A DNA stretch of 64,000 bases, from positions 1 to 64,000 of the forward strand of contig NZ_WWDL01000004.1 in assembly GCF_009848505.1 (NCBI RefSeq), written 5' to 3'. Source of the stretch: Muricoccus harenae. GTDB lineage: Bacteria > Pseudomonadota > Alphaproteobacteria > Acetobacterales > Acetobacteraceae. The position numbers were made by a program, and so were the translations under genes. Positions 1-64,000 of this stretch are shown in pieces. The notes beneath the pieces are model-generated. The model made no database searches and was not told the DNA's origin. It was given only the letters and a program-made list of their open reading frames with translations. Numbering within the stretch: the first letter of the stretch is position 1; every line of letters starts with the position of its first letter.

Positions 1-475
1 CGCCCACCATGCCCCGGGCGCCCGCCGCCTGGGCCAGCGCGAGACACAACTCGGCCCGCACCGCCGGATCAGGATGGGTCTCGGGCGCGGCCAGCACCGC
101 AAAGGCCTGGGCCTGCAAGGCATCGCCCACCAGGATCGCCGTCGCCTCGTCCCAGGCCCGGTGCACCGTCGGCTTGCCGCGCCGCAGGTCGTCATCATCC
201 ATCGCCGGCAGGTCGTCATGCACCAGCGAATAGCCGTGCAGCATCTCCACCGCCGCCCCTACCCGCAAGGCCGACTGCCGCGACACCCCGAACTGACGCG
301 CCCCCTCCAACACCAAAAACCCACGCAACTTCTTGCCCGAACCCATCGCCGCATAACGCATCGCCGCAAAAAGAGACCGCTCCTCCCCCTCCTCCGCCGG
401 CAACAACGCATCCAACGCCTCGTCCAACTCCGAGGCGGCCTCGCGCATCGTCAGCGTCAGGTCATCGGGGCTCAT
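1..475 (-). CDS. ispA: Farnesyl diphosphate synthase (polyprenyl synthetase family), 3' part beyond the window
   Basis: Short-chain trans-isoprenyl diphosphate synthase that condenses IPP with DMAPP/GPP to farnesyl diphosphate, the precursor of squalene and hopanoids. The visible 158 residues start at an ATG at 475 and show the GKKLRG substrate-binding segment (about residues 47-52) and the first aspartate-rich motif DDLPAMD (from residue 87), followed by DDDLRRGKPTVH. The second aspartate motif and C-terminus lie outside the window. The start is 7 nt after the stop of the upstream nucleotidyltransferase gene, so the two are probably co-transcribed. Its placement beside hopanoid genes fits supply of FPP. 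FPP versus GGPP chain length cannot be settled from this fragment; FPP is the family-typical reading. Confidence 0.9.
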   Translation of the reverse strand, partial: MSPDDLTLTMREAASELDEALDALLPAEEGEERSLFAAMRYAAMGSGKKLRGFLVLEGARQFGVSRQSALRVGAAVEMLHGYSLVHDDLPAMDDDDLRRGKPTVHRAWDEATAILVGDALQAQAFAVLAAPETHPDPAVRAELCLALAQAAGARGMVG

Positions 476-482
476 CGCGGGA

Positions 483-1250
483 TCAACCGGCGCTCAGCTG
501 TGGGAGGATGTCGCTCCGGGCACGAGCGACATCGGCCGGGAAGTCGATTTCGACCCAGGGGAGGGACGTGATGTCCACGGCGGAGAAGCGCGCGGGTTCC
601 GCCAGGATCAAATCGCGGATCGCTTCCTCGTACTCCACGTTTTTCTGCCCGGCACTCACATAGGACAGGCAACGATCTGCCAGTTCGCCGGCTGTGCCGG
701 CGGAGAAGCGGAAGAAGCCGACCGACTCGCCGTGCCTGTCATGCGCATGTTCAGGCTTCTTGCGGAAGTCGACGATCTGCTCGCCACGGAAGCAGATTTT
801 GACGGGCTCGTCGCCGGGCTCGATCTCGCGGTCCATGAGCAGGATGTTCTCGCCGGGCGCGTCGATAAGGGCTGCGAGAATCCGATGGTCGTAGAGCACG
901 TCACCATCCATCAGCAGCACGGGCCGACCCGCGCGCAGGGCTGCTTCCTGCACCGAGAGGGAGACGAGGCTGCCTTCGTGATAGTCGGGGTTTCCGATGA
1001 AGCGTACCCGGTCCGACCAACCCAGCCGCGCGACCTCGGCCTCGATCAGCTCCCGCCGATAGCCTACGGTGATGCTGACCTCATTCACGCCGTGCAGGCC
1101 GAGGGAGCCGAGGTGCCTTGCGAGGAGGGACCGGCCGCCGAACTCCAGAAGGATCTTTGGGCGGGCGTCCAACTCGCCCAGACGCCGACCTACCCCGGCA
1201 GCCAGAATGATGGCCGAAGCTGGACGCATCGCAGCGATCAAATCGAGCAT
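483..1250 (-). CDS. Nucleotidyltransferase of the phosphocholine/AEP cytidylyltransferase type
   Basis: A 255-residue NTP-transferase (Rossmann-like). It has an intact N-terminal signature LAAGVGRRL (residues 16-24), the following PK pair (31-32), a DGD metal-binding motif (115-117), ESVGFFRF and a C-terminal WVEIDFPAD. Family members activate phosphocholine, sugar phosphates or 2-aminoethylphosphonate as CDP/CMP adducts. Divergent from the phosphonate operon and with a CDP-alcohol phosphatidyltransferase nearby, CMP-AEP formation is the attractive inference; phosphocholine or a sugar phosphate remain possible. The ATG at 1250 was chosen because GGAG lies upstream; an internal ATG at 1229 would remove seven residues. 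It sits directly upstream of ispA on the same strand. Confidence 0.8.
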   Translation of the reverse strand: MLDLIAAMRPASAIILAAGVGRRLGELDARPKILLEFGGRSLLARHLGSLGLHGVNEVSITVGYRRELIEAEVARLGWSDRVRFIGNPDYHEGSLVSLSVQEAALRAGRPVLLMDGDVLYDHRILAALIDAPGENILLMDREIEPGDEPVKICFRGEQIVDFRKKPEHAHDRHGESVGFFRFSAGTAGELADRCLSYVSAGQKNVEYEEAIRDLILAEPARFSAVDITSLPWVEIDFPADVARARSDILPQLSAG

Positions 1251-1281
1251 CCTGATATTGGGCTCCAGGTGACGTGACGGT

Positions 1282-3015
1282 ATGATGACTGCCCGGGTCT
1301 GGCAAGTTCAGGTTGGCCGACCGAAATGGGGGTGCGGGTTCCATGAGGAGCGAGTCGCCTTGAGCAATGCCGGATCATCCGCCACGCGGGCCGGAACTTC
1401 CCGCTCTGGACCGCCCGAAACGCGCTTCACCGCTCTGAGGCGCGAGATCACGTCGCCTTCGCTGTCCTTTCTGATGGAGGCGCATGATGGCCTTTCCGCC
1501 AAGATCGTCGAGGAAGCCGGGTTTCGGGGAATCTGGGCTTCGGGCCTGACGACTTCTGCCGCGCTCGGCCTGCGCGACAGCAACGAGGCGTCCTGGACGC
1601 AGGTGCTGGACGTGCTGGAATACATGGCCGATGCCACCACCCTGCCAATCCTTGTGGACGGTGACACGGGGCATGGCAACTTCAACAATGTCCGCCGCTT
1701 CGTGCGCAAGCTGTGCCAGCGCGGCATCGCCGGAGTCTGCATCGAGGACAAGCTCTTCCCGAAGACGAACTCCTTCATCGGGGATGCGCAGCCGCTGGCC
1801 GATATCGATGAGTTCTGCGGCCGCATCAAGGCCGGCAAGGACAGCCAGACGGATGATGACTTCGTTCTCGTGGCACGTGTGGAGGCATTGATCTCCGGCC
1901 GCGGGATGGAGGAGGCGCTGCACCGGGCCGAGGCCTATCACCGGGCTGGGGCGGATGCGATCCTGATCCATTCCAAGAAGTCCGATGCTGACGAGATCTT
2001 CACCTTCGCGGAGCGCTGGGGGAACCGCGCGCCGCTGGTGATCGTGCCGACCATGTATTACGCGACGCCGACGGATCTGTTCCGTCAGGCCGGTATCTCG
2101 ACCATCATCTGGGCGAACCACCTGCTGCGCTCGTCCATGGCCGCGATGCGGGAGACGGCGGCGCGCATCCATGAGGATGAGTCGCTCGTCCGCGTGGAAG
2201 GCAGCGTGGCGACGGTGAAGGACATCTTCCGCCTGGTCGGCAATGCCGAGCTGGAGGATGCGGAGCGCCGCTACCTTCCGGCGCGGCCGGCGGCGGGCGC
2301 CGTGGTGCTGGCGGCCTCCGGCGGGGAGTTGGGTGGGCTTACGCTGGACCAGCCGAAATGCATGGTGGACATCCGCGGCCAGTCCCTGCTGCAGCGGCTC
2401 GTCGGCACGCTGCGGGAGAGCGGCGTGCGCGATGTCACCGTCGTGCGCGGCTACCGCAAGGAGGCGGTGTCGCTGCAGGGCATCCGCATGCTCGACAATG
2501 ACCGCCATGCCGAGACGGGCGAGGCGTGGTCGCTGGCCTGTGCGCGGGAGGTGATCCGGGGCGAGACCATCGTGGCCTATGGCGACGTGCTGTTCCGCCG
2601 CTACATCCTGCACAGCCTGCTCACCAGCAGCGCGGATATCGTGGTGGCGGTGGACACGCTGGGCGTGTCCCATCCGCACCCTGGCAAGCGCGATCTCGTC
2701 ACCGCGGACCACGGCTTCTCCGGTGACTATCTCGATGACCAGCCGGTGCATCTGCGGCGCATGGCCAGCGACATCGCTCCGCGCGAGATCGCGGGGGAAT
2801 GGATGGGGCTCGCCCGCTTCAGTGCACGGGGCGCCGAATGGCTGCAGGAGGAGATTGCGGCGATGGAGGCGGAAGGCTTGCTCGAGCATGGCGACATGCC
2901 GCTGCTGCTCACCCGGCTCGCCGCGAAGCATCCGGTGCGGGTGAAGTACTTCACCGGGCATTGGCTGGATGTGGACACGCTGACCGATCTCGCCGAAGCG
3001 CGCAACTTTACCTGA
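1282..3015 (+). CDS. aepX: Phosphoenolpyruvate mutase fused to a C-terminal nucleotidyltransferase domain
   Basis: The N-terminal half is phosphoenolpyruvate mutase, which rearranges PEP to phosphonopyruvate and forms the C-P bond. It contains DGDTGHG (residues 126-132) and the hallmark [11 protein letters not shown] (155-165) that separates true mutases from isocitrate-lyase relatives. From about residue 335 a nucleotidyltransferase domain follows ([14 protein letters not shown]-like start, QPK, GYRK, YGD), a fusion known in other phosphonate clusters and proposed to make CMP-AEP. Its glycine-rich signature lacks the usual arginine. The ATG at 1282 leaves only 31 bp to the divergent gene. 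An in-frame TTG at 1360 has a better ribosome site (GGAGCGAG) and gives a more typical N-terminus. First gene of a tightly coupled operon. Confidence 0.92.
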
Positions 3016-3024
3016 GCGGACGCC

Positions 3025-4185
3025 ATGATCACCGCGGATGACTTCATTGCCGAGGCCGGCCATGCCGGCTTCGACTTCTATACGGGCGTTCCCTGCAGCT
3101 TCCTCACGCCGCTGATCAACGGTGTTCTCTCCTCGCCGTCGCTCGCCTATGTCGGCGCGGCAAGCGAAGGGGAGGCGGTGGCCATCGCCTCCGGCGCCTG
3201 GCTCGCGGGGCGGCGGACTGTGGTGATGTGCCAGAACTCCGGCCTGGGCAATGCGGTGAACCCGCTGACCTCGCTGAACGCACCCTTCCGAATTCCGACG
3301 CTGTTCCTCACCACCTGGCGCGGCGAGCCCGGCATTCCGGACGAGCCGCAGCATGAGGTGATGGGGCACATCACGCAGGACCTGATCTCGCTGATCGGGC
3401 TGGAGCAGGCGCCCTTCCCACCGGCGCGGCAGGCGCTGGGGCCGGCGCTGGCCCATGCGGTGGAGCGCATGGAGGCGACAGGGCTGCCCTACGCCTTCGT
3501 GGTGAAGAAGGACGACGTCGCGGACAGGCCGCTGGACCAGGCGCCGCGTGCCCTGCCGACGCCGGGCCGCCGCGCAGATTATCCGGACGGGGGACCCCGG
3601 CCCAGCCGTGCGGCGGTGCTGGAGCGCTTCCTGGCCATCGTGCCGGAAGAAGCGGGGGTGATCGCCACCACGGGCAAGTGTGGGCGGGAGCTGTTCACCC
3701 TCGCGGACCGGCCGCAGCATCTCTATCAGGTGGGCTCCATGGGCGGGGCCAGCGGCATGGGGTTGGGCGTCGCGTTGAACAGCAAACGCCCGGTGGTGGT
3801 GCTGGATGGCGATGGGGCGGCGCTGATGAAGCTCGGCACCTTCGCGACCATCGGCGCTTATGCGCCGCGCAACCTCGTGCATGTGTTGCTGGACAATGGC
3901 GTGCATGACTCCACGGGCGGGCAGGCGACGGTTTCCGTCTCCGTGGATTTCGCTGCCATCGCCCTGGCCTGCGGCTATCGCTACGCGGCCTCCTGCGCCT
4001 CGCTGGAGGGGTTCGAGCAGGCTTTCCGCGCGGCGCTTGAGCAGGGTGGGCCGGCGATGATCCATCTGCGCATCGCGCCCGGCTCCATGGCGAAGCTTGG
4101 ACGTCCCACGGTGAAGCCGGCGGATGTGGCGCGGCGCTTCCGGGATTTCCTGGCGGTGCCGGTAACGGAGCCCATGCCCGCGTGA
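3025..4185 (+). CDS. ppd: Phosphonopyruvate decarboxylase
   Basis: Thiamine-diphosphate enzyme converting phosphonopyruvate to phosphonoacetaldehyde, the step that pulls the unfavourable PEP mutase reaction forward. The 386 residues show the TPP-activating glutamate region SEGEAVAIASG (about 47-57), a QNSGLGN segment, and the cofactor motif GDG (262-264) followed by LLDNGVHDSTGG. It starts 9 nt after the mutase stop, and its TGA overlaps the GTG of the next gene (GTGA). Length and motifs match the family; acetolactate synthase-type paralogues are much longer. Confidence 0.93.
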   Translation: MITADDFIAEAGHAGFDFYTGVPCSFLTPLINGVLSSPSLAYVGAASEGEAVAIASGAWLAGRRTVVMCQNSGLGNAVNPLTSLNAPFRIPTLFLTTWRGEPGIPDEPQHEVMGHITQDLISLIGLEQAPFPPARQALGPALAHAVERMEATGLPYAFVVKKDDVADRPLDQAPRALPTPGRRADYPDGGPRPSRAAVLERFLAIVPEEAGVIATTGKCGRELFTLADRPQHLYQVGSMGGASGMGLGVALNSKRPVVVLDGDGAALMKLGTFATIGAYAPRNLVHVLLDNGVHDSTGGQATVSVSVDFAAIALACGYRYAASCASLEGFEQAFRAALEQGGPAMIHLRIAPGSMAKLGRPTVKPADVARRFRDFLAVPVTEPMPA

Positions 4186-5177
4186 TCTGGTCCACCGCGA
4201 TCAGCCTGCTCGTCGGGCTGTCCATCGCCATCGCCCTGATCGTCGCGAATGATCCGGGCGAGATCCTCCGCCTCCTGCTGGAGACGGGGTGGTGGATGCT
4301 TGCGGTGCTGGCGCTGAACGTCGCGCAGATCTTCGCATCCGGCCTCGGCTGGGGGCCGCTGATCGACGACCCGCGCCGGCCCGGCGTGTTCGGCCTCGCC
4401 TGGCTGCGCTGGGTGCGCGTCTCGGCCAATGCGCTGCTGCCGATCGTGCAGGCGATGGGCGAGCTGATCCGGGCGCAGCTTCTGCTCCGGCGCGGCGTGA
4501 ACAAGCTGCGGGTGATCGCGAGCCTCGCCATCGACCTTGGCACGGAGATGGCGTCGCAGATCGTCTTCTCGCTGCTTGGCCTCGCGGCGCTGCTGATGAT
4601 CCCGCATGCCACCGGCGGGTCCGCCGTGACCCTTGCGGTGGTTGGCACGGCCCTGGGCGCGGGGCTTACCGGGGTGTTCATCGCGGCGCAGCGCTGGGGA
4701 TTGTTCCGGCTGGTGGAGAGGATGCTCCCGAAGCTGGCGGCGCGGGTGGGCTGGACCTCGCTCGGGGAATTGTCGGGGCTGCATGATACGGTGGTGCAGC
4801 TTTACCGCGAGCCCGCGAGGCTGTGGCGCAGCGGCGTCTGGCACTTCGCCTCCTGGCTGATCGGCGTGCTTGAGACCTGGGCGGCGCTGCATGCGCTGGG
4901 CATCGAGGCGGGGCTGGCCGAGGCGCTGGTGATCGAAAGCCTGGGGCAGGCGGCACGCAGCGCGGGCTTCTTCATTCCCGGCGCGCTGGGGGTGCAGGAA
5001 GGTGGTTATGTGCTGATCTGCGCCCTGTTCGGCATCCCACCGGAGCAGGCCATCGCGCTGGTGCTGGTCCGGCGCCTGCGGGACATCATCCTGGGTGTTC
5101 CCGGCATCATCTCCTGGCGCTGGAGCGTCGCCGAACGACGCGCCGCTGCCAGGCCTGCGGCGAGGAGCCTGCCATGA
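4182..5177 (+). CDS. HpnL-like/UPF0104 (LPG synthase-type) integral membrane protein
   Basis: A 331-residue polytopic membrane protein with many hydrophobic segments, resembling the flippase-like membrane domain of lysylphosphatidylglycerol synthases and the HpnL family named for its occurrence near hopanoid genes. The segment near residues 255-275 (QAARSAGFFIPGALGVQEGG) is the conserved core of this superfamily. The GTG start at 4182 overlaps the decarboxylase stop and its own TGA overlaps the next ATG (ATGA), so it is translated as part of the phosphonate operon. No catalytic function can be assigned. Movement of an AEP lipid or another polar lipid across the inner membrane is an inference from context only. 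Confidence 0.82.
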   Translation: MIWSTAISLLVGLSIAIALIVANDPGEILRLLLETGWWMLAVLALNVAQIFASGLGWGPLIDDPRRPGVFGLAWLRWVRVSANALLPIVQAMGELIRAQLLLRRGVNKLRVIASLAIDLGTEMASQIVFSLLGLAALLMIPHATGGSAVTLAVVGTALGAGLTGVFIAAQRWGLFRLVERMLPKLAARVGWTSLGELSGLHDTVVQLYREPARLWRSGVWHFASWLIGVLETWAALHALGIEAGLAEALVIESLGQAARSAGFFIPGALGVQEGGYVLICALFGIPPEQAIALVLVRRLRDIILGVPGIISWRWSVAERRAAARPAARSLP

Positions 5178-6277
5178 GCGAAAGCCCCATCCTGCTGACG
5201 CCGGGGCCGCTGACCACGGCCATCGAGACCCGCCGCGCCATGCTGCGCGACTGGGGCTCGCGCGATCCCGCCTTCATCGCGCTTACCGCCGAGCTGCGCA
5301 GCCGGCTGCTGCAGGTGGCAAGCGGGGAGGGAAGCCATGTGGCGGTGCCGCTGCAGGGTTCCGGCACCTTCATCGTCGAGGCCGCGATCGCCACGCTGGT
5401 CGGGCCGGCGGACAAGCTGCTGGTGCTGATCAACGGGGCCTATGGCGAGCGGATGGTGACCATCGCGCGCCGGATGGGCCGTGCGGTCGAGGCGCTACGC
5501 TGGGCGGAGGACCGGGTGGTGGAGCCGGGGAAGGTGGCGGAGGCGCTGCGCGCCGATCCGTCGATCACCCATGTCGCGCTGGTGCATTGCGAGACCACCA
5601 CGGGCATCCTGAACCCTCTGGCCGAGATCGCCGCCGTGGTCGCGGCGGCGGGGCGCGGCTTCCTGCTGGATGCGATGAGCAGTTTCGGGGCAATCGGGAT
5701 TGATCTCTCATCCGTGCCGGTAACGGCGTTGCTGGCCTCCTCCAACAAATGTCTGGAGGGGGTGCCGGGCCTGGGCTTTGCGCTGGTCCAGCCCGCGGCG
5801 CTGGAGCGGGCGGTGGGGAACAGCCCATCCCTCAGCTTCGACCTGCACGCCCAGTGGCGCGGTTTCGAGACGGATGGGCAGTGGCGCTTCACCCCGCCCG
5901 TGCAGGTGGTGGCCGCCCTGGTCGAGGCGTTGCGACGGCTGGAGGCGGAGGGCGGGCCCGCCGGGCGGCTGCGCCGCTACCAGGAGAATTTCGACACGCT
6001 TTGGGCCGGCATGCGCCGGCTGGGCTTCGCGCTGTTCCTGGATGAGGCGGTACAGGCGCCGATCATCGCCACCTTCCGCATGCCCGCGGATGGCCGGTTG
6101 GAGTTTCGGCGCTTCTACGACGCGCTGGCGGCCCGGGGCTTCCTCATCTACCCGGGCAAGCTGACCCAGGCGGAGAGCTTCCGCATCGGCTGCATCGGCG
6201 CGCTGGACCGGCGGGACTTCGAGCGGCTGCTGGAGGCGGTGGCGGAGGCGCTCAGGACCATGGAGGTGGCGGCCTGA
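5174..6277 (+). CDS. phnW: 2-aminoethylphosphonate--pyruvate aminotransferase
   Basis: PLP-dependent class V aminotransferase interconverting phosphonoacetaldehyde plus alanine and 2-aminoethylphosphonate plus pyruvate. The N-terminus LLTPGPLTT, the segment VHCETTTGILNPL (about 137-149) and the PLP-lysine motif SSNKCLEGVPG (K192) are those of PhnW. Length 367 is typical. PhnW can also work in AEP breakdown. Here the mutase and decarboxylase upstream, and the absence of a phosphonatase (phnX), favour the biosynthetic direction. Last gene of the plus-strand operon; it abuts the stop of the convergent phosphatidyltransferase gene (6277/6278) with no room for a separate terminator. Confidence 0.93.
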   Translation: MSESPILLTPGPLTTAIETRRAMLRDWGSRDPAFIALTAELRSRLLQVASGEGSHVAVPLQGSGTFIVEAAIATLVGPADKLLVLINGAYGERMVTIARRMGRAVEALRWAEDRVVEPGKVAEALRADPSITHVALVHCETTTGILNPLAEIAAVVAAAGRGFLLDAMSSFGAIGIDLSSVPVTALLASSNKCLEGVPGLGFALVQPAALERAVGNSPSLSFDLHAQWRGFETDGQWRFTPPVQVVAALVEALRRLEAEGGPAGRLRRYQENFDTLWAGMRRLGFALFLDEAVQAPIIATFRMPADGRLEFRRFYDALAARGFLIYPGKLTQAESFRIGCIGALDRRDFERLLEAVAEALRTMEVAA

Positions 6278-6880
6278 TTAGGGCTGCTGCCCGGCCTGCG
6301 CCCGCCGCGTCCCGCTTAGGGCGAGCCACAGCGCCGCAAGCGGGGTGATCACGGCGGCCGCCCAGAGCATCGGGACCGCTGCGCCGACCCAGATCAGTAA
6401 GGGGACGAAGACCAGCAGGTCGTCCGGATCGATCAGGATGCCGCGGGCCATCTCGTAGCCGCGCAAGTTGCCGATTCGCAGAATGTGCAGCTGCCAGAAC
6501 AGAATTCCGACCGCGCCCCCGGCCACGGCGCCGAGGCCCGGGCCGAGCAGGCCGAGATGGATCATCTGGCCGAGGCCGATTCCGAGGAAGGCGATGATGT
6601 TGCTGAAGCAGTCGCTCAGCAGGTCGTAGCGATGGCCGGCTGGGCTGGACTGGCCCGTCTGCCGGGCGAGTTCGCCATCCGCGCGGTCCAGCAGCATGGA
6701 CAGTAGGAAGATGGCGGCGCCGGTGGCCTGCCAGGGGCCGGCATCCAGCGCGAAGGCGACGGCGGCGGCGATGCCGGTGGCGAGGCGGAGGGTGGTGATC
6801 TGATTCGGGGTGATGCCGCTGGGCGCAATGGCCCGTACAGCCGGGCGGACGATGCGGTGGATGACGGTATTGGCGCTCAC
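6278..6880 (-). CDS. CDP-alcohol phosphatidyltransferase family protein
   Basis: Integral membrane enzyme of 200 residues carrying the full CDP-OH-P signature D-x2-D-G-x2-A-R-x8-G-x3-D-x3-D: D65, D68, G69, A72-R73, G82, D86, D90. It is followed by several transmembrane stretches. Family members join a CDP/CMP-activated partner to an alcohol, for example choline- or ethanolamine-phosphotransferases. Beside AEP-forming and cytidylyltransferase genes, transfer of AEP from CMP-AEP to diacylglycerol, giving a phosphonolipid, is the most economical reading (inference). The GTG start at 6880 is separated by one base from the TGA of the upstream di-iron gene, implying translational coupling. Confidence 0.88.
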   Translation of the reverse strand: MSANTVIHRIVRPAVRAIAPSGITPNQITTLRLATGIAAAVAFALDAGPWQATGAAIFLLSMLLDRADGELARQTGQSSPAGHRYDLLSDCFSNIIAFLGIGLGQMIHLGLLGPGLGAVAGGAVGILFWQLHILRIGNLRGYEMARGILIDPDDLLVFVPLLIWVGAAVPMLWAAAVITPLAALWLALSGTRRAQAGQQP

Positions 6881-6881
6881 G

Positions 6882-7814
6882 TCAGGCTCCCGCGGGCTTC
6901 GGCGTTGACATGAAGCGCCGGGCGAGGCGGATGAAGAAGGGGACGGTCGTCGGGCGCAGCAGTCGGGGGTCGTAGCCCGCGAGACGCCGGTCGTTCTCGG
7001 CGAGGCAGACGTCGATCAGCTCGGCGGCGCTCATGCTCACGCCGATCGAATCCGAGGAGGCAGTGAAGTTGGTTTGTTTGGAGGAGCCGCCGAGATCGCG
7101 CGCGAGCACGAGGCGGTCCCAGATCAGAACGGCCCAGACGGCGGCGGTCTTGGCGAGGAAATACGGCTTGCGCCACCAGGGCTGCCGCTTGCGCGCCCAG
7201 GCCGCCCAATTCGCGAAGAACAGGATATGGCGCGCCTCCTCCTGGATCACCGGCTCGAAGGTATCCACGAGATCGGGCGGGAAGTAGCCGGAGCGGCGCG
7301 CGGCCTCGAAGAGGCCGAAGGCGAAGAAGCTGTCGATGCACTCGCTGTAGCCCGTGCGCATCCAGCCCCATTCCGTGTCGCGGAAGCCAGTATATTCGGG
7401 CTCCGGCTCCAGCACGACGCCATAGGCTTCGACGAGGTTGGAGAGCACTTTCTTGTGCCGGGCTTCCTCATTGCCATCCATGACCATGGCTTCATTCAGC
7501 AGCGGGTCCCGGATGGTGGCGGCATAGTCCAGCACCCGCAGGGAGGCACGGCCTTCGGTCTGCACGGCGATGTCCCAGATGGGCAGGCTGGTCAGCCGGG
7601 TATGGGCCTCCGGGTCCAGCTTCGGCCAGTCCAGCACCCGTGGCTTATAGGGGTTGTGCGTCTCCAGCAGCATGCGCGCGAACATGGCCATATGCTCGGG
7701 GCTGCCGATGCGTACCCTGCCGGGCTGGTCGAAGACCCAATGCCGGGCCGAATGATCGGCAGCGGCCACCGTTGGACTGTCGAGCGGAACGGCCTCGGCA
7801 GTGCGGGAGGACAT
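6882..7814 (-). CDS. Ferritin-like di-iron protein of unknown function
   Basis: A 310-residue protein without signal peptide whose helices carry a complete di-iron ligand set: E87, E117-A-R-H120, E158 and E193-A-R-H196, i.e. two Glu plus two ExxH motifs in the spacing of ferritin-like oxidase/oxygenase folds. A moderately hydrophobic stretch near 220-240 could contact membrane. A good ribosome site (GAGG, about 7 nt) precedes the ATG at 7814. It is the first gene of a two-gene unit with the CDP-alcohol phosphatidyltransferase. The substrate is unknown; hydroxylation or desaturation of the phosphonolipid or its head group is a hypothesis from context. A non-catalytic iron-binding role is also possible. 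Confidence 0.8.
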   Translation of the reverse strand: MSSRTAEAVPLDSPTVAAADHSARHWVFDQPGRVRIGSPEHMAMFARMLLETHNPYKPRVLDWPKLDPEAHTRLTSLPIWDIAVQTEGRASLRVLDYAATIRDPLLNEAMVMDGNEEARHKKVLSNLVEAYGVVLEPEPEYTGFRDTEWGWMRTGYSECIDSFFAFGLFEAARRSGYFPPDLVDTFEPVIQEEARHILFFANWAAWARKRQPWWRKPYFLAKTAAVWAVLIWDRLVLARDLGGSSKQTNFTASSDSIGVSMSAAELIDVCLAENDRRLAGYDPRLLRPTTVPFFIRLARRFMSTPKPAGA

Positions 7815-8202
7815 GCGGGAACCTCGATGAACGGCCTGACGGACGGATTAAGGACCTGCGGGTGGAAAGCGCAACCCGGCGGGGGCGTGACGGGCCGCCG
7901 GATGGCGCAGGGCTTGCACCGCTCCTGCACAGGCGAGCGGCGCAGCCCTTGCGCAAGCGAAAGGCATGTCAAATGATCGCATCCGCGTTTACGCTCCCCA
8001 GGGGGAGGAGGGTCATGCGGATGCGGCGACTCGACGGACGGGCCGGCTCGGAGGCCATTCCAGGAACGGCGCGCCGCCCCGTGCCCGGGTGTCCAGTGCA
8101 TATCCGTCCTGCCTGCGGTCCGGAAGATGACCATTTGGCCATCTGACCTTCAGCCATGCCGGGCCCTTCGTTAAGGGGCCTCATCTCGGAGGATTGGCCC
8201 GC
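7815..8202. other. Divergent intergenic region between the di-iron gene and ispH
   Basis: 388 bases with no convincing gene. It must hold the promoters of the minus-strand lipid pair and of ispH-hpnH. It contains a long imperfect hairpin (7905-7954, listed separately), an imperfect dyad around 8126-8147 and a GGCCC/GGGGCC-type hairpin at 8162-8181 just before the ispH ribosome site. No confident -35/-10 pair was picked out. Confidence 0.5.
7905..7954. other. Long imperfect hairpin
   Basis: GCGCAGGGCT (7905-7914) pairs with AGCCCTTGCGC (7944-7954) with one bulged T, and an inner CGCTC (7920-7924) pairs with GAGCG (7935-7939). There is no T-run on either side, so it is not a standard terminator. 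It could be a leader structure for the minus-strand transcript or a protein-binding dyad. Confidence 0.35.
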
Positions 8203-9159
8203 ATGCGGGTTCTTCTGGCTCAGCCCCGGGGCTTCTGCGCGGGGGTCGTGCGGGCGATCGAGATCGTCGAGCGGTCCCTTCAGAAGTTTGGTGCCCCCGT
8301 CTATGTCCGTCACGAGATCGTGCACAACCGCCATGTGGTCGAGAAGCTGAAGGCCAAGGGGGCCGTTTTCGTCGAGCAACTGGACGAGATTCCGGATGGG
8401 GCGGTGACAATCTTCAGCGCGCATGGGGTGGCCCAGTCGGTCATCGATGACGCAGCTTCCCGCGGGCTGCCGGTGCTGGATGCCACCTGCCCGCTGGTCT
8501 CGAAGGTGCACACCCAGGGCAAGCGCTATGTCGCGCGCGGGCGGACCCTGATCCTGGTGGGCCATGCCGGGCATCCGGAGGTGGAGGGCACGATCGGGCA
8601 GGTGGGGGCGCCGGTGCATCTGGTCTCCTCCGTGGAGGATGTCGCGGTGCTCGACCTGCCGGCGGACCTGCCCGTCGCCTATGTGACCCAGACCACACTG
8701 AGCGTGGACGACACGCGCGGCATCATCGCGGCGCTGCATGCCCGGTTCCAGGATCTGGAGGGGCCGGACGTCTCGGATATCTGCTATGCGACGCAGCATC
8801 GGCAATCTGCGGTTCGGGAGCTTTGCGAGGTCGTGGACCTGCTGCTCGTGGTCGGGAGCACCAAGAGCTCCAATTCGAACCGGCTGCGCGAGATCGGGCG
8901 CGAGCAGGGGATCCGCAGCCATCTCATCGCGGATGGCAGCGAACTGGATCCCGCCTGGCTCGCGGGCGTGCGGACCGTGGGGCTCACTGCCGGCGCCTCG
9001 GCTCCTGAGGAACTGATTCTCGACGTCATTGAGGCCTTGCGCCGGCATGGCAATGTCGAGCTTGCCCAGATGGGCGGAATTCAGGAGGACATCGAGTTCC
9101 GCCTGCCCCATGAACTCAGGACGCCCTCCGCCCCGGCGGCCGTCCAGTCAGTGCAGTAA
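8203..9159 (+). CDS. ispH: 4-hydroxy-3-methylbut-2-enyl diphosphate reductase
   Basis: Last enzyme of the non-mevalonate (MEP) isoprenoid pathway; an oxygen-sensitive iron-sulfur enzyme reducing HMBPP to IPP and DMAPP. The three cluster cysteines are visible: C12 in PRGFCAG, C96 in DATCPLV and C194 in DICYATQ, with the SAHGV, TQTTLS and GSTKSSNS active-site segments. The ATG at 8203 was chosen because GGAGG at 8188-8192 gives a normal 10-nt spacing; a TTG at 8194 is only one base from it. Twelve bases separate its stop from hpnH, so isoprenoid supply and hopanoid side-chain formation share an operon. Confidence 0.96.
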
Positions 9160-9171
9160 AGGAGCGCAGCC

Positions 9172-10365
9172 TTGGGTATTCCCCTGCTGCAGGCCGCCCG
9201 GATCGGGACCTATCTCGTCAAGCAGCATCTGAGCGGCCGGAAGCGCTATCCGCTCGTCCTGATGCTGGAGCCGCTGTTCCGCTGCAATCTGGCTTGCGCC
9301 GGTTGCGGCAAGATCGACTATCCGAACGAGATCCTGAACCAGCGCCTCTCGGTCGAGCAATGCATGGAGGCGGTCGACGAGTGCGGCGCGCCGGTCGTCT
9401 CGATCGCGGGCGGCGAGCCGCTGCTGCACAAGGACATGCCGGAGATCGTGCACGGCTACCTGGCCCGCAAGAAGTTCGTGATCCTGTGCACCAACGCGCT
9501 GCTGCTGACGAAGAAGATCGACGACTACAAGCCGGATTCCGCCTTCACCTGGTCCATCCACCTGGATGGCAACCAGGCCATGCACGACAAGTCCGTCTGC
9601 CAGGACGGCGTCTACGAGAAGGCGGTGGAGGCGATCAAGCTGGCGAAGTCCAAGGGCTTCCAGGTTTCGATCAACTGCACGCTGTTCAACGATGCCGACC
9701 CCGAGCAGACGGCACGCTTCTTCGACGAGATGACGGCGCTTGGGCTGGACGGAATCACGGTCTCCCCGGGCTATGCCTATGAGCGCGCGCCGGACCAGCA
9801 GCACTTCCTGAACCGCACCAAGACGAAGGAGCTGTTCCGCGGTATTCTCTCACGCGGAAAGGGCGGCAAGGCCTGGCCCTTCACCCAGTCCCGCATGTTC
9901 CTCAACTTCCTGGCCGGGAACGAGGCCTATCACTGCACGCCCTGGGGCAACCCGACGCGCACGGTGTTCGGTTGGCAGAAGCCCTGCTACCTGCTCGGCG
10001 AAGGCTATGCGAAGACCTTCAAGGAGCTGATGGACGACACCGAGTGGGAAAAGTACGGCGTCGGCAATTACGAGAAATGCGCCGACTGCATGGTGCATTC
10101 GGGCTTCGAGGCCTCGGCCGTGAAGCACATGGTGACCAATCCGGTGAAGGCGCTGGCCGTGACGCTGCAAGGCGTGCGGACCACGGGGCCGATGGCGCAG
10201 GACATCCCGCTCGATAACCAGCGCCCGGCCCAATACGTCTTCTCCGGCCATGTGGAGAAGAAGCTGGCCGAGATCCGAACGGCCAATCCGAAGGCGTCAC
10301 GCCGGATCGAGATCAACCACGGCAGCAAGCATGGCGGCGCCCAGCCGACGGTGGCCGCGGAGTAG
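9172..10365 (+). CDS. hpnH: Adenosyl-hopene transferase HpnH (radical SAM)
   Basis: Radical SAM enzyme that adds the 5'-deoxyadenosyl group to diploptene, the first step of C35 bacteriohopanepolyol side-chain synthesis. The cluster-binding C38-x3-C42-x2-C45 sits in FRCNLACAGCGK, followed by SIAGGEPLLH and a C-terminal cysteine-containing region (PCYLL, YEKCADC). Length 397 is at the longer end for the family. A TTG start at 9172 is preceded by AAAGGAG at 8-nt spacing. The 3' end overlaps antisense with hpnG by 69 nt. Confidence 0.95.
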   Translation: MGIPLLQAARIGTYLVKQHLSGRKRYPLVLMLEPLFRCNLACAGCGKIDYPNEILNQRLSVEQCMEAVDECGAPVVSIAGGEPLLHKDMPEIVHGYLARKKFVILCTNALLLTKKIDDYKPDSAFTWSIHLDGNQAMHDKSVCQDGVYEKAVEAIKLAKSKGFQVSINCTLFNDADPEQTARFFDEMTALGLDGITVSPGYAYERAPDQQHFLNRTKTKELFRGILSRGKGGKAWPFTQSRMFLNFLAGNEAYHCTPWGNPTRTVFGWQKPCYLLGEGYAKTFKELMDDTEWEKYGVGNYEKCADCMVHSGFEASAVKHMVTNPVKALAVTLQGVRTTGPMAQDIPLDNQRPAQYVFSGHVEKKLAEIRTANPKASRRIEINHGSKHGGAQPTVAAE

Positions 10366-10974
10366 CGCGCGGAAGGCCTGCTCCGCCTCCAGCCCTGTCC
10401 GAATCAGGGCGGGAAGCTGGAGCGGGTTGGCCAGAAGTGAGCGCAGCACCGCCGGCAGGTCCATGCCCCCGTCCGGGCGCATCCCGACCCGGGCTGCGGG
10501 CGGCAGCGTGCGATCCGCCGCATCCGAGATGACGCGGGCAACGGCGAAGGGCAGGGCGTGGCGGCGGGCCACCCGGGCCGCCACATGCGATTCCATGTCC
10601 ACGGCGATGGCGCCGCTGCGGCGGTGCAGGGCGGCCTTTGCCGCGGCATCCGCCACCATGGAATCCGTGCCGAGCAGGGTGCCTCCCGCGGCTTCGGGAA
10701 GGGCGGCCCGGAGGCGGCGGGCCCAGCCAGGGGCCGTGGGAAACCGATCCGTGCCGTCGAGCACGGTCTCGGCGACCACCCAATGCCCGGGACGAAAATG
10801 CGGCGCGAGTGCGCCGGCGATGCCGATGCTGATGATGCCATGCGCGTGCGGCGCAAGCTGATCGAGCGCCGCTTCCAGCCGGGCGTGATCGCCACCGCCC
10901 GCGATCACGTCGATGCCAGCGCCCGCCAGGATGCGCGCCTCGCGTTGCAGCCCGGTGGCCGCGAGGATCGTCAC
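10297..10974 (-). CDS. hpnG: HpnG, hopanoid-associated nucleoside phosphorylase
   Basis: Purine-nucleoside-phosphorylase-like protein that releases adenine from adenosylhopane, the step after HpnH. Recognisable parts are the N-terminal ILAATGLQREARI, the IGIAGAL loop and VDMESHVAA, the ribose-binding ME motif of this fold. The GTG at 10974 was chosen because it overlaps the shc stop as GTGA and begins exactly at the family N-terminus; longer upstream reading would run antisense-free but into shc. It gives 225 residues. Last gene of the minus-strand hopanoid operon, convergent with and overlapping hpnH at the 3' end. Confidence 0.9.
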   Translation of the reverse strand: MTILAATGLQREARILAGAGIDVIAGGGDHARLEAALDQLAPHAHGIISIGIAGALAPHFRPGHWVVAETVLDGTDRFPTAPGWARRLRAALPEAAGGTLLGTDSMVADAAAKAALHRRSGAIAVDMESHVAARVARRHALPFAVARVISDAADRTLPPAARVGMRPDGGMDLPAVLRSLLANPLQLPALIRTGLEAEQAFRALLRGHRRLGAAMLAAVVDLDPA

Positions 10975-12935
10975 ATGCCGTGGACCGTGCGCGTGGCGTT
11001 GCCCCGCCGCAGGTTGCGGTAGCGCGCCATGGCCCAGACCGGGAAAAACTTCGGATAGCCGTGGTAGCGCAGGTAGAAAACGCGCGGGAAGCCGCCACCG
11101 GTATAGGCGTCCTGCTGCCACAACCCGGTCTCGTCCTGGGTGCGGCGCAGGTATTCGATACCGCGCGCGACGGCGGGATGGTCCACCTCGCCCGCCGCCA
11201 TCAACCCCAGCAGCGCCCAGGCGGTCTGGGAGGCGGTGGAGGGCGCGGGCTCATAACCGCGATAGTCGAGCTTGTAGCTCTCGCAATCCTCGCCCCAGCC
11301 CCCATCGGGGTTCTGAATGCCAATCAGCCAGTCGGCCGCCTGGCGGATGCTGGGGCGCGTGGCGTCGAAGCCGGCGGCGTTCAGCGCGCATAGGGCGGAC
11401 CAGGTACCGTAGATGTAGTTCACCCCCCAGCGGCCGAACCAGCTGCCATCGGCTTCCTGCTCACGCTCGAGGTAGTCGATGGCCGCGCGCATGCGCGGGT
11501 TCTCCGGCGTCTCGCCAAGTTGGGCGAGCATGCTGACGCAGCGCGCGCTGACATCGGCGGTGGGCGGATCGAGCAGGGCGCCGTGATCGGCAAAGGGGAT
11601 GTTGTTGAGGTAGTGGTGGATGTTGTCGGCGTCGAAGGCGCCCCAGCCGCCATTGCCGCTCTGCAGCCCGGTGGTCCATTCGGCGCCGCGCGCGATGGCC
11701 TCGTCATACTGCTCGCCCAGGCCCATCTCGTGGCGCGCGCGGTCCATGGCCATGACGACGACGGCGGTGTCGTCCAGGTCGGGGTAATGCGGGTTGCGGT
11801 ATTGGAAGGCCCAGCCGCCGGGGCGGACATGCGGGCGAAGCTCCGCCCAGTCGCCCTTCACCTCCAGTTCCTGCAGCGGCTTCAGCCAGTCGAGGCCGCG
11901 GGTGACGGAGGCTTCCTCGCCGCCCACCTCCATCAGCGCATGGGCCACGAGGGCGGTGTCCCAGACCGGGGAGACGCAGGGCTGGCAATAGGCCTCGTCC
12001 TCGCGGATCACCAGCAGCTTCTCGATGGAGCGACGGGCGATGGCGCGGTCCGGATGGTCCGGCGCATAGCCGAGCGCATCATACATCATCACGGCATTGG
12101 CCATGGCGGGGTAGATGGCGCCGAGCCCGTCCTCACCGTTCAGGCGCTCCGTCACGAAGCTCACGCAGCGCTCGATCGCGCGCTGGCGCAGCGGGCGCGG
12201 CCAGAGCGGCTCGGCAACCTTCAGCCCGCCGTCGATGCCGTTGAAGAGCAGCGCCCAGGCGCGCTTCTGATGCGTGCGTGACGGACGCGCGCGCGGGCGC
12301 TTCGCCGTGAAGAGTTCCTGGATGCGCACGCCGCGCGGATTGCGCGCCCGCACGCGCAGTGCCTGGAGCACGAGCAGCGGCACGAGCACGGTGCGCGCCC
12401 AGTAGGACATCTTCGAGATGTGCACCGGGAACCAGCGCGGCAGCAGCACCATCTCCACCGGAATGGTCGGCACGCGGCGCCAGGAGAGTTCGCCGAACAT
12501 GGCGAGCAGGATGCGCGTGAAGACATTCGCGCGGGCCGCGCCGCCATGGGCCAGGATCGCCGCCCGTGCGCGTGCCATATGCGGCGCGTTGGGATCGTCG
12601 CCGATCATCTTCAGGCAGAAATAGGCCTTCACCGAGGCGCTGATGTCGAAGGCGCCGCCATGAAAGAGCGGCCAGCCGCCATGCTCGCCCTGGATGCGGC
12701 GCAGGTAGTTGCCGATTCGGCGTTCCAGCTCCGGGTCGTCCGGCTCACCAAGATGCTGGCGGAGCAGGATGTATTCGGCGGGGATGGTGGCGTCCGCCTC
12801 CAGTTCGAAGACCCAGTGCCCGTCTTCCCGCTGTTCGTCCCGGAGAGCTTCGGCGGCCCGGCGAAGATCGGCCTCCAGGCCCTCCATCCGGAGGTCGTCG
12901 GCTGTGGCGAGGAGGTTGCTCGGCACATCGTTCAT
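10971..12935 (-). CDS. shc: Squalene--hopene cyclase
   Basis: Membrane-associated class II terpene cyclase converting squalene to hopene and hopanol. The catalytic acid motif DxDD is present as D386-L-D-D389 followed by TAVVVMAMD. Several QW repeats are visible (for example GGWGAFDADN, DGSWFGRWG, NPDGGWGE, DETGLWQQDA). Length 654 fits the family. Its ATG overlaps the hpnE stop (ATGA) and its TGA overlaps the hpnG GTG, so hpnD-hpnE-shc-hpnG form one translationally coupled block. Also named hpnF. Confidence 0.97.
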   Translation of the reverse strand: MNDVPSNLLATADDLRMEGLEADLRRAAEALRDEQREDGHWVFELEADATIPAEYILLRQHLGEPDDPELERRIGNYLRRIQGEHGGWPLFHGGAFDISASVKAYFCLKMIGDDPNAPHMARARAAILAHGGAARANVFTRILLAMFGELSWRRVPTIPVEMVLLPRWFPVHISKMSYWARTVLVPLLVLQALRVRARNPRGVRIQELFTAKRPRARPSRTHQKRAWALLFNGIDGGLKVAEPLWPRPLRQRAIERCVSFVTERLNGEDGLGAIYPAMANAVMMYDALGYAPDHPDRAIARRSIEKLLVIREDEAYCQPCVSPVWDTALVAHALMEVGGEEASVTRGLDWLKPLQELEVKGDWAELRPHVRPGGWAFQYRNPHYPDLDDTAVVVMAMDRARHEMGLGEQYDEAIARGAEWTTGLQSGNGGWGAFDADNIHHYLNNIPFADHGALLDPPTADVSARCVSMLAQLGETPENPRMRAAIDYLEREQEADGSWFGRWGVNYIYGTWSALCALNAAGFDATRPSIRQAADWLIGIQNPDGGWGEDCESYKLDYRGYEPAPSTASQTAWALLGLMAAGEVDHPAVARGIEYLRRTQDETGLWQQDAYTGGGFPRVFYLRYHGYPKFFPVWAMARYRNLRRGNATRTVHGM

Positions 12936-14200
12936 GCACGTAGTTTCTCAGGAACGGGCCCATTTGTGGAGAGGGCGAGTGCCGCAGCGGTTTCCCCCGA
13001 GCGCAATGCACCCTCGATCGTGGCGGGCAGCCCGGTCGCGGTCCAGTCGCCAGCGAGGAACAAGTTGGCCCAGCGCGTGCGGGCAGGGGGGCGGCGAGCC
13101 TCCTGCGCCGGGGTGGCGGCGAAGGTGGCGCGCTTCTCCTTCACGATCCGGCAAGGCGGTGGCGGGCCGGAGAGGTCGTGGGCGGCTGCGACGTCCCGCC
13201 AGAGGCGTTCCGCCAGGCTGTCCGCTTCCAGATCCAGCAGGTGATCGGCGGCACTGACGGTCACGGAGATGCGGTCGGGGAAGGCGAAGACCCATTCGGC
13301 CGTGCCGCCGATCAGGCCCATCATCGCCGGTGCCTTGGGAGGCGGGGCCAGGCGGAAATGCCCGTTGACGATGGGGCGGTGCTCGTCCGGCACGATCAGG
13401 CCGGGCAGCAGCTCCTGCGACACCCATGGCGGCAGGGCGAGGACCACGCGGTCCTCGGGTTCGAGCTCCACTGTCTCATCGGCGAAGCGCAGCTCGCTCA
13501 CGCGGCCGTCCTGCAGACCCAGGCCGCGTAGGCGGCAGCCGAGGCGGATTTCCGCCCCTGCCCGGCGCAGATGGTCCAGGGCGGGGTCGACGAAGGCGGC
13601 GGCCAGGGTGGGGGTGGCGACGCGCGGGCGGCTGGCGGCGCCGCCCTTCGCCAGGCTTTCGCGCATCACGGCTCCTGCCAGGTCGGCGGAACCTTCCTCC
13701 GGCGGGGTGTTGAGGATGGAGACGAGCATGGGGCGCAGCAGCCGTTCCCAGAGTGGGCCACTGGTCGCGATCACCTCGTCGATCCGGCGGCCGGGATGGC
13801 GGCGCAGCAGCCGCGCCAGGGCGAGGTAGTCGCGCGGGCGGGTGCCGGGCACCCGGTGGCCTGGAAGCAGGACCCACCAGGGAATCGGCCCGTCATTCGG
13901 GCGCAGGGTCCAGCGCGCGCCGTCGCGCAGGTCAAGGAAGGCGAATTCGGCGCGCTCCGGCCCGGCCAACCGGTCCTCGGCCCCGATGGCGCGCAGATAG
14001 CGGGCGACCGCGGGATTGCCGGAGAGGACGAGGTGATTTCCGTTGTCGATCACCATGTCGAGCTGGGCATCGTGGTAGGAGCGGCAGCGGCCGCCGGCCT
14101 GGCGCGCCGCATCAGACAGCACCACGGGGACACCGCTGGCCGCGAGCGAAACCGCCGCCGAGAGCCCGGCGAGCCCGGCGCCGACGACATGGACCGTCAT
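12932..14200 (-). CDS. hpnE: HpnE, hydroxysqualene dehydroxylase (FAD-dependent)
   Basis: Flavoprotein of the amine-oxidase/phytoene-desaturase fold which in the HpnC-HpnD-HpnE route reduces hydroxysqualene to squalene. The N-terminal dinucleotide-binding motif VVGAGLAGLSAA and the C-terminal LFLAGDWTATGLPATIEGA are clear. The ATG at 14200 begins MTVHVVGAG and overlaps the hpnD stop (ATGA); an upstream ATG at 14230 would add ten residues reaching into hpnD and is less likely. 422 residues. Confidence 0.92.
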   Translation of the reverse strand: MTVHVVGAGLAGLSAAVSLAASGVPVVLSDAARQAGGRCRSYHDAQLDMVIDNGNHLVLSGNPAVARYLRAIGAEDRLAGPERAEFAFLDLRDGARWTLRPNDGPIPWWVLLPGHRVPGTRPRDYLALARLLRRHPGRRIDEVIATSGPLWERLLRPMLVSILNTPPEEGSADLAGAVMRESLAKGGAASRPRVATPTLAAAFVDPALDHLRRAGAEIRLGCRLRGLGLQDGRVSELRFADETVELEPEDRVVLALPPWVSQELLPGLIVPDEHRPIVNGHFRLAPPPKAPAMMGLIGGTAEWVFAFPDRISVTVSAADHLLDLEADSLAERLWRDVAAAHDLSGPPPPCRIVKEKRATFAATPAQEARRPPARTRWANLFLAGDWTATGLPATIEGALRSGETAAALALSTNGPVPEKLRA

Positions 14201-15153
14201 CCGAACAGGCCGTGGCGGGCGACGATCCACAGCAGGCGCGGCTTGCCAATGCGCACGCGCTGGCGGGGCGGGGCCCAGCCGAGAGCCTGCGTCTTCTCCA
14301 GGATTTCCCGGTAGACCGCGCCCATCAGGCGGGGGGCGAGCAGGCGCCCGCGGGGGCGGGCGCGCAGCACGCGTTCCGCCGCAGCGTAATGCTCTTGCGC
14401 GCGCTCGGCCAGGGCGCGGCAGGTGGAGTCGATGCGGGGATCAGCGATGGCTTCCGACGGATCGGTGGTGGTGATTCCCTCCGCCACCAGAAGCTCCCGC
14501 GGGAGGTAGAGGCGGCCGATGGCGGCATCCTCGTCCAGGTCGCGCAGGATGTTGCTGAGCTGCAGGGCGCGGCCGAGGTGATGGGCGAGTTCCAGGCCGG
14601 GGGCGTCGTCCATCCCGAAGACGCAGGTGGAGAGGCGGCCGACGGCGCTCGCCACCCGGTCGCAATAGAGGTCCAGCGTGGCGAGGTCCGGCGCGCGGAT
14701 ATCCGCCGCCACGTCCATCTCCATGCCGTCGATGACCGCGAGGAAATCGGCCTTGCGCAGGCCGAAACGCTGCACGGCCTCGGCGAGGAAGGCGGCGCGG
14801 CCGGCGGGCTGCCCGGCATGGAGCGCGGCAAGGTCGGTGCGCCAGCGCTCCAGCTCCACCGCGCGGGCGTCGCGCGGGCGAGTGCCGTCATCGGCGATGT
14901 CGTCCACCAGCCGGCAGAAGGCGTAGATGGCGAACATGGCCGCGCGCTCGGCCTTCGGCATGAGGCGCATGGCCGCGTAGAAGGAGCTTGCTGCGATCTG
15001 CGCCTGGAGTGTCGCCGGGTCGGGAATGCCAGGATCAGAAGGGGCCGGATCGGCAAGGGCCGGCTTTGACTCGGCCGACTTTGCCTCGGTTGGCTTTGAC
15101 CCGGCTGGCTTTGACCCGGCTGGCTTTGACTCAGTCTGAGGCTCGATCGTCAT
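14197..15153 (-). CDS. hpnD: Presqualene diphosphate synthase HpnD
   Basis: Squalene/phytoene synthase family enzyme that couples two farnesyl diphosphates to presqualene diphosphate. The two aspartate-rich regions are present: CRLVDDIADDG and QLSNILRDLDEDAAIGRLYLP. The ATG at 15153 (MTIEPQTESK) was chosen; a longer frame upstream is arginine/proline-rich junk overlapping the spacer. Residues 8-32 form five lysine/proline pentapeptide repeats not expected in the family (listed as a repeat). The partner hydroxysqualene synthase gene hpnC, usually adjacent, is not found in the 76-bp gap to hpnB or elsewhere in the window. Confidence 0.92.
   Translation of the reverse strand: MTIEPQTESKPAGSKPAGSKPTEAKSAESKPALADPAPSDPGIPDPATLQAQIAASSFYAAMRLMPKAERAAMFAIYAFCRLVDDIADDGTRPRDARAVELERWRTDLAALHAGQPAGRAAFLAEAVQRFGLRKADFLAVIDGMEMDVAADIRAPDLATLDLYCDRVASAVGRLSTCVFGMDDAPGLELAHHLGRALQLSNILRDLDEDAAIGRLYLPRELLVAEGITTTDPSEAIADPRIDSTCRALAERAQEHYAAAERVLRARPRGRLLAPRLMGAVYREILEKTQALGWAPPRQRVRIGKPRLLWIVARHGLFG
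15058..15132 (-). repeat. Five 15-bp tandem repeats inside hpnD
   Basis: Read on the minus strand, five consecutive 15-base units each encode [E/G]-[S/A]-K-[P/S]-[A/T]. The three at the 5' end are near-identical at the DNA level (TCAAAGCCA core). The array encodes a flexible basic linker before the catalytic domain of HpnD. It looks like a coding minisatellite that could change copy number without shifting frame. Confidence 0.85.
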
Positions 15154-15229
15154 CCATCCCCGTCCTCGGTGCCGCGCGGCTCCTAAACCCAAATCGGCCC
15201 GCGGCGAAGCTGGCAGGCATCGCCGGGGG

Positions 15230-16387
15230 TCAGGCGCCGCCCGCCATGGCCTGGGCCCTACCCTTCCACATGCCGCCGCGGCCTCGCCAAACCTGCAGGG
15301 CGGATTGCAGGGTGAACAGGGAATAGGCCGCACCGATGGCCGGCAGAGCGAGGCCCCAAAGGGGCGAGACGCGATAGAAGCGGAGCATGGGCTGGAAGGC
15401 GAGGGCCATCAGCAGCCAGGCGGCCAGCCCGGCCAACGGTGCCGCGCCGCTGCCGAACAGCGCCAGGGCAGGCGGGACCAGATAGGTCAGTGCCATGCCC
15501 GCCAGGGTTCCGGCGAGCAGCAGTGGGGAGTAGCCGAGCTGGGCATAGGCGGAGCGCGAGACCATGCGGCCGATCTCCCCGATGCTGCCATAGGGGCGCA
15601 GGCTGCGCGCGCGGCGGGTGAGGCCGAGCCAGATCGGGCCCTGGGCCTTCAGCCGGCGGGCCAGGGCGCAGTCGTCGATGATGGCGGTGCGGATGGAGGC
15701 GATGCCGCCCGCCGCCTCCAGCGCGTCGCGCCGGGTGAGCATGCAGCCGCCCGCACCAGCGGCCGTGCGCCCATCCGCGCGCGAGACCCAGGCGAAGGGG
15801 TAGAGCATCTGAAAGAAGAAGACGAAGGCCGGAATCAGGAAGCGTTCCGCCAGGGTGGCGCAGGACAGCTCGGCCATCAACGAGACGAGCGCGTATCGGC
15901 CTGATTCGGCACGCGAGACCAGCGCTCGCAGGTTGTCCGGGGTGTGGCCGATATCGGCATCGGTCAGCAGGATGTAGTCCGGCGGCGTGGCGGCGCTGGC
16001 ATGGCGCACGCCCTGCTGCAGCGCCCAGAGCTTGCCCGTCCATCCCGCCGGAAGCGGAGCGCCAGGGAGGATCTCCAGCCGCGCCTCCGCGCCGGCCGAT
16101 GCGGCGGCCTGGCGGGCAGCCTCGGCGGTGCCGTCGGTGCTGCCGTCATCCACGAGGACGACATGGAAGGCGCCACGATAGTCCTGCCGCAGCAGGCTGC
16201 CGATGGATCGCGCGATCACGTCGGCCTCGTTGCGCGCGGGCACCACGGCAACCACGCGGGGCCATTGGGCGGGGGAAGGCGGCGCGTCGCGGTCGTCGCG
16301 TTGGCGGGCGAGCCAGAAGCCGCCGCGTGCCAGCAGCAGCGTTAACCAGATCGCCAGCGCCACGAGGCCGAGGAGCAGGGCGATCAC
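15230..16387 (-). CDS. hpnB: HpnB, hopanoid-associated glycosyltransferase
   Basis: Family 2 glycosyltransferase with an N-terminal membrane helix (IALLLGLVALAIWLTLLLA), then VPARNEADVI, LVDDGSTDGTA and the metal-binding LTDADIGH, and further transmembrane stretches after residue 270. Its substrate in hopanoid metabolism is not firmly known; sugar addition to bacteriohopanetetrol has been suggested. The GTG at 16387 overlaps the hpnA stop (GTGA) and places the membrane helix at the N-terminus. 385 residues. Confidence 0.9.
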   Translation of the reverse strand: MIALLLGLVALAIWLTLLLARGGFWLARQRDDRDAPPSPAQWPRVVAVVPARNEADVIARSIGSLLRQDYRGAFHVVLVDDGSTDGTAEAARQAAASAGAEARLEILPGAPLPAGWTGKLWALQQGVRHASAATPPDYILLTDADIGHTPDNLRALVSRAESGRYALVSLMAELSCATLAERFLIPAFVFFFQMLYPFAWVSRADGRTAAGAGGCMLTRRDALEAAGGIASIRTAIIDDCALARRLKAQGPIWLGLTRRARSLRPYGSIGEIGRMVSRSAYAQLGYSPLLLAGTLAGMALTYLVPPALALFGSGAAPLAGLAAWLLMALAFQPMLRFYRVSPLWGLALPAIGAAYSLFTLQSALQVWRGRGGMWKGRAQAMAGGA

Positions 16388-17409
16388 AGGAAGCCCGCCT
16401 TCCGGAACCAGGCGAGCGCGTCGGATACGCCCTCCTGCCACGGGCGGGCGTTGTAGGACAGTTCCCGTTCCGCCTTGGCCGAGGTGAAAAACATCATGTA
16501 GCGGGACATGCGCAGCGCATCGGCGGTCAGCAGCGGCTCCTTGCCCGTGACGCGCGCCACGGCCTCGGCGCCCCAGGCGAGCGGGAAGAGGGGCGCGCGC
16601 GGCAGCTTGATGCGCGGCGCGCGGCGGCCGGTCTGGCGGGCGACTTCGGCGAGGAAGGCCTCGAGCGACAGGTTCTCGCCGCCGAGGATGTAGCGTTCGC
16701 CGATTTGCCCGCGCTCGAAGGCGAGGAGATGGCCTTCGGCGATGTCGTCCACATGCGCGAAGTTCAGGCCGGTGTCGACGAAGGCCGGGATCTTGCCGCG
16801 CGCGGCATCCAGGATGATGCGGCCGGTGGGCGTAGGGCGGATGTCGCGGGGGCCGATCGGGGTGGAGGGGCTCACGATGACGGCGGGCAGGCCGTCCTGC
16901 GCCACCATCTTCTCCACGACACGCTCGGCCAGGGTCTTGCTGCGCTTGTAGGTGCCGATGGCCTCCGCCGGATCGAGCGGCGCGGTTTCGTCCACCGGGG
17001 CGGTGGCGCCCGCAACCTTCAGGGCCGCGACGCTGCTGGTGTAGACGATGCGCTCCACCCCGGCGGCCATCGCCTCCCGCATCAGGGCGCGCGTGCCCTC
17101 GACATTCACCCGCAGGATCACCGCGGGATCGGGCGCCCAGAGCCGGTAATCCGCGGCGACATGGAACAGATAGCGGGTGCCCTGCAGCGCGGCGCGGAGG
17201 GAGGCGGGATCGGTGAGGTCGCCATGGACCGTCTCGCAATCCAGGCCTTCGAGATTGCCGCGCTGGCTGGTCGGGCGGACCAGCGCCCGGACGTGAAGGC
17301 CGCGCGCCAGCAGCGCGCGCGTCACGGCGGAACCGAGGAAGCCCGATCCGCCGGTGACCAGGACGGGATCGCCGGGCCGCAGGAGGGGTGCCGTCACGTG
17401 TGCCGCCAC
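16384..17409 (-). CDS. hpnA: HpnA, hopanoid-associated NAD-dependent sugar epimerase/dehydratase
   Basis: Extended short-chain dehydrogenase with VLVTGGSGFLGSAV (Rossmann GxxGxxG) near residue 20, DLTD, and a YKRSKTLAE segment standing in for the YxxxK catalytic motif. It is thought to modify a sugar intermediate in the polar hopanoid head group. Starts are GTG at 17409 or GTG at 17397; neither has a strong ribosome site, and the longer one is given. First gene of the minus-strand hpnA-hpnB pair, divergent from a YjbQ-family gene across a region containing a 16-bp palindrome. Confidence 0.9.
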   Translation of the reverse strand: MAAHVTAPLLRPGDPVLVTGGSGFLGSAVTRALLARGLHVRALVRPTSQRGNLEGLDCETVHGDLTDPASLRAALQGTRYLFHVAADYRLWAPDPAVILRVNVEGTRALMREAMAAGVERIVYTSSVAALKVAGATAPVDETAPLDPAEAIGTYKRSKTLAERVVEKMVAQDGLPAVIVSPSTPIGPRDIRPTPTGRIILDAARGKIPAFVDTGLNFAHVDDIAEGHLLAFERGQIGERYILGGENLSLEAFLAEVARQTGRRAPRIKLPRAPLFPLAWGAEAVARVTGKEPLLTADALRMSRYMMFFTSAKAERELSYNARPWQEGVSDALAWFRKAGFL

Positions 17410-17770
17410 GATGGCGCGGCGGATCGGGGCGCCGCGTTTCCCCCAGGGGAATGCGCATGGTGATGGGTCATTCGGTCATCCAGCCAGCGGGCTACCCCGT
17501 CCCTGAGGACGCCGCGCCGCCCTATCGAAGACCAGCCGGGCGGCCATGCCAACTCCGGGCGCGCAATGGACCGGCCTGCCCCGTTGCGGGGGCGAGTGGC
17601 GTACCTGTGCATGGACGTCGGGGCGCTCCGGATGCATCCGGACGCAAAGTTGCCGGTTGTTCAGCGCGGCGGGCAGGTTCATGCGGCGGAGCCCCTGGTT
17701 CGCCCGGGGCACGGGGCATTCGCGCCACGGATGGCGGGCCGCCGAGTGGTCGGGACAGGAAGGTTTGGGC
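17410..17770. other. Divergent intergenic region hpnA / YjbQ-family gene
   Basis: 361 bases. Open frames here are low-complexity and cysteine/arginine-rich, so no gene is called. It holds a perfect 16-bp palindrome (17627-17642) and the ribosome site AGGAAGG (17758-17764) of the downstream gene. No thiamine-type riboswitch core was seen. Confidence 0.5.
17627..17642. promoter_or_regulatory. Perfect 16-bp palindrome, candidate operator
   Basis: TCCGGATGCATCCGGA reads the same on both strands and is flanked by GCG/CGC. It lies between the divergent hpnA and YjbQ-family genes, 144 bp upstream of the latter start. A regulator-binding site is the likely meaning; the regulator is unknown. Confidence 0.45.
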
Positions 17771-18199
17771 GTGAGGCAGGACATCCACCATCTCATCGTC
17801 GCGACGCGGCAGCGCGGTCTGGTCGACATAACGGCGCCGGTCCGCGAATGGGTCGGGCGCCAAGGCATCGAGACCGGGCTGCTGACGATCTGGTGCCGGC
17901 ACACCTCGGCCTCCCTGTTGGTGCAGGAGAACGCCTCGCCGGAGGTGCGGGTGGATCTGGAGGCCTTCCTGCGGCGCCTGGTGCCGGATGGCGCGGCCGG
18001 GGGCTACAGCCATGACGAGGAGGGGCCGGACGATATGCCGGCGCATATCCGCTCGGCGCTCACCCAGACGCAGCTTTCCATACCCGTGGAGCATGGCGCG
18101 CCGGTCCTCGGCACCTGGCAGGCGATCTATCTCTATGAGCACCGGACCGCGCCGCACCGGCGGGAGCTGGTGCTACACCTCATCGGAGAAGCGGCGTGA
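17771..18199 (+). CDS. YjbQ/UPF0047 family protein (secondary thiamine-phosphate synthase type)
   Basis: A compact 142-residue protein with the family features RGLVDIT near the N-terminus, IWCRHTSASLLVQENA, a DDMPAHIRSAL segment and TWQAIYLYEHR with conserved Cys/His/Glu residues. Members complement thiamine-phosphate synthase weakly, but the physiological role is not settled. A GTG at 17771 preceded by AGGAAGG was chosen; an upstream in-frame ATG at 17546 would add 75 cysteine/arginine-rich residues typical of noncoding GC-rich DNA. Confidence 0.85.
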   Translation: MRQDIHHLIVATRQRGLVDITAPVREWVGRQGIETGLLTIWCRHTSASLLVQENASPEVRVDLEAFLRRLVPDGAAGGYSHDEEGPDDMPAHIRSALTQTQLSIPVEHGAPVLGTWQAIYLYEHRTAPHRRELVLHLIGEAA

Positions 18200-18281
18200 T
18201 ATGCCCTGGCGGGCCCGCCCCCGGCTTCCCGACGCGGAGGATTGGCGATATGGCAGAGCTTCTTAGCTGGAGCAGCGAGCC

Positions 18282-18923
18282 ATGGGCCTTCCTCGTCTCC
18301 TGAGGGTCTCCCTCGTCCTTCTTGCTGCTTCCGCCCCGGCCGCCGGTGCCGCGGAGATCTGCAGCACCTCGACGCTCACCTCCTCCGCCTTCTCCTCCGC
18401 CCGCTGGTGCGGGCAGCCGCCCGGTGCGGGGACGCTCCGCATGAACCGCCGCGGCGGAGGAGCGGAGGATTTCCTGAATGTGCCGATCGACACCTATCGG
18501 GAGGTGATCCGCACCCCCAACGTGGTGAAATACCTGGCCGAGGAGGTGCAGCCGCATTTCCGCCAGGGGGCCGCGCCGGCCGGCCCGGCTTCCGCCACGC
18601 CCATGATCCGGACGGCACGGGTGCCGCAGCCGGCCGAGCCCCAGAATGCCGTGCCGAGATCCGCGACGCCGATCCGCCCCGCCCTCGCCCTGCCGCATGA
18701 GCGGGTGACGGGACCACAGCTTCGCCAGCAGGCCAGCCTGTCGAGGCAGCGGGCGGCCAACGCCCGCCCAGCCGCTCCGGCGCGCCAGCCCGGGAAGCGG
18801 CCGGCCCGTGCGCGGGCCCAGGCGGCGGATGGGTGTGCGGCGACGGTGGCCGCGGGAGGGCTCGCCCCCCCGCCCGGCCCGCTGCGGCTCCCCCCGCCCC
18901 GCAAGCCCGCCTGCCGGAGCTAG
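18282..18923 (+). CDS. Hypothetical secreted basic, proline/alanine-rich protein
   Basis: 213 residues beginning with a clear Sec signal (MGLPRLLRVSLVLLAASAPA, cleavage after AGA near residue 23). Then comes a short ordered segment with a Cys pair (EICSTS, ARWCGQ) and FLNVPIDTYREVIRTPNVVKYLAEEV, then a long proline/arginine/alanine-rich low-complexity tail. No family recognised. The signal peptide and the ordered central part argue for a real gene; the tail resembles generic GC-rich translation, so the true 3' end is less certain. Confidence 0.5.
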   Translation: MGLPRLLRVSLVLLAASAPAAGAAEICSTSTLTSSAFSSARWCGQPPGAGTLRMNRRGGGAEDFLNVPIDTYREVIRTPNVVKYLAEEVQPHFRQGAAPAGPASATPMIRTARVPQPAEPQNAVPRSATPIRPALALPHERVTGPQLRQQASLSRQRAANARPAAPARQPGKRPARARAQAADGCAATVAAGGLAPPPGPLRLPPPRKPACRS

Positions 18924-19002
18924 GCGCGCCACCGACGAAAGATGAGCCGCGTGGGGCGCGATGCGTTAGACATCCAGGCCATATCCGAAGGGATGGAGAC
19001 AC

Positions 19003-19557
19003 ATGCCGACCTCAGTGAAGGACATGCTTGCCAAGGCCGGCGCCGCGGTGCCGCGGATCACGCCATCGGAGGCCGCGGACCTCATCCGGGATGGGAAGGC
19101 GCTGGTGGTCGACCTGCGCGAGGCCGCCGAGGTGCAGGAATCGGGCAAGGTGAAGGGGGCGCTCGAGGTGCCGAGGGGGCTGCTGGAGTTCCGCGCGGAC
19201 CCGGCCTCCCCGTCGCATGATCCGGCCTTCGAGCCCGGGCGTACCGTGATCGTGTACTGCGCCTCCGGCGGGCGGTCGGCCCTGGGCGGGAAGACGTTGC
19301 AGGAGCTGGGCTTCACCGATGTGCGCAATCTCGGTGGCTTCAAGGATTGGGCCCAGTCGGGCGGCGCCGTCGCGCCGGCCGATGCGCCGCCGGCGGTGAG
19401 CGGCGGCCAACAGAATGCCGACAAGGCGGCGGAATCCGCGCCCGGCCCCTACCAGCCCGGCGAGGACCTGGCGCGCCGGCAGGACCAGCTTCTCGACGAG
19501 GCGGTGGAGGAGACCTTCCCCGCCAGCGATCCCATTTCGCCGAAGCGCATCGTCTGA
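19003..19557 (+). CDS. Rhodanese-domain protein
   Basis: 184 residues. A single rhodanese domain (about 17-120) with the catalytic cysteine in YCASGGRSA (loop of six residues), preceded by ALVVDLREAAEV and followed by NLGGFKDW. The C-terminal extension after residue 125 is disordered and ends in LLDEAVEETFPASDPISP, a short motif also seen in small alphaproteobacterial proteins. No signal peptide, so cytoplasmic. Family members transfer sulfane sulfur or bind sulfide; the specific role is unknown. Confidence 0.85.
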   Translation: MPTSVKDMLAKAGAAVPRITPSEAADLIRDGKALVVDLREAAEVQESGKVKGALEVPRGLLEFRADPASPSHDPAFEPGRTVIVYCASGGRSALGGKTLQELGFTDVRNLGGFKDWAQSGGAVAPADAPPAVSGGQQNADKAAESAPGPYQPGEDLARRQDQLLDEAVEETFPASDPISPKRIV

Positions 19558-19641
19558 GGCGCGGGCCCATCCCGGGCTGGGTGCTGCAACGGGGCGGGGC
19601 GGGAGAGCGTTGTCCGGGTTGGGCCGTATAGGGAGGCTGTC

Positions 19642-19848
19642 ATGTCCGGCGGAAAGACCGACAACGGATCCAGTGGCGCCACCTCGGGTACGGGGCGCCT
19701 CAACCCCGGGGATGATGCGGCGCCGGGAACGCCGGGTACCGGGGAGGATGTCTGCCCGCAGTGCCAGGGCAAGGGACGGCTGGGAACCAGCGACTGCCCG
19801 ACTTGCGGCGGCACCGGCATTGTCATCAAGGGCGTCGCCGGCGGCTAG
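19642..19848 (+). CDS. Small DnaJ-type zinc-finger protein
   Basis: 68 residues. A disordered Gly/Ser/Thr-rich half is followed by CPQCQGKGRLGTSDCPTCGG, i.e. two CxxC knuckles in the CxxCxGxG pattern of the DnaJ central zinc-finger region, presumably binding one zinc. A strong ribosome site (AGGGAGG) precedes the ATG. Function unknown; a chaperone-accessory or metal-binding peptide is plausible. Confidence 0.75.
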   Translation: MSGGKTDNGSSGATSGTGRLNPGDDAAPGTPGTGEDVCPQCQGKGRLGTSDCPTCGGTGIVIKGVAGG

Positions 19849-20248
19849 CTGGCCGCTTCAGCCGCGCGGATTGGCGCGGGCGGTACTGCCGCCGCGACGC
19901 TGCGTGCCATGTCGGCCGGCAATGGCTCCGAGCCGAACACGGGCGCGGCTGAGGCTCGCCTACTCAACATGTTAGGATAACGGGCGGTCTGACGATGCCG
20001 GGCCGCTGCCAGTCCTGATACCTGCACTTGCGTGACGTGTTGACCGGAGCTGGATCTTCCGCGGCCATGAACTTTCGTCACCCCAAGCACATCATCTGAG
20101 AGCCTTCATCCGCGCCCGGCCACGCGGTCGTGAAGCGTGTGGCCGCGCATGCCGTACAGGCAGGCCGCGGGGTTCGGCACAGCAGGGCGCGTGGCATTTC
20201 CTGCATCTTCGGGGAAATTGCGGCTAACAGGCCTTCTGCAGATTCCCC
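19849..20248. other. Noncoding stretch upstream of the prpF-like operon
   Basis: About 400 bases. An 81-codon minus-strand frame at 19845-20090 has no recognisable features and is not called. Nothing else was identified before the promoter at 20249. Confidence 0.5.
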
Positions 20249-20276
20249 TTGAAACGCTACGTAGCGTATGAATAAT
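20249..20276 (+). promoter_or_regulatory. Sigma70-type promoter of the prpF-like operon
   Basis: TTGAAA (20249-20254) and AATAAT (20271-20276) separated by 16 bp, 47 bp before the ATG at 20323. The spacer is almost entirely filled by a perfect palindrome, so a repressor bound there would block RNA polymerase. A GCCGGG/CCCGGC hairpin (20286-20302) lies in the predicted leader. Confidence 0.55.
20254..20267. promoter_or_regulatory. Perfect 14-bp palindromic operator candidate
   Basis: ACGCTACGTAGCGT, identical on both strands, lies between the -35 and -10 elements. Its size and placement fit a TetR-family repressor; the TetR gene at 26958 closing the same gene cluster is the obvious candidate (inference). 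Confidence 0.55.
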
Positions 20277-20322
20277 GCCCGCAGAGCCGGGGTGAACCCG
20301 GCATGGCTGCGGGAGGAACGGC

Positions 20323-21510
20323 ATGGCCCGGCAAACGCGATGCGTGATGATGCGTGGCGGCACCAGCAAGGCCGTCTTCCTGAAGGAAGCCGACCTGCCG
20401 GCCGATCCGGCCGCACGCGACGCCCTCATTCTCGGCATCTTCGGCTCGCCCGATAAGCGGCAGATCGACGGGCTGGGCGGCGCTGATCCATTGACGAGCA
20501 AGCTGGCCGTCATCGGCCCGCCGCGCGCCGAGATCCCCGAGGCGGCGGGAACCCATCTCACCTACACCTTCGGTCAGGTGGAGATCGACGAGCCGGCGAT
20601 CGACTATCTGAGCCTCTGCGGCAATATCAGCTCGGCCGTCGGCGCCTTCGCGGTGCGCGAGGGCATGGTGGAGCCGCGCTCGCCCGTCACGACCGTGCTG
20701 GCCTGGAACACCAATCTGCGGCGGGTGCTGCGGATCGAGGTGCCGGTCGAGAACGGACAGCCTGTCGAGGAGGGGGACTTCGCCGTTCCCGGCGTGCCCG
20801 GCACCGGCGCGCGGATCCTGGTGGATTTCGCCGATACGGCCGGCGGCGCGACCGGCGCGCTGCTTCCCACCGGCCAAGTCGTGGACCGGCTGGAGGTGGA
20901 GGGCGTCGGCAGCATCGAGGCGAGCCTGGTCGATATCGGCAATCCGCATGTCTTCATCCGCGCGGCCGATATCGGCCTGACGGGCACGGAGATGCCTGCG
21001 GAGATCGACGGGCGGGCCGATCTGCTTGACCGGCTGGAACGCATCCGTGGTGCGGCGGCGCACCGCCTCGGACTTGCGTCCTCGCCCGTGGCCGCGCGCG
21101 CGGAGACGCCGGCGGTGCCGATCCTCGGCATGGTCGCGGCGCCGGCCGCTTATCGCGACTTCCTGCATGGCACCGAAGTGCCCGCCGGTGAGATGGACGT
21201 GCTGGCGCGGCTGATGTTCATGCAGCGCACCCACAAGACCTATGCGGGCACGAGCACCGTCTGCACGGGCGTCGCGAGCCGCATTCCCGGCACGCTGGTG
21301 CATGAGGCCGCGCGGCCCGTGCCTTTCGAGCAGATCGAATGCCGCATCGGCCATCCCGCCGGCGTCATCGTCACGGAAGTCATGGTGGCCGGTGGCAATG
21401 GGCCGGAGTTTCGCGTGCAGCGCGCGACCCTTGGGCGCACCGCTAGGCGGATCATGGAAGGCTATGTCTTCACGCCCGAGCGCGGCGAGCTGGCGCAGGC
21501 GGCGGAATGA
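20323..21510 (+). CDS. PrpF-family isomerase (methylaconitate / 4-oxalomesaconate type)
   Basis: 395 residues of the PrpF fold (two diaminopimelate-epimerase-like halves). Typical segments are CVMMRGGTSKAVF at the N-terminus, CGNISSAVGAFAV (about residue 105) and AGTSTVCTG in the second half. Members shift double bonds in unsaturated tricarboxylates such as 2-methylaconitate, methylitaconate or 4-oxalomesaconate; the exact substrate cannot be read here. A strong GGGAGGAA ribosome site precedes the ATG. First gene of a six-gene cluster; its stop overlaps the next ATG (ATGA). Confidence 0.87.
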   Translation: MARQTRCVMMRGGTSKAVFLKEADLPADPAARDALILGIFGSPDKRQIDGLGGADPLTSKLAVIGPPRAEIPEAAGTHLTYTFGQVEIDEPAIDYLSLCGNISSAVGAFAVREGMVEPRSPVTTVLAWNTNLRRVLRIEVPVENGQPVEEGDFAVPGVPGTGARILVDFADTAGGATGALLPTGQVVDRLEVEGVGSIEASLVDIGNPHVFIRAADIGLTGTEMPAEIDGRADLLDRLERIRGAAAHRLGLASSPVAARAETPAVPILGMVAAPAAYRDFLHGTEVPAGEMDVLARLMFMQRTHKTYAGTSTVCTGVASRIPGTLVHEAARPVPFEQIECRIGHPAGVIVTEVMVAGGNGPEFRVQRATLGRTARRIMEGYVFTPERGELAQAAE

Positions 21511-23543
21511 GCGGCGTGGCGGGAGGCGGGCCGATGCTCATCGCGCAGCCGGGCATGATGGGGCCGCTGGCCCTTCGCAACCGGATCATCATGGGCCCGA
21601 TGGGCACCAATTACGGGACCGGCGACGGTTTCTCCACCGAGCGCGACAAGCTCTACTACGCCGAGCGTGCGCTGGGTGGCGCGGCGATGATCATCACCGA
21701 GGCGATGGTTGTCTCGCCGAACGCGCGGAACCACCGCAATTCGCTCTGCATCCATCATGACCGATTCATCCCCGGCCTGGCGGCGGTGGTGGGTGCCATT
21801 CACGACGGCGGCGCCCTGGCGGTCGCACAGCTGAACCATCGCGGCGGGCTGCTGCGCCGCTCGGTGCTCGGCATGGAGCCGGTGGGACCGTCCGACGGCA
21901 TCAATCCGGCGACCGGCGAGCCGGTGCGCGGCCTGTCCGTGGGCGAGATCCGCGCGATCCAGGAGGAATTCCTCACCTCCGCGCGCCGGGCCTGGAAGGC
22001 GGGCTATGACGCCGTCGAGCTGCATGCGGCAAATGGCTACCTGTTCCAGCAGTTCTTCACCGCGCGCATCAACCGCCGCACCGATGCCTATGGCGGTTCC
22101 ATCGAGAACCGCATGCGCCTGCTGCTCGAGACGGTGCAGCTCATCCGCTCGGAGATTCCATCGATTCCGCTCATGGTCCGCATTAGCGCGACCGAATATG
22201 TCGAGGGCGGCTACAGCGAGGCGGAGGCCGTCACGCTCGCGCTGGCGCTGGAGAAGGCGGGGGTGATCGCCATCGATCTCTCCGGTGGCTCGAATGAGAG
22301 CCCGGCCCTGTCGCGCTACTGCATCCAGCCTCCATCTTTCCCCCGGCGCTTCCTGGAGCCCTATGCGCGGCCCATTACCGAGGCATTGGGCATTCCGGTC
22401 ATCATGGCCGGCCGCATCATCGACCCAGAGGATGCGGAGGGCGTGCTGCAGGCGGGCAGCGCGCAATATGTGGCGGTGTGCCGCGCGCTGGTCGCGGACC
22501 CGTACTGGACGCGCAAGGCCTTCGGCGAGATCGCGACGCCGATCAAGAAGTGCATCTCCTGCAATGTCTGCTACGAGCGGCTGACGCTGGAGCAGGATGT
22601 CGCCTGCGTCGCCAATCCGCTGGTCGGCACGGAATTCGAGCGGCTGGACTTGGCGGAGCCGCAACTCGCCGATCCGGTGGCGGTGGACAAGCGCCGTCGC
22701 GTGCTGGTGCTCGGCGCCGGCGTCGCAGGCGTCGAAGCCGCGCGGGTCGCCGCCGCGCGCGGCCATGCGGTGGAGATCTGGGAAAAGGCGGACCAACCGG
22801 GCGGCCAGATGCCCCTGGCGACGGCCGGGCCGGACAAGGCGGATGTCGGCGGCATCTGGAGCTATCGCTGGCCGCAGGTGGCGGCGCTGGGCGTTCCCGT
22901 ACGCTTCGGGATGGAGGCGACGGTGGCCCGCATCCGGGACTTCGCGCCGGATCTGGCGATCATCGCCACCGGATCGCGGGCGCGGCGCCTGCCGATGCTG
23001 GATTCGGCGCCATGCCCGACGCTGCATGCCTGGGACGCAATTCTCGATCCTTCGCGCGTCGCGGAGGGCGCCGCGGTCACGGTCATCGGTGGCGGGCTGG
23101 TCGGGCTGGAGACGGCGGATCTGCTGGTGGAGAAGCGCGGCTGCCGCGTGACCGTGATCGAGGGGCTGCCGACCCTGGCCACCGGCATGGCGCGCAACAA
23201 CCGCTTCGACCTGCTGGAGCGGCTGGAACGCGCCGGGATGCGGAGCATGACCGGCACGCTCGTGGAAGGCTTCGAGGATGGGCTGCTGGTGCTGCGGAAT
23301 GGTGAGCGGCGCTGGACGATGGCGCCGGGCGACCTGATCGTCCATGCCGTCGGCCCTGTGCCGAACCGGGACGTGGTGCCCGTGCTGGGGGAAGCCGGCG
23401 TCGACTACGTGCTTGTGGGCGACTGCAACCGGCCGAGCGACTTCCTCGATGGCATCCGCGATGCCTGGATGACGGCGCTCGCGGTTGAGCGGCATCCCAG
23501 GGCCCATGCGCGCGCCGCGGCGCCCGATCTGGCGGTGCCGTGA
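21507..23543 (+). CDS. NADH:flavin oxidoreductase / 2-enoate reductase-type protein
   Basis: 678 residues. An FMN-binding TIM barrel of the old yellow enzyme family (about 10-340, with GPMGTNYG and VELHAANGYLFQQFF) is followed by a 4Fe-4S cysteine cluster CISCNVCYE...C (about 350-367). Then comes a C-terminal FAD/NAD(P) module (VLVLGAGVAGVEAARVA, VTVIGGGLVGLETAD). This is the 2,4-dienoyl-CoA reductase / 2-enoate reductase architecture, reducing activated C=C bonds. Paired with PrpF and PrpD homologues, an unsaturated di- or tricarboxylate is a reasonable substrate guess. Confidence 0.88.
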   Translation: MSGVAGGGPMLIAQPGMMGPLALRNRIIMGPMGTNYGTGDGFSTERDKLYYAERALGGAAMIITEAMVVSPNARNHRNSLCIHHDRFIPGLAAVVGAIHDGGALAVAQLNHRGGLLRRSVLGMEPVGPSDGINPATGEPVRGLSVGEIRAIQEEFLTSARRAWKAGYDAVELHAANGYLFQQFFTARINRRTDAYGGSIENRMRLLLETVQLIRSEIPSIPLMVRISATEYVEGGYSEAEAVTLALALEKAGVIAIDLSGGSNESPALSRYCIQPPSFPRRFLEPYARPITEALGIPVIMAGRIIDPEDAEGVLQAGSAQYVAVCRALVADPYWTRKAFGEIATPIKKCISCNVCYERLTLEQDVACVANPLVGTEFERLDLAEPQLADPVAVDKRRRVLVLGAGVAGVEAARVAAARGHAVEIWEKADQPGGQMPLATAGPDKADVGGIWSYRWPQVAALGVPVRFGMEATVARIRDFAPDLAIIATGSRARRLPMLDSAPCPTLHAWDAILDPSRVAEGAAVTVIGGGLVGLETADLLVEKRGCRVTVIEGLPTLATGMARNNRFDLLERLERAGMRSMTGTLVEGFEDGLLVLRNGERRWTMAPGDLIVHAVGPVPNRDVVPVLGEAGVDYVLVGDCNRPSDFLDGIRDAWMTALAVERHPRAHARAAAPDLAVP

Positions 23544-24349
23544 TGCCCATGGAGAGGGATGACGTCTACGAGCTTTTCGCCATCCGCTATGCGATGCGCG
23601 ATGCGAAGCGGCGGGACCACTTCATCGGCGGCGATCCGCATGACGCGCCCATGCCGATGGACTACTTCGTCTGGGCAGCGGTGGGGGCGGGGCGCAGCTT
23701 CGTCATCGACACGGGCTTCACCGCCGAGACCTCGGCCAAGCGCGGGCGGACCTTCCTGCGCTGCCCTGTGGAGAGCCTTTCGCTGGTCGGTGTCGATGCG
23801 GCGACGGTGCAGGAGGTGGTGCTCACCCATCTGCATTACGACCATGTTGGCAACTTCCACCGTTTCCCGGCGGCGCGCTTCCATCTCCAGGAGCCGGAGA
23901 TGCACTACGCCACGGGCCGTTACATGCGCTTCCCGCGCCTGTCGCATTCCTTCGAGGTGGAGGATGTCTGCGGCATGGTGCGGCTGAACTATGCCGGTCG
24001 CGTGGACTTCCATGACGGTGACGCGATGATCGCCCCCGGTGTCTCGCTGCACCGCATGGGCGGGCATTCGGCCGGGTTGCAATGCGTGCGGGTGAACACC
24101 CGGCGCGGGCCGGTGGTGCTCGCCTCCGACGTCACGCATTTCTACGAGAACATGGAGAAGGGGCGGCCCTTCCCGACGGCCTTCCATGTCGGGGAGATGC
24201 TGGAGGGCTTCGAGGCGCTGCGGAAGCTCGCGCCTTCGCCGAAGCACATCGTGCCGGGCCACGACCCGGAGGTGATGCGCCGCTATCCCGCCGTCTCGTC
24301 GGAACTGGAAGGCATCGCCGTCCGGCTCGATGCCGAGCCGAACGCCTGA
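23540..24349 (+). CDS. Metallo-beta-lactamase-fold hydrolase, lactonase-like
   Basis: 269 residues with the zinc motif H97-L-H99-Y-D101-H102 in LTHLHYDHVGN, a later GGHSAG and SDVTHFYENM, and C-terminal VPGHDPEV, matching the N-acyl-homoserine-lactonase-like subgroup. It probably opens a lactone or thioester formed in the same pathway; quorum-signal hydrolysis is an alternative but the operon context does not suggest it. The GTG at 23540 overlaps the previous stop (GTGA); an ATG at 23543 is equally possible. Confidence 0.85.
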   Translation: MMPMERDDVYELFAIRYAMRDAKRRDHFIGGDPHDAPMPMDYFVWAAVGAGRSFVIDTGFTAETSAKRGRTFLRCPVESLSLVGVDAATVQEVVLTHLHYDHVGNFHRFPAARFHLQEPEMHYATGRYMRFPRLSHSFEVEDVCGMVRLNYAGRVDFHDGDAMIAPGVSLHRMGGHSAGLQCVRVNTRRGPVVLASDVTHFYENMEKGRPFPTAFHVGEMLEGFEALRKLAPSPKHIVPGHDPEVMRRYPAVSSELEGIAVRLDAEPNA

Positions 24350-24376
24350 ACCGAACTGCATCCTGGAGGAAACATC

Positions 24377-25777
24377 ATGACCGAACCCGCCGCCGTCACG
24401 CTTGCCAGGCATTTCTCGTCCCTCACCATCGACCGCATTCCCGCGAAGCACCTGGCGGATGCGAGGGCGCTGATCGCGGACTGGTTCGGCGTGGCGCTTG
24501 CGGGCTCGCGGGCTGGAAGCGGCGCCATCGCGCGACGTTTCGCGGTGGAGACCGGCGGGCGGGAGGAGGCGAGCCTGGTGAATGGCGGTGGTGCCCGCGT
24601 TCCGGCCGTGCATGCGGCTTTCGCCAATGCCATCGCGTCGCACAGCGTCGAGCTTGACGACGTGGACATCCTCGCGCTGTTCCACTTCAGCCCGCCCGTG
24701 GTGGCGGCCGCGCTTGCAGCGGCCGAGCGCGCGGGCTCCAGCGGCGCGGAGCTGCTGACGGCGGTGGTGGCGGGCTGCGAGGCCATGGCGCGGCTGAGCG
24801 ATGCCACCAACCCGTCGCTGCGCGACCGCGGCTACCACACCACCCCCGCGGTGGGCGTCTTCGGCGCGGCGGTGGCGGCCGGGCTGCTGTTCCGCCTGGA
24901 TGAGGAGGCGATGACCTCCGCGCTGGGCCTAGCGGGGGCGCAGGCCTCGGGGCTCATGGAAATGTATGGGCCGTCCATGCAGAAGCGTTTCAATCCGGGG
25001 CCGGCGGCGCGCAATGGCGTCACCTCCGCGGTGATGGCGCAGCTCGGCTTCACCGGGGCGGCGACGATCCTCGATGGGCAGCGCGGCTTCTGCCGGGCCT
25101 TCAGCGACCAGTTCGACCCGGCGGCGCTCACCCGCGGGCTGGGCACGGAATTCCCGATCTTCATCGAGTACAAGGCCTATGCCTGCGCGCGGCCGATTCA
25201 TAACGGCATCGACTGCGCGATCGACATCCGTCGGCAAATGGGCGCCGCGCGCGTGGATGGCATCCGCCGCATTACCATCCGCCGCCACCCGGCCTGGGCG
25301 CATTACCACCAGATCCCGCGCCCCGCGACGCATCACGAGGCGCAGGTCAGCCTGAACTACTCGGTGGCCGTGGCGCTGCGCGAGGGCGCCGCCCTGCTGC
25401 CGCAATACACCGACGAGAAGGTACACGAGCCGGGAATCCTGCGGCTGTCCGAAATGGTCACCGTGGTGCCGGATGACAGCCTGCCACGCGGCGTGTCCTG
25501 CCACATGACGGTGGAGGCGGAGGACGGCGCGATCTTCACCTCGCAGGTGGATCATCCCAGGGGTTCCATCGCCAATCCGATGACACCCGCCGAGGCCGCC
25601 GCGAAGACGCATCTTCTGGCCGATCCGGTGATCGGCGCCGCCTCCGTCGACCGGCTGCTGGAGCAGATCGCGCGCGTGGAATCGCTGCCTCGGGCGGCGG
25701 AGCTGATGGCGCTGGCGCAAGGCGCCCCGGCCGGTGCCCGCAAGCCGGAGGATGCTCACCTCGAGCACGCTTCCTGA
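24377..25777 (+). CDS. MmgE/PrpD family protein
   Basis: 466 residues of the MmgE/PrpD fold, which includes 2-methylcitrate dehydratase and cis-aconitate decarboxylase. Recognisable parts are ADWFGVALAGS, SHSVELDDVD, the TTPAVGVFGAAVAAG segment and CARPIHNGIDCAIDIR. Members add or remove water, or decarboxylate branched tricarboxylates. GGAGGAAACATC precedes the ATG. Together with the PrpF homologue this suggests handling of a citrate/aconitate-like compound; the precise reaction is unknown. Confidence 0.87.
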   Translation: MTEPAAVTLARHFSSLTIDRIPAKHLADARALIADWFGVALAGSRAGSGAIARRFAVETGGREEASLVNGGGARVPAVHAAFANAIASHSVELDDVDILALFHFSPPVVAAALAAAERAGSSGAELLTAVVAGCEAMARLSDATNPSLRDRGYHTTPAVGVFGAAVAAGLLFRLDEEAMTSALGLAGAQASGLMEMYGPSMQKRFNPGPAARNGVTSAVMAQLGFTGAATILDGQRGFCRAFSDQFDPAALTRGLGTEFPIFIEYKAYACARPIHNGIDCAIDIRRQMGAARVDGIRRITIRRHPAWAHYHQIPRPATHHEAQVSLNYSVAVALREGAALLPQYTDEKVHEPGILRLSEMVTVVPDDSLPRGVSCHMTVEAEDGAIFTSQVDHPRGSIANPMTPAEAAAKTHLLADPVIGAASVDRLLEQIARVESLPRAAELMALAQGAPAGARKPEDAHLEHAS

Positions 25778-25847
25778 CGATCCGGCGGGGCCATGCCCCG
25801 CCACCGCCGGGGCCCATGAAGAAACAAGAAGCAAGGGAGAGCAACGG

Positions 25848-26879
25848 ATGACCAGCGAAGCCTTCAACCCATCCCGGCGGGGCCGTGGCGGGATCCAGCG
25901 TCGTGGCCTGCTGCTTGGTGCGCTGGCGACGCCGGCGTTGATCGGCTCAGCCTGGGGTCAGGCCTTCCCGTCGCGGCCGATCCGCCTGGTCGTGCCCTTC
26001 ACGCCCGGCGGGGCGGCCGACATCACGGCGCGGCTCGTGGGCGAGCGCATGGGGACGATCCTCGGGCAGCCAGTGGTGATCGACAACCGGCCCGGCGCCG
26101 GCGGCAACATTGCGGGGGAGCTGGTCGCCCGCTCGGCGCCGGATGGCTACACGCTGTTCCTCGGCGGCGCGACGATCTTCGGGGCCAACAAGTATCTCTA
26201 TGGTGGGCGGCTGGCCTTCGACCCGATCAAGGACTTCACCCATCTCAGCCGCGTGTCGATCGGCACCACCGTGCTGGTCGTGAACGCCAACGAGCCATGG
26301 CGGAACTTCGCCGAACTGATCTCCGCGGCGAAGGAGAAGCCGGGCGGCATCGTGATGGCCTCCTCCGGCCAGGGCACCATCAGCCATCTGTCCCTCGCCA
26401 AGCTCATGCAGGCGGCCGGGGTGCAGATCACGCATGTGCCGTATCGCGGCCTGACGCCGGGGCTGAACGACCTTCTGGCGGGCACGGTGAACATGATGTT
26501 CGACGGCATTCCCGCCCTTATCCCGCATGTGCGTGAGGGCAGGCTGCGCGCGCTCGCGGTCGGCAGCGCGAAGCGGGTGGATTACGTGCCGGGGCTGGAG
26601 GCGGTGCCCGGCATGGCCGAGCTGCTTCCCGGTTCGGACATGGACATGGAGTTCTGGTATTCGATTGATGGCCCTGCCGGGCTCAGCCCGGAGATCGCCG
26701 GCAAGCTGCATGCTGCGACCGTGAAAGCGGCAGAACAGCCGGATTACAGGGAGCGGCTGCAGCCGCTCGGATTCATGCCGATCACCGACGCCTCACCCGC
26801 CGCCTTCACCTCCTATATCGCGGAGCAGGAGGGGGTCTGGCGGGAGCTGGTGCGGGTTTCGGGCGCGCGGTTGGAATAG
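25848..26879 (+). CDS. TctC/Bug-type periplasmic substrate-binding protein
   Basis: 343 residues. A twin-arginine-like leader (IQRRGLLLGALATPALIGSA, cleavage after WGQA) precedes a mature Bug receptor with FPSRPIRLVVPFTPGGAADI, VIDNRPGAGG and HVPYRGLTPGLNDLLAG, the carboxylate-clamping regions of the family. Such proteins feed tripartite tricarboxylate transporters, but no tctA/tctB membrane genes are nearby, so it is an orphan receptor. The ATG at 25848 follows AGGGAGAG. Likely binds the carboxylate degraded by the upstream enzymes. Confidence 0.92.
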   Translation: MTSEAFNPSRRGRGGIQRRGLLLGALATPALIGSAWGQAFPSRPIRLVVPFTPGGAADITARLVGERMGTILGQPVVIDNRPGAGGNIAGELVARSAPDGYTLFLGGATIFGANKYLYGGRLAFDPIKDFTHLSRVSIGTTVLVVNANEPWRNFAELISAAKEKPGGIVMASSGQGTISHLSLAKLMQAAGVQITHVPYRGLTPGLNDLLAGTVNMMFDGIPALIPHVREGRLRALAVGSAKRVDYVPGLEAVPGMAELLPGSDMDMEFWYSIDGPAGLSPEIAGKLHAATVKAAEQPDYRERLQPLGFMPITDASPAAFTSYIAEQEGVWRELVRVSGARLE

Positions 26880-26957
26880 CCGGCGCTGCTCCACGAGGGC
26901 TGCCTTGATTCCCGGCGCCCGTTCCGCAAGAAAGAACTGGATGCCGGGAGCAACGTG

Positions 26958-27557
26958 ATGACGATAGAGGATGGGGCACCGGCCGCCACGCTTCGCCGCG
27001 GCCGCCCGCGCAGCGAGGAGGCGCGGGAGAAGATCCTGGCCGCCACGGCGGAGCTGCTCGCGGAAGGCGGTTTCCAGAGCGTCACGATGGAGGCCGTGGC
27101 CGCACGGGCTGGCGTGGCGAAGACGACCCTCTACCGCTGGTGGCCCAACCGGGCGGCCCTGGCCCTGGCCTGCGTCTCGGCGCGGATGACGCCGATCGCC
27201 GACGAAACCCGCACCGGCAGCTACCAGGAACGCTTCAAGCGGCAGCTCAAGGCCACTATCCGGCTGCTGAACAGCCCCCAGGGCCATGCCATCACCGCAC
27301 TGATCGGCGCGAAGCAGACCGACCCGCTGCTGGCCCAGGCCTATTCGGACCAGATCGCGCGCCCAAGGCGCGCGCAGACCCGGATGATGCTCCAGCAGGC
27401 GATTCAGGCGGGCGAGATCGCGGAGGGCACCGATCCGGACATCTTCCTCGATGCGATCTATGGTCCGCTTTATTACCGCAAGGTCGTGTCGGGCGAGCCG
27501 GTGACGGATGCCTTCATCGACCGCATCGTGGATGCGGCCTTCACCGCCTTCTCCTAG
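26958..27557 (+). CDS. TetR/AcrR family transcriptional regulator
   Basis: 199 residues. The N-terminal TetR helix-turn-helix (about 14-60) reads RGRPRSEEAREKILAAT then VTMEAVAARAGVAKTTLYRWWPN. The C-terminal ligand domain is of the TetR_C_11-like kind (LLNSPQGHAI, DPLLAQAYSDQI, AIYGPLYYRKVV). ATG 26958 has GGGAG at 7 nt; a GTG three bases earlier is too close to it. It ends the prpF-like cluster and is the best candidate to bind the 20254-20267 palindrome. Convergent with the following LysR gene. Confidence 0.9.
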   Translation: MTIEDGAPAATLRRGRPRSEEAREKILAATAELLAEGGFQSVTMEAVAARAGVAKTTLYRWWPNRAALALACVSARMTPIADETRTGSYQERFKRQLKATIRLLNSPQGHAITALIGAKQTDPLLAQAYSDQIARPRRAQTRMMLQQAIQAGEIAEGTDPDIFLDAIYGPLYYRKVVSGEPVTDAFIDRIVDAAFTAFS

Positions 27558-27605
27558 GCCAGGGGCTCGCAGAGCCGCCGGCGCGGCGTGCCGGCTGCGG
27601 CCGTG

Positions 27606-28493
27606 TCAGCCCACCAGTTCCTCAAGGTCGGTCGTCAGCGCCTGAGCGAAGGCGTTGACGAGCTGGGGCACCGTTCTCGTCTCCTGCGTCATCAGGCTCA
27701 CCGGCAGCATGATGGCGGGTGCGAGGGGACGCCAGCCGAGGCCGGGCAGGCCAAGCTGCGTGGTGAGCCCGTCCAGGATCGCGACGCCCGCTCCGGCACG
27801 CACATGGCAGGCGGCCGAGATGCTCATCGTCACCTGCAGGGCCACCTCGCGCTTCAGGCCGGCCGCGGCGAAGGCCTGGTCGAGGACCTGGCCGAAATAG
27901 GTCTCCGGGCCAAAGGAGACGAGCGGGTAGGGGGCGAGATCGGCGGGGGTCACGACGCGGCGGCGCAGCAGCGCATGGCCTTCCGGTGCGATGACGATCA
28001 TGCGCGGCCCGGGCAGGCTCCGCACCGCCAGTCCTGGGATGGGCACCGGGGAGAGGCATAGGCCGAGATCGACATGCCCCGATAGCACGGCCTCCGCCGT
28101 CTCCCGTGCCGGCAGCAGGTGGGAGGAGACGCGGACCAGCGGGTGGCTGCGCTGGAACCGCGCCACGGCGCGCGGGAGCAGGCCGTTGGAGAGGGAGGAG
28201 GACGCGGCCACGCGCACCAGGCCGGCGCCGCCCGTGCGCACCTCGCCCGTCAGCCGCGCGAAGGCGGCGATGTCGCCCACGATCCGCTCGGCATCCGGCA
28301 ACAGCCGCTCCGCCTCCGAGGTCGGAAGCAGCCGGCCCTTGACGGTGCGGAACAGGCGGAAGCCGACCTGCCGCTCCGCCAGCCGGAGCGCCTTGCTCAC
28401 GGCCGGCTGGGAAATGCCGAGGAATCCCGCGGCGCCGGTGACGCTGCGCATCCGCATGACGGCGTGGAAGATCTCGAGCTGACGGGCGTTCAT
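27606..28493 (-). CDS. LysR family transcriptional regulator
   Basis: 295 residues beginning MNARQLEIFHAVMRMRSV, the standard LysR winged helix start, with ISQPAVSKALRLAERQVG as recognition helix and a periplasmic-binding-like effector domain from about residue 90. The ATG at 28493 removes 35 unlikely residues from the longest frame. It is divergent from the hydantoinase operon across 125 bp, the classic arrangement for activation of that operon in response to its substrate. Confidence 0.92.
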   Translation of the reverse strand: MNARQLEIFHAVMRMRSVTGAAGFLGISQPAVSKALRLAERQVGFRLFRTVKGRLLPTSEAERLLPDAERIVGDIAAFARLTGEVRTGGAGLVRVAASSSLSNGLLPRAVARFQRSHPLVRVSSHLLPARETAEAVLSGHVDLGLCLSPVPIPGLAVRSLPGPRMIVIAPEGHALLRRRVVTPADLAPYPLVSFGPETYFGQVLDQAFAAAGLKREVALQVTMSISAACHVRAGAGVAILDGLTTQLGLPGLGWRPLAPAIMLPVSLMTQETRTVPQLVNAFAQALTTDLEELVG

Positions 28494-28504
28494 CCTCGCC
28501 TTGC

Positions 28505-28519
28505 TATAACCGGTGGATA
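28505..28519. promoter_or_regulatory. Possible LysR T-N11-A site
   Basis: TATAACCGGTGGATA in the 125-bp divergent spacer contains T-N11-A with TAT/ATA ends and an ACCGGT core. Only a weak pattern match; the placement 12 bp from the LysR start is its main support. Confidence 0.25.
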
Positions 28520-28618
28520 TGACCTTGCCACAAGTTTGGTGTGGATCGCGAGGCCGGTGCGCCCATAATCCGGCAGGTAACGCCCCTGGGGGCGGCACCG
28601 GATGGGATGCTAGGCGGC

Positions 28619-30661
28619 ATGGGCTTTCGCGTCGGCGTGGATATCGGCGGTACCTTCATCGACTTCTGTCTCTGGAACGAGGACACGGCGGAGCTGCACA
28701 GCCTGAAGGTGCTGACCACGCCAGCCACCCCGGGCGCGGAGTTGCTGCGGGGCCTTGAGATCCTGGAGGAGCGGCACGGGGCGGCGCCGGCACAGATCAC
28801 CAGCTTCGTCCATGGGACCACCGTCGGGATCAACACGGTCATCCAGCGCAAGGGCGCGCGGCTGGCCATGCTGGCGACAAGCGGCTTCGAGGATGTGGTG
28901 GAGCTGGCGCGGCTGCGGATGCCGGAGGCCTACAGCCTGTTCTCCCGCCGCGGCGCACCGCTGGTCTCGCGTGACTGCGTCTTCGGCGTTATCGGGCGCA
29001 TCCTTTCGGATGGATCCGTCGAGGCGCCGCTGGACGAGGCGTCCGTGGTCCGCGCCGCGGGGGCCGCACGCGCCAAGGGCGTGGAGGGCATCGTCGTCTC
29101 GCTGCTGAACTCCTATCGCAATCCCGAGCATGAGGCGCGGGCGGTGGAGATCCTGCGGCGCGAGGCGCCGGAGCTTTTCGTCTTCCGCTCCACCGAGGTC
29201 TGGCCCGTCATCCGCGAGTACGAGCGGACAACGACGGCCCTCATCAACGGCTATGTGCACCCGAAGGTGCGCGACTACCTGGACAACCTCATCGGCGGGC
29301 TGAAGGCTCGCGGCGTGCCGGCGGAGCCGCTGATCACCAAGTCCAATGGTGGCGTCATGTCGGCGGCTCTGGGCAAGCGGAACTGCGTGAGCATGGTACT
29401 GTCCGGCACCGCATCCGGCGTGATCGGCGCGGCCTTCCTGGCGCGGCAGGCGCATCAGGATCGAGTCATCACCCTCGATATCGGCGGTACCAGCGCGGAT
29501 GTGGCGCTGATCGTGGATGGGCAGCCGCAATTCGGCCTGGGCGAGAAGATCGGCGACCTGCCGCTCTATATCCCCACGGTCTCGGTCACCTCCATCGGCG
29601 ATGGCGGCGGCTCCATCGCCTGGGTGGATGATTTCGGCGTGCTGAAGGTGGGGCCCGAGAGCGCGGGTTCCGATCCTGGTCCCGCCTGCTACGGGCGCGG
29701 CGGCACGCGGCCGACCATCACCGATGCCTTCACCGCCTGCGGCTTCCTCGGGCAGCATGAGCTCGCCTATGGCGCGCTGCGCCCCGATCCGGCATTGGCG
29801 AAGGCGGCCATCGACAGCGTGGCGAAGCCCATGGGGCTTTCGACCGAGGCGGCGGCGGAGGCGATCATCCGCATCGCCATCTCGGGCATGTTCGTCGAGG
29901 TGAACAAGCTCGTCGCGCGTTCCGGCGTCGATCCGCGCGACTTCACCCTGCTGACCTTCGGCGGCGCAGGCCCGATGCTGGGCTGCTTCCTGGCGCGGGA
30001 GCTGGGGGTGAGGCGAGTGATGGTACCGGCGCGGCCGGGGGTGGTCAGCGCGCTTGGCGGGCTGGTCGCCGATATCCGCAACGACTTCATCCGCACGCTG
30101 TTCGCGACCGCCGAGCCCGCGGATGGCCCGCTCATCGCGCGCGAGGCGGCGGCGCTGGAGAAGCAGGGGCTGGCCTGGCTGCGCGAGGAGCAGCGCTTCG
30201 ACGGCGAGGCGAAATCCAGCTGGTACGCCGACATGCGCTATCACGGCCAGTCCTTCGAGATCGAGGTGCCGCTGCCTGATGACGCGGTGCGCAAGGGCGA
30301 CACCACCGCCATCGCCGAGGCCTTCCATGCCGCGCATGAAGCTATCTACGACTTCTGCGACTGCGATTCCCTGGCGCAGATCGTCAATCTGCGGCTGGTG
30401 ATGGCCGGCAGTCCGCCGCGCCCGGCCATGCTGCCCCCGCCACGCGCGGAGGGGAATCTCGTGCCGGAGCAGATGCTGCACGTCTTTTTCGACGGCGGCT
30501 GGCACGATGTGCCGCTCTATCGCCGTGCGGCGCTTGCCGTCGGCCAGCGCTTCGCCGGCCCCTGCGTGGTGGCGCAGGACGACAGCACTGCCTGCATTCC
30601 GCCCGGCTTCGATGCGACCGTGGACGAGATGGGCAACATCATCCTGGACCTTGCGGAGTAG
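28619..30661 (+). CDS. hyuA: Hydantoinase/oxoprolinase family protein, subunit A
   Basis: 680 residues of the HyuA/5-oxoprolinase ATPase-like subunit. The N-terminal actin-like phosphate loop VGVDIGGTFIDF, FVHGTTVGINTVIQRKGA, and the second phosphate loop ITLDIGGTSADVALI followed by a GDGGGS segment are typical. With subunit B it hydrolyses cyclic amides such as N-methylhydantoin or 5-oxoproline using ATP; acetone-carboxylase-like chemistry also occurs in this family. The ATG at 28619 starts exactly at the conserved N-terminus. Followed by hyuB after 6 nt. Confidence 0.92.
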   Translation: MGFRVGVDIGGTFIDFCLWNEDTAELHSLKVLTTPATPGAELLRGLEILEERHGAAPAQITSFVHGTTVGINTVIQRKGARLAMLATSGFEDVVELARLRMPEAYSLFSRRGAPLVSRDCVFGVIGRILSDGSVEAPLDEASVVRAAGAARAKGVEGIVVSLLNSYRNPEHEARAVEILRREAPELFVFRSTEVWPVIREYERTTTALINGYVHPKVRDYLDNLIGGLKARGVPAEPLITKSNGGVMSAALGKRNCVSMVLSGTASGVIGAAFLARQAHQDRVITLDIGGTSADVALIVDGQPQFGLGEKIGDLPLYIPTVSVTSIGDGGGSIAWVDDFGVLKVGPESAGSDPGPACYGRGGTRPTITDAFTACGFLGQHELAYGALRPDPALAKAAIDSVAKPMGLSTEAAAEAIIRIAISGMFVEVNKLVARSGVDPRDFTLLTFGGAGPMLGCFLARELGVRRVMVPARPGVVSALGGLVADIRNDFIRTLFATAEPADGPLIAREAAALEKQGLAWLREEQRFDGEAKSSWYADMRYHGQSFEIEVPLPDDAVRKGDTTAIAEAFHAAHEAIYDFCDCDSLAQIVNLRLVMAGSPPRPAMLPPPRAEGNLVPEQMLHVFFDGGWHDVPLYRRAALAVGQRFAGPCVVAQDDSTACIPPGFDATVDEMGNIILDLAE

Positions 30662-30667
30662 CGCGCC

Positions 30668-32668
30668 GTGGCAATCGACAAGGTTACTCTCCAGATCCTG
30701 GCCAATCACTGCCGCGCGACGGCGGAGAACATGGCCTACACGCTATACCGCACGGCGCATTCCACCTTCGTGAAGGAGACCGAGGACTTCACCATCCAGG
30801 TGCTGGATGCCGAGGGCCACACGGTGGGCGTGCCGATGGACCTTGGCGCCACCTGGTATCCAGGCCTGGATTACGGCCGGGCCATGGCGCTGATCCCGGA
30901 ATACCGGCCGGGCGACATCGCCTTCACCAACGATCCCTATTCGGGCTTCCTCTCCACCCATGTGCCGGACCTGCATATGTGGAAGCCGGTCTTCCATGAG
31001 GGGAAGCTCGTCTGCTTCGTGGCGGGGCACATCCACAACACCGACATGGGCGGCGCCGTGCCGGCCAGCCTCTCCCGCGCGTTGACGGAGGTGCATCAGG
31101 AGGGGATTCGGTTCCAACCCTCCCTGCTCTACCGCGACGGCGTGCTGAACCAGCAGCTGCTGGATGTGATGCTGCTGAACGTGCGCAAGCCGGAGCAGAA
31201 TCTGGGTGACCTGAAGGCCTTCATCGGCGCGCTCAACACCGGCGAGCGCAAGGTGCGCGAGATGATCGCGCGCTTCGGCGCGGACACGCTGATGGAAGGC
31301 CTGTCCGATCTGCAGGATTATGCCGAACACCAGGCGCGGGAAATCCTGCGCTCCATCCCCGATGGCGAGTATTTCTTCTCCGACTATGCCGATGAGGACG
31401 GGCCGGACGGATATCCCGCGCGGCTGGCGGTGACGATGCGCATCCGGGGCGATTCCGCCATCCTGGACTTCACCGGCAGCGACCCGCAGCTCACCTCCTC
31501 GCTCAACGTGCCGACGGGCGGCAACCCGCGCCACACGCTGATGATGGTGGGCGTGTACTATGTGCTGTTCACGCTGAACCCGAATCTCGTGCTGAACTTC
31601 GGGCTGACGCGGCCCTTCACCTGCATCCTGCCGGAAGGCACGGTGGTGAACCCCTCGCCGCCGGCGGCGGTGGGGATGCGCTCGCTGACCTGTGCGCGGC
31701 TGCGCAGCCTGGTCTTCGGCGTGTTTGGCCTGGCCATGCCGGAGCGGATGCCGGCGGCGCCCGCGGGTTCCTCCTCCATCGTCAATGTCATGACCCATGA
31801 CGACCGCACGGGGGATGCAATGATCGCGGCTATCAACCCGGTGGTGGGTGGTGGTGGCGGCATGCCGCATGGGGACGGCACGGACGGCTCGGGTGCCGAT
31901 GCCGCCTATCTCAAGAACACGCCGATCGAGATCACCGAGGCGGAGGTGCCGATCCGCTTTCGCCATTACGGCCTTGCCTCCGGCTCCGGCGGGCCGGGGC
32001 GCTGGCGGGGCGGGCTGGCGACGAAGATGGAGTTCGAGGCCTTCACCCCAAACACCCGCATCACGGCCCGCAACCGGGACCGCTGCCGCTTCCGGGCCTG
32101 GGGCATCCTGGGTGGTGGGCCGGGCGAGCCCTCGCGCATGGTGCTCAACCCGGGGCGGCCGGATGAGCGGGTGCTGAACAATGTGGATACCTTCAGCGCC
32201 AATCCGGGCGATGTGATCTCCATCACCTCGCCGGGCGGTGGCGGGCGCGGCGATCCGCTGGAGCGCGAGCCCGCGCGGGTGCTGCGCGACGTGGTCTGCA
32301 GCTATGTTTCCCCGGAATCCGCCGAGGCCGATTATGGCGTCGTGATCCGGGATGGCGCGGTGGACGAGGCGGCGACCGAGGCGTTGCGCGCGAGCCGCCG
32401 CGGCAATGCGCCGGTTGGACATTTCCGCTTCGGGGCCGAGCGCGAGGCCTTTGAGCGCGTCTGGGACCGCGATGCTTATGATGCGATGACTGGGATCCTC
32501 GCGGACCTGCCGATCCATTGGCGCTTCTTCGTCAAGCGGCGGCTGATGGAGACGGTGAAGGGCGAGGGTGGTGGCGGCGCGGCGGTGCGTGCGGCCTGGG
32601 CGCGGTTGACCGAGACGCTGCCGCAGCTCCGCGCCCTTCGCCCCGAGCGGCGCATGGCCGCAGAATGA
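30668..32668 (+). CDS. hyuB: Hydantoinase/oxoprolinase family protein, subunit B
   Basis: 666 residues of the HyuB subunit. The N-terminal NHCRATAENMAYTLYRTAHSTFVKE-type segment, FTNDPYSGFLSTHVPDL, AGHIHNTDMGGAVPAS and the C-terminal PGGGGRGDPLERE loop are present. It is longer than many HyuB proteins because of an extra C-terminal part (about 560-666). A GTG start at 30668 follows GGAG. Its stop overlaps the next ATG (ATGA), coupling it to the flavin oxidase. Confidence 0.92.
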   Translation: MAIDKVTLQILANHCRATAENMAYTLYRTAHSTFVKETEDFTIQVLDAEGHTVGVPMDLGATWYPGLDYGRAMALIPEYRPGDIAFTNDPYSGFLSTHVPDLHMWKPVFHEGKLVCFVAGHIHNTDMGGAVPASLSRALTEVHQEGIRFQPSLLYRDGVLNQQLLDVMLLNVRKPEQNLGDLKAFIGALNTGERKVREMIARFGADTLMEGLSDLQDYAEHQAREILRSIPDGEYFFSDYADEDGPDGYPARLAVTMRIRGDSAILDFTGSDPQLTSSLNVPTGGNPRHTLMMVGVYYVLFTLNPNLVLNFGLTRPFTCILPEGTVVNPSPPAAVGMRSLTCARLRSLVFGVFGLAMPERMPAAPAGSSSIVNVMTHDDRTGDAMIAAINPVVGGGGGMPHGDGTDGSGADAAYLKNTPIEITEAEVPIRFRHYGLASGSGGPGRWRGGLATKMEFEAFTPNTRITARNRDRCRFRAWGILGGGPGEPSRMVLNPGRPDERVLNNVDTFSANPGDVISITSPGGGGRGDPLEREPARVLRDVVCSYVSPESAEADYGVVIRDGAVDEAATEALRASRRGNAPVGHFRFGAEREAFERVWDRDAYDAMTGILADLPIHWRFFVKRRLMETVKGEGGGGAAVRAAWARLTETLPQLRALRPERRMAAE

Positions 32669-34002
32669 GCGCCGTGGCGGATTCCGGTATCTACGCCGAG
32701 GACTTCCGCACCACCCCCTGGTGGTGGGAAGGCTTCACCCCACCCGAGGATCCGCCGGCCGAGTTGCCGCGTTCCGTTGACGTGCTGGTGGTCGGGGCGG
32801 GCTATGCCGGCATCCATTGCGCGCTGACCCTGGCGGAGCATGGGCGTGACGTGCTGGTGCTGGATGCGCAGCGCCTCGGCTGGGGCGCCAGCAGCCGCTC
32901 CGGCGGGCAGGTCACGGGCGGGGCCAATGTTGGCAAGACGCCGGGTGGCGGCAACACGGTGGCGCGCAGCGGCGCCGCGGCGCGACGCCAGGCACTGCTG
33001 CGTGATGCGGCGGCGGCCATGCGGCATCTCGAGGCGACGATCGAGCGCCATCAGATCCGTTGCGGCTGGCGCCTTTCTGGGCGCCTTACTGCGCTGTGGA
33101 CGGCGGCGCATCGCAAGAGCTGGGAATCCCGGCTCGATGACCTCAACCGCTATGCCGAGGCTGAGGCGCGGATGATCCCGCGCGAGGCGATGGCGGATGA
33201 GGTTGGCTCCGATTTCTATGCGGGTGGCGTGCTGCTGAGGCGCGGCGGACATCTGCAGCCCGCGCAGCTCTATGGCGGGCTGCTGGAGGCGGCGCGGCGT
33301 GCCGGGGCCCGCGCCCATGGCATGACGCCCGTGGAGGCGATCGAACGCGTGGCGGGCGGCTGGCAGGCGCGCACGCCGCGCGGCACGGTGCGCGCGGAGC
33401 AGGTGGTGATCGCGACCAATGGCTATACCGGTGGGCTCGTCCCGGCGCTGCGCCGCCGCGCCTTGCCCGTGACGACGCATATGATCGCGACGGAAGCGCT
33501 GCCGGAGGGGCTGGCCCGCCGGATCATGCCGCGCGACCGCGCCGTTTCCGAAACACGGCGCGTGGTGAACCACTACCGCCTCTCGCCAGATGGCACGCGC
33601 CTGCTGTTCGGCGGTCGCGCTCGCTTCTTCCCGGCGGAGGAGCGGGTGACGGCCGCCATTCTGCACCGGTTGATGGTGGAGCGCTTCCCGGATCTGGCGG
33701 GGGTGCGCATCACCAACAGCTGGGGCGGCCGTGTCGCCGTTTCCTTCGACTACCTCCCGCATATCGGCGAGCAGGACGGCATCCACTACGCGATGGGCTG
33801 CAACGGCAGCGGCGTGGTGATGATGAACTGGCTGGGCCATGGCATTGCCCGCAAGATTCTCGAGCGGAGGGCGGAGCCGGTGAATGCCTTCGACACGGGC
33901 GGTGCGCCGACACATCCTCTCTACCATGGTGTGCCGTGGTTCGTTCCCGTCGTAGGCACTTACTACCAGCTGCGGGACTGGGCGGACCGGCGCCAGGGCT
34001 GA
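32665..34002 (+). CDS. FAD-dependent amine oxidoreductase (DAO family)
   Basis: 445 residues resembling gamma-glutamylputrescine oxidase. The start region YAEDFRTTPWWWEGFTPP is followed by the FAD motif VDVLVVGAGYAGIHCALTLAE, LGWGASSRSGGQ, and the C-terminal MGCNGSGVVMMNWLGHGIAR FAD-closing segment. It probably oxidises an N-substituted amino acid or amine released by the hydantoinase; N-methylated products such as sarcosine would fit (inference). The ATG at 32665 overlaps the hyuB stop. Confidence 0.87.
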   Translation: MSAVADSGIYAEDFRTTPWWWEGFTPPEDPPAELPRSVDVLVVGAGYAGIHCALTLAEHGRDVLVLDAQRLGWGASSRSGGQVTGGANVGKTPGGGNTVARSGAAARRQALLRDAAAAMRHLEATIERHQIRCGWRLSGRLTALWTAAHRKSWESRLDDLNRYAEAEARMIPREAMADEVGSDFYAGGVLLRRGGHLQPAQLYGGLLEAARRAGARAHGMTPVEAIERVAGGWQARTPRGTVRAEQVVIATNGYTGGLVPALRRRALPVTTHMIATEALPEGLARRIMPRDRAVSETRRVVNHYRLSPDGTRLLFGGRARFFPAEERVTAAILHRLMVERFPDLAGVRITNSWGGRVAVSFDYLPHIGEQDGIHYAMGCNGSGVVMMNWLGHGIARKILERRAEPVNAFDTGGAPTHPLYHGVPWFVPVVGTYYQLRDWADRRQG

Positions 34003-34086
34003 CCGGCGGGAACGACACGACCAAGGCCGCAAGGCCCAAGAAGACGTCAGCGCGGCTAGCAAGACCACAGGAAAGGCGACGAGCGT

Positions 34087-35100
34087 ATGCGTCACGATCA
34101 CCGAGCCCCAGCCCCAGCTCCTGTCCTTCGCAGGCGCGGGCTGCTCGCCCTGTCCGCCGCGGGGCTGGCGGCTCCCTCCGTCCTGCGCGCCCAGGGGCCG
34201 TGGCCGTCCCAGCCGATCCGCATGGTCGTGCCTTATGGGGCGGGGGGCAGCACGGACCTCGTGATCCGTATCATGGCGCCGCGGATGAGCGAGTTCCTCG
34301 GGCGGCCCATCGTCATCGAGAACCGCGTCGGCGCCGGTAGCACGGTGGGCACGGATTTCGTCACCAAGGCGACCGATGGCCATACCTTCCTGCATGCCAC
34401 GCTGGCCTCCACCGGCGTGGCGGCGGCCCTGTATCCGAACCTGCCCTATGATCCGGTGAAGGACCTGGCGGCGATCGCGCCCACGGTCTTCGTGCCCTTG
34501 GCGATGGCCGTCACCACGAAGGGCTGGGACGTGCGCACGCCGCAGCAGCTGATCGACACGCTGCGCGCCAATCCGGGCAAGTACCAGTACGGCTCCAACG
34601 GCGTGGGGGCGACGGGGCATCTGGCGAATGCCAATTTCGTCACCCGCATCGGCGCGCGGGTGGAGCATGTGCCCTATCGCGGCGGGGCGCAGACCATCAA
34701 CGCGCTCGTTGGTGGGGAGGTGCAGTTCACGCAGGATGTCTACGGGCTGCTGCTGCCGCATCATCAGGCCGGAACGGTGAAATGCCTGTTCGTCACCGGC
34801 GATGAGCGTTCGCCCCTGATGCCCGAGGTGCCGACCATGGCCGAGGCCGGGATCCCTAGCTACAAGGCCTATTCCTGGTTCGGCCTCTTCGGCCCCTCCG
34901 CCACGCCGCGGCCGGTGGTGGACCGGATTGCGGCGGCACTGGAATATGCGGTGGCCGATCCCTCCGTCTCGAAGCGCATGGACGAGATGGGAACGCCGAT
35001 CATGCGTGGTTGGACGCCGGATCGCTTCGCCGCTTATGTGGCCCAGGAGGTTAAGGATTGGGGCCCGCTGGTCCGCGCCTCCGGCGCGCGCGCGGACTGA
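34087..35100 (+). CDS. TctC/Bug-type periplasmic substrate-binding protein
   Basis: 337 residues with an arginine-rich signal (LRRRGLLALSAAGLAAPSVL, cleavage after RAQ) and Bug-family motifs WPSQPIRMVVPYGAGGSTD, VIENRVGAGST and HVPYRGGAQTINALVGG. Last gene of the hydantoinase cluster, so it likely delivers its substrate. As with the other two receptors here, no TctA/TctB partner genes are adjacent. An ATG at 34087 preceded by AGGAAAGG was used. Confidence 0.92.
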   Translation: MRHDHRAPAPAPVLRRRGLLALSAAGLAAPSVLRAQGPWPSQPIRMVVPYGAGGSTDLVIRIMAPRMSEFLGRPIVIENRVGAGSTVGTDFVTKATDGHTFLHATLASTGVAAALYPNLPYDPVKDLAAIAPTVFVPLAMAVTTKGWDVRTPQQLIDTLRANPGKYQYGSNGVGATGHLANANFVTRIGARVEHVPYRGGAQTINALVGGEVQFTQDVYGLLLPHHQAGTVKCLFVTGDERSPLMPEVPTMAEAGIPSYKAYSWFGLFGPSATPRPVVDRIAAALEYAVADPSVSKRMDEMGTPIMRGWTPDRFAAYVAQEVKDWGPLVRASGARAD

Positions 35101-35438
35101 GCGGCAACGTCGCGGGCCGCCATTGGGCCGGCCGCCCGCTTCAGGAGGCGTGAGGCGAGGGCATTGGTTGCGGGCTGGTAGGCGGCGTTATCGCCGCCGG
35201 GCCCAAATGGTGATCAGCATCACCACGACCAGGATAATCATCCCGGTCCGGTGCTCAGCAATCCAGGTGAGCGCCGGCTCGATCAGCACATGTCTTCCCC
35301 ACGGCGAAAGGCCGCCTTGATGCTGTAGGGTGCCGTGTGCGTTCCGGCAAATCCGCCGCCGCTTCGGCGCAGCGGGAGTGCTACGCCAGGGGCCGACACG
35401 GGATCAGTGGAACGCGACCGGGAATGGCCTGGGCGGGG
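35101..35438. other. Intergenic region after the hydantoinase cluster
   Basis: Holds a GCGGGC/GCCCGC hairpin (35112-35139) just after the tctC stop, lacking a T-run, and a possible 33-residue membrane peptide on the minus strand (35188-35289). Nothing else recognised. Confidence 0.4.
35188..35289 (-). CDS. Possible 33-residue single-span membrane peptide
   Basis: A GTG-start frame preceded by GGGGAAG encodes a short polar start, then the hydrophobic span GMIILVVVMLITIWA and an RRR end, as in small inner-membrane proteins with a cytoplasmic basic tail. No homologue is recognised and the length is too small for statistical support. Confidence 0.3.
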   Translation of the reverse strand: MLIEPALTWIAEHRTGMIILVVVMLITIWARRR

Positions 35439-35627
35439 TCAGTCGTCCTCGTGCTCCGCGTAGAGGATGGCCAGAAGTTCCGTCAGCATGTCGTCGGCCT
35501 GATGCAGGCCATAGGCTCGGACATGGTCGGCCAGTTCGCTGATGGCAGCAATCACATCCTCATGCGGCTGCTTCGTCCCGTGTGGGATAAGCGGCTGTCC
35601 GGGGACGGAGTGACTCCTCTCGGTCAT
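35439..35627 (-). CDS. Small hypothetical acidic protein
   Basis: 62 residues, predicted mostly helical (HEDVIAAISELADHVRAYG, DDMLTELLAILYAEHEDD) with an acidic C-terminus. The ATG at 35627 was preferred because GGAAG lies 5 nt upstream; a longer version from 35639 lacks a ribosome site. No family recognised; amphipathic helices favour a genuine small protein. Confidence 0.5.
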   Translation of the reverse strand: MTERSHSVPGQPLIPHGTKQPHEDVIAAISELADHVRAYGLHQADDMLTELLAILYAEHEDD

Positions 35628-35860
35628 GTCAGCTTCCATTGAGGGTGATCGGGCGGCGCGTGGCAGATACCAATCGAAGCCCGATCCAGGTTCAGCTTAA
35701 CCGCCCATGGTGCGGAAGGGGAGAGAAAACAACACCTCGTAGCTATCCGGTCGCGAGGTTCCCGCAACGAGCGATCCTCTGCCCATCATGACCGTTCCGT
35801 GCTAGCAACACTTAGTCGCCCGGTCCGGGTGGCGTGGCAGGGCGGCCGAGGAGCGACGCT

Positions 35861-36115
35861 TTGGAACCCATCCAGTCAGTAAACGCCGAGGATGAACTCG
35901 AGTTTGCGGTGACGGAGGCGCTGGATCGCATCCTGTCCCGCATGCCAGCCGAGTTGAGGGCCGATGCCCTGCGTTCGCTCCGCATGGAGCTTGAGCGCTG
36001 CCTGGCGGAGGCGCCCATCAACGGCCCATCCATGGATGCCATTCGGATCCGGGCTCGCTTCTCCGCGGCCCTGGCCGCCTTCGGACCGCCGGCGACGACA
36101 CCCGTAAGGGGATAG
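35861..36115 (+). CDS. Small hypothetical protein upstream of imuB
   Basis: 84 residues, helical and charged (EDELEFAVTEALDRILSRMP, LRADALRSLRMELERCLAEA). A TTG start at 35861 is preceded by GAGGAGCG at good spacing; an in-frame GTG at 35834 is possible. It occupies the place where imuA often lies but has no RecA-like motif and is only a third of that size, and it is upstream of the LexA box. Function unknown. Confidence 0.5.
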   Translation: MEPIQSVNAEDELEFAVTEALDRILSRMPAELRADALRSLRMELERCLAEAPINGPSMDAIRIRARFSAALAAFGPPATTPVRG

Positions 36116-36166
36116 GCCACCTCCGGGTCAGCCCGAGAGAACGCTTGCCATTCGGCGTGCCGGAAA

Positions 36167-36181
36167 GAACATTTAGGGAAC
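36167..36181. promoter_or_regulatory. LexA (SOS) box, alphaproteobacterial type
   Basis: GAAC-ATTTAGG-GAAC exactly matches the alphaproteobacterial LexA site GTTC-N7-GTTC read from the other strand. It lies 66 bp upstream of the chosen imuB start, so the imuB-dnaE2 operon is expected to be DNA-damage inducible. Confidence 0.85.
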
Positions 36182-36246
36182 ATGCCCCCCGATTCGGCCT
36201 CCCCCGCGCAGCCTTCGGCCTGCTCCTGCCCCGCAGGGCGCGGCAG

Positions 36247-37806
36247 ATGAGGCGCCGCTTCTGTCGCCCACCCCGGATACAATTGGGGGGCCCATCCATC
36301 CAGCCGGAGCAGGGGCGGCAGCCGGAGGAAACCCCGGCATCCCGGGAGGCTCGCATCCTTGCCCTGTACCTGCCCGGCCTGGCGACGGAGATCCTGCGCG
36401 TCCCCGGGCCTGTCCTCACTTGGCACATGGCGGGGAACCGGCGTCTGGTGGCCGCGGCGGATGCGGCGGCCATGGCGTTGGGGGTGCGGCCCGGCCAGGC
36501 CCTGGCCGATGCGCAGGCGCTGGCGCCGCAGGTGGCCGTCCATCCCGACGCACCGGATCTGGCGGCATCGCGGCTGGCGGAGCTGGCTCTCTGGGCCCTG
36601 CGCATCGCCCCGCTGGTCGCGCCCGATCCGCCGGACGGGCTGCTGGTGAACATCGCCGGCACCGCGCATCTGTCGGGCGGCGAGGCGGCCATGATGCGGC
36701 GGGCCGTGGCGGCGTTGGCTCGGCTGGGACATGCCGCCTCGGCCGCGGTGGCGGGCACTGCTGGCGCCGCCATGGCGCTGGCCCGCTACGGCACTTCCCG
36801 TTGCGTTCCGGCGGGCGGCGAGGCGGCGGCGCTGGCTGCGCTGCCCATCAATCTCCTGCGCCTGGAGACGGAGGTGACGGCCGGGCTGCGACGGATCGGC
36901 CTGCACGGGATCGGCGACGTGCTGGCCCAGCCGCGCGCTCCATTGGTCCGGCGCTTCGGGGCCGGGCTGGCTCTCGTACTGGATCGCGCCACCGGCGCCG
37001 TGTCGGAACCCTTTCGCAGCATCCGCCCCGCACCTGAGCGCAGCATCGCGCTGGATTTCGAGGAACCCCTGATCACCCGCACCGCCATCGACATGGTGGT
37101 GGAGCGGTTGCTGGCGCGGCTCTGCGCGCGACTGGCGGAGGAAGGGCAGGGGCTGCGGCGCCTCGGCCTGCGCGCGCATGGGGTGGATGGCAAGACGCAG
37201 GAGGTCGCGATCGGGCTTGGCCTCGCCAGCCGCGATCCGCGCCACCTGGCACGCCTCCTGGCCCCGAAGCTGGAGATGCTGGCGCCCGGCTTCGGCTTCG
37301 ACCGCATCATGCTGCTGGCCGAGCGGGTGGAGCCGCTGGGTGCCGCGCAATCCGGCCTGGGCGAGGCGGAGGATGAGCGGCTTGCCCTGGCGGCCTTGTT
37401 GGACCGCGTGGCGCAGCGCCTGCCGGCCTGGCGCCTGCGTCCGCGTGCGAGCCATTGGCCTGAGCGTGCGGTGGAGCGCGCCGATCCCCTGGCGCCCGTT
37501 CATCTGCCGGAGGGCTGGGCGGCGCGTCCGCGCCCGCTGCGCCTGCTGCGCCGGCCGGAGCAGCTGGAGGCCATGGCGGTGCTGCCCGATGCGCCGCCCT
37601 TCCGCATCCGCTGGCGCGGCAACTGGGTGCAACTGCGCGCGGCGGAGGGGCCGGAGCGGCTGGAGCCGGAATGGTGGCGCGACAACCCGGGCCGCCCGGT
37701 GCGCGACTACTACCGGGTGGAGATGCCGGATGGGCGCCGCCTCTGGGTCTGCCGCTCCGGCGGGCCGGGATCGGCGCGCTGGTTCCTGCACGGAATCCTG
37801 CCGTGA
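36247..37806 (+). CDS. imuB: ImuB, Y-family polymerase-like mutagenesis protein
   Basis: 519 residues. Y-family polymerase fold starting at ILALYLPGLATEI (about 38-50) without the DxD acidic catalytic pair of active Y polymerases, as expected for ImuB. It continues with the helix-hairpin region RRIGLHGIGDVLAQPR and the typical C-terminal WRDNPGRPVRDYYRVEMPDGRRLWV. It acts as the beta-clamp adaptor for the DnaE2 translesion polymerase. The ATG at 36247 was chosen because it is downstream of the LexA box; earlier in-frame starts would be upstream of the operator. Its stop overlaps the dnaE2 GTG (GTGA). No imuA is present. Confidence 0.88.
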   Translation: MRRRFCRPPRIQLGGPSIQPEQGRQPEETPASREARILALYLPGLATEILRVPGPVLTWHMAGNRRLVAAADAAAMALGVRPGQALADAQALAPQVAVHPDAPDLAASRLAELALWALRIAPLVAPDPPDGLLVNIAGTAHLSGGEAAMMRRAVAALARLGHAASAAVAGTAGAAMALARYGTSRCVPAGGEAAALAALPINLLRLETEVTAGLRRIGLHGIGDVLAQPRAPLVRRFGAGLALVLDRATGAVSEPFRSIRPAPERSIALDFEEPLITRTAIDMVVERLLARLCARLAEEGQGLRRLGLRAHGVDGKTQEVAIGLGLASRDPRHLARLLAPKLEMLAPGFGFDRIMLLAERVEPLGAAQSGLGEAEDERLALAALLDRVAQRLPAWRLRPRASHWPERAVERADPLAPVHLPEGWAARPRPLRLLRRPEQLEAMAVLPDAPPFRIRWRGNWVQLRAAEGPERLEPEWWRDNPGRPVRDYYRVEMPDGRRLWVCRSGGPGSARWFLHGILP

Positions 37807-40800
37807 GCGAGCCCGGATTCGCCGAATTGGGGGCGATGTCCAACTTCACCTTCCTGGAAGGCGCGTCGCATCCCTGGGAGCTGGTGGTGGCGGCGAAGGC
37901 GCTGGGCCATGCGGCGATCGGCATTGCCGACCGCAACTCCTTCGCCGGGCTGGTGCGCGGCATGGCGGCGAGCGAGGAGGCGGGCATCCGCTTCATCCCG
38001 GCTGCCGCGTGGCGCTGGAGGATGGGCAGGAATATCTCGTCTGGCCCACGGATCGCGCCGCCTATGCGCGGCTGGCGCGGATGCTCTCCGCGGCACGGAT
38101 GGCCGGCGAGAAGGATGAATGCCGCATCCCCCGCGATGCGCTGGTCGCCGCCGCCGAGGGGCAGGTGATGGCGATGCTGCCGCCCGATGCGCCGGCGGAG
38201 GATTTCGCGCAGCGCCTGCACCGTGACGCCGAGGCGATGCGCCGCACCCTGGCGCTGCCGATCTTCCTGGCCGCGCATCACCGCTTCGCCGGGGATGACC
38301 GGCAACGGCTGCGGGTTCTGTCCGCCATGGCCGGTTCGGCGCGGGCGGGGCTGCTGGCGGCGGGGGGAGTGCGGATGCATGCCGCGTCCCGCCGGCGGCT
38401 GGCGGATGTGGTGGCGGCGATCCGGCTGGGCGTGACGGTGGATGCGCTAGGCTTCCACGCATCCACCAATGCCGAGGCGCATCTGAAGTCCGGAGCCGAG
38501 ATGCGGCGCCTCTTCGCCGGGCATGAGGAGGCGGTGGAGGCGACGTCGTGCGTGGTGGAGGCCTGCTGCTTCAGCCTGCGCAACCTGTCCTATGAATATC
38601 CGGAGGAGATCCTGGATGAAGGGCTGAGCGCGCAGCAGACGCTGGAGCGGCGCGTGGCCGAGGCGGTGCGGGAGAAATGGCCGGGTGGGACGCCGGAGAA
38701 GGTCGCGCGCCAGATCGCCGAAGAGATGGAGCTGATCGCGCGGAAGGATTACGCCGCCTATTTCCTGACGGTGCATGAGATCGTCCGCTTCGCGCGATCG
38801 AAGGATATCCTCTGCCAGGGGCGCGGGTCGGCGGCGAATTCGGCGGTCTGCTACGTGCTGGGCATCACCTCCGTCGATCCATCCAAGCACCGCCTGCTCT
38901 TCGCGCGATTCCTGAGCGATGCGCGCGGCGAGCCGCCGGACATCGACATCGATTTCGAGCATGAGCGGCGCGAGGAGGTGATCCAGCACATCTACCAGCG
39001 CTATGGCCGTGACCGTGCCGCCCTGACGGCGACGCTGATCCGCTATCGCACGCGCAGCGCGGTGCGGGAGGTGGGCAAGGCGATGGGATTGTCGGAGGAC
39101 ATCACCGGCAGCCTCGCAAAGGCTTCCTGGCATGATGGCATGGACGGGTTGCGGGATGTCGCCCGCAGCGAGGGGCTGAACCCTGAGGCCGATCCGCGCC
39201 TGGGCATGGCCTTGGATCTGGCGGAGGAGCTTCATGGTTTCCCGCGGCACCTCGCCACCCATGTCGGCGGCTTCGTCATCACGCGTGGCAAGCTGACGGA
39301 GCTGGCCATCGTGACCAAGGCCGCAATGAAGAACCGCCACACCGTCGAGTGGGACAAGGACGACATCGGCGTTCTTCAGATGCTGAAGGTGGATGTGCTG
39401 GGGCTGGGGATGCTCTCCTGCATCCGGCGCGCCTTCGATCTGCTGCGGCGGTATGAGGGCGTGGATCACAGCCTGCAATCGGTGCCGCAGGATGAAGCCG
39501 AGACTTATGCCATGCTCGCGCGCGGGGATTCGCTCGGCGTGTTCCAGGTGGAAAGCCGGGCGCAGATGAACATGCTGCCGCGGATGCGGCCACGTGAATA
39601 CTACGATCTGGTGATCCAGGTGGCGATCGTCCGGCCAGGGCCGATTCAGGGCGATATGGTCAATCCCTATCTGCGGCGGCGGACGAACCGGGAGCCGGTG
39701 GAATACGCCAAGCCGGAGCTGAAGGAGGTGCTGGAGAAGACGCTCGGCGTGCCGCTCTTCCAGGAGCAGGCGATGGAAATGGCCATTGTCGCGGCCGGCT
39801 TCACACCGGCCCGTGCGGACGAGCTGCGCCGCTCCATGGCCTCCTTCAAGCATGACGGCAAGCTGCACCTGTTCGAGGCGGAATTCGTCGGCGGCATGAT
39901 CGCGCGCGGCTATGAGCCCGATTTCGCGAAGCGCTGCTTCAAGCAGATCGAAGGCTTCGGCGGCTATGGTTTTCCTGAAAGCCACGCGGCCTCCTTCGCG
40001 CAGCTTGTCTACATCTCTGCCCGGATCAAGTGCCACCATCCCGCGGTTTTCGCGGCAGCGCTGCTGAACAGCCAGCCCATGGGCTTCTATGCCCCTGCGC
40101 AGATCGTGCGCGACGCGCGCGAGCATGGCGTGGCGGTGCGCGCGGCCGATGTGACGGCGAGCGACTGGGATTGCACGCTGGAGAAGGAGGGAGAGGGGTG
40201 GGCGCTGCGCCTGGGGCTGCGCCTCGTCTCGGGTCTATCGTGGGAGGATGGCGAGAGGATCGTGGCGTTGCGGCCGCATGTCTCGCCTGCAGCCCTGGCG
40301 AAAGCCGGGCTCAGCCGCCAGGCGCTGGATGTTCTGGCGCGGGCCGATGCCTTCCGCGGCCTCGGCTTGGATCGCCGCCATGCCCTATGGGAGGCTGCGG
40401 CGGTAGAGCGCGCCGTCCTGCCGCCCTTGCCGCTCTTCGTCGCGGCCGAAGCAGCGCCGCGTCTTCCCGCCGAGACGCGGGGCGAGGAGACGGTGCTGGA
40501 TTACGGTGCCACCGGCCTGACGCTGCGCGCGCATCCGCTGGCCTTGCTGCGGGACCAGCTGGCGGGGCTCGGCCTGCGTGACAGCCGTGCCGTGACCGCG
40601 GCACGCCAGGGGCAGCGCATCCGCACGGCCGGGCTGGTGCTGGTGCGGCAGCGGCCGGGCACCGCCAAGGGGGTGGTCTTCTTCACGCTGGAGGATGAGT
40701 TCGGCACGGTGAACCTGGTGCTGCATGCCCAGGCCGTCGCGGCGAACCGTTCGCCCGTGGTGGCCGCGCGGCTGTTGCTGGCGGAGGGGCGGGTGGAGCG

Positions 40801-40996
40801 CCATGAGGAGGGGGCGGTGCCGATCGTGCATCTCGTCGGCCAGCGCCTGGAGGATCGTTCAGACCTGCTGGATGGGCTGCACCTGCTGGGCGGGATGCGC
40901 CTGCCGCTGGCGCGCGCGGACGAGATCGCGCGCGGCACGGACCATCGGCCCGATCCCCGCGCAGTGCGCATCCCCGGTAGCCGTGACTGGCACTAG
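37803..40996 (+). pseudogene. dnaE2: Error-prone DNA polymerase DnaE2 (ImuC) with a one-base frameshift
   Basis: C-family polymerase alpha subunit of the SOS mutasome. The GTG at 37803 starts AELGAMSNFTFLEGASHPWEL (PHP domain) and the frame is open through GIRFIP, ending at base 38000. The family continuation GCRVALEDGQEYLVWPTDRAAY is found only in the -1 frame from there to the stop at 40996, with the catalytic PDIDIDF near 38938-38958 intact. One missing G in CCCG|GCTGCC explains this. In the original frame translation ends at 38168. It is either a recent mutation, abolishing function, or a sequencing/assembly error; no slippery heptamer suggests programmed shifting. The stop shares CTAG with the convergent gene. 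Confidence 0.88.
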
Positions 40997-42699
40997 CCGG
41001 GCAGGTGGACGGGCGCCGCCCCTTCTTCCGCCCGCAGCGGAGCGGGCGCGCGGGCCTGGCTTTCGTCCTTCGCCGAGGACAGGAGCAGCGCACTGCGCCG
41101 GATCAGCCAGACCGCGCGCTCGAACTGGGCGGTGACGCGGAAGAGCAGGTTCAACCCATCCGGCGGCATCCCCGCGCTGGCGCGGGAGATGCGGCGACGC
41201 AGCCCGTCCATCATGTCCGAACGGTCTGCCGCCAGTTCCGCCAGCATGGTGGCATCGGCAGGGTCGCCGGACAGTGCGGCCTCCGCAAGCTCGCTCAACA
41301 GCAGGTGCAGCGCCTCCGCCAGAGGCGGGGCAAGGGCGCGGACCGGGTCCTCCGCCTCCCGGCACAGGGCGGCTTCCAGCCCTGCCGCCAACTCCGAAGC
41401 CGTTTCCCTCAGCGCGGTGAGAAGGCCGTTGAGGTTTTCGAGCGCCACGGCGCGCTCCAGCTCCTCGCGCGGGCAGCCGCGGGCCAGCACCTCTTGCAGG
41501 AAGGCCGCCACCGCCCGCTCCACCGCCGCGCTGGTGGATGCAAGGGCGGCGCGGGACAGTTCCGGCGGGCGGCCTTCCTCCCGCACCGGATCAAGCAGGC
41601 CGGGCAGCCGGCCCAGCAGCCGCGCCTGCTCGCGCCCGACGAGGTCCAGAGCCGTCGGCGCATTCTCCAGCGCCTGGTCATAGAGGTATTTCGGGCGGGC
41701 GAGTGCCTCCTCCCGCGTTGCGGGCGAAAGACGCTCCAGCAGCCGCGGCAGCCAGGGATAGGCGGGCAGCAGCAGCAGCGCCGGCAGGAGCTGCAGCGCC
41801 ACGAAGAGCAGACCGAGTTGGTGCGGCAGGTCGATTGCCACGAGAGGGCCGGGTGCCGCGAAGGGATCGGGCATGGCCGGCACGAGCCGCCAGACGACCA
41901 GGGGCACAGCCAGGAGCACTGCGCCCAGCGCCTTGAACAGGGCCTGGAAGGTGGCCAGCCGTCGTGCCGCGCCGTGCAGCCCGCCCGCGAGCAGCATCAC
42001 GGACAGGCCCGAGCCGAGTGACGCCCCGCACACCGCCATCCCGGCCTGCCCGCCATCGAGCACCCCGACATCCGAGAGCGCGATGGCGAGGATGGTCACG
42101 GTGGTGGAAGATTGCGCGATCAGGCTCAAGCCGATGCCCACCGCAAAGGGCGGCAGCAAGGCGTGGTCGGCCAAGGCCATCACATCCTGCACGACTGAGG
42201 CGTCACGCAGCGGCGCGGCGCCGGATTTCAGGATGGCCAGCCCGAGAAAGAGCAGGCCGAGCTGGAAGAGGGGCCCCAGCATCGGCTTCCAGCGCCCGCC
42301 GCCATCCCGCCCAAAGGCCAGCGCGCAACCGGTGCAACCGAGCAGCCACAGCGCCACCAGCTGCAGGTCCAGCGCCGCCGCCAGCACCAGCACCACCGTG
42401 CCGAGATTGCACCAGGCCACGACGGGCAGGGCGCGTTGCAGCGGCATCACCCCCGCCTGCACCATGGAGGCCGCGACGAAGGTGACGGCATTGGAGGATT
42501 GCGTCAGGGCGCCGAGCGCCATGCCCGTCAGCGCCGCGCTGATCCCGCCCCGCGTGGCACGGGCCACGGCCAGGCGGAGGCGCCGCCCGGCCAGCTGCTG
42601 AAGCTGCGCGCCCAGGCCACGCACCCCGGCGAGGAAGAGCCCGAGCCCGCCGAGGAGGGAGGCGATGAGGTCCAATGCAGTCTTCCGGCCCTGTTGCAC
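40993..42699 (-). CDS. Na/Pi cotransporter family protein with PhoU-like C-terminal domain
   Basis: 568 residues. Two inverted membrane repeats each carry a QSS motif (GALTQSSNAVTFVAAS near 64-79 and LIAQSSTTVTILAIAL near 192-207), the signature of sodium-dependent phosphate transporters of the NptA/PNaS family. After about residue 340 a helical PhoU-like cytoplasmic domain follows. It probably imports phosphate, or a related anion, with sodium. The stop codon is the CTAG palindrome shared with dnaE2 on the other strand. Confidence 0.9.
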   Translation of the reverse strand: MQQGRKTALDLIASLLGGLGLFLAGVRGLGAQLQQLAGRRLRLAVARATRGGISAALTGMALGALTQSSNAVTFVAASMVQAGVMPLQRALPVVAWCNLGTVVLVLAAALDLQLVALWLLGCTGCALAFGRDGGGRWKPMLGPLFQLGLLFLGLAILKSGAAPLRDASVVQDVMALADHALLPPFAVGIGLSLIAQSSTTVTILAIALSDVGVLDGGQAGMAVCGASLGSGLSVMLLAGGLHGAARRLATFQALFKALGAVLLAVPLVVWRLVPAMPDPFAAPGPLVAIDLPHQLGLLFVALQLLPALLLLPAYPWLPRLLERLSPATREEALARPKYLYDQALENAPTALDLVGREQARLLGRLPGLLDPVREEGRPPELSRAALASTSAAVERAVAAFLQEVLARGCPREELERAVALENLNGLLTALRETASELAAGLEAALCREAEDPVRALAPPLAEALHLLLSELAEAALSGDPADATMLAELAADRSDMMDGLRRRISRASAGMPPDGLNLLFRVTAQFERAVWLIRRSALLLSSAKDESQARAPAPLRAEEGAAPVHLPG

Positions 42700-42790
42700 G
42701 ACGCTGCCGCGGCGGCCGGACGGGTCCGCGGCGGGCTCCCATCATGCGGGAGACGCCGCCGCGCCGCAGCCGGGCCGCGGATGCTGTCAC

Positions 42791-42833
42791 AAAAAAATCA
42801 AGAAGTGGCCAGGGCTTGGAAGGTCCTGGCCAC
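42791..42833 (-). terminator. Rho-independent terminator of the tail-fibre module
   Basis: On the minus strand GTGGCCAGG (42833-42825) pairs perfectly with CCTGGCCAC (42813-42805) around an 11-base loop, followed by TTCTTGATTTTTTT. It lies immediately after the last gene of the phage-like module. Confidence 0.85.
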
Positions 42834-42840
42834 CGCCCGA

Positions 42841-43215
42841 TCAGCTGGGGTTCACCACCAGGCTTTCCGCGGCCACCGTCACCGTGCCCGCGCCCGTCAT
42901 CGCGACGGCGCCGTTGAGCGGCGAGACGAGCAGCGGGTTGCCACCCGAGGCCGCGTCATACAGCCCCACATGCGTCAGCGTGCCGGCCGATGCCGCGAAG
43001 ACGAAGCGCAGCGCCTCGGCGTTGCGCTGCGGACCGGTGCCGGTGAAGGTCACGCGCTGGCGGGCATAGCCGTTGCCGGCCGGCTCCCCGGTGAGGCCCG
43101 CCGCCGCGGTTCCGCCGGTGCCGAGCGCCGCATAGACGGTGGTGGGAAGGCTCGGGGCCCGGGCGCAGACGGCGCAGGCCAGCAGGTTGCGGGCGTAGTC
43201 GGTCAGGTCGGACAT
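42841..43215 (-). CDS. Phage tail-fibre-like small protein
   Basis: 124 residues with the layout of short phage tail-fibre proteins: an N-terminal helix (DYARNLLACAV), then YAALGTGGTAAAGLTGEPAGNGYARQRV, then THVGLYDAASGGNPLL. Such proteins occur at the distal end of tail modules. No enzymatic function. Last of four minus-strand phage-like genes; a strong terminator follows within 8 bp of its stop. Confidence 0.72.
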   Translation of the reverse strand: MSDLTDYARNLLACAVCARAPSLPTTVYAALGTGGTAAAGLTGEPAGNGYARQRVTFTGTGPQRNAEALRFVFAASAGTLTHVGLYDAASGGNPLLVSPLNGAVAMTGAGTVTVAAESLVVNPS

Positions 43216-43229
43216 GAGAAGGCTCCCGT

Positions 43230-44456
43230 CTAGCTGAGGGTGGTGAGCGCCTGCAGGGCGGTGCCCGGCAGGCGTGTGGGGTGGAGGTCGAGCGGGCCGA
43301 TCTCGCCAAAGGCTGCGCGCCCGAGCCCGGCCGCCGCATGGCCGACCAGCAGGCGCGCCAGCCCTGCCGGCGGGGCCGCGGCCGACTGGACCGCGCCACC
43401 CGCCATGCAGAGCGCGACGCCGCTCGGATCCCAGGCCAGAGCCGCGCGGAAGGGTGTGCCCGGGCTCATGGTGCCGCCCGCCAGCACCGCAGCCGTGACG
43501 CCGCCGGAGACGAGCGCCGCCTCCACCGCCGCGCCGCCGGCCGCGTTGCGCAGGATGACGCGGTTGCCGTCACCGCCATCGTCGAGCTGCAGGAGGCCCT
43601 GCTCCGTTCCCGATGCGGCTGCCTGCGGCAGTATGAAGGTGCCGATGAGGGTTCCGCGCGGCTGGGCGGCGGCGGGCAGGGCATAGGCCGGCACATCCGC
43701 CGCGCGCGTGCTGACGGCCATCGTGCCGGCGGGCGGCAGGATAGGGCTGGAGGCGAAGGCGCCGAGCTCAAGCTGCGGTACGGCCAGGCGGAAGGTCATG
43801 TCCACCGGCTGGCCGGTCGCCAGGCTGATCCGGAGGCGCCCGGTTGAATTCCCGGTGGATGCGATGGACCATGACGCCGAAACCCGGCAATTCCGGAGCG
43901 CCGTGCCGGTGGGAATGCCGACATTCATGTTGGTCACGAATGCCGGGGCGAAGTGGTTGACGCCGTTGGTGCTGCCGCCCGTCACCCTGATGAACAGGCT
44001 GTAGGTCCAGATCTGGCCTTCCGCGATGGGGGTCGTGCCGCCGCCATGGTTGAGCTGATAGATGCTTGCGGTCGGCGTTCCGAAGATTCGAAGTTCAACA
44101 TAGGGGAGTCCATCCTCCGCGCCCGTGCCGACCACCTCTGTGGAGAGCCCGGCATCCCCGGCGACGCTTCCACCGGTCGGCAGCTGGCCGCCGGCGCCCA
44201 CAAGGCCGGGAACCGCGCCCTCGCTGCGCGGGTTGGTGAACTGGTTCGTGCGCGCGCCCTCGACGATAAGGCGCCGGGCCGTGCCGCCGAAGCGGGGTGC
44301 ATCCGCGCCGGCCTGCTGCCAGCTGGTGCCGGTGGCGCCCAGGACCAGCGCGGCAGAGGCGCGGGCAAAGCCGAGCGACGGCAGGAGTCCGCCCCGGGAG
44401 ATCAACCGGAGCGGACCGCCGCCGAGCGCATGGATGGCCAGGGTGGTGCCGATCAT
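43230..44456 (-). CDS. Phage-like structural protein with lectin-type beta-sandwich
   Basis: 408 residues, beta-rich. RLIVEGARTNQFTNPRSE near residue 65 is a recurrent phrase in phage tail/adhesin proteins. The C-terminal half (about 240-400: GTLIGTFILPQ, LLQLDDGGDGNRVILRN, PFRAALAWDPSGVALCMAGG) resembles a concanavalin/LamG-like sugar-binding sandwich. Receptor or polysaccharide binding is plausible. Its ATG overlaps the stop of the tailspike gene (TGATG arrangement). Confidence 0.65.
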   Translation of the reverse strand: MIGTTLAIHALGGGPLRLISRGGLLPSLGFARASAALVLGATGTSWQQAGADAPRFGGTARRLIVEGARTNQFTNPRSEGAVPGLVGAGGQLPTGGSVAGDAGLSTEVVGTGAEDGLPYVELRIFGTPTASIYQLNHGGGTTPIAEGQIWTYSLFIRVTGGSTNGVNHFAPAFVTNMNVGIPTGTALRNCRVSASWSIASTGNSTGRLRISLATGQPVDMTFRLAVPQLELGAFASSPILPPAGTMAVSTRAADVPAYALPAAAQPRGTLIGTFILPQAAASGTEQGLLQLDDGGDGNRVILRNAAGGAAVEAALVSGGVTAAVLAGGTMSPGTPFRAALAWDPSGVALCMAGGAVQSAAAPPAGLARLLVGHAAAGLGRAAFGEIGPLDLHPTRLPGTALQALTTLS

Positions 44457-46861
44457 CAGGCCGCACCCGCGCCGGTGAGCTGGCAGAGTTTCGTCGTGCC
44501 GCCATCCGGCGAGAAGACCAGCAGGCTGGCGACGCCGCCGGCCCTCACCTTGGCATAGCCATCCGGGTTGAGGATTGCGGAGGAGAAGCCGGCGAGCGAC
44601 ACGGCCAGATCCGTGCCGGAGCGGTTCACCACCAGGCAGGAGAAGCCGTTGCCGGTGGCGGCCCAGTCCATGGACAGGGTGGTGCCGGCATTGGCCGGGA
44701 TCATTCGCGCGTTATGGGTGGCGAAGGTCAGCGGCGTGGCCGCCGCCGTCACCACCATGGCGACGGGGCGCTGGACGAAGCTGTTGTCCACGTAGTTGCG
44801 CGTCGCCGCCTGCATGGCGGTCGCGGGATCGGCGGGTAGGGTCAGCGGCCCTGTCAGCGTCACGGCACCGGAGGAGGCGATGCGCATCCGCTCGGCCAGC
44901 ATGCCGGCCGATCGCTTCTCGATCACCACCGCGCCGGATTCCGCCCCGGCCGCCACGCCTTCGGCCAGGGTCGCGATCCGGCCATAGGTCACCTCGGCCG
45001 CCGCGCTGTTGTTGCCGTTTCCTTCCAGCGAGAAGATGCGGTCATTCACGGCGGGCGTGGTGGAAAGCCGACGCAGCCGCAGGGTCAGCGGCTGCGTCAT
45101 GCCCGTGCCGCCGAAGGCGAAGGCGGCGTTCGGGTTCAGCACGGCATCGCCGGCCATGAACACATCGTTCCCCGCCACGCTGAGGGATGCCGCCGCGGTG
45201 TCGGCACTGCCGTGCAGGCGCAGCATCGCGCCGGCGCTGCCGCTGCGTCGGTGCACCGCCACGATCCCGTCGGAGCGCGCCGAGAGGCGCGTCTCGATGA
45301 CGCCGGAGGAGGAGATCGCGGCCAGCTCGGATTGCCCGCCGATGCTGCGCGCGATGCCGACGGAGGAGGGCAGCCGGCTGCCCGAAATCTGCATCTTCTG
45401 CAGCGCCGCGGCACTCTGCCCCGTGAAGCTCGTCGTCTTCAGGTCGCAGCCGAGGATCTGCAGGCTGTCCGCCGCGTCATGGACATGGACGCCGCCATAG
45501 ATGTCGCAGCCCATCAGCACGAGCCCGCCATCCAGCAGATCGACCGAACGGCCCGATCCGGCGGGCAGCATGACGCCTGCGATGGTGTTCTGGTCCGCCG
45601 CCTGCACATTCACGACCAGCGCGCGGCCCTTGCTGGACCAGAAGCCGCCATACCACTTGTTGCGGTTCGCCAGCCCAGAGATCTGCACGCCAATGGTGGC
45701 GGGATCGACGACGATGCCGTCCAGCCCGCAATTCACGATCTGGGCGGAATGCGTCAGGTCGTCCAGGTGCCAGCCGATGTCATGGCCGAACTCGAAGCAG
45801 CTGACGAAGTTCGGCATGTCGGCATCATAGATGTGGAAGCCCTTGCCGCGCCGGTGGTTGGGCGCGGGATTGACCGAGCCGCCGCTGGTGTAGCTGCCGG
45901 AGAAGGCGCTGGACGCGAGGTCCAGCGTGGTGGAAGTGGGCGCCGTGGCGACGGTGAAGCGCCCATTCGCGCCCGTCACCCCGCCGACGCCGCCCACCAC
46001 CACCACGTCGCCCGCCCTCAGCTCATGCGCCGTGCTGGTTGTGAGGCGGACGAGGCCCGAGCCGTTGTTGGCGCAGCCGCTGACCGTGTAGGAAACGGAA
46101 GACCAGGTGCGGCCGGTCGTCGCCAGCGGATGCCAGTTGATGCGCTCCTTATGCGCGATGTCGTAGGACTTGCCGAGATACAGGCCGTTGGTGCAGTCGC
46201 CGAGCACGTCGCGGATGCGCGTGCGGCTGGCGCCATTGCTGTAGATGGCCCAGTTGAATCCAATGATCAGCAGGCTGCGTACGGAGGCGTCGGTGGCGTT
46301 GGTGGCGCTGGCGCCGGTGCTTCCGTCTCCGATGCTCACCGCGGTGCCGGCAAAGGCCTGCACGGCGTCGAGCGCCTCGCGCACCGAGGCAGGAGAGGTG
46401 AAGCCCTTGCGCAGGATGGCCAGCTGCTCCAGCGCGGCGTTGCGGCGCAGCCGGATGGTACGGACCGGGTTCAGCAGGAAGCAGTAGGGCAGGGCGGTGT
46501 AGTCGTTGTTGACGCGCCACCCACCCGGATCGCCGCCGCCTTGCAGCGTGACATTGGCCGGGATGATGAGGTCCGCGCTGTCAATCAGGTAGCGGCGCGG
46601 GCCGACGAGCACCACGCCGCCGGTGGCGGCGGCGGCGTTCAGCGCGGCCTGGATGGCGGCGGTGTCGTCGGTTGTGCCGTTGCCCACTGCGCCGTAGTCG
46701 CGGACATGCAGGGGCCGATCTGCCAGGAGGGTGGTGCGAAGCTGGCCGAAGGTGGCGCGCCGCGTCTCCGCCGACGAACCCACACCCTGCACGAAGGGAG
46801 AGATGTCGGTGTCGAGGAGCATGGCGGCAGGTGGAAGATCCGTGATCTTACTGTCGGGCAT
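44456..46861 (-). CDS. Tailspike-like protein with pectate-lyase-type beta-helix
   Basis: 801 residues. The N-terminal adaptor MPDSKITDLPPAAMLLDTDI is typical of phage fibres that attach through this segment. VRDYGAVGNGTTDDTAAIQA (about 52-71) then opens a right-handed beta-helix of the Pectate_lyase_3/tailspike superfamily extending to about 480. The remainder is a glycine/alanine-rich fibre with AATRNYVDNSFVQRPVA and a final beta domain. It likely binds or cuts a surface polysaccharide. No signal peptide, consistent with a virion-type protein. Confidence 0.75.
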   Translation of the reverse strand: MPDSKITDLPPAAMLLDTDISPFVQGVGSSAETRRATFGQLRTTLLADRPLHVRDYGAVGNGTTDDTAAIQAALNAAAATGGVVLVGPRRYLIDSADLIIPANVTLQGGGDPGGWRVNNDYTALPYCFLLNPVRTIRLRRNAALEQLAILRKGFTSPASVREALDAVQAFAGTAVSIGDGSTGASATNATDASVRSLLIIGFNWAIYSNGASRTRIRDVLGDCTNGLYLGKSYDIAHKERINWHPLATTGRTWSSVSYTVSGCANNGSGLVRLTTSTAHELRAGDVVVVGGVGGVTGANGRFTVATAPTSTTLDLASSAFSGSYTSGGSVNPAPNHRRGKGFHIYDADMPNFVSCFEFGHDIGWHLDDLTHSAQIVNCGLDGIVVDPATIGVQISGLANRNKWYGGFWSSKGRALVVNVQAADQNTIAGVMLPAGSGRSVDLLDGGLVLMGCDIYGGVHVHDAADSLQILGCDLKTTSFTGQSAAALQKMQISGSRLPSSVGIARSIGGQSELAAISSSGVIETRLSARSDGIVAVHRRSGSAGAMLRLHGSADTAAASLSVAGNDVFMAGDAVLNPNAAFAFGGTGMTQPLTLRLRRLSTTPAVNDRIFSLEGNGNNSAAAEVTYGRIATLAEGVAAGAESGAVVIEKRSAGMLAERMRIASSGAVTLTGPLTLPADPATAMQAATRNYVDNSFVQRPVAMVVTAAATPLTFATHNARMIPANAGTTLSMDWAATGNGFSCLVVNRSGTDLAVSLAGFSSAILNPDGYAKVRAGGVASLLVFSPDGGTTKLCQLTGAGAA

Positions 46862-46910
46862 CGGGGCGGGCGGCTCCGTTGAAAGGGGCGGGAGGCATCG
46901 GGTGGGGGCG

Positions 46911-47561
46911 CTACAGGACCAGGCGGCCGCCGGTTTCCAGCAGCAGGCTCATCCCGTTCTCGATCAGCAGCGCGAAGGCCGACAGCACGACGAAGGAGGG
47001 CGAGAGCTGCACGACGAGGGAATCCGCCGCGTCTTCGACCTTCACCCGATAGCCGTTGCCCGGGCTCGGGGCGGTGAAGGTTGTGCTGGCGCTACCTGCC
47101 GAGACGGTGGCGCTGATCGGGCCAAGCACCACGGTGCCGGCCGCGTTCAGAATGCTGAACTTCAGCGTGGTGACCGGACCGGAGACGCTGGCCTGCACCA
47201 TGAAGGTTTCGCCCTGGTTCACGCCGCTGGGCATGGCGCCGAGGGTGAGGCAGCGCGCGACCGCCGTGGCCGCCAGGTCCGTGTCGAAGTCCAGCGAGCC
47301 CACGGCGGAGAGGCGAAGCGGCGGGGAGGAGGCATCCACGACGAGGCCGTTGCCGACAGCGGCATTGGCGCGCACCGGCAGGATGGCGCTGGCGTCACCG
47401 GCCTGCAGCACCAGCATATGGCCCGGCAGCAGGCGGCTGGCGCCGGCGGTGAAATAGCCGGGTGCGAGGACGGTCGCCCGCGTGTCCGTGGTCTTGTAGA
47501 GCCAGAGGGTGAAGCTGTCCGCCGCGACGAGCGGGACGAGGTTGCTGGCGATGTAGGACAT
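46911..47561 (-). CDS. Phage-module hypothetical protein
   Basis: 216 residues, beta-rich and low in charge. The N-terminus MSYIASNLVPLVAADSFTLW is followed by an immunoglobulin-like segment (QASVSGPVTTLKFSILNAAG...FTAPSPGNGYRVKVED) and a hydrophobic C-terminus ending LLIENGMSLLLETGGRLVL. No family was recognised with certainty. It is the first gene of the four-gene tail module, with AGGAG before the ATG, and may be a structural or baseplate-associated component. Confidence 0.6.
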   Translation of the reverse strand: MSYIASNLVPLVAADSFTLWLYKTTDTRATVLAPGYFTAGASRLLPGHMLVLQAGDASAILPVRANAAVGNGLVVDASSPPLRLSAVGSLDFDTDLAATAVARCLTLGAMPSGVNQGETFMVQASVSGPVTTLKFSILNAAGTVVLGPISATVSAGSASTTFTAPSPGNGYRVKVEDAADSLVVQLSPSFVVLSAFALLIENGMSLLLETGGRLVL

Positions 47562-47586
47562 GCGGGCGTGGCTCCTGCGGGCGGAC

Positions 47587-47640
47587 GCAAAAAACCCCGC
47601 GCCGGCGAGGACCGGGCAGGGCGGAGGGGATTCGGGGTCG
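47587..47640 (-). terminator. Terminator-like hairpin in the leader of the tail module
   Basis: On the minus strand CCCC...GGGG with an inner CCGG/CCGG stem is followed directly by TTTTTT (47592-47587), 26 bp before the first tail gene. Pairing is imperfect. It may be an attenuator, or the end of an upstream phage gene now lost. Confidence 0.35.
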
Positions 47641-47791
47641 GGCGCAGTTGTCCCGTTGGCAAGGCGGGGATTACAGGACCGGGTACCTTATGGCAAGAAA
47701 AAAGTCCTAGTAATCTCTAGAAAATATACCTATTTTGCGTCGCGCGTGCTTCACCATAACCTCCCCGCCTCCAGCGCCCTCCGGAGACGGC

Positions 47792-48880
47792 ATGAGATTC
47801 CTTCGCCCCCTGCTGCTCGCCCTGCTGCTGGTCCTGCCCGCAGCCGCGCAGCAGCCTGTCCTGAACGTCTACAACTGGACGGACTACATCGATCCGCAGG
47901 CGATCGAGGGTTTTCAGCGCGAGACCGGCATCCGCGTGCGCTACGACGTGTTCGACAGCCTTGAGACGCTGGAGGGCAAGCTCTCCGCGGGCCGCTCCGG
48001 CTACGACATCGTGGTGCCGACCAGCGAGCCGAGCTTCGCCCGGCTGGTGCGTGCCGGGGCCCTGCTGCCGCTGGACCGCGCGCGCATCCCCAGTTGGGGC
48101 AACCAGGATCCGGCGCTGCTGGCGCAGGTGGCGGGCAGCGATCCGGGCAACCGGCATGGCGCGATCTATCTCTGGGGCACGATCGGGATGGGCCTGCGCC
48201 CGGACCGCATCCGCGCCCTGGCCCCCGATGCGCCGCTGGACAGCCTGGACCTGATCCTGAAGCCCGAGAACGCCCGCCGCATCGCGCGCTGCGGCATCGC
48301 CATCATGGACAGCGGGATCGACGTCATCCCCTCCGTGCTCCGCTGGCTGGGACGCGACCCCAACAGCAGCGACACCGCCGACCAGCGCACGGCGGAGCAG
48401 GCGCTGCTGGCGATCCGCCCGCATGTGCGCGCCATCATCTCCTCCGCCGCCATCACCGATGCGCTGGCGCAGGGCGAGTATTGCGCCGTGATCTCCTATT
48501 CCGGCGATGTGGTGCAGGCGCAGATCCGGGCGCGGGAGGGCGGGCGCGAAACGGACCTCGCCTATGTGCAGCCGAAGGAGGGCGCGCAGCTCTGGTTCGA
48601 CATGCTGGCCATCCCGGCCGATGCCCCGAACCCCGAGGCCGCGCAACGCTTCATCGACTACATGCTGCGCCCCGAGGTGATGGCGGGGGTGACGAACCAG
48701 GTGCGCTATCCCAATGCCGTCCCTGCCTCCCGCCAGCATCTGCGCCCTGAAGTGGCGGCGGATCCGAATGTCTATCCACCACCCGAGGCGATCGCGCGCA
48801 GCTTCACCGTTTCCGCGCCGGGGCCGGCGGTGGAACGCGCACGTGCGCGCTCCTGGTCGCGCTTCAAGGCCGGGCGTTGA
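47792..48880 (+). CDS. potD: Polyamine-type ABC transporter substrate-binding protein
   Basis: 362 residues with a Sec signal (MRFLRPLLLALLLVLPAAAQ) and the PotD/PotF opening VLNVYNWTDYIDPQAIEGFQ. Later YDIVVPTSEPSFARL, YLWGTIGMGL and EYCAVISYSGDV line the ligand site. It binds putrescine or spermidine type cations in the periplasm. The ATG at 47792 follows CGGAGA; a longer frame from 47735 has no signal at its start. Its TGA overlaps the TTG of the ATPase gene. PotF (putrescine) versus PotD is not resolved. Confidence 0.92.
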   Translation: MRFLRPLLLALLLVLPAAAQQPVLNVYNWTDYIDPQAIEGFQRETGIRVRYDVFDSLETLEGKLSAGRSGYDIVVPTSEPSFARLVRAGALLPLDRARIPSWGNQDPALLAQVAGSDPGNRHGAIYLWGTIGMGLRPDRIRALAPDAPLDSLDLILKPENARRIARCGIAIMDSGIDVIPSVLRWLGRDPNSSDTADQRTAEQALLAIRPHVRAIISSAAITDALAQGEYCAVISYSGDVVQAQIRAREGGRETDLAYVQPKEGAQLWFDMLAIPADAPNPEAAQRFIDYMLRPEVMAGVTNQVRYPNAVPASRQHLRPEVAADPNVYPPPEAIARSFTVSAPGPAVERARARSWSRFKAGR

Positions 48881-49926
48881 CCCCACGTCTCTCCCTGCGC
48901 GGGGTCACGCGCCACTTCGGGACGGTGACAGCGCTGGACGGCGTTTCACTGGACGTGGCGGCGGGGGAGTTCCTGGCGCTGCTCGGCGGATCGGGCTCGG
49001 GCAAGTCCACCCTGCTGCGCGTGGTAGCGGGCTTCGAGGCGGCGGATTCGGGCAGCGTTCATCTGGATGGCGCCGATCTGGCGGGCGTGCCGCCGCACCG
49101 GCGCCCGGTGAACATGATGTTCCAGTCCTACGCGCTGTTCCCGCATATGAATGTCACGGCCAACATCGCCTACGGCCTGAAGCGCGAAGGCCGCCCGCGC
49201 GCGGAGATCGCGGAGCGCGTCGCGCAGGCCATCGCAATGCTGCGGCTGGAGGGAATGGAATCCCGCCGCCCCGATGCGCTCTCCGGCGGCCAGCGCCAGC
49301 GCGTGGCCCTGGCCCGTGCCCTGGTGAAGCGTCCCCGCCTGCTGCTGCTGGACGAACCCCTCGGCGCGCTGGATGCCAATCTCCGCGAGCGAACGGGTTT
49401 TGAGCTTCGCGCCATACAGCGCGAGAGCGGCGCCGCCTTCGTCATGGTCACGCATGACCAGTCCGAGGCCCTGGCACTGGCCGACCGCGTCGCCGTGATG
49501 GATCGCGGCCGGCTGGTGCAGCTGGGCGCCCCGCGTGAGGTCTATGACCGCCCCGCCACGCGCTTCGTGGCCGAGTTCCTGGGCGCCGCCAATGTGCTGG
49601 AGGGCCGGAGCACCGGGGGTGGCGCGCTGGAATGCCCCGCCGCCGCCTGCATCCTGCGTCCCGCCGCGCCCCTGCCCGAAGGCGCCACCGCCATCGCATT
49701 GCGCCCAGAGCGCATCCGCCTGGGCCCTGCCATCGGCGACAACACGGCCGCCGGCACGGTGGAGGAGGCCGCCTTTCGCGGCGAGAGCAGCCTCCTTCTC
49801 GTCCGCCTGGCAGGCGGCGCCCTGCTGCGCGTCTCCCATGCCGAGGAGGACGGCGCGCCGCCGGAGCGCGGCACCCCGGTGCGCGTGAGCTGGGATGCCG
49901 ATGCCGTGGTGCCCCTGCTCGGATGA
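48877..49926 (+). CDS. potA: Polyamine-type ABC transporter ATP-binding protein
   Basis: 349 residues. Walker A GGSGSGKST (about 39-47), Q-loop FQSYALFPHM, signature LSGGQRQRVALARAL, Walker B LLLLDEPLGALD and H-loop VTHDQSEAL, followed by a C-terminal TOBE/OB regulatory domain (about 235-349). It energises uptake with the two downstream permeases. The TTG start at 48877 overlaps the receptor stop (TTGA) and its TGA overlaps the next ATG, so expression is stoichiometrically coupled. Confidence 0.94.
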   Translation: MTPRLSLRGVTRHFGTVTALDGVSLDVAAGEFLALLGGSGSGKSTLLRVVAGFEAADSGSVHLDGADLAGVPPHRRPVNMMFQSYALFPHMNVTANIAYGLKREGRPRAEIAERVAQAIAMLRLEGMESRRPDALSGGQRQRVALARALVKRPRLLLLDEPLGALDANLRERTGFELRAIQRESGAAFVMVTHDQSEALALADRVAVMDRGRLVQLGAPREVYDRPATRFVAEFLGAANVLEGRSTGGGALECPAAACILRPAAPLPEGATAIALRPERIRLGPAIGDNTAAGTVEEAAFRGESSLLLVRLAGGALLRVSHAEEDGAPPERGTPVRVSWDADAVVPLLG

Positions 49927-50755
49927 GATTCGCGTTGCGCCTCATTCCCGGTTTCTGGCTGGCGCTGCTGGTGGCCGCGCCGCTGGCGCTGGTCGGGCTC
50001 ATGGCCCTGTCCTGGCAGGCCGAGGGCGTGCCGCCCTATGCGCCGCCCTGGGCGGGGGCGGGGATCAACCCGGACAACCTCCGCCTCCTGGCCGAAGATC
50101 CGTATTACCGTGACGCGCTGCTCCAATCCCTGGCCGTGGCGGGCGCGACGGCGGCGCTCTGCCTCCTGCTGGCGGTTCCCATGGGTATCGCCATCGCCCG
50201 CGCCGGGCGCTGGAGGGAGGTGCTGCTGGCGACGGTGCTGCTTCCCTTCTGGACCGGCTTCCTCATCCGCATCGGCGCCTGGATCGGGCTGTTGCGGGAC
50301 GAAGGGTGGATCAACAGCCTTCTCCGTGCCCTCGGCTGGACCGACCAGCCCCTGCCGCTGCTCTACACGGATGGCGCGATGCTGCTCGGCATGGTCCACG
50401 CCTATCTGCCCTTCGCCGTTCTTCCGGTGTTTGCCGCCGCCACACGGCTGGATCCGCTGCTGGAGCAGGCGGCGGAGGATCTCGGCGCCACGCCGAGGCG
50501 AGCCTTCCTCAGCATCACCCTGCCGCAGCTTCTCCCGTCCCTGGCTGCCGCCTTCCTGCTCGTCTTCATCCCGGCGGCGGGGGAATACGTGATCCCGGAA
50601 CTGCTCGGCCCGCCTGATGCCACGCTGGTCGGCCGCGTGCTGTTCCAGGAGTTCTTCCAGAGCCGCGACTGGCCCGTCGCCTCCGCGCTGGCCGTGGCGC
50701 TGCTGGCGCTGCTGATCGGGCCCATCATCCTCTTTCAGCGCCTGGGCCGCGCCGC

Positions 50756-50759
<4 letters not shown>
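49923..50759 (+). CDS. potB: Polyamine-type ABC transporter permease (PotB-like)
   Basis: 278 residues, six or so membrane segments, with the EAA loop EQAAEDLGATPRRAFLSITLPQLLPS that docks on the ATPase. The first membrane helix LIPGFWLALLVAAPLALVGL and the long periplasmic loop GVPPYAPPWAGAGINPDNL are typical of PotB/PotH. The ATG at 49923 overlaps the potA stop (ATGA), and its own stop overlaps the next GTG. Confidence 0.92.
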
Positions 50760-52827
<2,068 letters not shown>

Positions 52828-52834
52828 GCCACCC

Positions 52835-52893
52835 GGCCCCTGCCGCGAGGCGGGGGCCGATCCGCGGCCGGGATTGGCGCCGCCCGATCCCGG
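52835..52893 (+). terminator. Two consecutive strong hairpins between the aminotransferase genes
   Basis: First stem GGCCCCTGCC/GGCGGGGGCC (52835-52858, ten pairs, one G-U) closed by a GCGA tetraloop of the stable GNRA class. The second stem is CCGGGAT/ATCCCGG (52868-52893). No T-run follows, so termination, attenuation or mRNA protection are all possible. Confidence 0.45.
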
Positions 52894-52941
52894 CGCGTAA
52901 CCTCCGCTCCCTTGTCTTTTGCCACCACTGGAATTCGCCCG

Positions 52942-54144
52942 ATGCCCGCCCTCGCCCAGAGGCTGCAGGAGATTTTCGTCTCCGGCTCCACCCGCATGTC
53001 GATCCGCGCGCGGGAGCTGCGAGAGGCTGGCCACAAGGTCATCAGCCTGACCGTCGGCGAGCCGGATTTCGCCACCCCGCCCCATGCCATCGAGGCCGCG
53101 CACCAGGCGGCGCTCGACGGTAAGACGAAGTATCCGCCGAATGACGGCTGGCCCGAGCTGAAGGCCGCCGTGCAGCGCAAGTTCCGCCGCGAGAACGGGC
53201 TGGACTACGCGCTGGACGAGGTGATGGTCGCCAATGGCGCCAAGCAGGTGATCCTCGACGCCATGCTGGCGACCGTGGACAAGGGCGACGAGATCATCAT
53301 CCCCACGCCCTTCTGGTCCGCCTATGCCGATATCGGCAAGCTGGCCGGCGGCACGCCCGTGCTCGTGCCCTGCCCGCAGAACAACGGCTTCAAGCTGCGC
53401 CCCGAGGACCTGGAAGCGGCCATCACCCCAAAAACCAAGTGGGTGGTGCTGAACTTCCCCAGCAACCCCTCCGGCGCCGCGCTCACCCGGGACGAGGTAG
53501 TAGCGCTCGCCGAGGTGCTGATGCGCCACCCGCATGTCTGGGTGCTGTCAGACGACATGTATGAGCACATCATCCATGACGGCATCGGCTTCCACACCAT
53601 CGCGGCGGTGGAACCGGGGCTGAAGGACCGCACGCTGACGGTCAGCGGCGCCTCCAAGACCTATGCGATGACCGGCTGGCGCGTCGGCTTCTGCGGCGGC
53701 CCGCGCGCGCTGATCAAGGCGATGACCAACATGCAGAGCCAGACGACGAACGGCATCGCCACCGTCGCCCAGGCCGCCACCATTGCCGCCCTGGACGGCC
53801 CGCAGGAGGGCGTGGCCGAGCGTGCCCGCATCTACCGCGAGCGTCGCGACCTGGTGGTGGAGATGCTGAACGCCATCCCCGAGCTGAAGTGCCACAAGCC
53901 GGAAGGCGCCTTCTACGTCTATCCGAGCGTCGCCGGCTGCCTCGGCAAGACCACCGCCGGCGGCAAGCGGCTGGAGACGGACGAGGACGTTGCCATGGCC
54001 CTTCTGGAGGAGCAGCACGTCGCGACCGTCTCGGGCACCGCCTACAGCATGAGCCCCTATATCCGCCTCTCCTACGCCACGGACACGGAGACGCTCCGCG
54101 AGGCATGCACCCGGATCCAGGAGTTCTGCCGGGGCCTTTCATGA
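52942..54144 (+). CDS. Class I/II pyridoxal-phosphate aminotransferase, copy 2
   Basis: 400 residues, colinear without gaps with the preceding gene over the first 250 residues (PLP lysine also K239, in SGASKTYAMTGWRVGF). Substrate-site segments are changed: APCWVSYPD becomes TPFWSAYAD and NPCNPTGA becomes FPSNPSGA. This suggests a paralogue with altered amino-acid preference. The ATG at 52942 matches the N-terminus of copy 1; a TTG ten codons earlier is less likely. Its stop overlaps the GNAT start (ATGA). Confidence 0.92.
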   Translation: MPALAQRLQEIFVSGSTRMSIRARELREAGHKVISLTVGEPDFATPPHAIEAAHQAALDGKTKYPPNDGWPELKAAVQRKFRRENGLDYALDEVMVANGAKQVILDAMLATVDKGDEIIIPTPFWSAYADIGKLAGGTPVLVPCPQNNGFKLRPEDLEAAITPKTKWVVLNFPSNPSGAALTRDEVVALAEVLMRHPHVWVLSDDMYEHIIHDGIGFHTIAAVEPGLKDRTLTVSGASKTYAMTGWRVGFCGGPRALIKAMTNMQSQTTNGIATVAQAATIAALDGPQEGVAERARIYRERRDLVVEMLNAIPELKCHKPEGAFYVYPSVAGCLGKTTAGGKRLETDEDVAMALLEEQHVATVSGTAYSMSPYIRLSYATDTETLREACTRIQEFCRGLS

Positions 54145-55139
54145 GCATCACCATCCGCCCCGGCACCGATGCCGATGCGGAGGGCTTCATCCGCCTGATC
54201 GGCGACGCCTGGGCCGAATATCCGAACTGCGTGCTGGACGTGGATGCCGAGGTGCCGGAGTTGCGCGCCCTGGCCACGCATTTCGAGAAAGTCGGCGGTG
54301 CTCTCTGGGCCGCCGAGCAGGATGGCGAGCTGGTCGGCATGGTCGCCACCCGCCCGCTTCGCGACGATGACGAGGCCTGGGAAATCGGCCGCATGTATGT
54401 GGCCAAATCCGCCCGCGGAACCGGCCTCGCCCATTCCCTGCTCGACGGTGCCGAGCGCCACGCCGTGGAGCATGGCGCGCAGCGGATGATCCTCTGGACC
54501 GACACGCGCTTCGAGGCCGCGCACCGCTTTTATGAGAAGCGCGGTTATGTCCGCGCCGGCTCCATTCGCATTCTCGACGACATCTCCAAGTCGCTCGAGT
54601 TCCGCTACGCCAAACCCGCGACCGGCGTGGTGGTGGAGGTGCTGGATGCTGCCGCCGCCGCCAGCGCCGAGCGCCGCCTGGCCGACATCATGATCGCCTG
54701 CGTTGATGCCGGCGCTTCGGTGAACTACCTGCCGCCGCTTTCGCGGGAGGTGGCGCGCGCCTTCTGGCGTGGCGTTTCCGCGGATGTGGCCACGGGCCGC
54801 CGCGTGCTGCTGGGCGCCTGGTGCGACGGCCAGCTGGCCGGAACCGTCCATCTCGACCTCGCCGGCCAGCCCAATGGGGCCCATCGCGCCGAGGTCTCGA
54901 AGCTGCTGGTTGATCCGGTCTTCCGCCGTCGGGGCATCGGCCGCGCGCTGATGCTGCGCGCCGAGCAGACCGCGCGCGGCATCGGCCGCAAGCTCCTCGT
55001 GCTCGACACGGAGGCCGGGGGCGACGGCGAACGCCTGTACCGCGGCCTCGGCTGGCAGGAGGCCGGCACCATCCCCGGCTATGCCCTCGGCGCCGATGGC
55101 GCGCTGGTGGACACGGTCATCTTCTGGAAGCGCCTCTGA
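54141..55139 (+). CDS. Protein with two tandem GNAT acetyltransferase domains
   Basis: 332 residues. The N-terminal GNAT domain (about 1-155) contains MYVAKSARGTGLAHSLLDGAE, and a second GNAT domain (about 160-330) has LLVDPVFRRRGIGRALMLRAE with the R/Q-x-x-G-x-G/A acetyl-CoA loop and YRGLGW near its end. N-acetylation of a small molecule is expected; the substrate may be connected with the coupled aminotransferase. The ATG at 54141 overlaps that gene's TGA. Confidence 0.85.
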   Translation: MSITIRPGTDADAEGFIRLIGDAWAEYPNCVLDVDAEVPELRALATHFEKVGGALWAAEQDGELVGMVATRPLRDDDEAWEIGRMYVAKSARGTGLAHSLLDGAERHAVEHGAQRMILWTDTRFEAAHRFYEKRGYVRAGSIRILDDISKSLEFRYAKPATGVVVEVLDAAAAASAERRLADIMIACVDAGASVNYLPPLSREVARAFWRGVSADVATGRRVLLGAWCDGQLAGTVHLDLAGQPNGAHRAEVSKLLVDPVFRRRGIGRALMLRAEQTARGIGRKLLVLDTEAGGDGERLYRGLGWQEAGTIPGYALGADGALVDTVIFWKRL

Positions 55140-55154
55140 AGCCGGTTGCTGCCC

Positions 55155-56210
55155 TTATTCTAGGGTGATGCCGAGTTCCTGGATCTTCTGCCTCCAGAAG
55201 CCACTCTCCTCCCGGATGTCGGCGGCGAAGCTGGCACGCGCCCTCTCGCCCACCACCTCCATGCCCTCCAGGCGCATGCGCTCGACGAAGCGTTGCTGGC
55301 CCATGGCGCGCTTGGCGGCGGCCTCGTAGCGGTCCAGCGCGTCCGGCGGCGTGCCGGTGGGGGCGAAAATGCCGTTCCAGGCATCGATGGTGATGGCCGG
55401 CATGCCCGCTTCCCGGAAGGTCGGCACATCCGGCAGCTGGGGCAGGCGCTTCGCCCCGGTTACGGCCAGCGCCCGCAACCGTCCCTCGCGCACCAGCGGC
55501 AGCGCCGGCGTCACCGAGCTGACATTCAGCTCCACCCGTCCGGCGATGGTGTCCAGCAGGCTCGGGCCGGTGCCGCGATAGGCGGCATGTTCCATCGGCA
55601 CCTTGATGGCTTCCGCGAAGAGTACGGCGGCGAGGTGGTTGTTGCTGCCCACGCCGCTGGAGGCATAGGTGAGGCTGCCGGGCGGGCGCGACTTGGCCAG
55701 GGCCACCAGCTCCGCCAGCGTGCTCACGCCCAGTTCGGGCGGCACGACCAGCACATATTGATAGGTGGCAAGCTGCGCCACAGGCGTCAGCGCCGCGACC
55801 AGATCGATACGGTCGCCGCGTTGCAGATGTGGGTTCACCACAATGTTGGTGTTGACGGCGAAGAGCAGCGTCTGCCCATCCGGGCGCGCCTGGGCCACCG
55901 CCATGGCCCCCACATGCCCCGCCGCACCGCCGCGGTTCTCGATCACGATGGTCTGCCCACCCAGCTCCTGGCTGAACAGCGCCGCGAAGTCCCGAGCCAC
56001 CGGGTCCGAGGCGCCGCCGGGGGCATAGGGCACCACCAGGGTGATGGGCCGTCCGCCGGCTTGCGCCAGCGCGGGCCTTGGAAGGGCAGGGGCCACCAGG
56101 GCAAGCGGCAGGCCCAGCGCGGCACGGCGGCCGAGCCCATTTCCGGCGTCGCCCCGTGCCGTCCTGCCAGGCATCAAAGAATCCCGGCGGGACCGCGTGT
56201 CGTCAGCCAT
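55155..56210 (-). CDS. TctC/Bug-type periplasmic substrate-binding protein
   Basis: 351 residues. The signal follows a longish N-terminal region: GLGRRAALGLPLALVAPALP with twin arginine, cleavage near ALAQA. The mature part shows ITLVVPYAPGGASDPVARDF, VIENRGGAAGHVGA and a HAAYRGTGPSLLDTIAGRVEL carboxylate-site region. GAGGAAAC precedes the ATG at 56210. It follows the Ldh-family gene on the same strand with a 51-bp gap, so the pair may take up and oxidise a hydroxy acid (inference). No transporter membrane subunits nearby. Confidence 0.91.
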   Translation of the reverse strand: MADDTRSRRDSLMPGRTARGDAGNGLGRRAALGLPLALVAPALPRPALAQAGGRPITLVVPYAPGGASDPVARDFAALFSQELGGQTIVIENRGGAAGHVGAMAVAQARPDGQTLLFAVNTNIVVNPHLQRGDRIDLVAALTPVAQLATYQYVLVVPPELGVSTLAELVALAKSRPPGSLTYASSGVGSNNHLAAVLFAEAIKVPMEHAAYRGTGPSLLDTIAGRVELNVSSVTPALPLVREGRLRALAVTGAKRLPQLPDVPTFREAGMPAITIDAWNGIFAPTGTPPDALDRYEAAAKRAMGQQRFVERMRLEGMEVVGERARASFAADIREESGFWRQKIQELGITLE

Positions 56211-56261
56211 GGATGTGTTTCCTCGTTGCTTGTTCTTCTGAGGCGGCTCCGCCGCCGGGCG

Positions 56262-57308
56262 TCACCAGCCTGCGGGTAGGTCCACGCCGTAGTCTTGGGC
56301 CACTTTCGTCAGGTCCAGCCGCGTCTGCTCCGGCAGGGCGAGGCCTTCGCGGCCATGCTTCTCCTCGTTCCGGGCCTCGATCTCTCCGGGGTAGAAGACC
56401 TCCTCGAAACCCTCGGCGAGGGGGACCGCCTTGATCCCCGCGACCATCTCCTCCATCCGCTGCTCGAAGCGCGCGACGGGGCCGAAGGCCGCTATGTTCA
56501 ATGCCAGCACCAGATGGCCGCAGCGGCTGCGCTTCTCCGCCTGATATGGGCCGCTCACCTCCCCCATGATGCCGCTGCCGGACAGCACGCCGGAGAGCAC
56601 ATCCATCATCACCGAGATTGCGTAGCCCTTGTGCTCGGCCATCGGCAGGATAACGCCGCCCAGCGCCGCGACGGGATCCGTGGTGCGGCGCCCCTGCGCA
56701 TCCATCGCCCAGTTCTCCGGGATGGGGATGCCCTTCTGCCGGGCGAGAAAGATTTTGCCGCGCGCCACCACGGTGTTGGCGATATCCAGCATCATCGGCG
56801 CATGGCGCCCCGCCGGCGCAGCGATCGACCACGGGTTGTTGCCGATCGCCTTCTTCCGCCCACCCCAGGGTGCCATGGCCGGGCTGCCATTGGTGGTCAG
56901 CATCCCAATGCAGCCCTGCTCCGCCGCCATACGGGTGAAATAGCCCAGCGCGCCATGGTGGTTGGACTCGCGCACGGAAACGATGCCGACGCCATGCGCC
57001 TTGGCACGGCGGATCGCATCCTGCATCGCGCGCTTCGCGATGACCTGGCCCACCCCGTCCCGGCCATCGATGACGGAGATGGCCCCGGCATCCACCACCA
57101 CCTCGGGCTCGGTGACCGGCTTCATGGTGCCGGCGCGCACCCGGTCGATATACCAGGGTGCCCGCATCACCCCATGCGACGAATGGCCCCACAGATCGGC
57201 CCGCACCAGGCTGTCGGCCACCAGAGCGGCATCCTGCTCCGGCAGGCCGGCGGCCGCATAAAGGGCCTTCACGAAGTCACGGAGCGCTTCGGCGCTGATT
57301 CTGCTCAT
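56262..57308 (-). CDS. Ldh family NAD(P)-dependent oxidoreductase (malate/L-lactate/ureidoglycolate type)
   Basis: 348 residues of the non-Rossmann malate/L-sulfolactate/ureidoglycolate dehydrogenase family. Characteristic segments are DLWGHSSHGVMRAPWYIDR at 40-58, SVRESNHHGALGYF (catalytic histidine region, about 112-125), TTNGSPAMAPWGG and an MAEHKGYAISVMMDVLSGVL stretch. It oxidises a 2-hydroxy acid; the individual substrate cannot be told from sequence alone. Co-directional with the downstream TctC receptor. Confidence 0.91.
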   Translation of the reverse strand: MSRISAEALRDFVKALYAAAGLPEQDAALVADSLVRADLWGHSSHGVMRAPWYIDRVRAGTMKPVTEPEVVVDAGAISVIDGRDGVGQVIAKRAMQDAIRRAKAHGVGIVSVRESNHHGALGYFTRMAAEQGCIGMLTTNGSPAMAPWGGRKKAIGNNPWSIAAPAGRHAPMMLDIANTVVARGKIFLARQKGIPIPENWAMDAQGRRTTDPVAALGGVILPMAEHKGYAISVMMDVLSGVLSGSGIMGEVSGPYQAEKRSRCGHLVLALNIAAFGPVARFEQRMEEMVAGIKAVPLAEGFEEVFYPGEIEARNEEKHGREGLALPEQTRLDLTKVAQDYGVDLPAGW

Positions 57309-57446
57309 CCTGGTCTCGTTCCCCGTACGGCCTTACGTCCACGCATCTCGGCCGGTGCCGTAGCGTGCCCGCTTGCGCTGCAATGGAAAAGGCCAGGACG
57401 GCCGGCTTCATCGGGAAGCGGGACCCGCTCCCCGATGGAAGTGGCG

Positions 57447-57827
57447 TCAGCTGCGCTCGAGCAGTTCCACCCGGACATTCTCCGGGCCCTCGATGAAGGC
57501 GATCCGGACGCCCGGGCGGACATCATGTGGCTCCACCACCACGCGCACGCCCTCGTCGCGCATCTCCTTGATGATCTCGTCGATGCCGGTGACGGCAACG
57601 GCCAGATGCTCGATGCCGAGGAAGGGCGCCGGCGGCGTGCCCGGGGTGGTGGCGGGCACGCGGTCGATGAACAGGTTCAGCCCGCCCAGGTCGAGCACCA
57701 CCCGAAGGCTGTTCGGCCCTTCCTGCCGCCCCTTCTGCTTCGCCTCCAGGTGATCGACGAACCAGGCGCCGGTCGCATCCGGGTCGGGGCTGCGGAGATG
57801 CACATGGTCGAAGGCGAAGCGGGTCAT
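57447..57827 (-). CDS. VOC (glyoxalase/dioxygenase-fold) family protein
   Basis: 126 residues forming one complete VOC domain: FAFDHVHLRSPDPDATGAWF at the N-terminus (metal histidine), LGIEHLAVAVTGIDEII in the second half, and IAFIEGPENVRVELLE with the closing metal glutamate. Metal-dependent lyase, isomerase or dioxygenase chemistry is possible. A TGAGGAAACCACC leader precedes the ATG at 57827, and that TGA is the stop of the small lipoprotein gene upstream. Confidence 0.86.
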   Translation of the reverse strand: MTRFAFDHVHLRSPDPDATGAWFVDHLEAKQKGRQEGPNSLRVVLDLGGLNLFIDRVPATTPGTPPAPFLGIEHLAVAVTGIDEIIKEMRDEGVRVVVEPHDVRPGVRIAFIEGPENVRVELLERS

Positions 57828-57837
57828 GGTGGTTTCC

Positions 57838-57951
57838 TCAACGAAGGACGTTGATTCCGCCACTACCACCCACATAGGCGCCGCGCGAGCCCTCCCGCCT
57901 TTCGCAGGCGGCAAGGCCCAGAAGCGCGACGAGCACCAGCGCGAGCCGCAT
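57838..57951 (-). CDS. 37-residue small lipoprotein coupled to the peptide ABC transporter
   Basis: The frame encodes MRLALVLVALLGLAAC followed by a short basic, glycine-rich tail (ERREGSRGAYVGG...). The first 16 residues are a textbook lipoprotein signal ending in a lipobox (LAAC, cysteine 16), so the mature product would be a 22-residue lipid-anchored peptide. Its ATG overlaps the ATPase stop by one base (TGATG) and its own TGA is part of the ribosome-site region of the VOC gene. It is below normal gene-finding length limits. No family recognised; the tight packing on both sides supports a real gene. Confidence 0.6.
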   Translation of the reverse strand: MRLALVLVALLGLAACERREGSRGAYVGGSGGINVLR

Positions 57952-59015
57952 CACACCGGTTGCCCCCCGTGATTCGGCAGGTCGTTCAGGTGGCAACGGC
58001 TGCGATGCCCCGGTGCCACCTCCTTCAGCGCCGGAATCTCCACCCGGCAGCGGTCGAAGGCATGCGGGCAGCGAGGGTGGAAATGGCAGCCGGAGGGTGG
58101 GTTGAGCGGGGAGGGAATCTCTCCCTGCACCGTCACGAAGGCCTTCTTCCGTGCCTCGATCCGCGGCACCGCGGCGAGCAGCGACTGGGTATAGGGATGG
58201 TTGGCGCGGGCGAAGACCGTTTCGGTCGGCGCCTCCTCGACCACCCGGCCAAGATACATGATCACCACCCGGTCGCTCAGATGCTCCACCACGCCGAGGT
58301 CGTGCGAGATGAACAGGTAGGTGAGGTTCAACTCCCGCCGGAGCTTCATGAACAGATTCAGGATCTGCGCCTGGATCGAGACGTCGAGCGCCGCGACCGA
58401 TTCGTCGCAGACCAGGAATTCCGGCTGCACCGCCAGCGCCCGGGCGATGCCGATGCGCTGCCGCTGCCCGCCCGAGAACTGGTGCGGGTAGCGGACCTTA
58501 AACGCCGGATCGAGCCCCGCGCGCCGCATCTGGTCATCGACATAGCCGCCGAATTCGGAGCGCGTCGTCAGCCCGTGGAACAGCGGCGCCTCGCCAATGA
58601 TCTCCGCGACCTTCAGCCGTGGGTTCAGCGAGGACATGGGATCCTGGAAGATCATCTGCGCCTGCAGCATGGCGGCACGGGCTTCCTTCCCGTGCATCCG
58701 CGTGCGGTCCTTGCCCTTCCAGAGGATGGTGCCGTCGGATGGCGGCAGGATGCCGGCCACCATGCGGCCCAGCGTGGACTTGCCGCAGCCGGATTCACCG
58801 ACGAGCCCGACCACCTCGCCGCGGCGGATGGTCAGGTCCACCTTGTCCACGGCATGCACCACCTCGTCACGGATCGGCGCGCCGAGCTTGGCCGCGATCC
58901 TCCCGGCGAAGTCCAGTCGCTTGGCGAAGCGGCGGGAAACGCCGACCACTTCGATCATCTTGTCCGCCGGCTTGGTGCCGGACGCCGGAATGGGGGCTTC
59001 GATCGTCGCGCTCAT
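57951..59015 (-). CDS. dppF: Peptide-type ABC transporter ATP-binding protein (DppF/OppF-like)
   Basis: 354 residues. Walker A GLVGESGCGKSTLGRM, signature FSGGQRQRIGIARAL, Walker B FLVCDESVAALDVSIQAQ (DES instead of the usual DEP) and H-loop FISHDLGVVEHL. The C-terminal oligopeptide-transporter extension has PLNPPSGCHFHPRCPHAFDR with conserved cysteines. Part of the five-gene uptake operon read right to left. ATGA-type overlap with the preceding ATPase gene; its stop is overlapped by the small lipoprotein start. Confidence 0.93.
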   Translation of the reverse strand: MSATIEAPIPASGTKPADKMIEVVGVSRRFAKRLDFAGRIAAKLGAPIRDEVVHAVDKVDLTIRRGEVVGLVGESGCGKSTLGRMVAGILPPSDGTILWKGKDRTRMHGKEARAAMLQAQMIFQDPMSSLNPRLKVAEIIGEAPLFHGLTTRSEFGGYVDDQMRRAGLDPAFKVRYPHQFSGGQRQRIGIARALAVQPEFLVCDESVAALDVSIQAQILNLFMKLRRELNLTYLFISHDLGVVEHLSDRVVIMYLGRVVEEAPTETVFARANHPYTQSLLAAVPRIEARKKAFVTVQGEIPSPLNPPSGCHFHPRCPHAFDRCRVEIPALKEVAPGHRSRCHLNDLPNHGGQPV

Positions 59016-60022
59016 GCGGCCACTCCCGCTTCCTCGAGATGGGGCCGGAAGCAGCGCGCCTCATGCGCGGGCAGGATCTCGGCCATGGGCGGGGACTGGC
59101 GGCACACATCGGCCGCGCGCGGGCAGCGCGTCTGGAACGGACAACCCGGCGGCAGGCTGAGCAGCGAGGGCGTCATGCCCGGAATCTGCCGCAGCGGCTC
59201 GCCCCGCTTGTTGCGGTTCGGCACGGAACCGAGCAACCCCACGGTATAGGGATGCAGCGGATGGTCGAGCACATCCGACACGGCGCCGTATTCGGCAACT
59301 TCGCCGGCATACATGACCGCGATATCATCCGCGAGCCCGGCCACGACCGAGAGGTCATGCGTGATCCAGATGATCGAGGTGCCGGTGGTCGCCGCGAGCT
59401 TCTGCACCTCGGCCAGGATCTGGCCCTGGATCGTCACGTCGAGCGCCGTGGTCGGCTCGTCCGCCACGATCAGCTCGGGTTCGTGCAGCAGGGCGATGGC
59501 GATGGCCACGCGCTGCCGCATGCCGCCCGAGAACTGGTGCGGATAAGCCTTCAGCCGCTCGTCGGGGGAGGGGATGCCCACCATGCCCAGCGTGTCGCGG
59601 GCGCGCTGGCGGGCAGCCTCCTTGCTGATCTTACGATGCGCCTGCATCGTTTCGATCATCTGCGTGTCGATGCGCAGGACCGGATTCAGGGTCATCATCG
59701 GATCCTGGAAGATCATGGCGATCCGGTTGCCCCGGATCGCGCGCATATCCTCCTCGGAGGTCTTCACGAGATCCCGTCCACCAAACAGGATCTCACCTCC
59801 GATGATCCGGCCAGGATCGTCCACCAAGCGCATGATGGAAAAGCCCGTCACCGTCTTGCCGGAGCCGGATTCGCCGACCAGTCCGAGCACCTTCCCGCGC
59901 TCGACGTTGAAGGACACGTCATTGACCGCGGGCACGACACCCGCGCGGGTGAAAAAGCTCGTCCGCAGGTTCCGGACCTGCAGGGTCGGGGGCGCCGCGG
60001 AGGCAGGGACGCTAGGCTGCAC
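59012..60022 (-). CDS. dppD: Peptide-type ABC transporter ATP-binding protein (DppD/OppD-like)
   Basis: 336 residues. Walker A GLVGESGSGKTVTGFSI, signature FSGGMRQRVAIAIAL, Walker B LIVADEPTTALDVTIQGQ, H-loop WITHDLSVVAGL and the cysteine-bearing C-terminal LPPGCPFQTRCPRAADVC. It pairs with the second ATPase to drive import. The ATG at 60022 lies one base after the permease stop, and its stop overlaps the next ATG. Confidence 0.93.
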   Translation of the reverse strand: MQPSVPASAAPPTLQVRNLRTSFFTRAGVVPAVNDVSFNVERGKVLGLVGESGSGKTVTGFSIMRLVDDPGRIIGGEILFGGRDLVKTSEEDMRAIRGNRIAMIFQDPMMTLNPVLRIDTQMIETMQAHRKISKEAARQRARDTLGMVGIPSPDERLKAYPHQFSGGMRQRVAIAIALLHEPELIVADEPTTALDVTIQGQILAEVQKLAATTGTSIIWITHDLSVVAGLADDIAVMYAGEVAEYGAVSDVLDHPLHPYTVGLLGSVPNRNKRGEPLRQIPGMTPSLLSLPPGCPFQTRCPRAADVCRQSPPMAEILPAHEARCFRPHLEEAGVAA

Positions 60023-60023
60023 G

Positions 60024-60950
60024 TTACTTCCTCAGCCGGGGATTGAGCACGTCGCGCAGATGGTCGCCGACCAGATTGATCGAGACGATGGTCACCAGCA
60101 GCGCGATGCCGGGATAGAAGGATATCCAGTACTTGCCCGAGAGCATGTACTCGTAGCCATTGGCGATCAGCAGCCCGAGCGAGGGCTCCGTGATCGGCAC
60201 GCCGAGGCCGAGGAAGGACAGCGTCGCCTCCAGCGCGATGGCGCGGGCGATCTGGATGGTCCCCACGACGATCAGCGGCGGCATGCAGTTGGGCAGCAGG
60301 TGCCGGAAGATAATCCGGCGCGTCGGCAGCGCGAGGCATTGCGCCGCCTCCACATACTCCCGCCTGCGCTCCACCAGCGCCGTCCCGCGGACGGTCCGGG
60401 CGTAATAGGCCCATTCCACCACGATCAGCGCGATGACGACGTTCATGATCCCCTTGCCAAGGAAGGCCAGGATCATCAGCGCCGACAGGATGGTCGGGAA
60501 GGAGAGCTGGAGGTCGACCAGCCGCATGATGATGGTATCGGTCCGGCCACCGGCATAAGCCGCGAGCATGCCGAGCGAGGCGCCGACCAGCGCGGCCACG
60601 ATGGCCGAGCCGGCGCCCACCATCAGGCTGATCCGCAGCCCGTACATGATGCCCGAGAGCATATCGCGCCCCTGGTCATCCGTGCCGAGCCAATAGGTGA
60701 TGCTGCCATCCGCGCTCTGCGAGCCAGGCTCCAGGCGGCCATCCATGATGTCCAGCTGGGCGAGGTCATAGGGATTCTGCGGCGCGATCAGCGGAGCGAA
60801 GATCGCGATCAGCACGATCGCCAGGAAGACGATCAGCGCGCCGAGGGCCATCTTGCTCTCGGCGAATTCCGAGACGAAGCGGCGCAGCGGCGTCTCGACG
60901 CGCGGCGCCTTGGCGGGGGCGGAGGTAGTGTCCGCAGTGGTGATGCTCAT
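60024..60950 (-). CDS. dppC: Peptide-type ABC transporter permease (DppC/OppC-like)
   Basis: 308 residues. The cytoplasmic N-terminus precedes the first helix (MALGALIVFLAIVLIAIFAPLI), then APQNPYDLAQLD, GTDDQGRDMLSGIMYGLRISL and the EAA loop EAAQCLALPTRRIIFRHLLPN, all typical of DppC/OppC. Starts at 60950, overlapping the stop of the first permease (ATGA). Confidence 0.93.
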   Translation of the reverse strand: MSITTADTTSAPAKAPRVETPLRRFVSEFAESKMALGALIVFLAIVLIAIFAPLIAPQNPYDLAQLDIMDGRLEPGSQSADGSITYWLGTDDQGRDMLSGIMYGLRISLMVGAGSAIVAALVGASLGMLAAYAGGRTDTIIMRLVDLQLSFPTILSALMILAFLGKGIMNVVIALIVVEWAYYARTVRGTALVERRREYVEAAQCLALPTRRIIFRHLLPNCMPPLIVVGTIQIARAIALEATLSFLGLGVPITEPSLGLLIANGYEYMLSGKYWISFYPGIALLVTIVSINLVGDHLRDVLNPRLRK

Positions 60951-61921
60951 CCCTTGCTCTCCAGCCGCACGCGCGGATCGAGCACCGAATAGAGCAGGTC
61001 CACGACCAGGTTGATGATGATGAACATGAGCACGATGCTCATGAGATAGGCGACGATCACGGGGCGATCGAGCACGTTGATGCTGTCGATGATCAGCTTG
61101 CCCATGCCGGGCCAGGCAAAGACGCTCTCGGTTACCACCGAGAAGGCAATGGTGGAGCCCAGCTCCAGCCCCACCACGGTCACCACCGGGATGAGGATGT
61201 TCTTGAAGACATGGACACCGATCACCCGGCGGGGCGAAAGCCCCTTGGCCCGGGCGAACTTCACGAAGTCCATCAGCATCGTCTCGCGCACGCCCGCGCG
61301 GGTCAGGCGGATCACCAGGCTGATCTTGAACAGCGCGAGGTTCAGCGCCGGCATGGCCATATGTGCCAACCCGTCCCGGGTGAGGAAGGACCAGCGCATC
61401 CCCAGGATCTCCACCGTCTCGCCACGCCCGGTGCTGGGCAGCCAGCCGAGCTGCACGGCGAAGACCATGATGAGCATCAGCCCCACCCAGAAGGTGGGCA
61501 GGGAAAAGCCGAGGATCGAGCCGGCCATGATGGTCTTCGCTCCGACCCCGTTCGGCCGCAGCCCGGCATAGAGGCCGAGGGGCAATCCGACGAGCACCGC
61601 GAGGAAGGTGGCGCCGAAGGCCAGCTCCAGCGTCGCCGGCGCCCGCTGCGCAATGAGCTGCAGCGCCGGTTCGTTGAACACGAAAGACCGGCCGAGATCG
61701 CCCCGCAGCGCATTGCCCAGGAAGGAGAAGTACTGCTCCCAGAGCGGCTTATCGAGGCCGAGCGCCGCGATGGCACGCACGCGCTCCGCCTGATCCGCGT
61801 CCGGCGAGATCAGGATCTCGACGGGATCGCCGATGGCATAGACGCCGATGAAGACGATGACCGACATCGCCAGCATGACCAGCGCCGCCTGGATCAGCCG
61901 GCGCAACAAATAGACACTCAT
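60947..61921 (-). CDS. dppB: Peptide-type ABC transporter permease (DppB/OppB-like)
   Basis: 324 residues. YLLRRLIQAALVMLAMSVIVF at the N-terminus, the periplasmic loop with LGLDKPLWEQYFSFLGNALRGDLG, FSLPTFWVGLMLI, an EAA-like loop (FVKFARAKGLSPRRVIGVHVFKN) and the final ESVFAWPGMGKLIIDSI are typical of DppB. First permease gene, 37 bp downstream of the receptor gene. Confidence 0.94.
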   Translation of the reverse strand: MSVYLLRRLIQAALVMLAMSVIVFIGVYAIGDPVEILISPDADQAERVRAIAALGLDKPLWEQYFSFLGNALRGDLGRSFVFNEPALQLIAQRAPATLELAFGATFLAVLVGLPLGLYAGLRPNGVGAKTIMAGSILGFSLPTFWVGLMLIMVFAVQLGWLPSTGRGETVEILGMRWSFLTRDGLAHMAMPALNLALFKISLVIRLTRAGVRETMLMDFVKFARAKGLSPRRVIGVHVFKNILIPVVTVVGLELGSTIAFSVVTESVFAWPGMGKLIIDSINVLDRPVIVAYLMSIVLMFIIINLVVDLLYSVLDPRVRLESKG

Positions 61922-61958
61922 GATTCAGTTCCTTCGGGCCGGGTTATGGCCGGTCCCG

Positions 61959-63560
61959 TTACTGCGGCGCCGGGCGCACATCCTGCGCCCGGGTCGCCTC
62001 GTCGGCGCGTGCCTCATGCATCAGGCCGCGCCGCATGGCCCAGATGTTCGTCTGGATGTGGATGGGGATGACCCCAACATCCTCCGCCGCGATCCGCTGG
62101 GCATCGAGCACCAGCTTCTCGCGCTTCTCCTCGTCCAACTCCGTCAGCGAGGCCTCAAGCAGGCGGTCCACCTCGGGGTTGGAATAGCGCCCGCGGTTGG
62201 AGGCGCCCCAGCCCTTCTCCGCGCTCACTGTCGCAAGGATGTTGCGCAGCGGGTGGGAGCCGTCCGGGTTGGAGCCCCAGCCGATCAGATGGGCCGAGAA
62301 CTCGGACCGGGCGGCGCGGCCGACGAAGACGGCCCAGGTCTGCCCCTCCACCGCGGCACGGACGCCGACGCGGGTCCACATCTGCCCGATCGCCTGGATG
62401 ATCCGGCCGTCATTGATGTAGCGGTCGTTCGGGCCGTTGAGCTGCATGCGGAAGCCGTTCGGATAGCCGGCCTCGGCCAGCAGGCGCTTCGCACCCTCCG
62501 GGTCGTAGCGGGTGGGCTGCACATCCGGCACGTGGCCGGGCACGCCGGGCGGCAGGAACTGGCCTGCCGGCGTCGCCGCCCCCTCCATCACCCGTTCCAC
62601 GATCGCCTGCCGGTCGATCGCCATCGACAGGGCCCGCCGCACCCGAACATCGCGCAACGGGTTCCGTCCCAGCGGCTTGCCGTCATTGTCGGTGATGAAG
62701 GGCGAGTTCTCGTTCGGCCCCCGCAGGTGGTCAAGGCCGAGGAAGATCAGCCGCAGTCCCACCACCTCACTCAGCGTCACCCGCTGGTCCTGCCGCAGCT
62801 TCGCCAGATCCGTGGTCGGCACCTGGTCGATGAAGTCCACGTCGCCGGCCAGCAGCGCGGCGGTGCGGGCCGCGTCATTGGTGATCATGCGGTAGTTCAC
62901 GCGCTGGAAGGCAGGCGCGCCGCCCCAATAGGCGTCGTGCCGCGCGAACTCGATCCGCTCGCCGTTCCGGTGCGAGACCACGCGCCAGGGGCCCGTGCCG
63001 ATCGCGGTCTTGCCCGAGTTGAAGTCCTCCGTCGCCGCGCCCTCATGCGTCTCCTTATCCAGGATGCGCACATTGGTCATGTCCAGCGGCAGCAGCGGAT
63101 GCGGCGCCGTGGTGTGAAAGCGGATGGTCAGCGGATCGACGATCTCGATCCGCTGGATCGGCCGCGCATACACCGCGAAGGAGGAAGGGGCGTTCGGAAC
63201 ATTGGGGAGACGGCCCAGGGTGAAGGCCACATCCTCCGCCGTGAAGGGATTGCCGTTGTGGAACTTCACGCCCGGCCGCAGCTTGAACTCCCAGGTGGTC
63301 GGGCCGGTGGCCCGCCACTCCGTCGCAAGCCCGGGCACCCGGCGCGCCTGCGCATCGGTGTTCACCAGCTTGTCGAAGATCATGTCCGCGACGGCGTTGT
63401 TGGGCGAAAGCTGGTGGTAATGAGGGTCCAGCGAGGTCACCGGCGCGCCCACGGCCATGGTCAAGGTCTGCGCCTGGGCGCCGGAGAGTGCCTGGCCGGG
63501 CAGCTCTGCCCCGGACAGGGCAGAAACGGCCACGGTGGCAGCCAATAGCAGCTTCCTCAT
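61959..63560 (-). CDS. ABC transporter substrate-binding protein, family 5 (peptide/nickel type)
   Basis: 533 residues with a Sec signal (MRKLLLAATVAVSALSGAEL, cleavage near AQAQ) and family landmarks: TSLDPHYHQLSPN, LATEWRATGPTTWEFKLRPG, VKFHNGNPFTAEDVAFTL, RRALSMAIDRQAIVE. It binds dipeptides, oligopeptides or other solutes in the periplasm and feeds the downstream permeases. ATG 63560 has AGGAG at 7 nt; a GTG two codons earlier is too close. A near-copy lies immediately upstream. Confidence 0.93.
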   Translation of the reverse strand: MRKLLLAATVAVSALSGAELPGQALSGAQAQTLTMAVGAPVTSLDPHYHQLSPNNAVADMIFDKLVNTDAQARRVPGLATEWRATGPTTWEFKLRPGVKFHNGNPFTAEDVAFTLGRLPNVPNAPSSFAVYARPIQRIEIVDPLTIRFHTTAPHPLLPLDMTNVRILDKETHEGAATEDFNSGKTAIGTGPWRVVSHRNGERIEFARHDAYWGGAPAFQRVNYRMITNDAARTAALLAGDVDFIDQVPTTDLAKLRQDQRVTLSEVVGLRLIFLGLDHLRGPNENSPFITDNDGKPLGRNPLRDVRVRRALSMAIDRQAIVERVMEGAATPAGQFLPPGVPGHVPDVQPTRYDPEGAKRLLAEAGYPNGFRMQLNGPNDRYINDGRIIQAIGQMWTRVGVRAAVEGQTWAVFVGRAARSEFSAHLIGWGSNPDGSHPLRNILATVSAEKGWGASNRGRYSNPEVDRLLEASLTELDEEKREKLVLDAQRIAAEDVGVIPIHIQTNIWAMRRGLMHEARADEATRAQDVRPAPQ

Positions 63561-63622
63561 AGGCACTCTCCTGTGACGTTGACGATGATGGCGGTGACTT
63601 CGAATTCTGCCCTATCGGGCCC

Positions 63623-64000
63623 TCACGGAGCGGGTTGGATATCCTGTGCGCGGGTCAGCTCATCCGCGCGGGCCTCGTGCCGCAGCCCGCGGCGCATGGC
63701 CCAGATGTTCTTCTGGATATGGATGGGGATGATGCCGACATCATCCATGGCCAGGGTGGTCGCTTCGCGCAGCAATGCCTCGCGCTTCGTGTCGTCAAGC
63801 GTCCGCAGCGCCTCTTCCATTTTCGCGTCCATGGCGGGGTTGCTGTAGCGCCCGCGGTTGGAGCCGCCGAAGCCGCGCTGGGCGTTATAGGTGGCCAGCA
63901 GCGACCGCAGCGGGCTGGTCGGCTCGCCGGAGGAGGTGCCCCAGCCCACCAGCATCGCCGAAAGCTCCTGCCGCCCGGCCCGCGCCACGAAGGTGGCCCA
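63623..64000 (-). CDS. Second family 5 ABC substrate-binding protein, 5' part beyond the window
   Basis: Only the last 125 residues are visible. They are nearly identical to the C-terminus of the neighbouring receptor (IPIHIQKNIWAMRRGLRHEARADE versus the corresponding IPIHIQTNIWAMRRGLMHEA), so this is a tandem duplicate feeding the same transporter or a diverged partner. The gap to the next gene is 62 bp. Confidence 0.92.
   Translation of the reverse strand, partial: WATFVARAGRQELSAMLVGWGTSSGEPTSPLRSLLATYNAQRGFGGSNRGRYSNPAMDAKMEEALRTLDDTKREALLREATTLAMDDVGIIPIHIQKNIWAMRRGLRHEARADELTRAQDIQPAP

Follow-up and report, generated by a model that had tools for sequence, protein, structure and literature searches.

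According to the sections of PMC3901139 drawn on here, the imuABC genes occur either as operons or scattered, with an SOS box each, and a lone imuC exists as well. The same sections describe imu cassettes carried on plasmids in some Alphaproteobacteria and, for mycobacteria, binding of the beta clamp by ImuB and not by ImuC. A survey of the literature on dnaE2, imuB and LexA in Alphaproteobacteria and on dnaE2 of Roseomonas returned no paper on the combination present in the genome of Muricoccus harenae. The window, that is, the whole stretch of 64,000 nucleotides analysed, contains a locus that resembles the imuB-dnaE2 (imuB-imuC) cassette of Alphaproteobacteria in its gene order, in the overlap of stop and start codons, and in the upstream GTTC-N7-GTTC site. 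It differs in that imuA does not adjoin the cassette in this clade, and in that this genome alone has its dnaE2 out of frame; the imuB-dnaE2 cassette is intact in the eight closest relatives. The features of the locus are as follows.

36167..36181, minus strand: Alphaproteobacterial SOS-box-like site GTTC-N7-GTTC, GTTCCCTAAATGTTC, 65 bp before the imuB start
36247..37806, plus strand: imuB, intact frame of 519 aa, its start set from the MRRR/VRRR start of relatives
37803..38168, plus strand: dnaE2 5' part as translatable, 66 family-frame codons followed by 55 out-of-frame codons and a stop
37997..38000, plus strand: position of the frame break, within a short run of C and G that has one base fewer than in relatives
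38000..40996, plus strand: remainder of dnaE2, 998 codons, open and conserved, with no second lesion, in a frame that differs from that of the start

Downstream of dnaE2, two ORFs lie on the minus strand between 42841 and 46861: the one at 42841-43215 has a phage-fibre-like Gp80 domain, and the one at 44456-46861, of 801 aa, has a pectate-lyase-like domain.

The first gene of the cassette is classed as imuB on the Y-family-like domains of its product together with the adjoining dnaE2. The Pfam scores for the whole protein lie above threshold for IMS (27.5 bits vs 23.2) and IMS_C (21.9 vs 20.7), with no single IMS_C stretch passing by itself. The initial annotation had imuB kept beside a damaged dnaE2, and the intact 519-aa frame agrees with that. 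Its dN/dS against seven relatives amounts to 0.252-0.320, and the 21 pairs among those relatives span 0.156-0.346. A genome-wide search for a second imuB picked up a single additional match, with 28% identity and 23 bits, which leaves the window copy beside the broken dnaE2 as the only imuB found in the genome. Upstream of imuB, the GTTC-N7-GTTC motif has a single match in the 64 kb of the window compared with 0.64 expected by chance, so that a chance match is plausible and it is position and conservation that carry the weight. Since the site lies just before imuB in seven of seven orthologous cassettes examined, a set comprising the close orthologues other than the eighth one, from G012, it is likely to be a LexA site, as predicted from the motif and its placement. 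The genes upstream of imuB in three relatives (L023, L024, L025) lie on the opposite strand and imuA is not adjoining, while an imuA-like match directly precedes imuB in G003 and G004.

The second gene of the cassette, spanning 37803-40996, is identified as dnaE2 by its sequence, its open reading frames and a profile search. Its start codon is the GTG at 37803, which shares four bases with the end of imuB including the stop. From this codon the frame follows the N-terminus of DnaE2 as far as GIRFIP, codon 66 occupying 37998-38000; past this codon it leaves the family sequence and reaches a stop at 38166-38168, for a total of 121 aa. At 38000 the DnaE2 frame is picked up again with GCRVALEDG..., and it continues as far as 40996. 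Against the NCBIfam model NF004225 (error-prone DNA polymerase), residues 4-68 of the 5' piece match model positions 4-68 with 58.9 bits, and residues 4-962 of the 3' piece, read from 37994, match positions 68-1039 of 1047. The 3' piece alone scores 1222.8 bits with a cut-off of 939, which places it in the DnaE2/ImuC family. Because the two pieces cover nearly the whole model, little has been lost except the frame; a single uninterrupted dnaE2 reading frame is absent from the window. Both the identity of the gene and the change of frame at base 38000 by a single net base, as initially annotated, are borne out by the profile matches, the latter also by the relatives. The place given there, 37803-38168, does contain the break, but it is the range of the truncated ORF and not that of the gene.

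Pfam domains above their cut-offs in the 3' piece are those of polymerase alpha, the finger and the helix-hairpin-helix, and the OB-fold in the 3' piece (23.3 vs 27) and the PHP domain in the 5' piece (23.7 vs 26.4) are slightly below theirs. The catalytic aspartates of C-family polymerases reside in a PDxDxDF motif and a later VD motif. Both are present in the downstream frame of the window copy, as PPDIDIDFE and KVDVLGLG when inspected by eye. Proteins from three of five relatives (G001, G007, G008) place the break at 37997-38000, and the ORFs called in the other two, G009 and G010, give no indication of it. The net change is one base, and any position within the C/G run would account for it. 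It follows that the gene is indeed one base short with respect to relatives, as had been proposed, but that the specific remedy of one extra G, and with it the test string CCCGGG, asks for more than the run can tell. An examination of repeats around the break yielded nothing of use.

In order to place the break in its phylogenetic context, the N-terminal and the downstream piece of the window copy were searched separately by tblastn against 102 loci from sets with one genome per species. Some match was obtained in 101 loci, and both pieces were found in 93; eight loci had no match to the second, downstream test piece. The two pieces share one frame in 92 of the 92 other loci with both, a count that includes three contigs entered twice (L004/L023, L009/L024, L010/L025) and the second copy of the same genome (L002); the sole exception, L001, is the window's own copy. 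The eight closest orthologues, 81-86% identical, are all in frame without an internal stop. Among the named relatives, Roseomonas and allied genera predominate at the head of the list. With the pieces in one frame in all of these other loci, this genome is the only one of those compared to show the frame break. This bears on the idea that the break is bypassed, with programmed -1 frameshifting or downstream re-initiation giving a working DnaE2. In its favour, the downstream frame shows conservation and, in this GC-rich sequence, extends without a stop well upstream of the break, but none of the 92 other loci shows a change of frame, a classical slippery heptamer, sought by eye, is not seen at the break, and re-initiation past this point would probably cost the PHP domain roughly its first 70 residues. 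A bypass is accordingly very improbable.

The age of the break was approached by a codon comparison of the downstream part of dnaE2 with the eight intact orthologues (L004-L011). The dN/dS of the window copy against these relatives is 0.150-0.211, and the 28 pairs among the intact relatives give 0.106-0.300 with a median of 0.235; the 5' piece, with 65 columns, is too noisy for use. As rough three-point estimates, the terminal-branch dN/dS is 0.171 for the window copy and 0.047-0.284 for the eight intact relatives, and the terminal dS of the window copy is 0.252. Unique residues in columns that are otherwise invariant number 18 in the window copy, 26 in L007 and 1-14 in the other genes; the window copy is thus second highest among the nine, and its branch is also long. 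No sign of a second lesion or of relaxed selection was found in the approximately 3 kb of downstream dnaE2. Arithmetic on the same rough estimates limits the neutral share of the terminal branch to ≈ 7% or less for an intact rate of 0.106 and to ≈ 13% for one of 0.047, that is, to about a tenth or less. In the absence of relaxed selection and of a second lesion, the change is either very recent or an error.

That the window copy is an older pseudogene, its sequence surviving by passive preservation, is hardly credible on these values. Degraded dnaE2 copies do exist in relatives: those of G014 (contig C14) and G009 (contig C66) contain internal stops, G011 and G019 retain fragments, and a gene of G001 (contig C84) is split over two frames. 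Even so, a terminal dN/dS of 0.171 at a terminal dS of 0.252 speaks against such a history for the window copy, as do the several lesions of a decayed gene on the same contig. The latter gene (contig C63, ~93188-93822, L142:9188-9822) has lost its 3' end and is open in four relatives. The window copy resembles a recent single-indel pseudogene of a duplicated gene, with one lesion, no decay and an intact paralogue present; it differs from such a case in that its break may be an assembly error.

This last point deserves particular attention, as the absence of any decay is also what a sequencing or assembly error would produce. The initial annotation had dnaE2 either inactivated very recently or mis-sequenced: the break is indeed private and free of decay, and the present data fit a mutation and an error alike. 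It is seriously possible that the shift arose in the sequencing or assembly of this draft genome, which consists of 126 contigs, and that the gene is intact in the cell; the lesion is single, lies in a short C/G run and is private to one draft assembly, and selection downstream is indistinguishable from that on intact genes. The frequency of such breaks was assessed by comparing proteins of five relatives with 104,000 bases of the contig (the window and a further 40 kb), of which 70,044 were covered and about 34 kb uncovered; the sensitivity of the scan is incomplete, given that the known dnaE2 break was reported by three of the five relatives. Candidate breaks appeared at six places in the 104 kb, namely at ~69.5, 79.7, 84.6, 92.1 and 93.6 kb and in dnaE2. 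Those at ~69.5, 79.7, 84.6 and 92.1 kb were rejected as alternative ORF ends or shadow frames, other relatives aligning in one frame or as two genes. The other supported break, at ~93.6 kb, belongs to a gene that carries a shift as well as an internal stop and lacks its end, as is usual for a decaying pseudogene. The break in dnaE2 is the only lone indel recognised in the ≈ 70 kb covered, and inspection of the six candidates speaks, within the limits of the scan, against an assembly generally rich in indels. Errors do not look frequent here within those limits, which argues against an error at dnaE2, and because lone indels look rare in the assembly a real event is somewhat favoured, at about 55 to 40.

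A second dnaE2 resides on contig C2 (138902-141997; minus-strand ORF L117 16027-19374). It is intact, has no internal stop, and encodes a full-length DnaE2/ImuC in one frame: the 1115-aa ORF scores 1286 bits against NF004225 (cut-off 939), residues 19-1073 matching model positions 4-1039 of 1047. Its product is 59% identical to the window copy over query residues 3-998. Its first conserved motif is preceded by a GTTC-N7-GTTC site at a distance of 486 bp (start to start), and no imuB is found over the ≈ 0.6 kb that remain before the contig end, the limit of visible upstream sequence. In these features, an SOS-like site and no imuB within 0.6 kb, the contig C2 copy is like the solo dnaE2/imuC with its own SOS box and shows no difference of principle from it, as far as the cited sections of PMC3901139 describe that arrangement. 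An IS91-family transposase gene and IS5-like sequences scoring below cut-off lie nearby, and the best 10 of 2,111 plasmid records matching this gene are all from Roseomonas, at 65-67% identity.

Comparable spacings were met in relatives in a survey of 14 second-cassette loci, two of which (L129, L133) yielded no dnaE2 motif and hence no distance. Among copies with no imuB found on their contig, the distance is 483 in G008 (contig C10) and G001 (contig C96, which has two further GTTC-N7-GTTC sites), 517 in G001 (contig C45) and 393 in G009 (contig C66). In G005, contig C94 carries a dnaE2 with a site at 486 bases and imuA-like and imuB genes as well. The 393-517 bp between the SOS-like site and the first motif in several copies (L123, L124, L125 and L134, from G001, G008 and G009) leave space for a small ORF, and some genomes of the genus (G001, G009) harbour four or five dnaE2 loci, fragments included.

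With a second intact dnaE2 present, the function has probably not been lost from the cell. The early proposal that the strain had lost its SOS mutator polymerase cannot be maintained in view of the full-length DnaE2 and SOS-box-like site on contig C2, and the bearing on the strain's mutation rate that was drawn from the window locus fails for the same reason. Loss of imuA was likewise considered, but an imuA-like gene is located on contig C56 (L139:3739-4560), detached from imuB and with a GTTC-N7-GTTC site (4565-4579) directly before its start, although its product stays below the curated cut-off of NCBIfam NF033429 (87.9 bits, cut-off 150, E 7.6e-25). This protein shares 43% identity with the ImuA-like product of the gene immediately ahead of imuB in G002, and imuA-like matches away from the imuB contigs also occur in G007-G010. 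The parts list for SOS mutagenesis thus looks complete without the broken copy, judged by gene content, and what has been lost, in reality or in appearance, is likely to be one DnaE2 copy out of two and not SOS mutagenesis. The arrangement is a fresh instance of the scattered and duplicated imu genes already described in the cited sections of PMC3901139.

The best explanation as a whole, to which we assign a probability of roughly 0.55, is a real, recent one-base deletion that leaves the window copy null, the function being kept by the second copy. The imuB-dnaE2 operon of the window, preceded by its SOS-box-like site, would then have suffered one single-base deletion in dnaE2, very recently and near codon 66. 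Starting at the GTG, translation would end in a 121-residue fragment with the first part of the PHP domain only; the break is inferred to be biologically real and the window copy null, yielding no polymerase. What would remain is the intact dnaE2 on contig C2 with an SOS-box-like site of its own, the imuA-like gene and one imuB, and induced mutagenesis would probably persist via the second copy. The second DnaE2 may perhaps use the ImuB encoded beside the broken gene, although the two DnaE2 proteins are only 59% identical. It seems unlikely, on the other hand, that a subunit swap is under way, in which a solo dnaE2 with an SOS box, originating in another lineage and lying near insertion sequences, has rendered the native gene dispensable and left the native operon to supply nothing but ImuB to a foreign polymerase.

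If the shift is an error, the case merely warns against inferring gene loss from a single assembly. If it is real, it would provide a clean case in which one copy of a duplicated SOS polymerase has been lost with its partner imuB still intact, and it would open the question of whether the ImuB of one cassette works with the DnaE2 of another.
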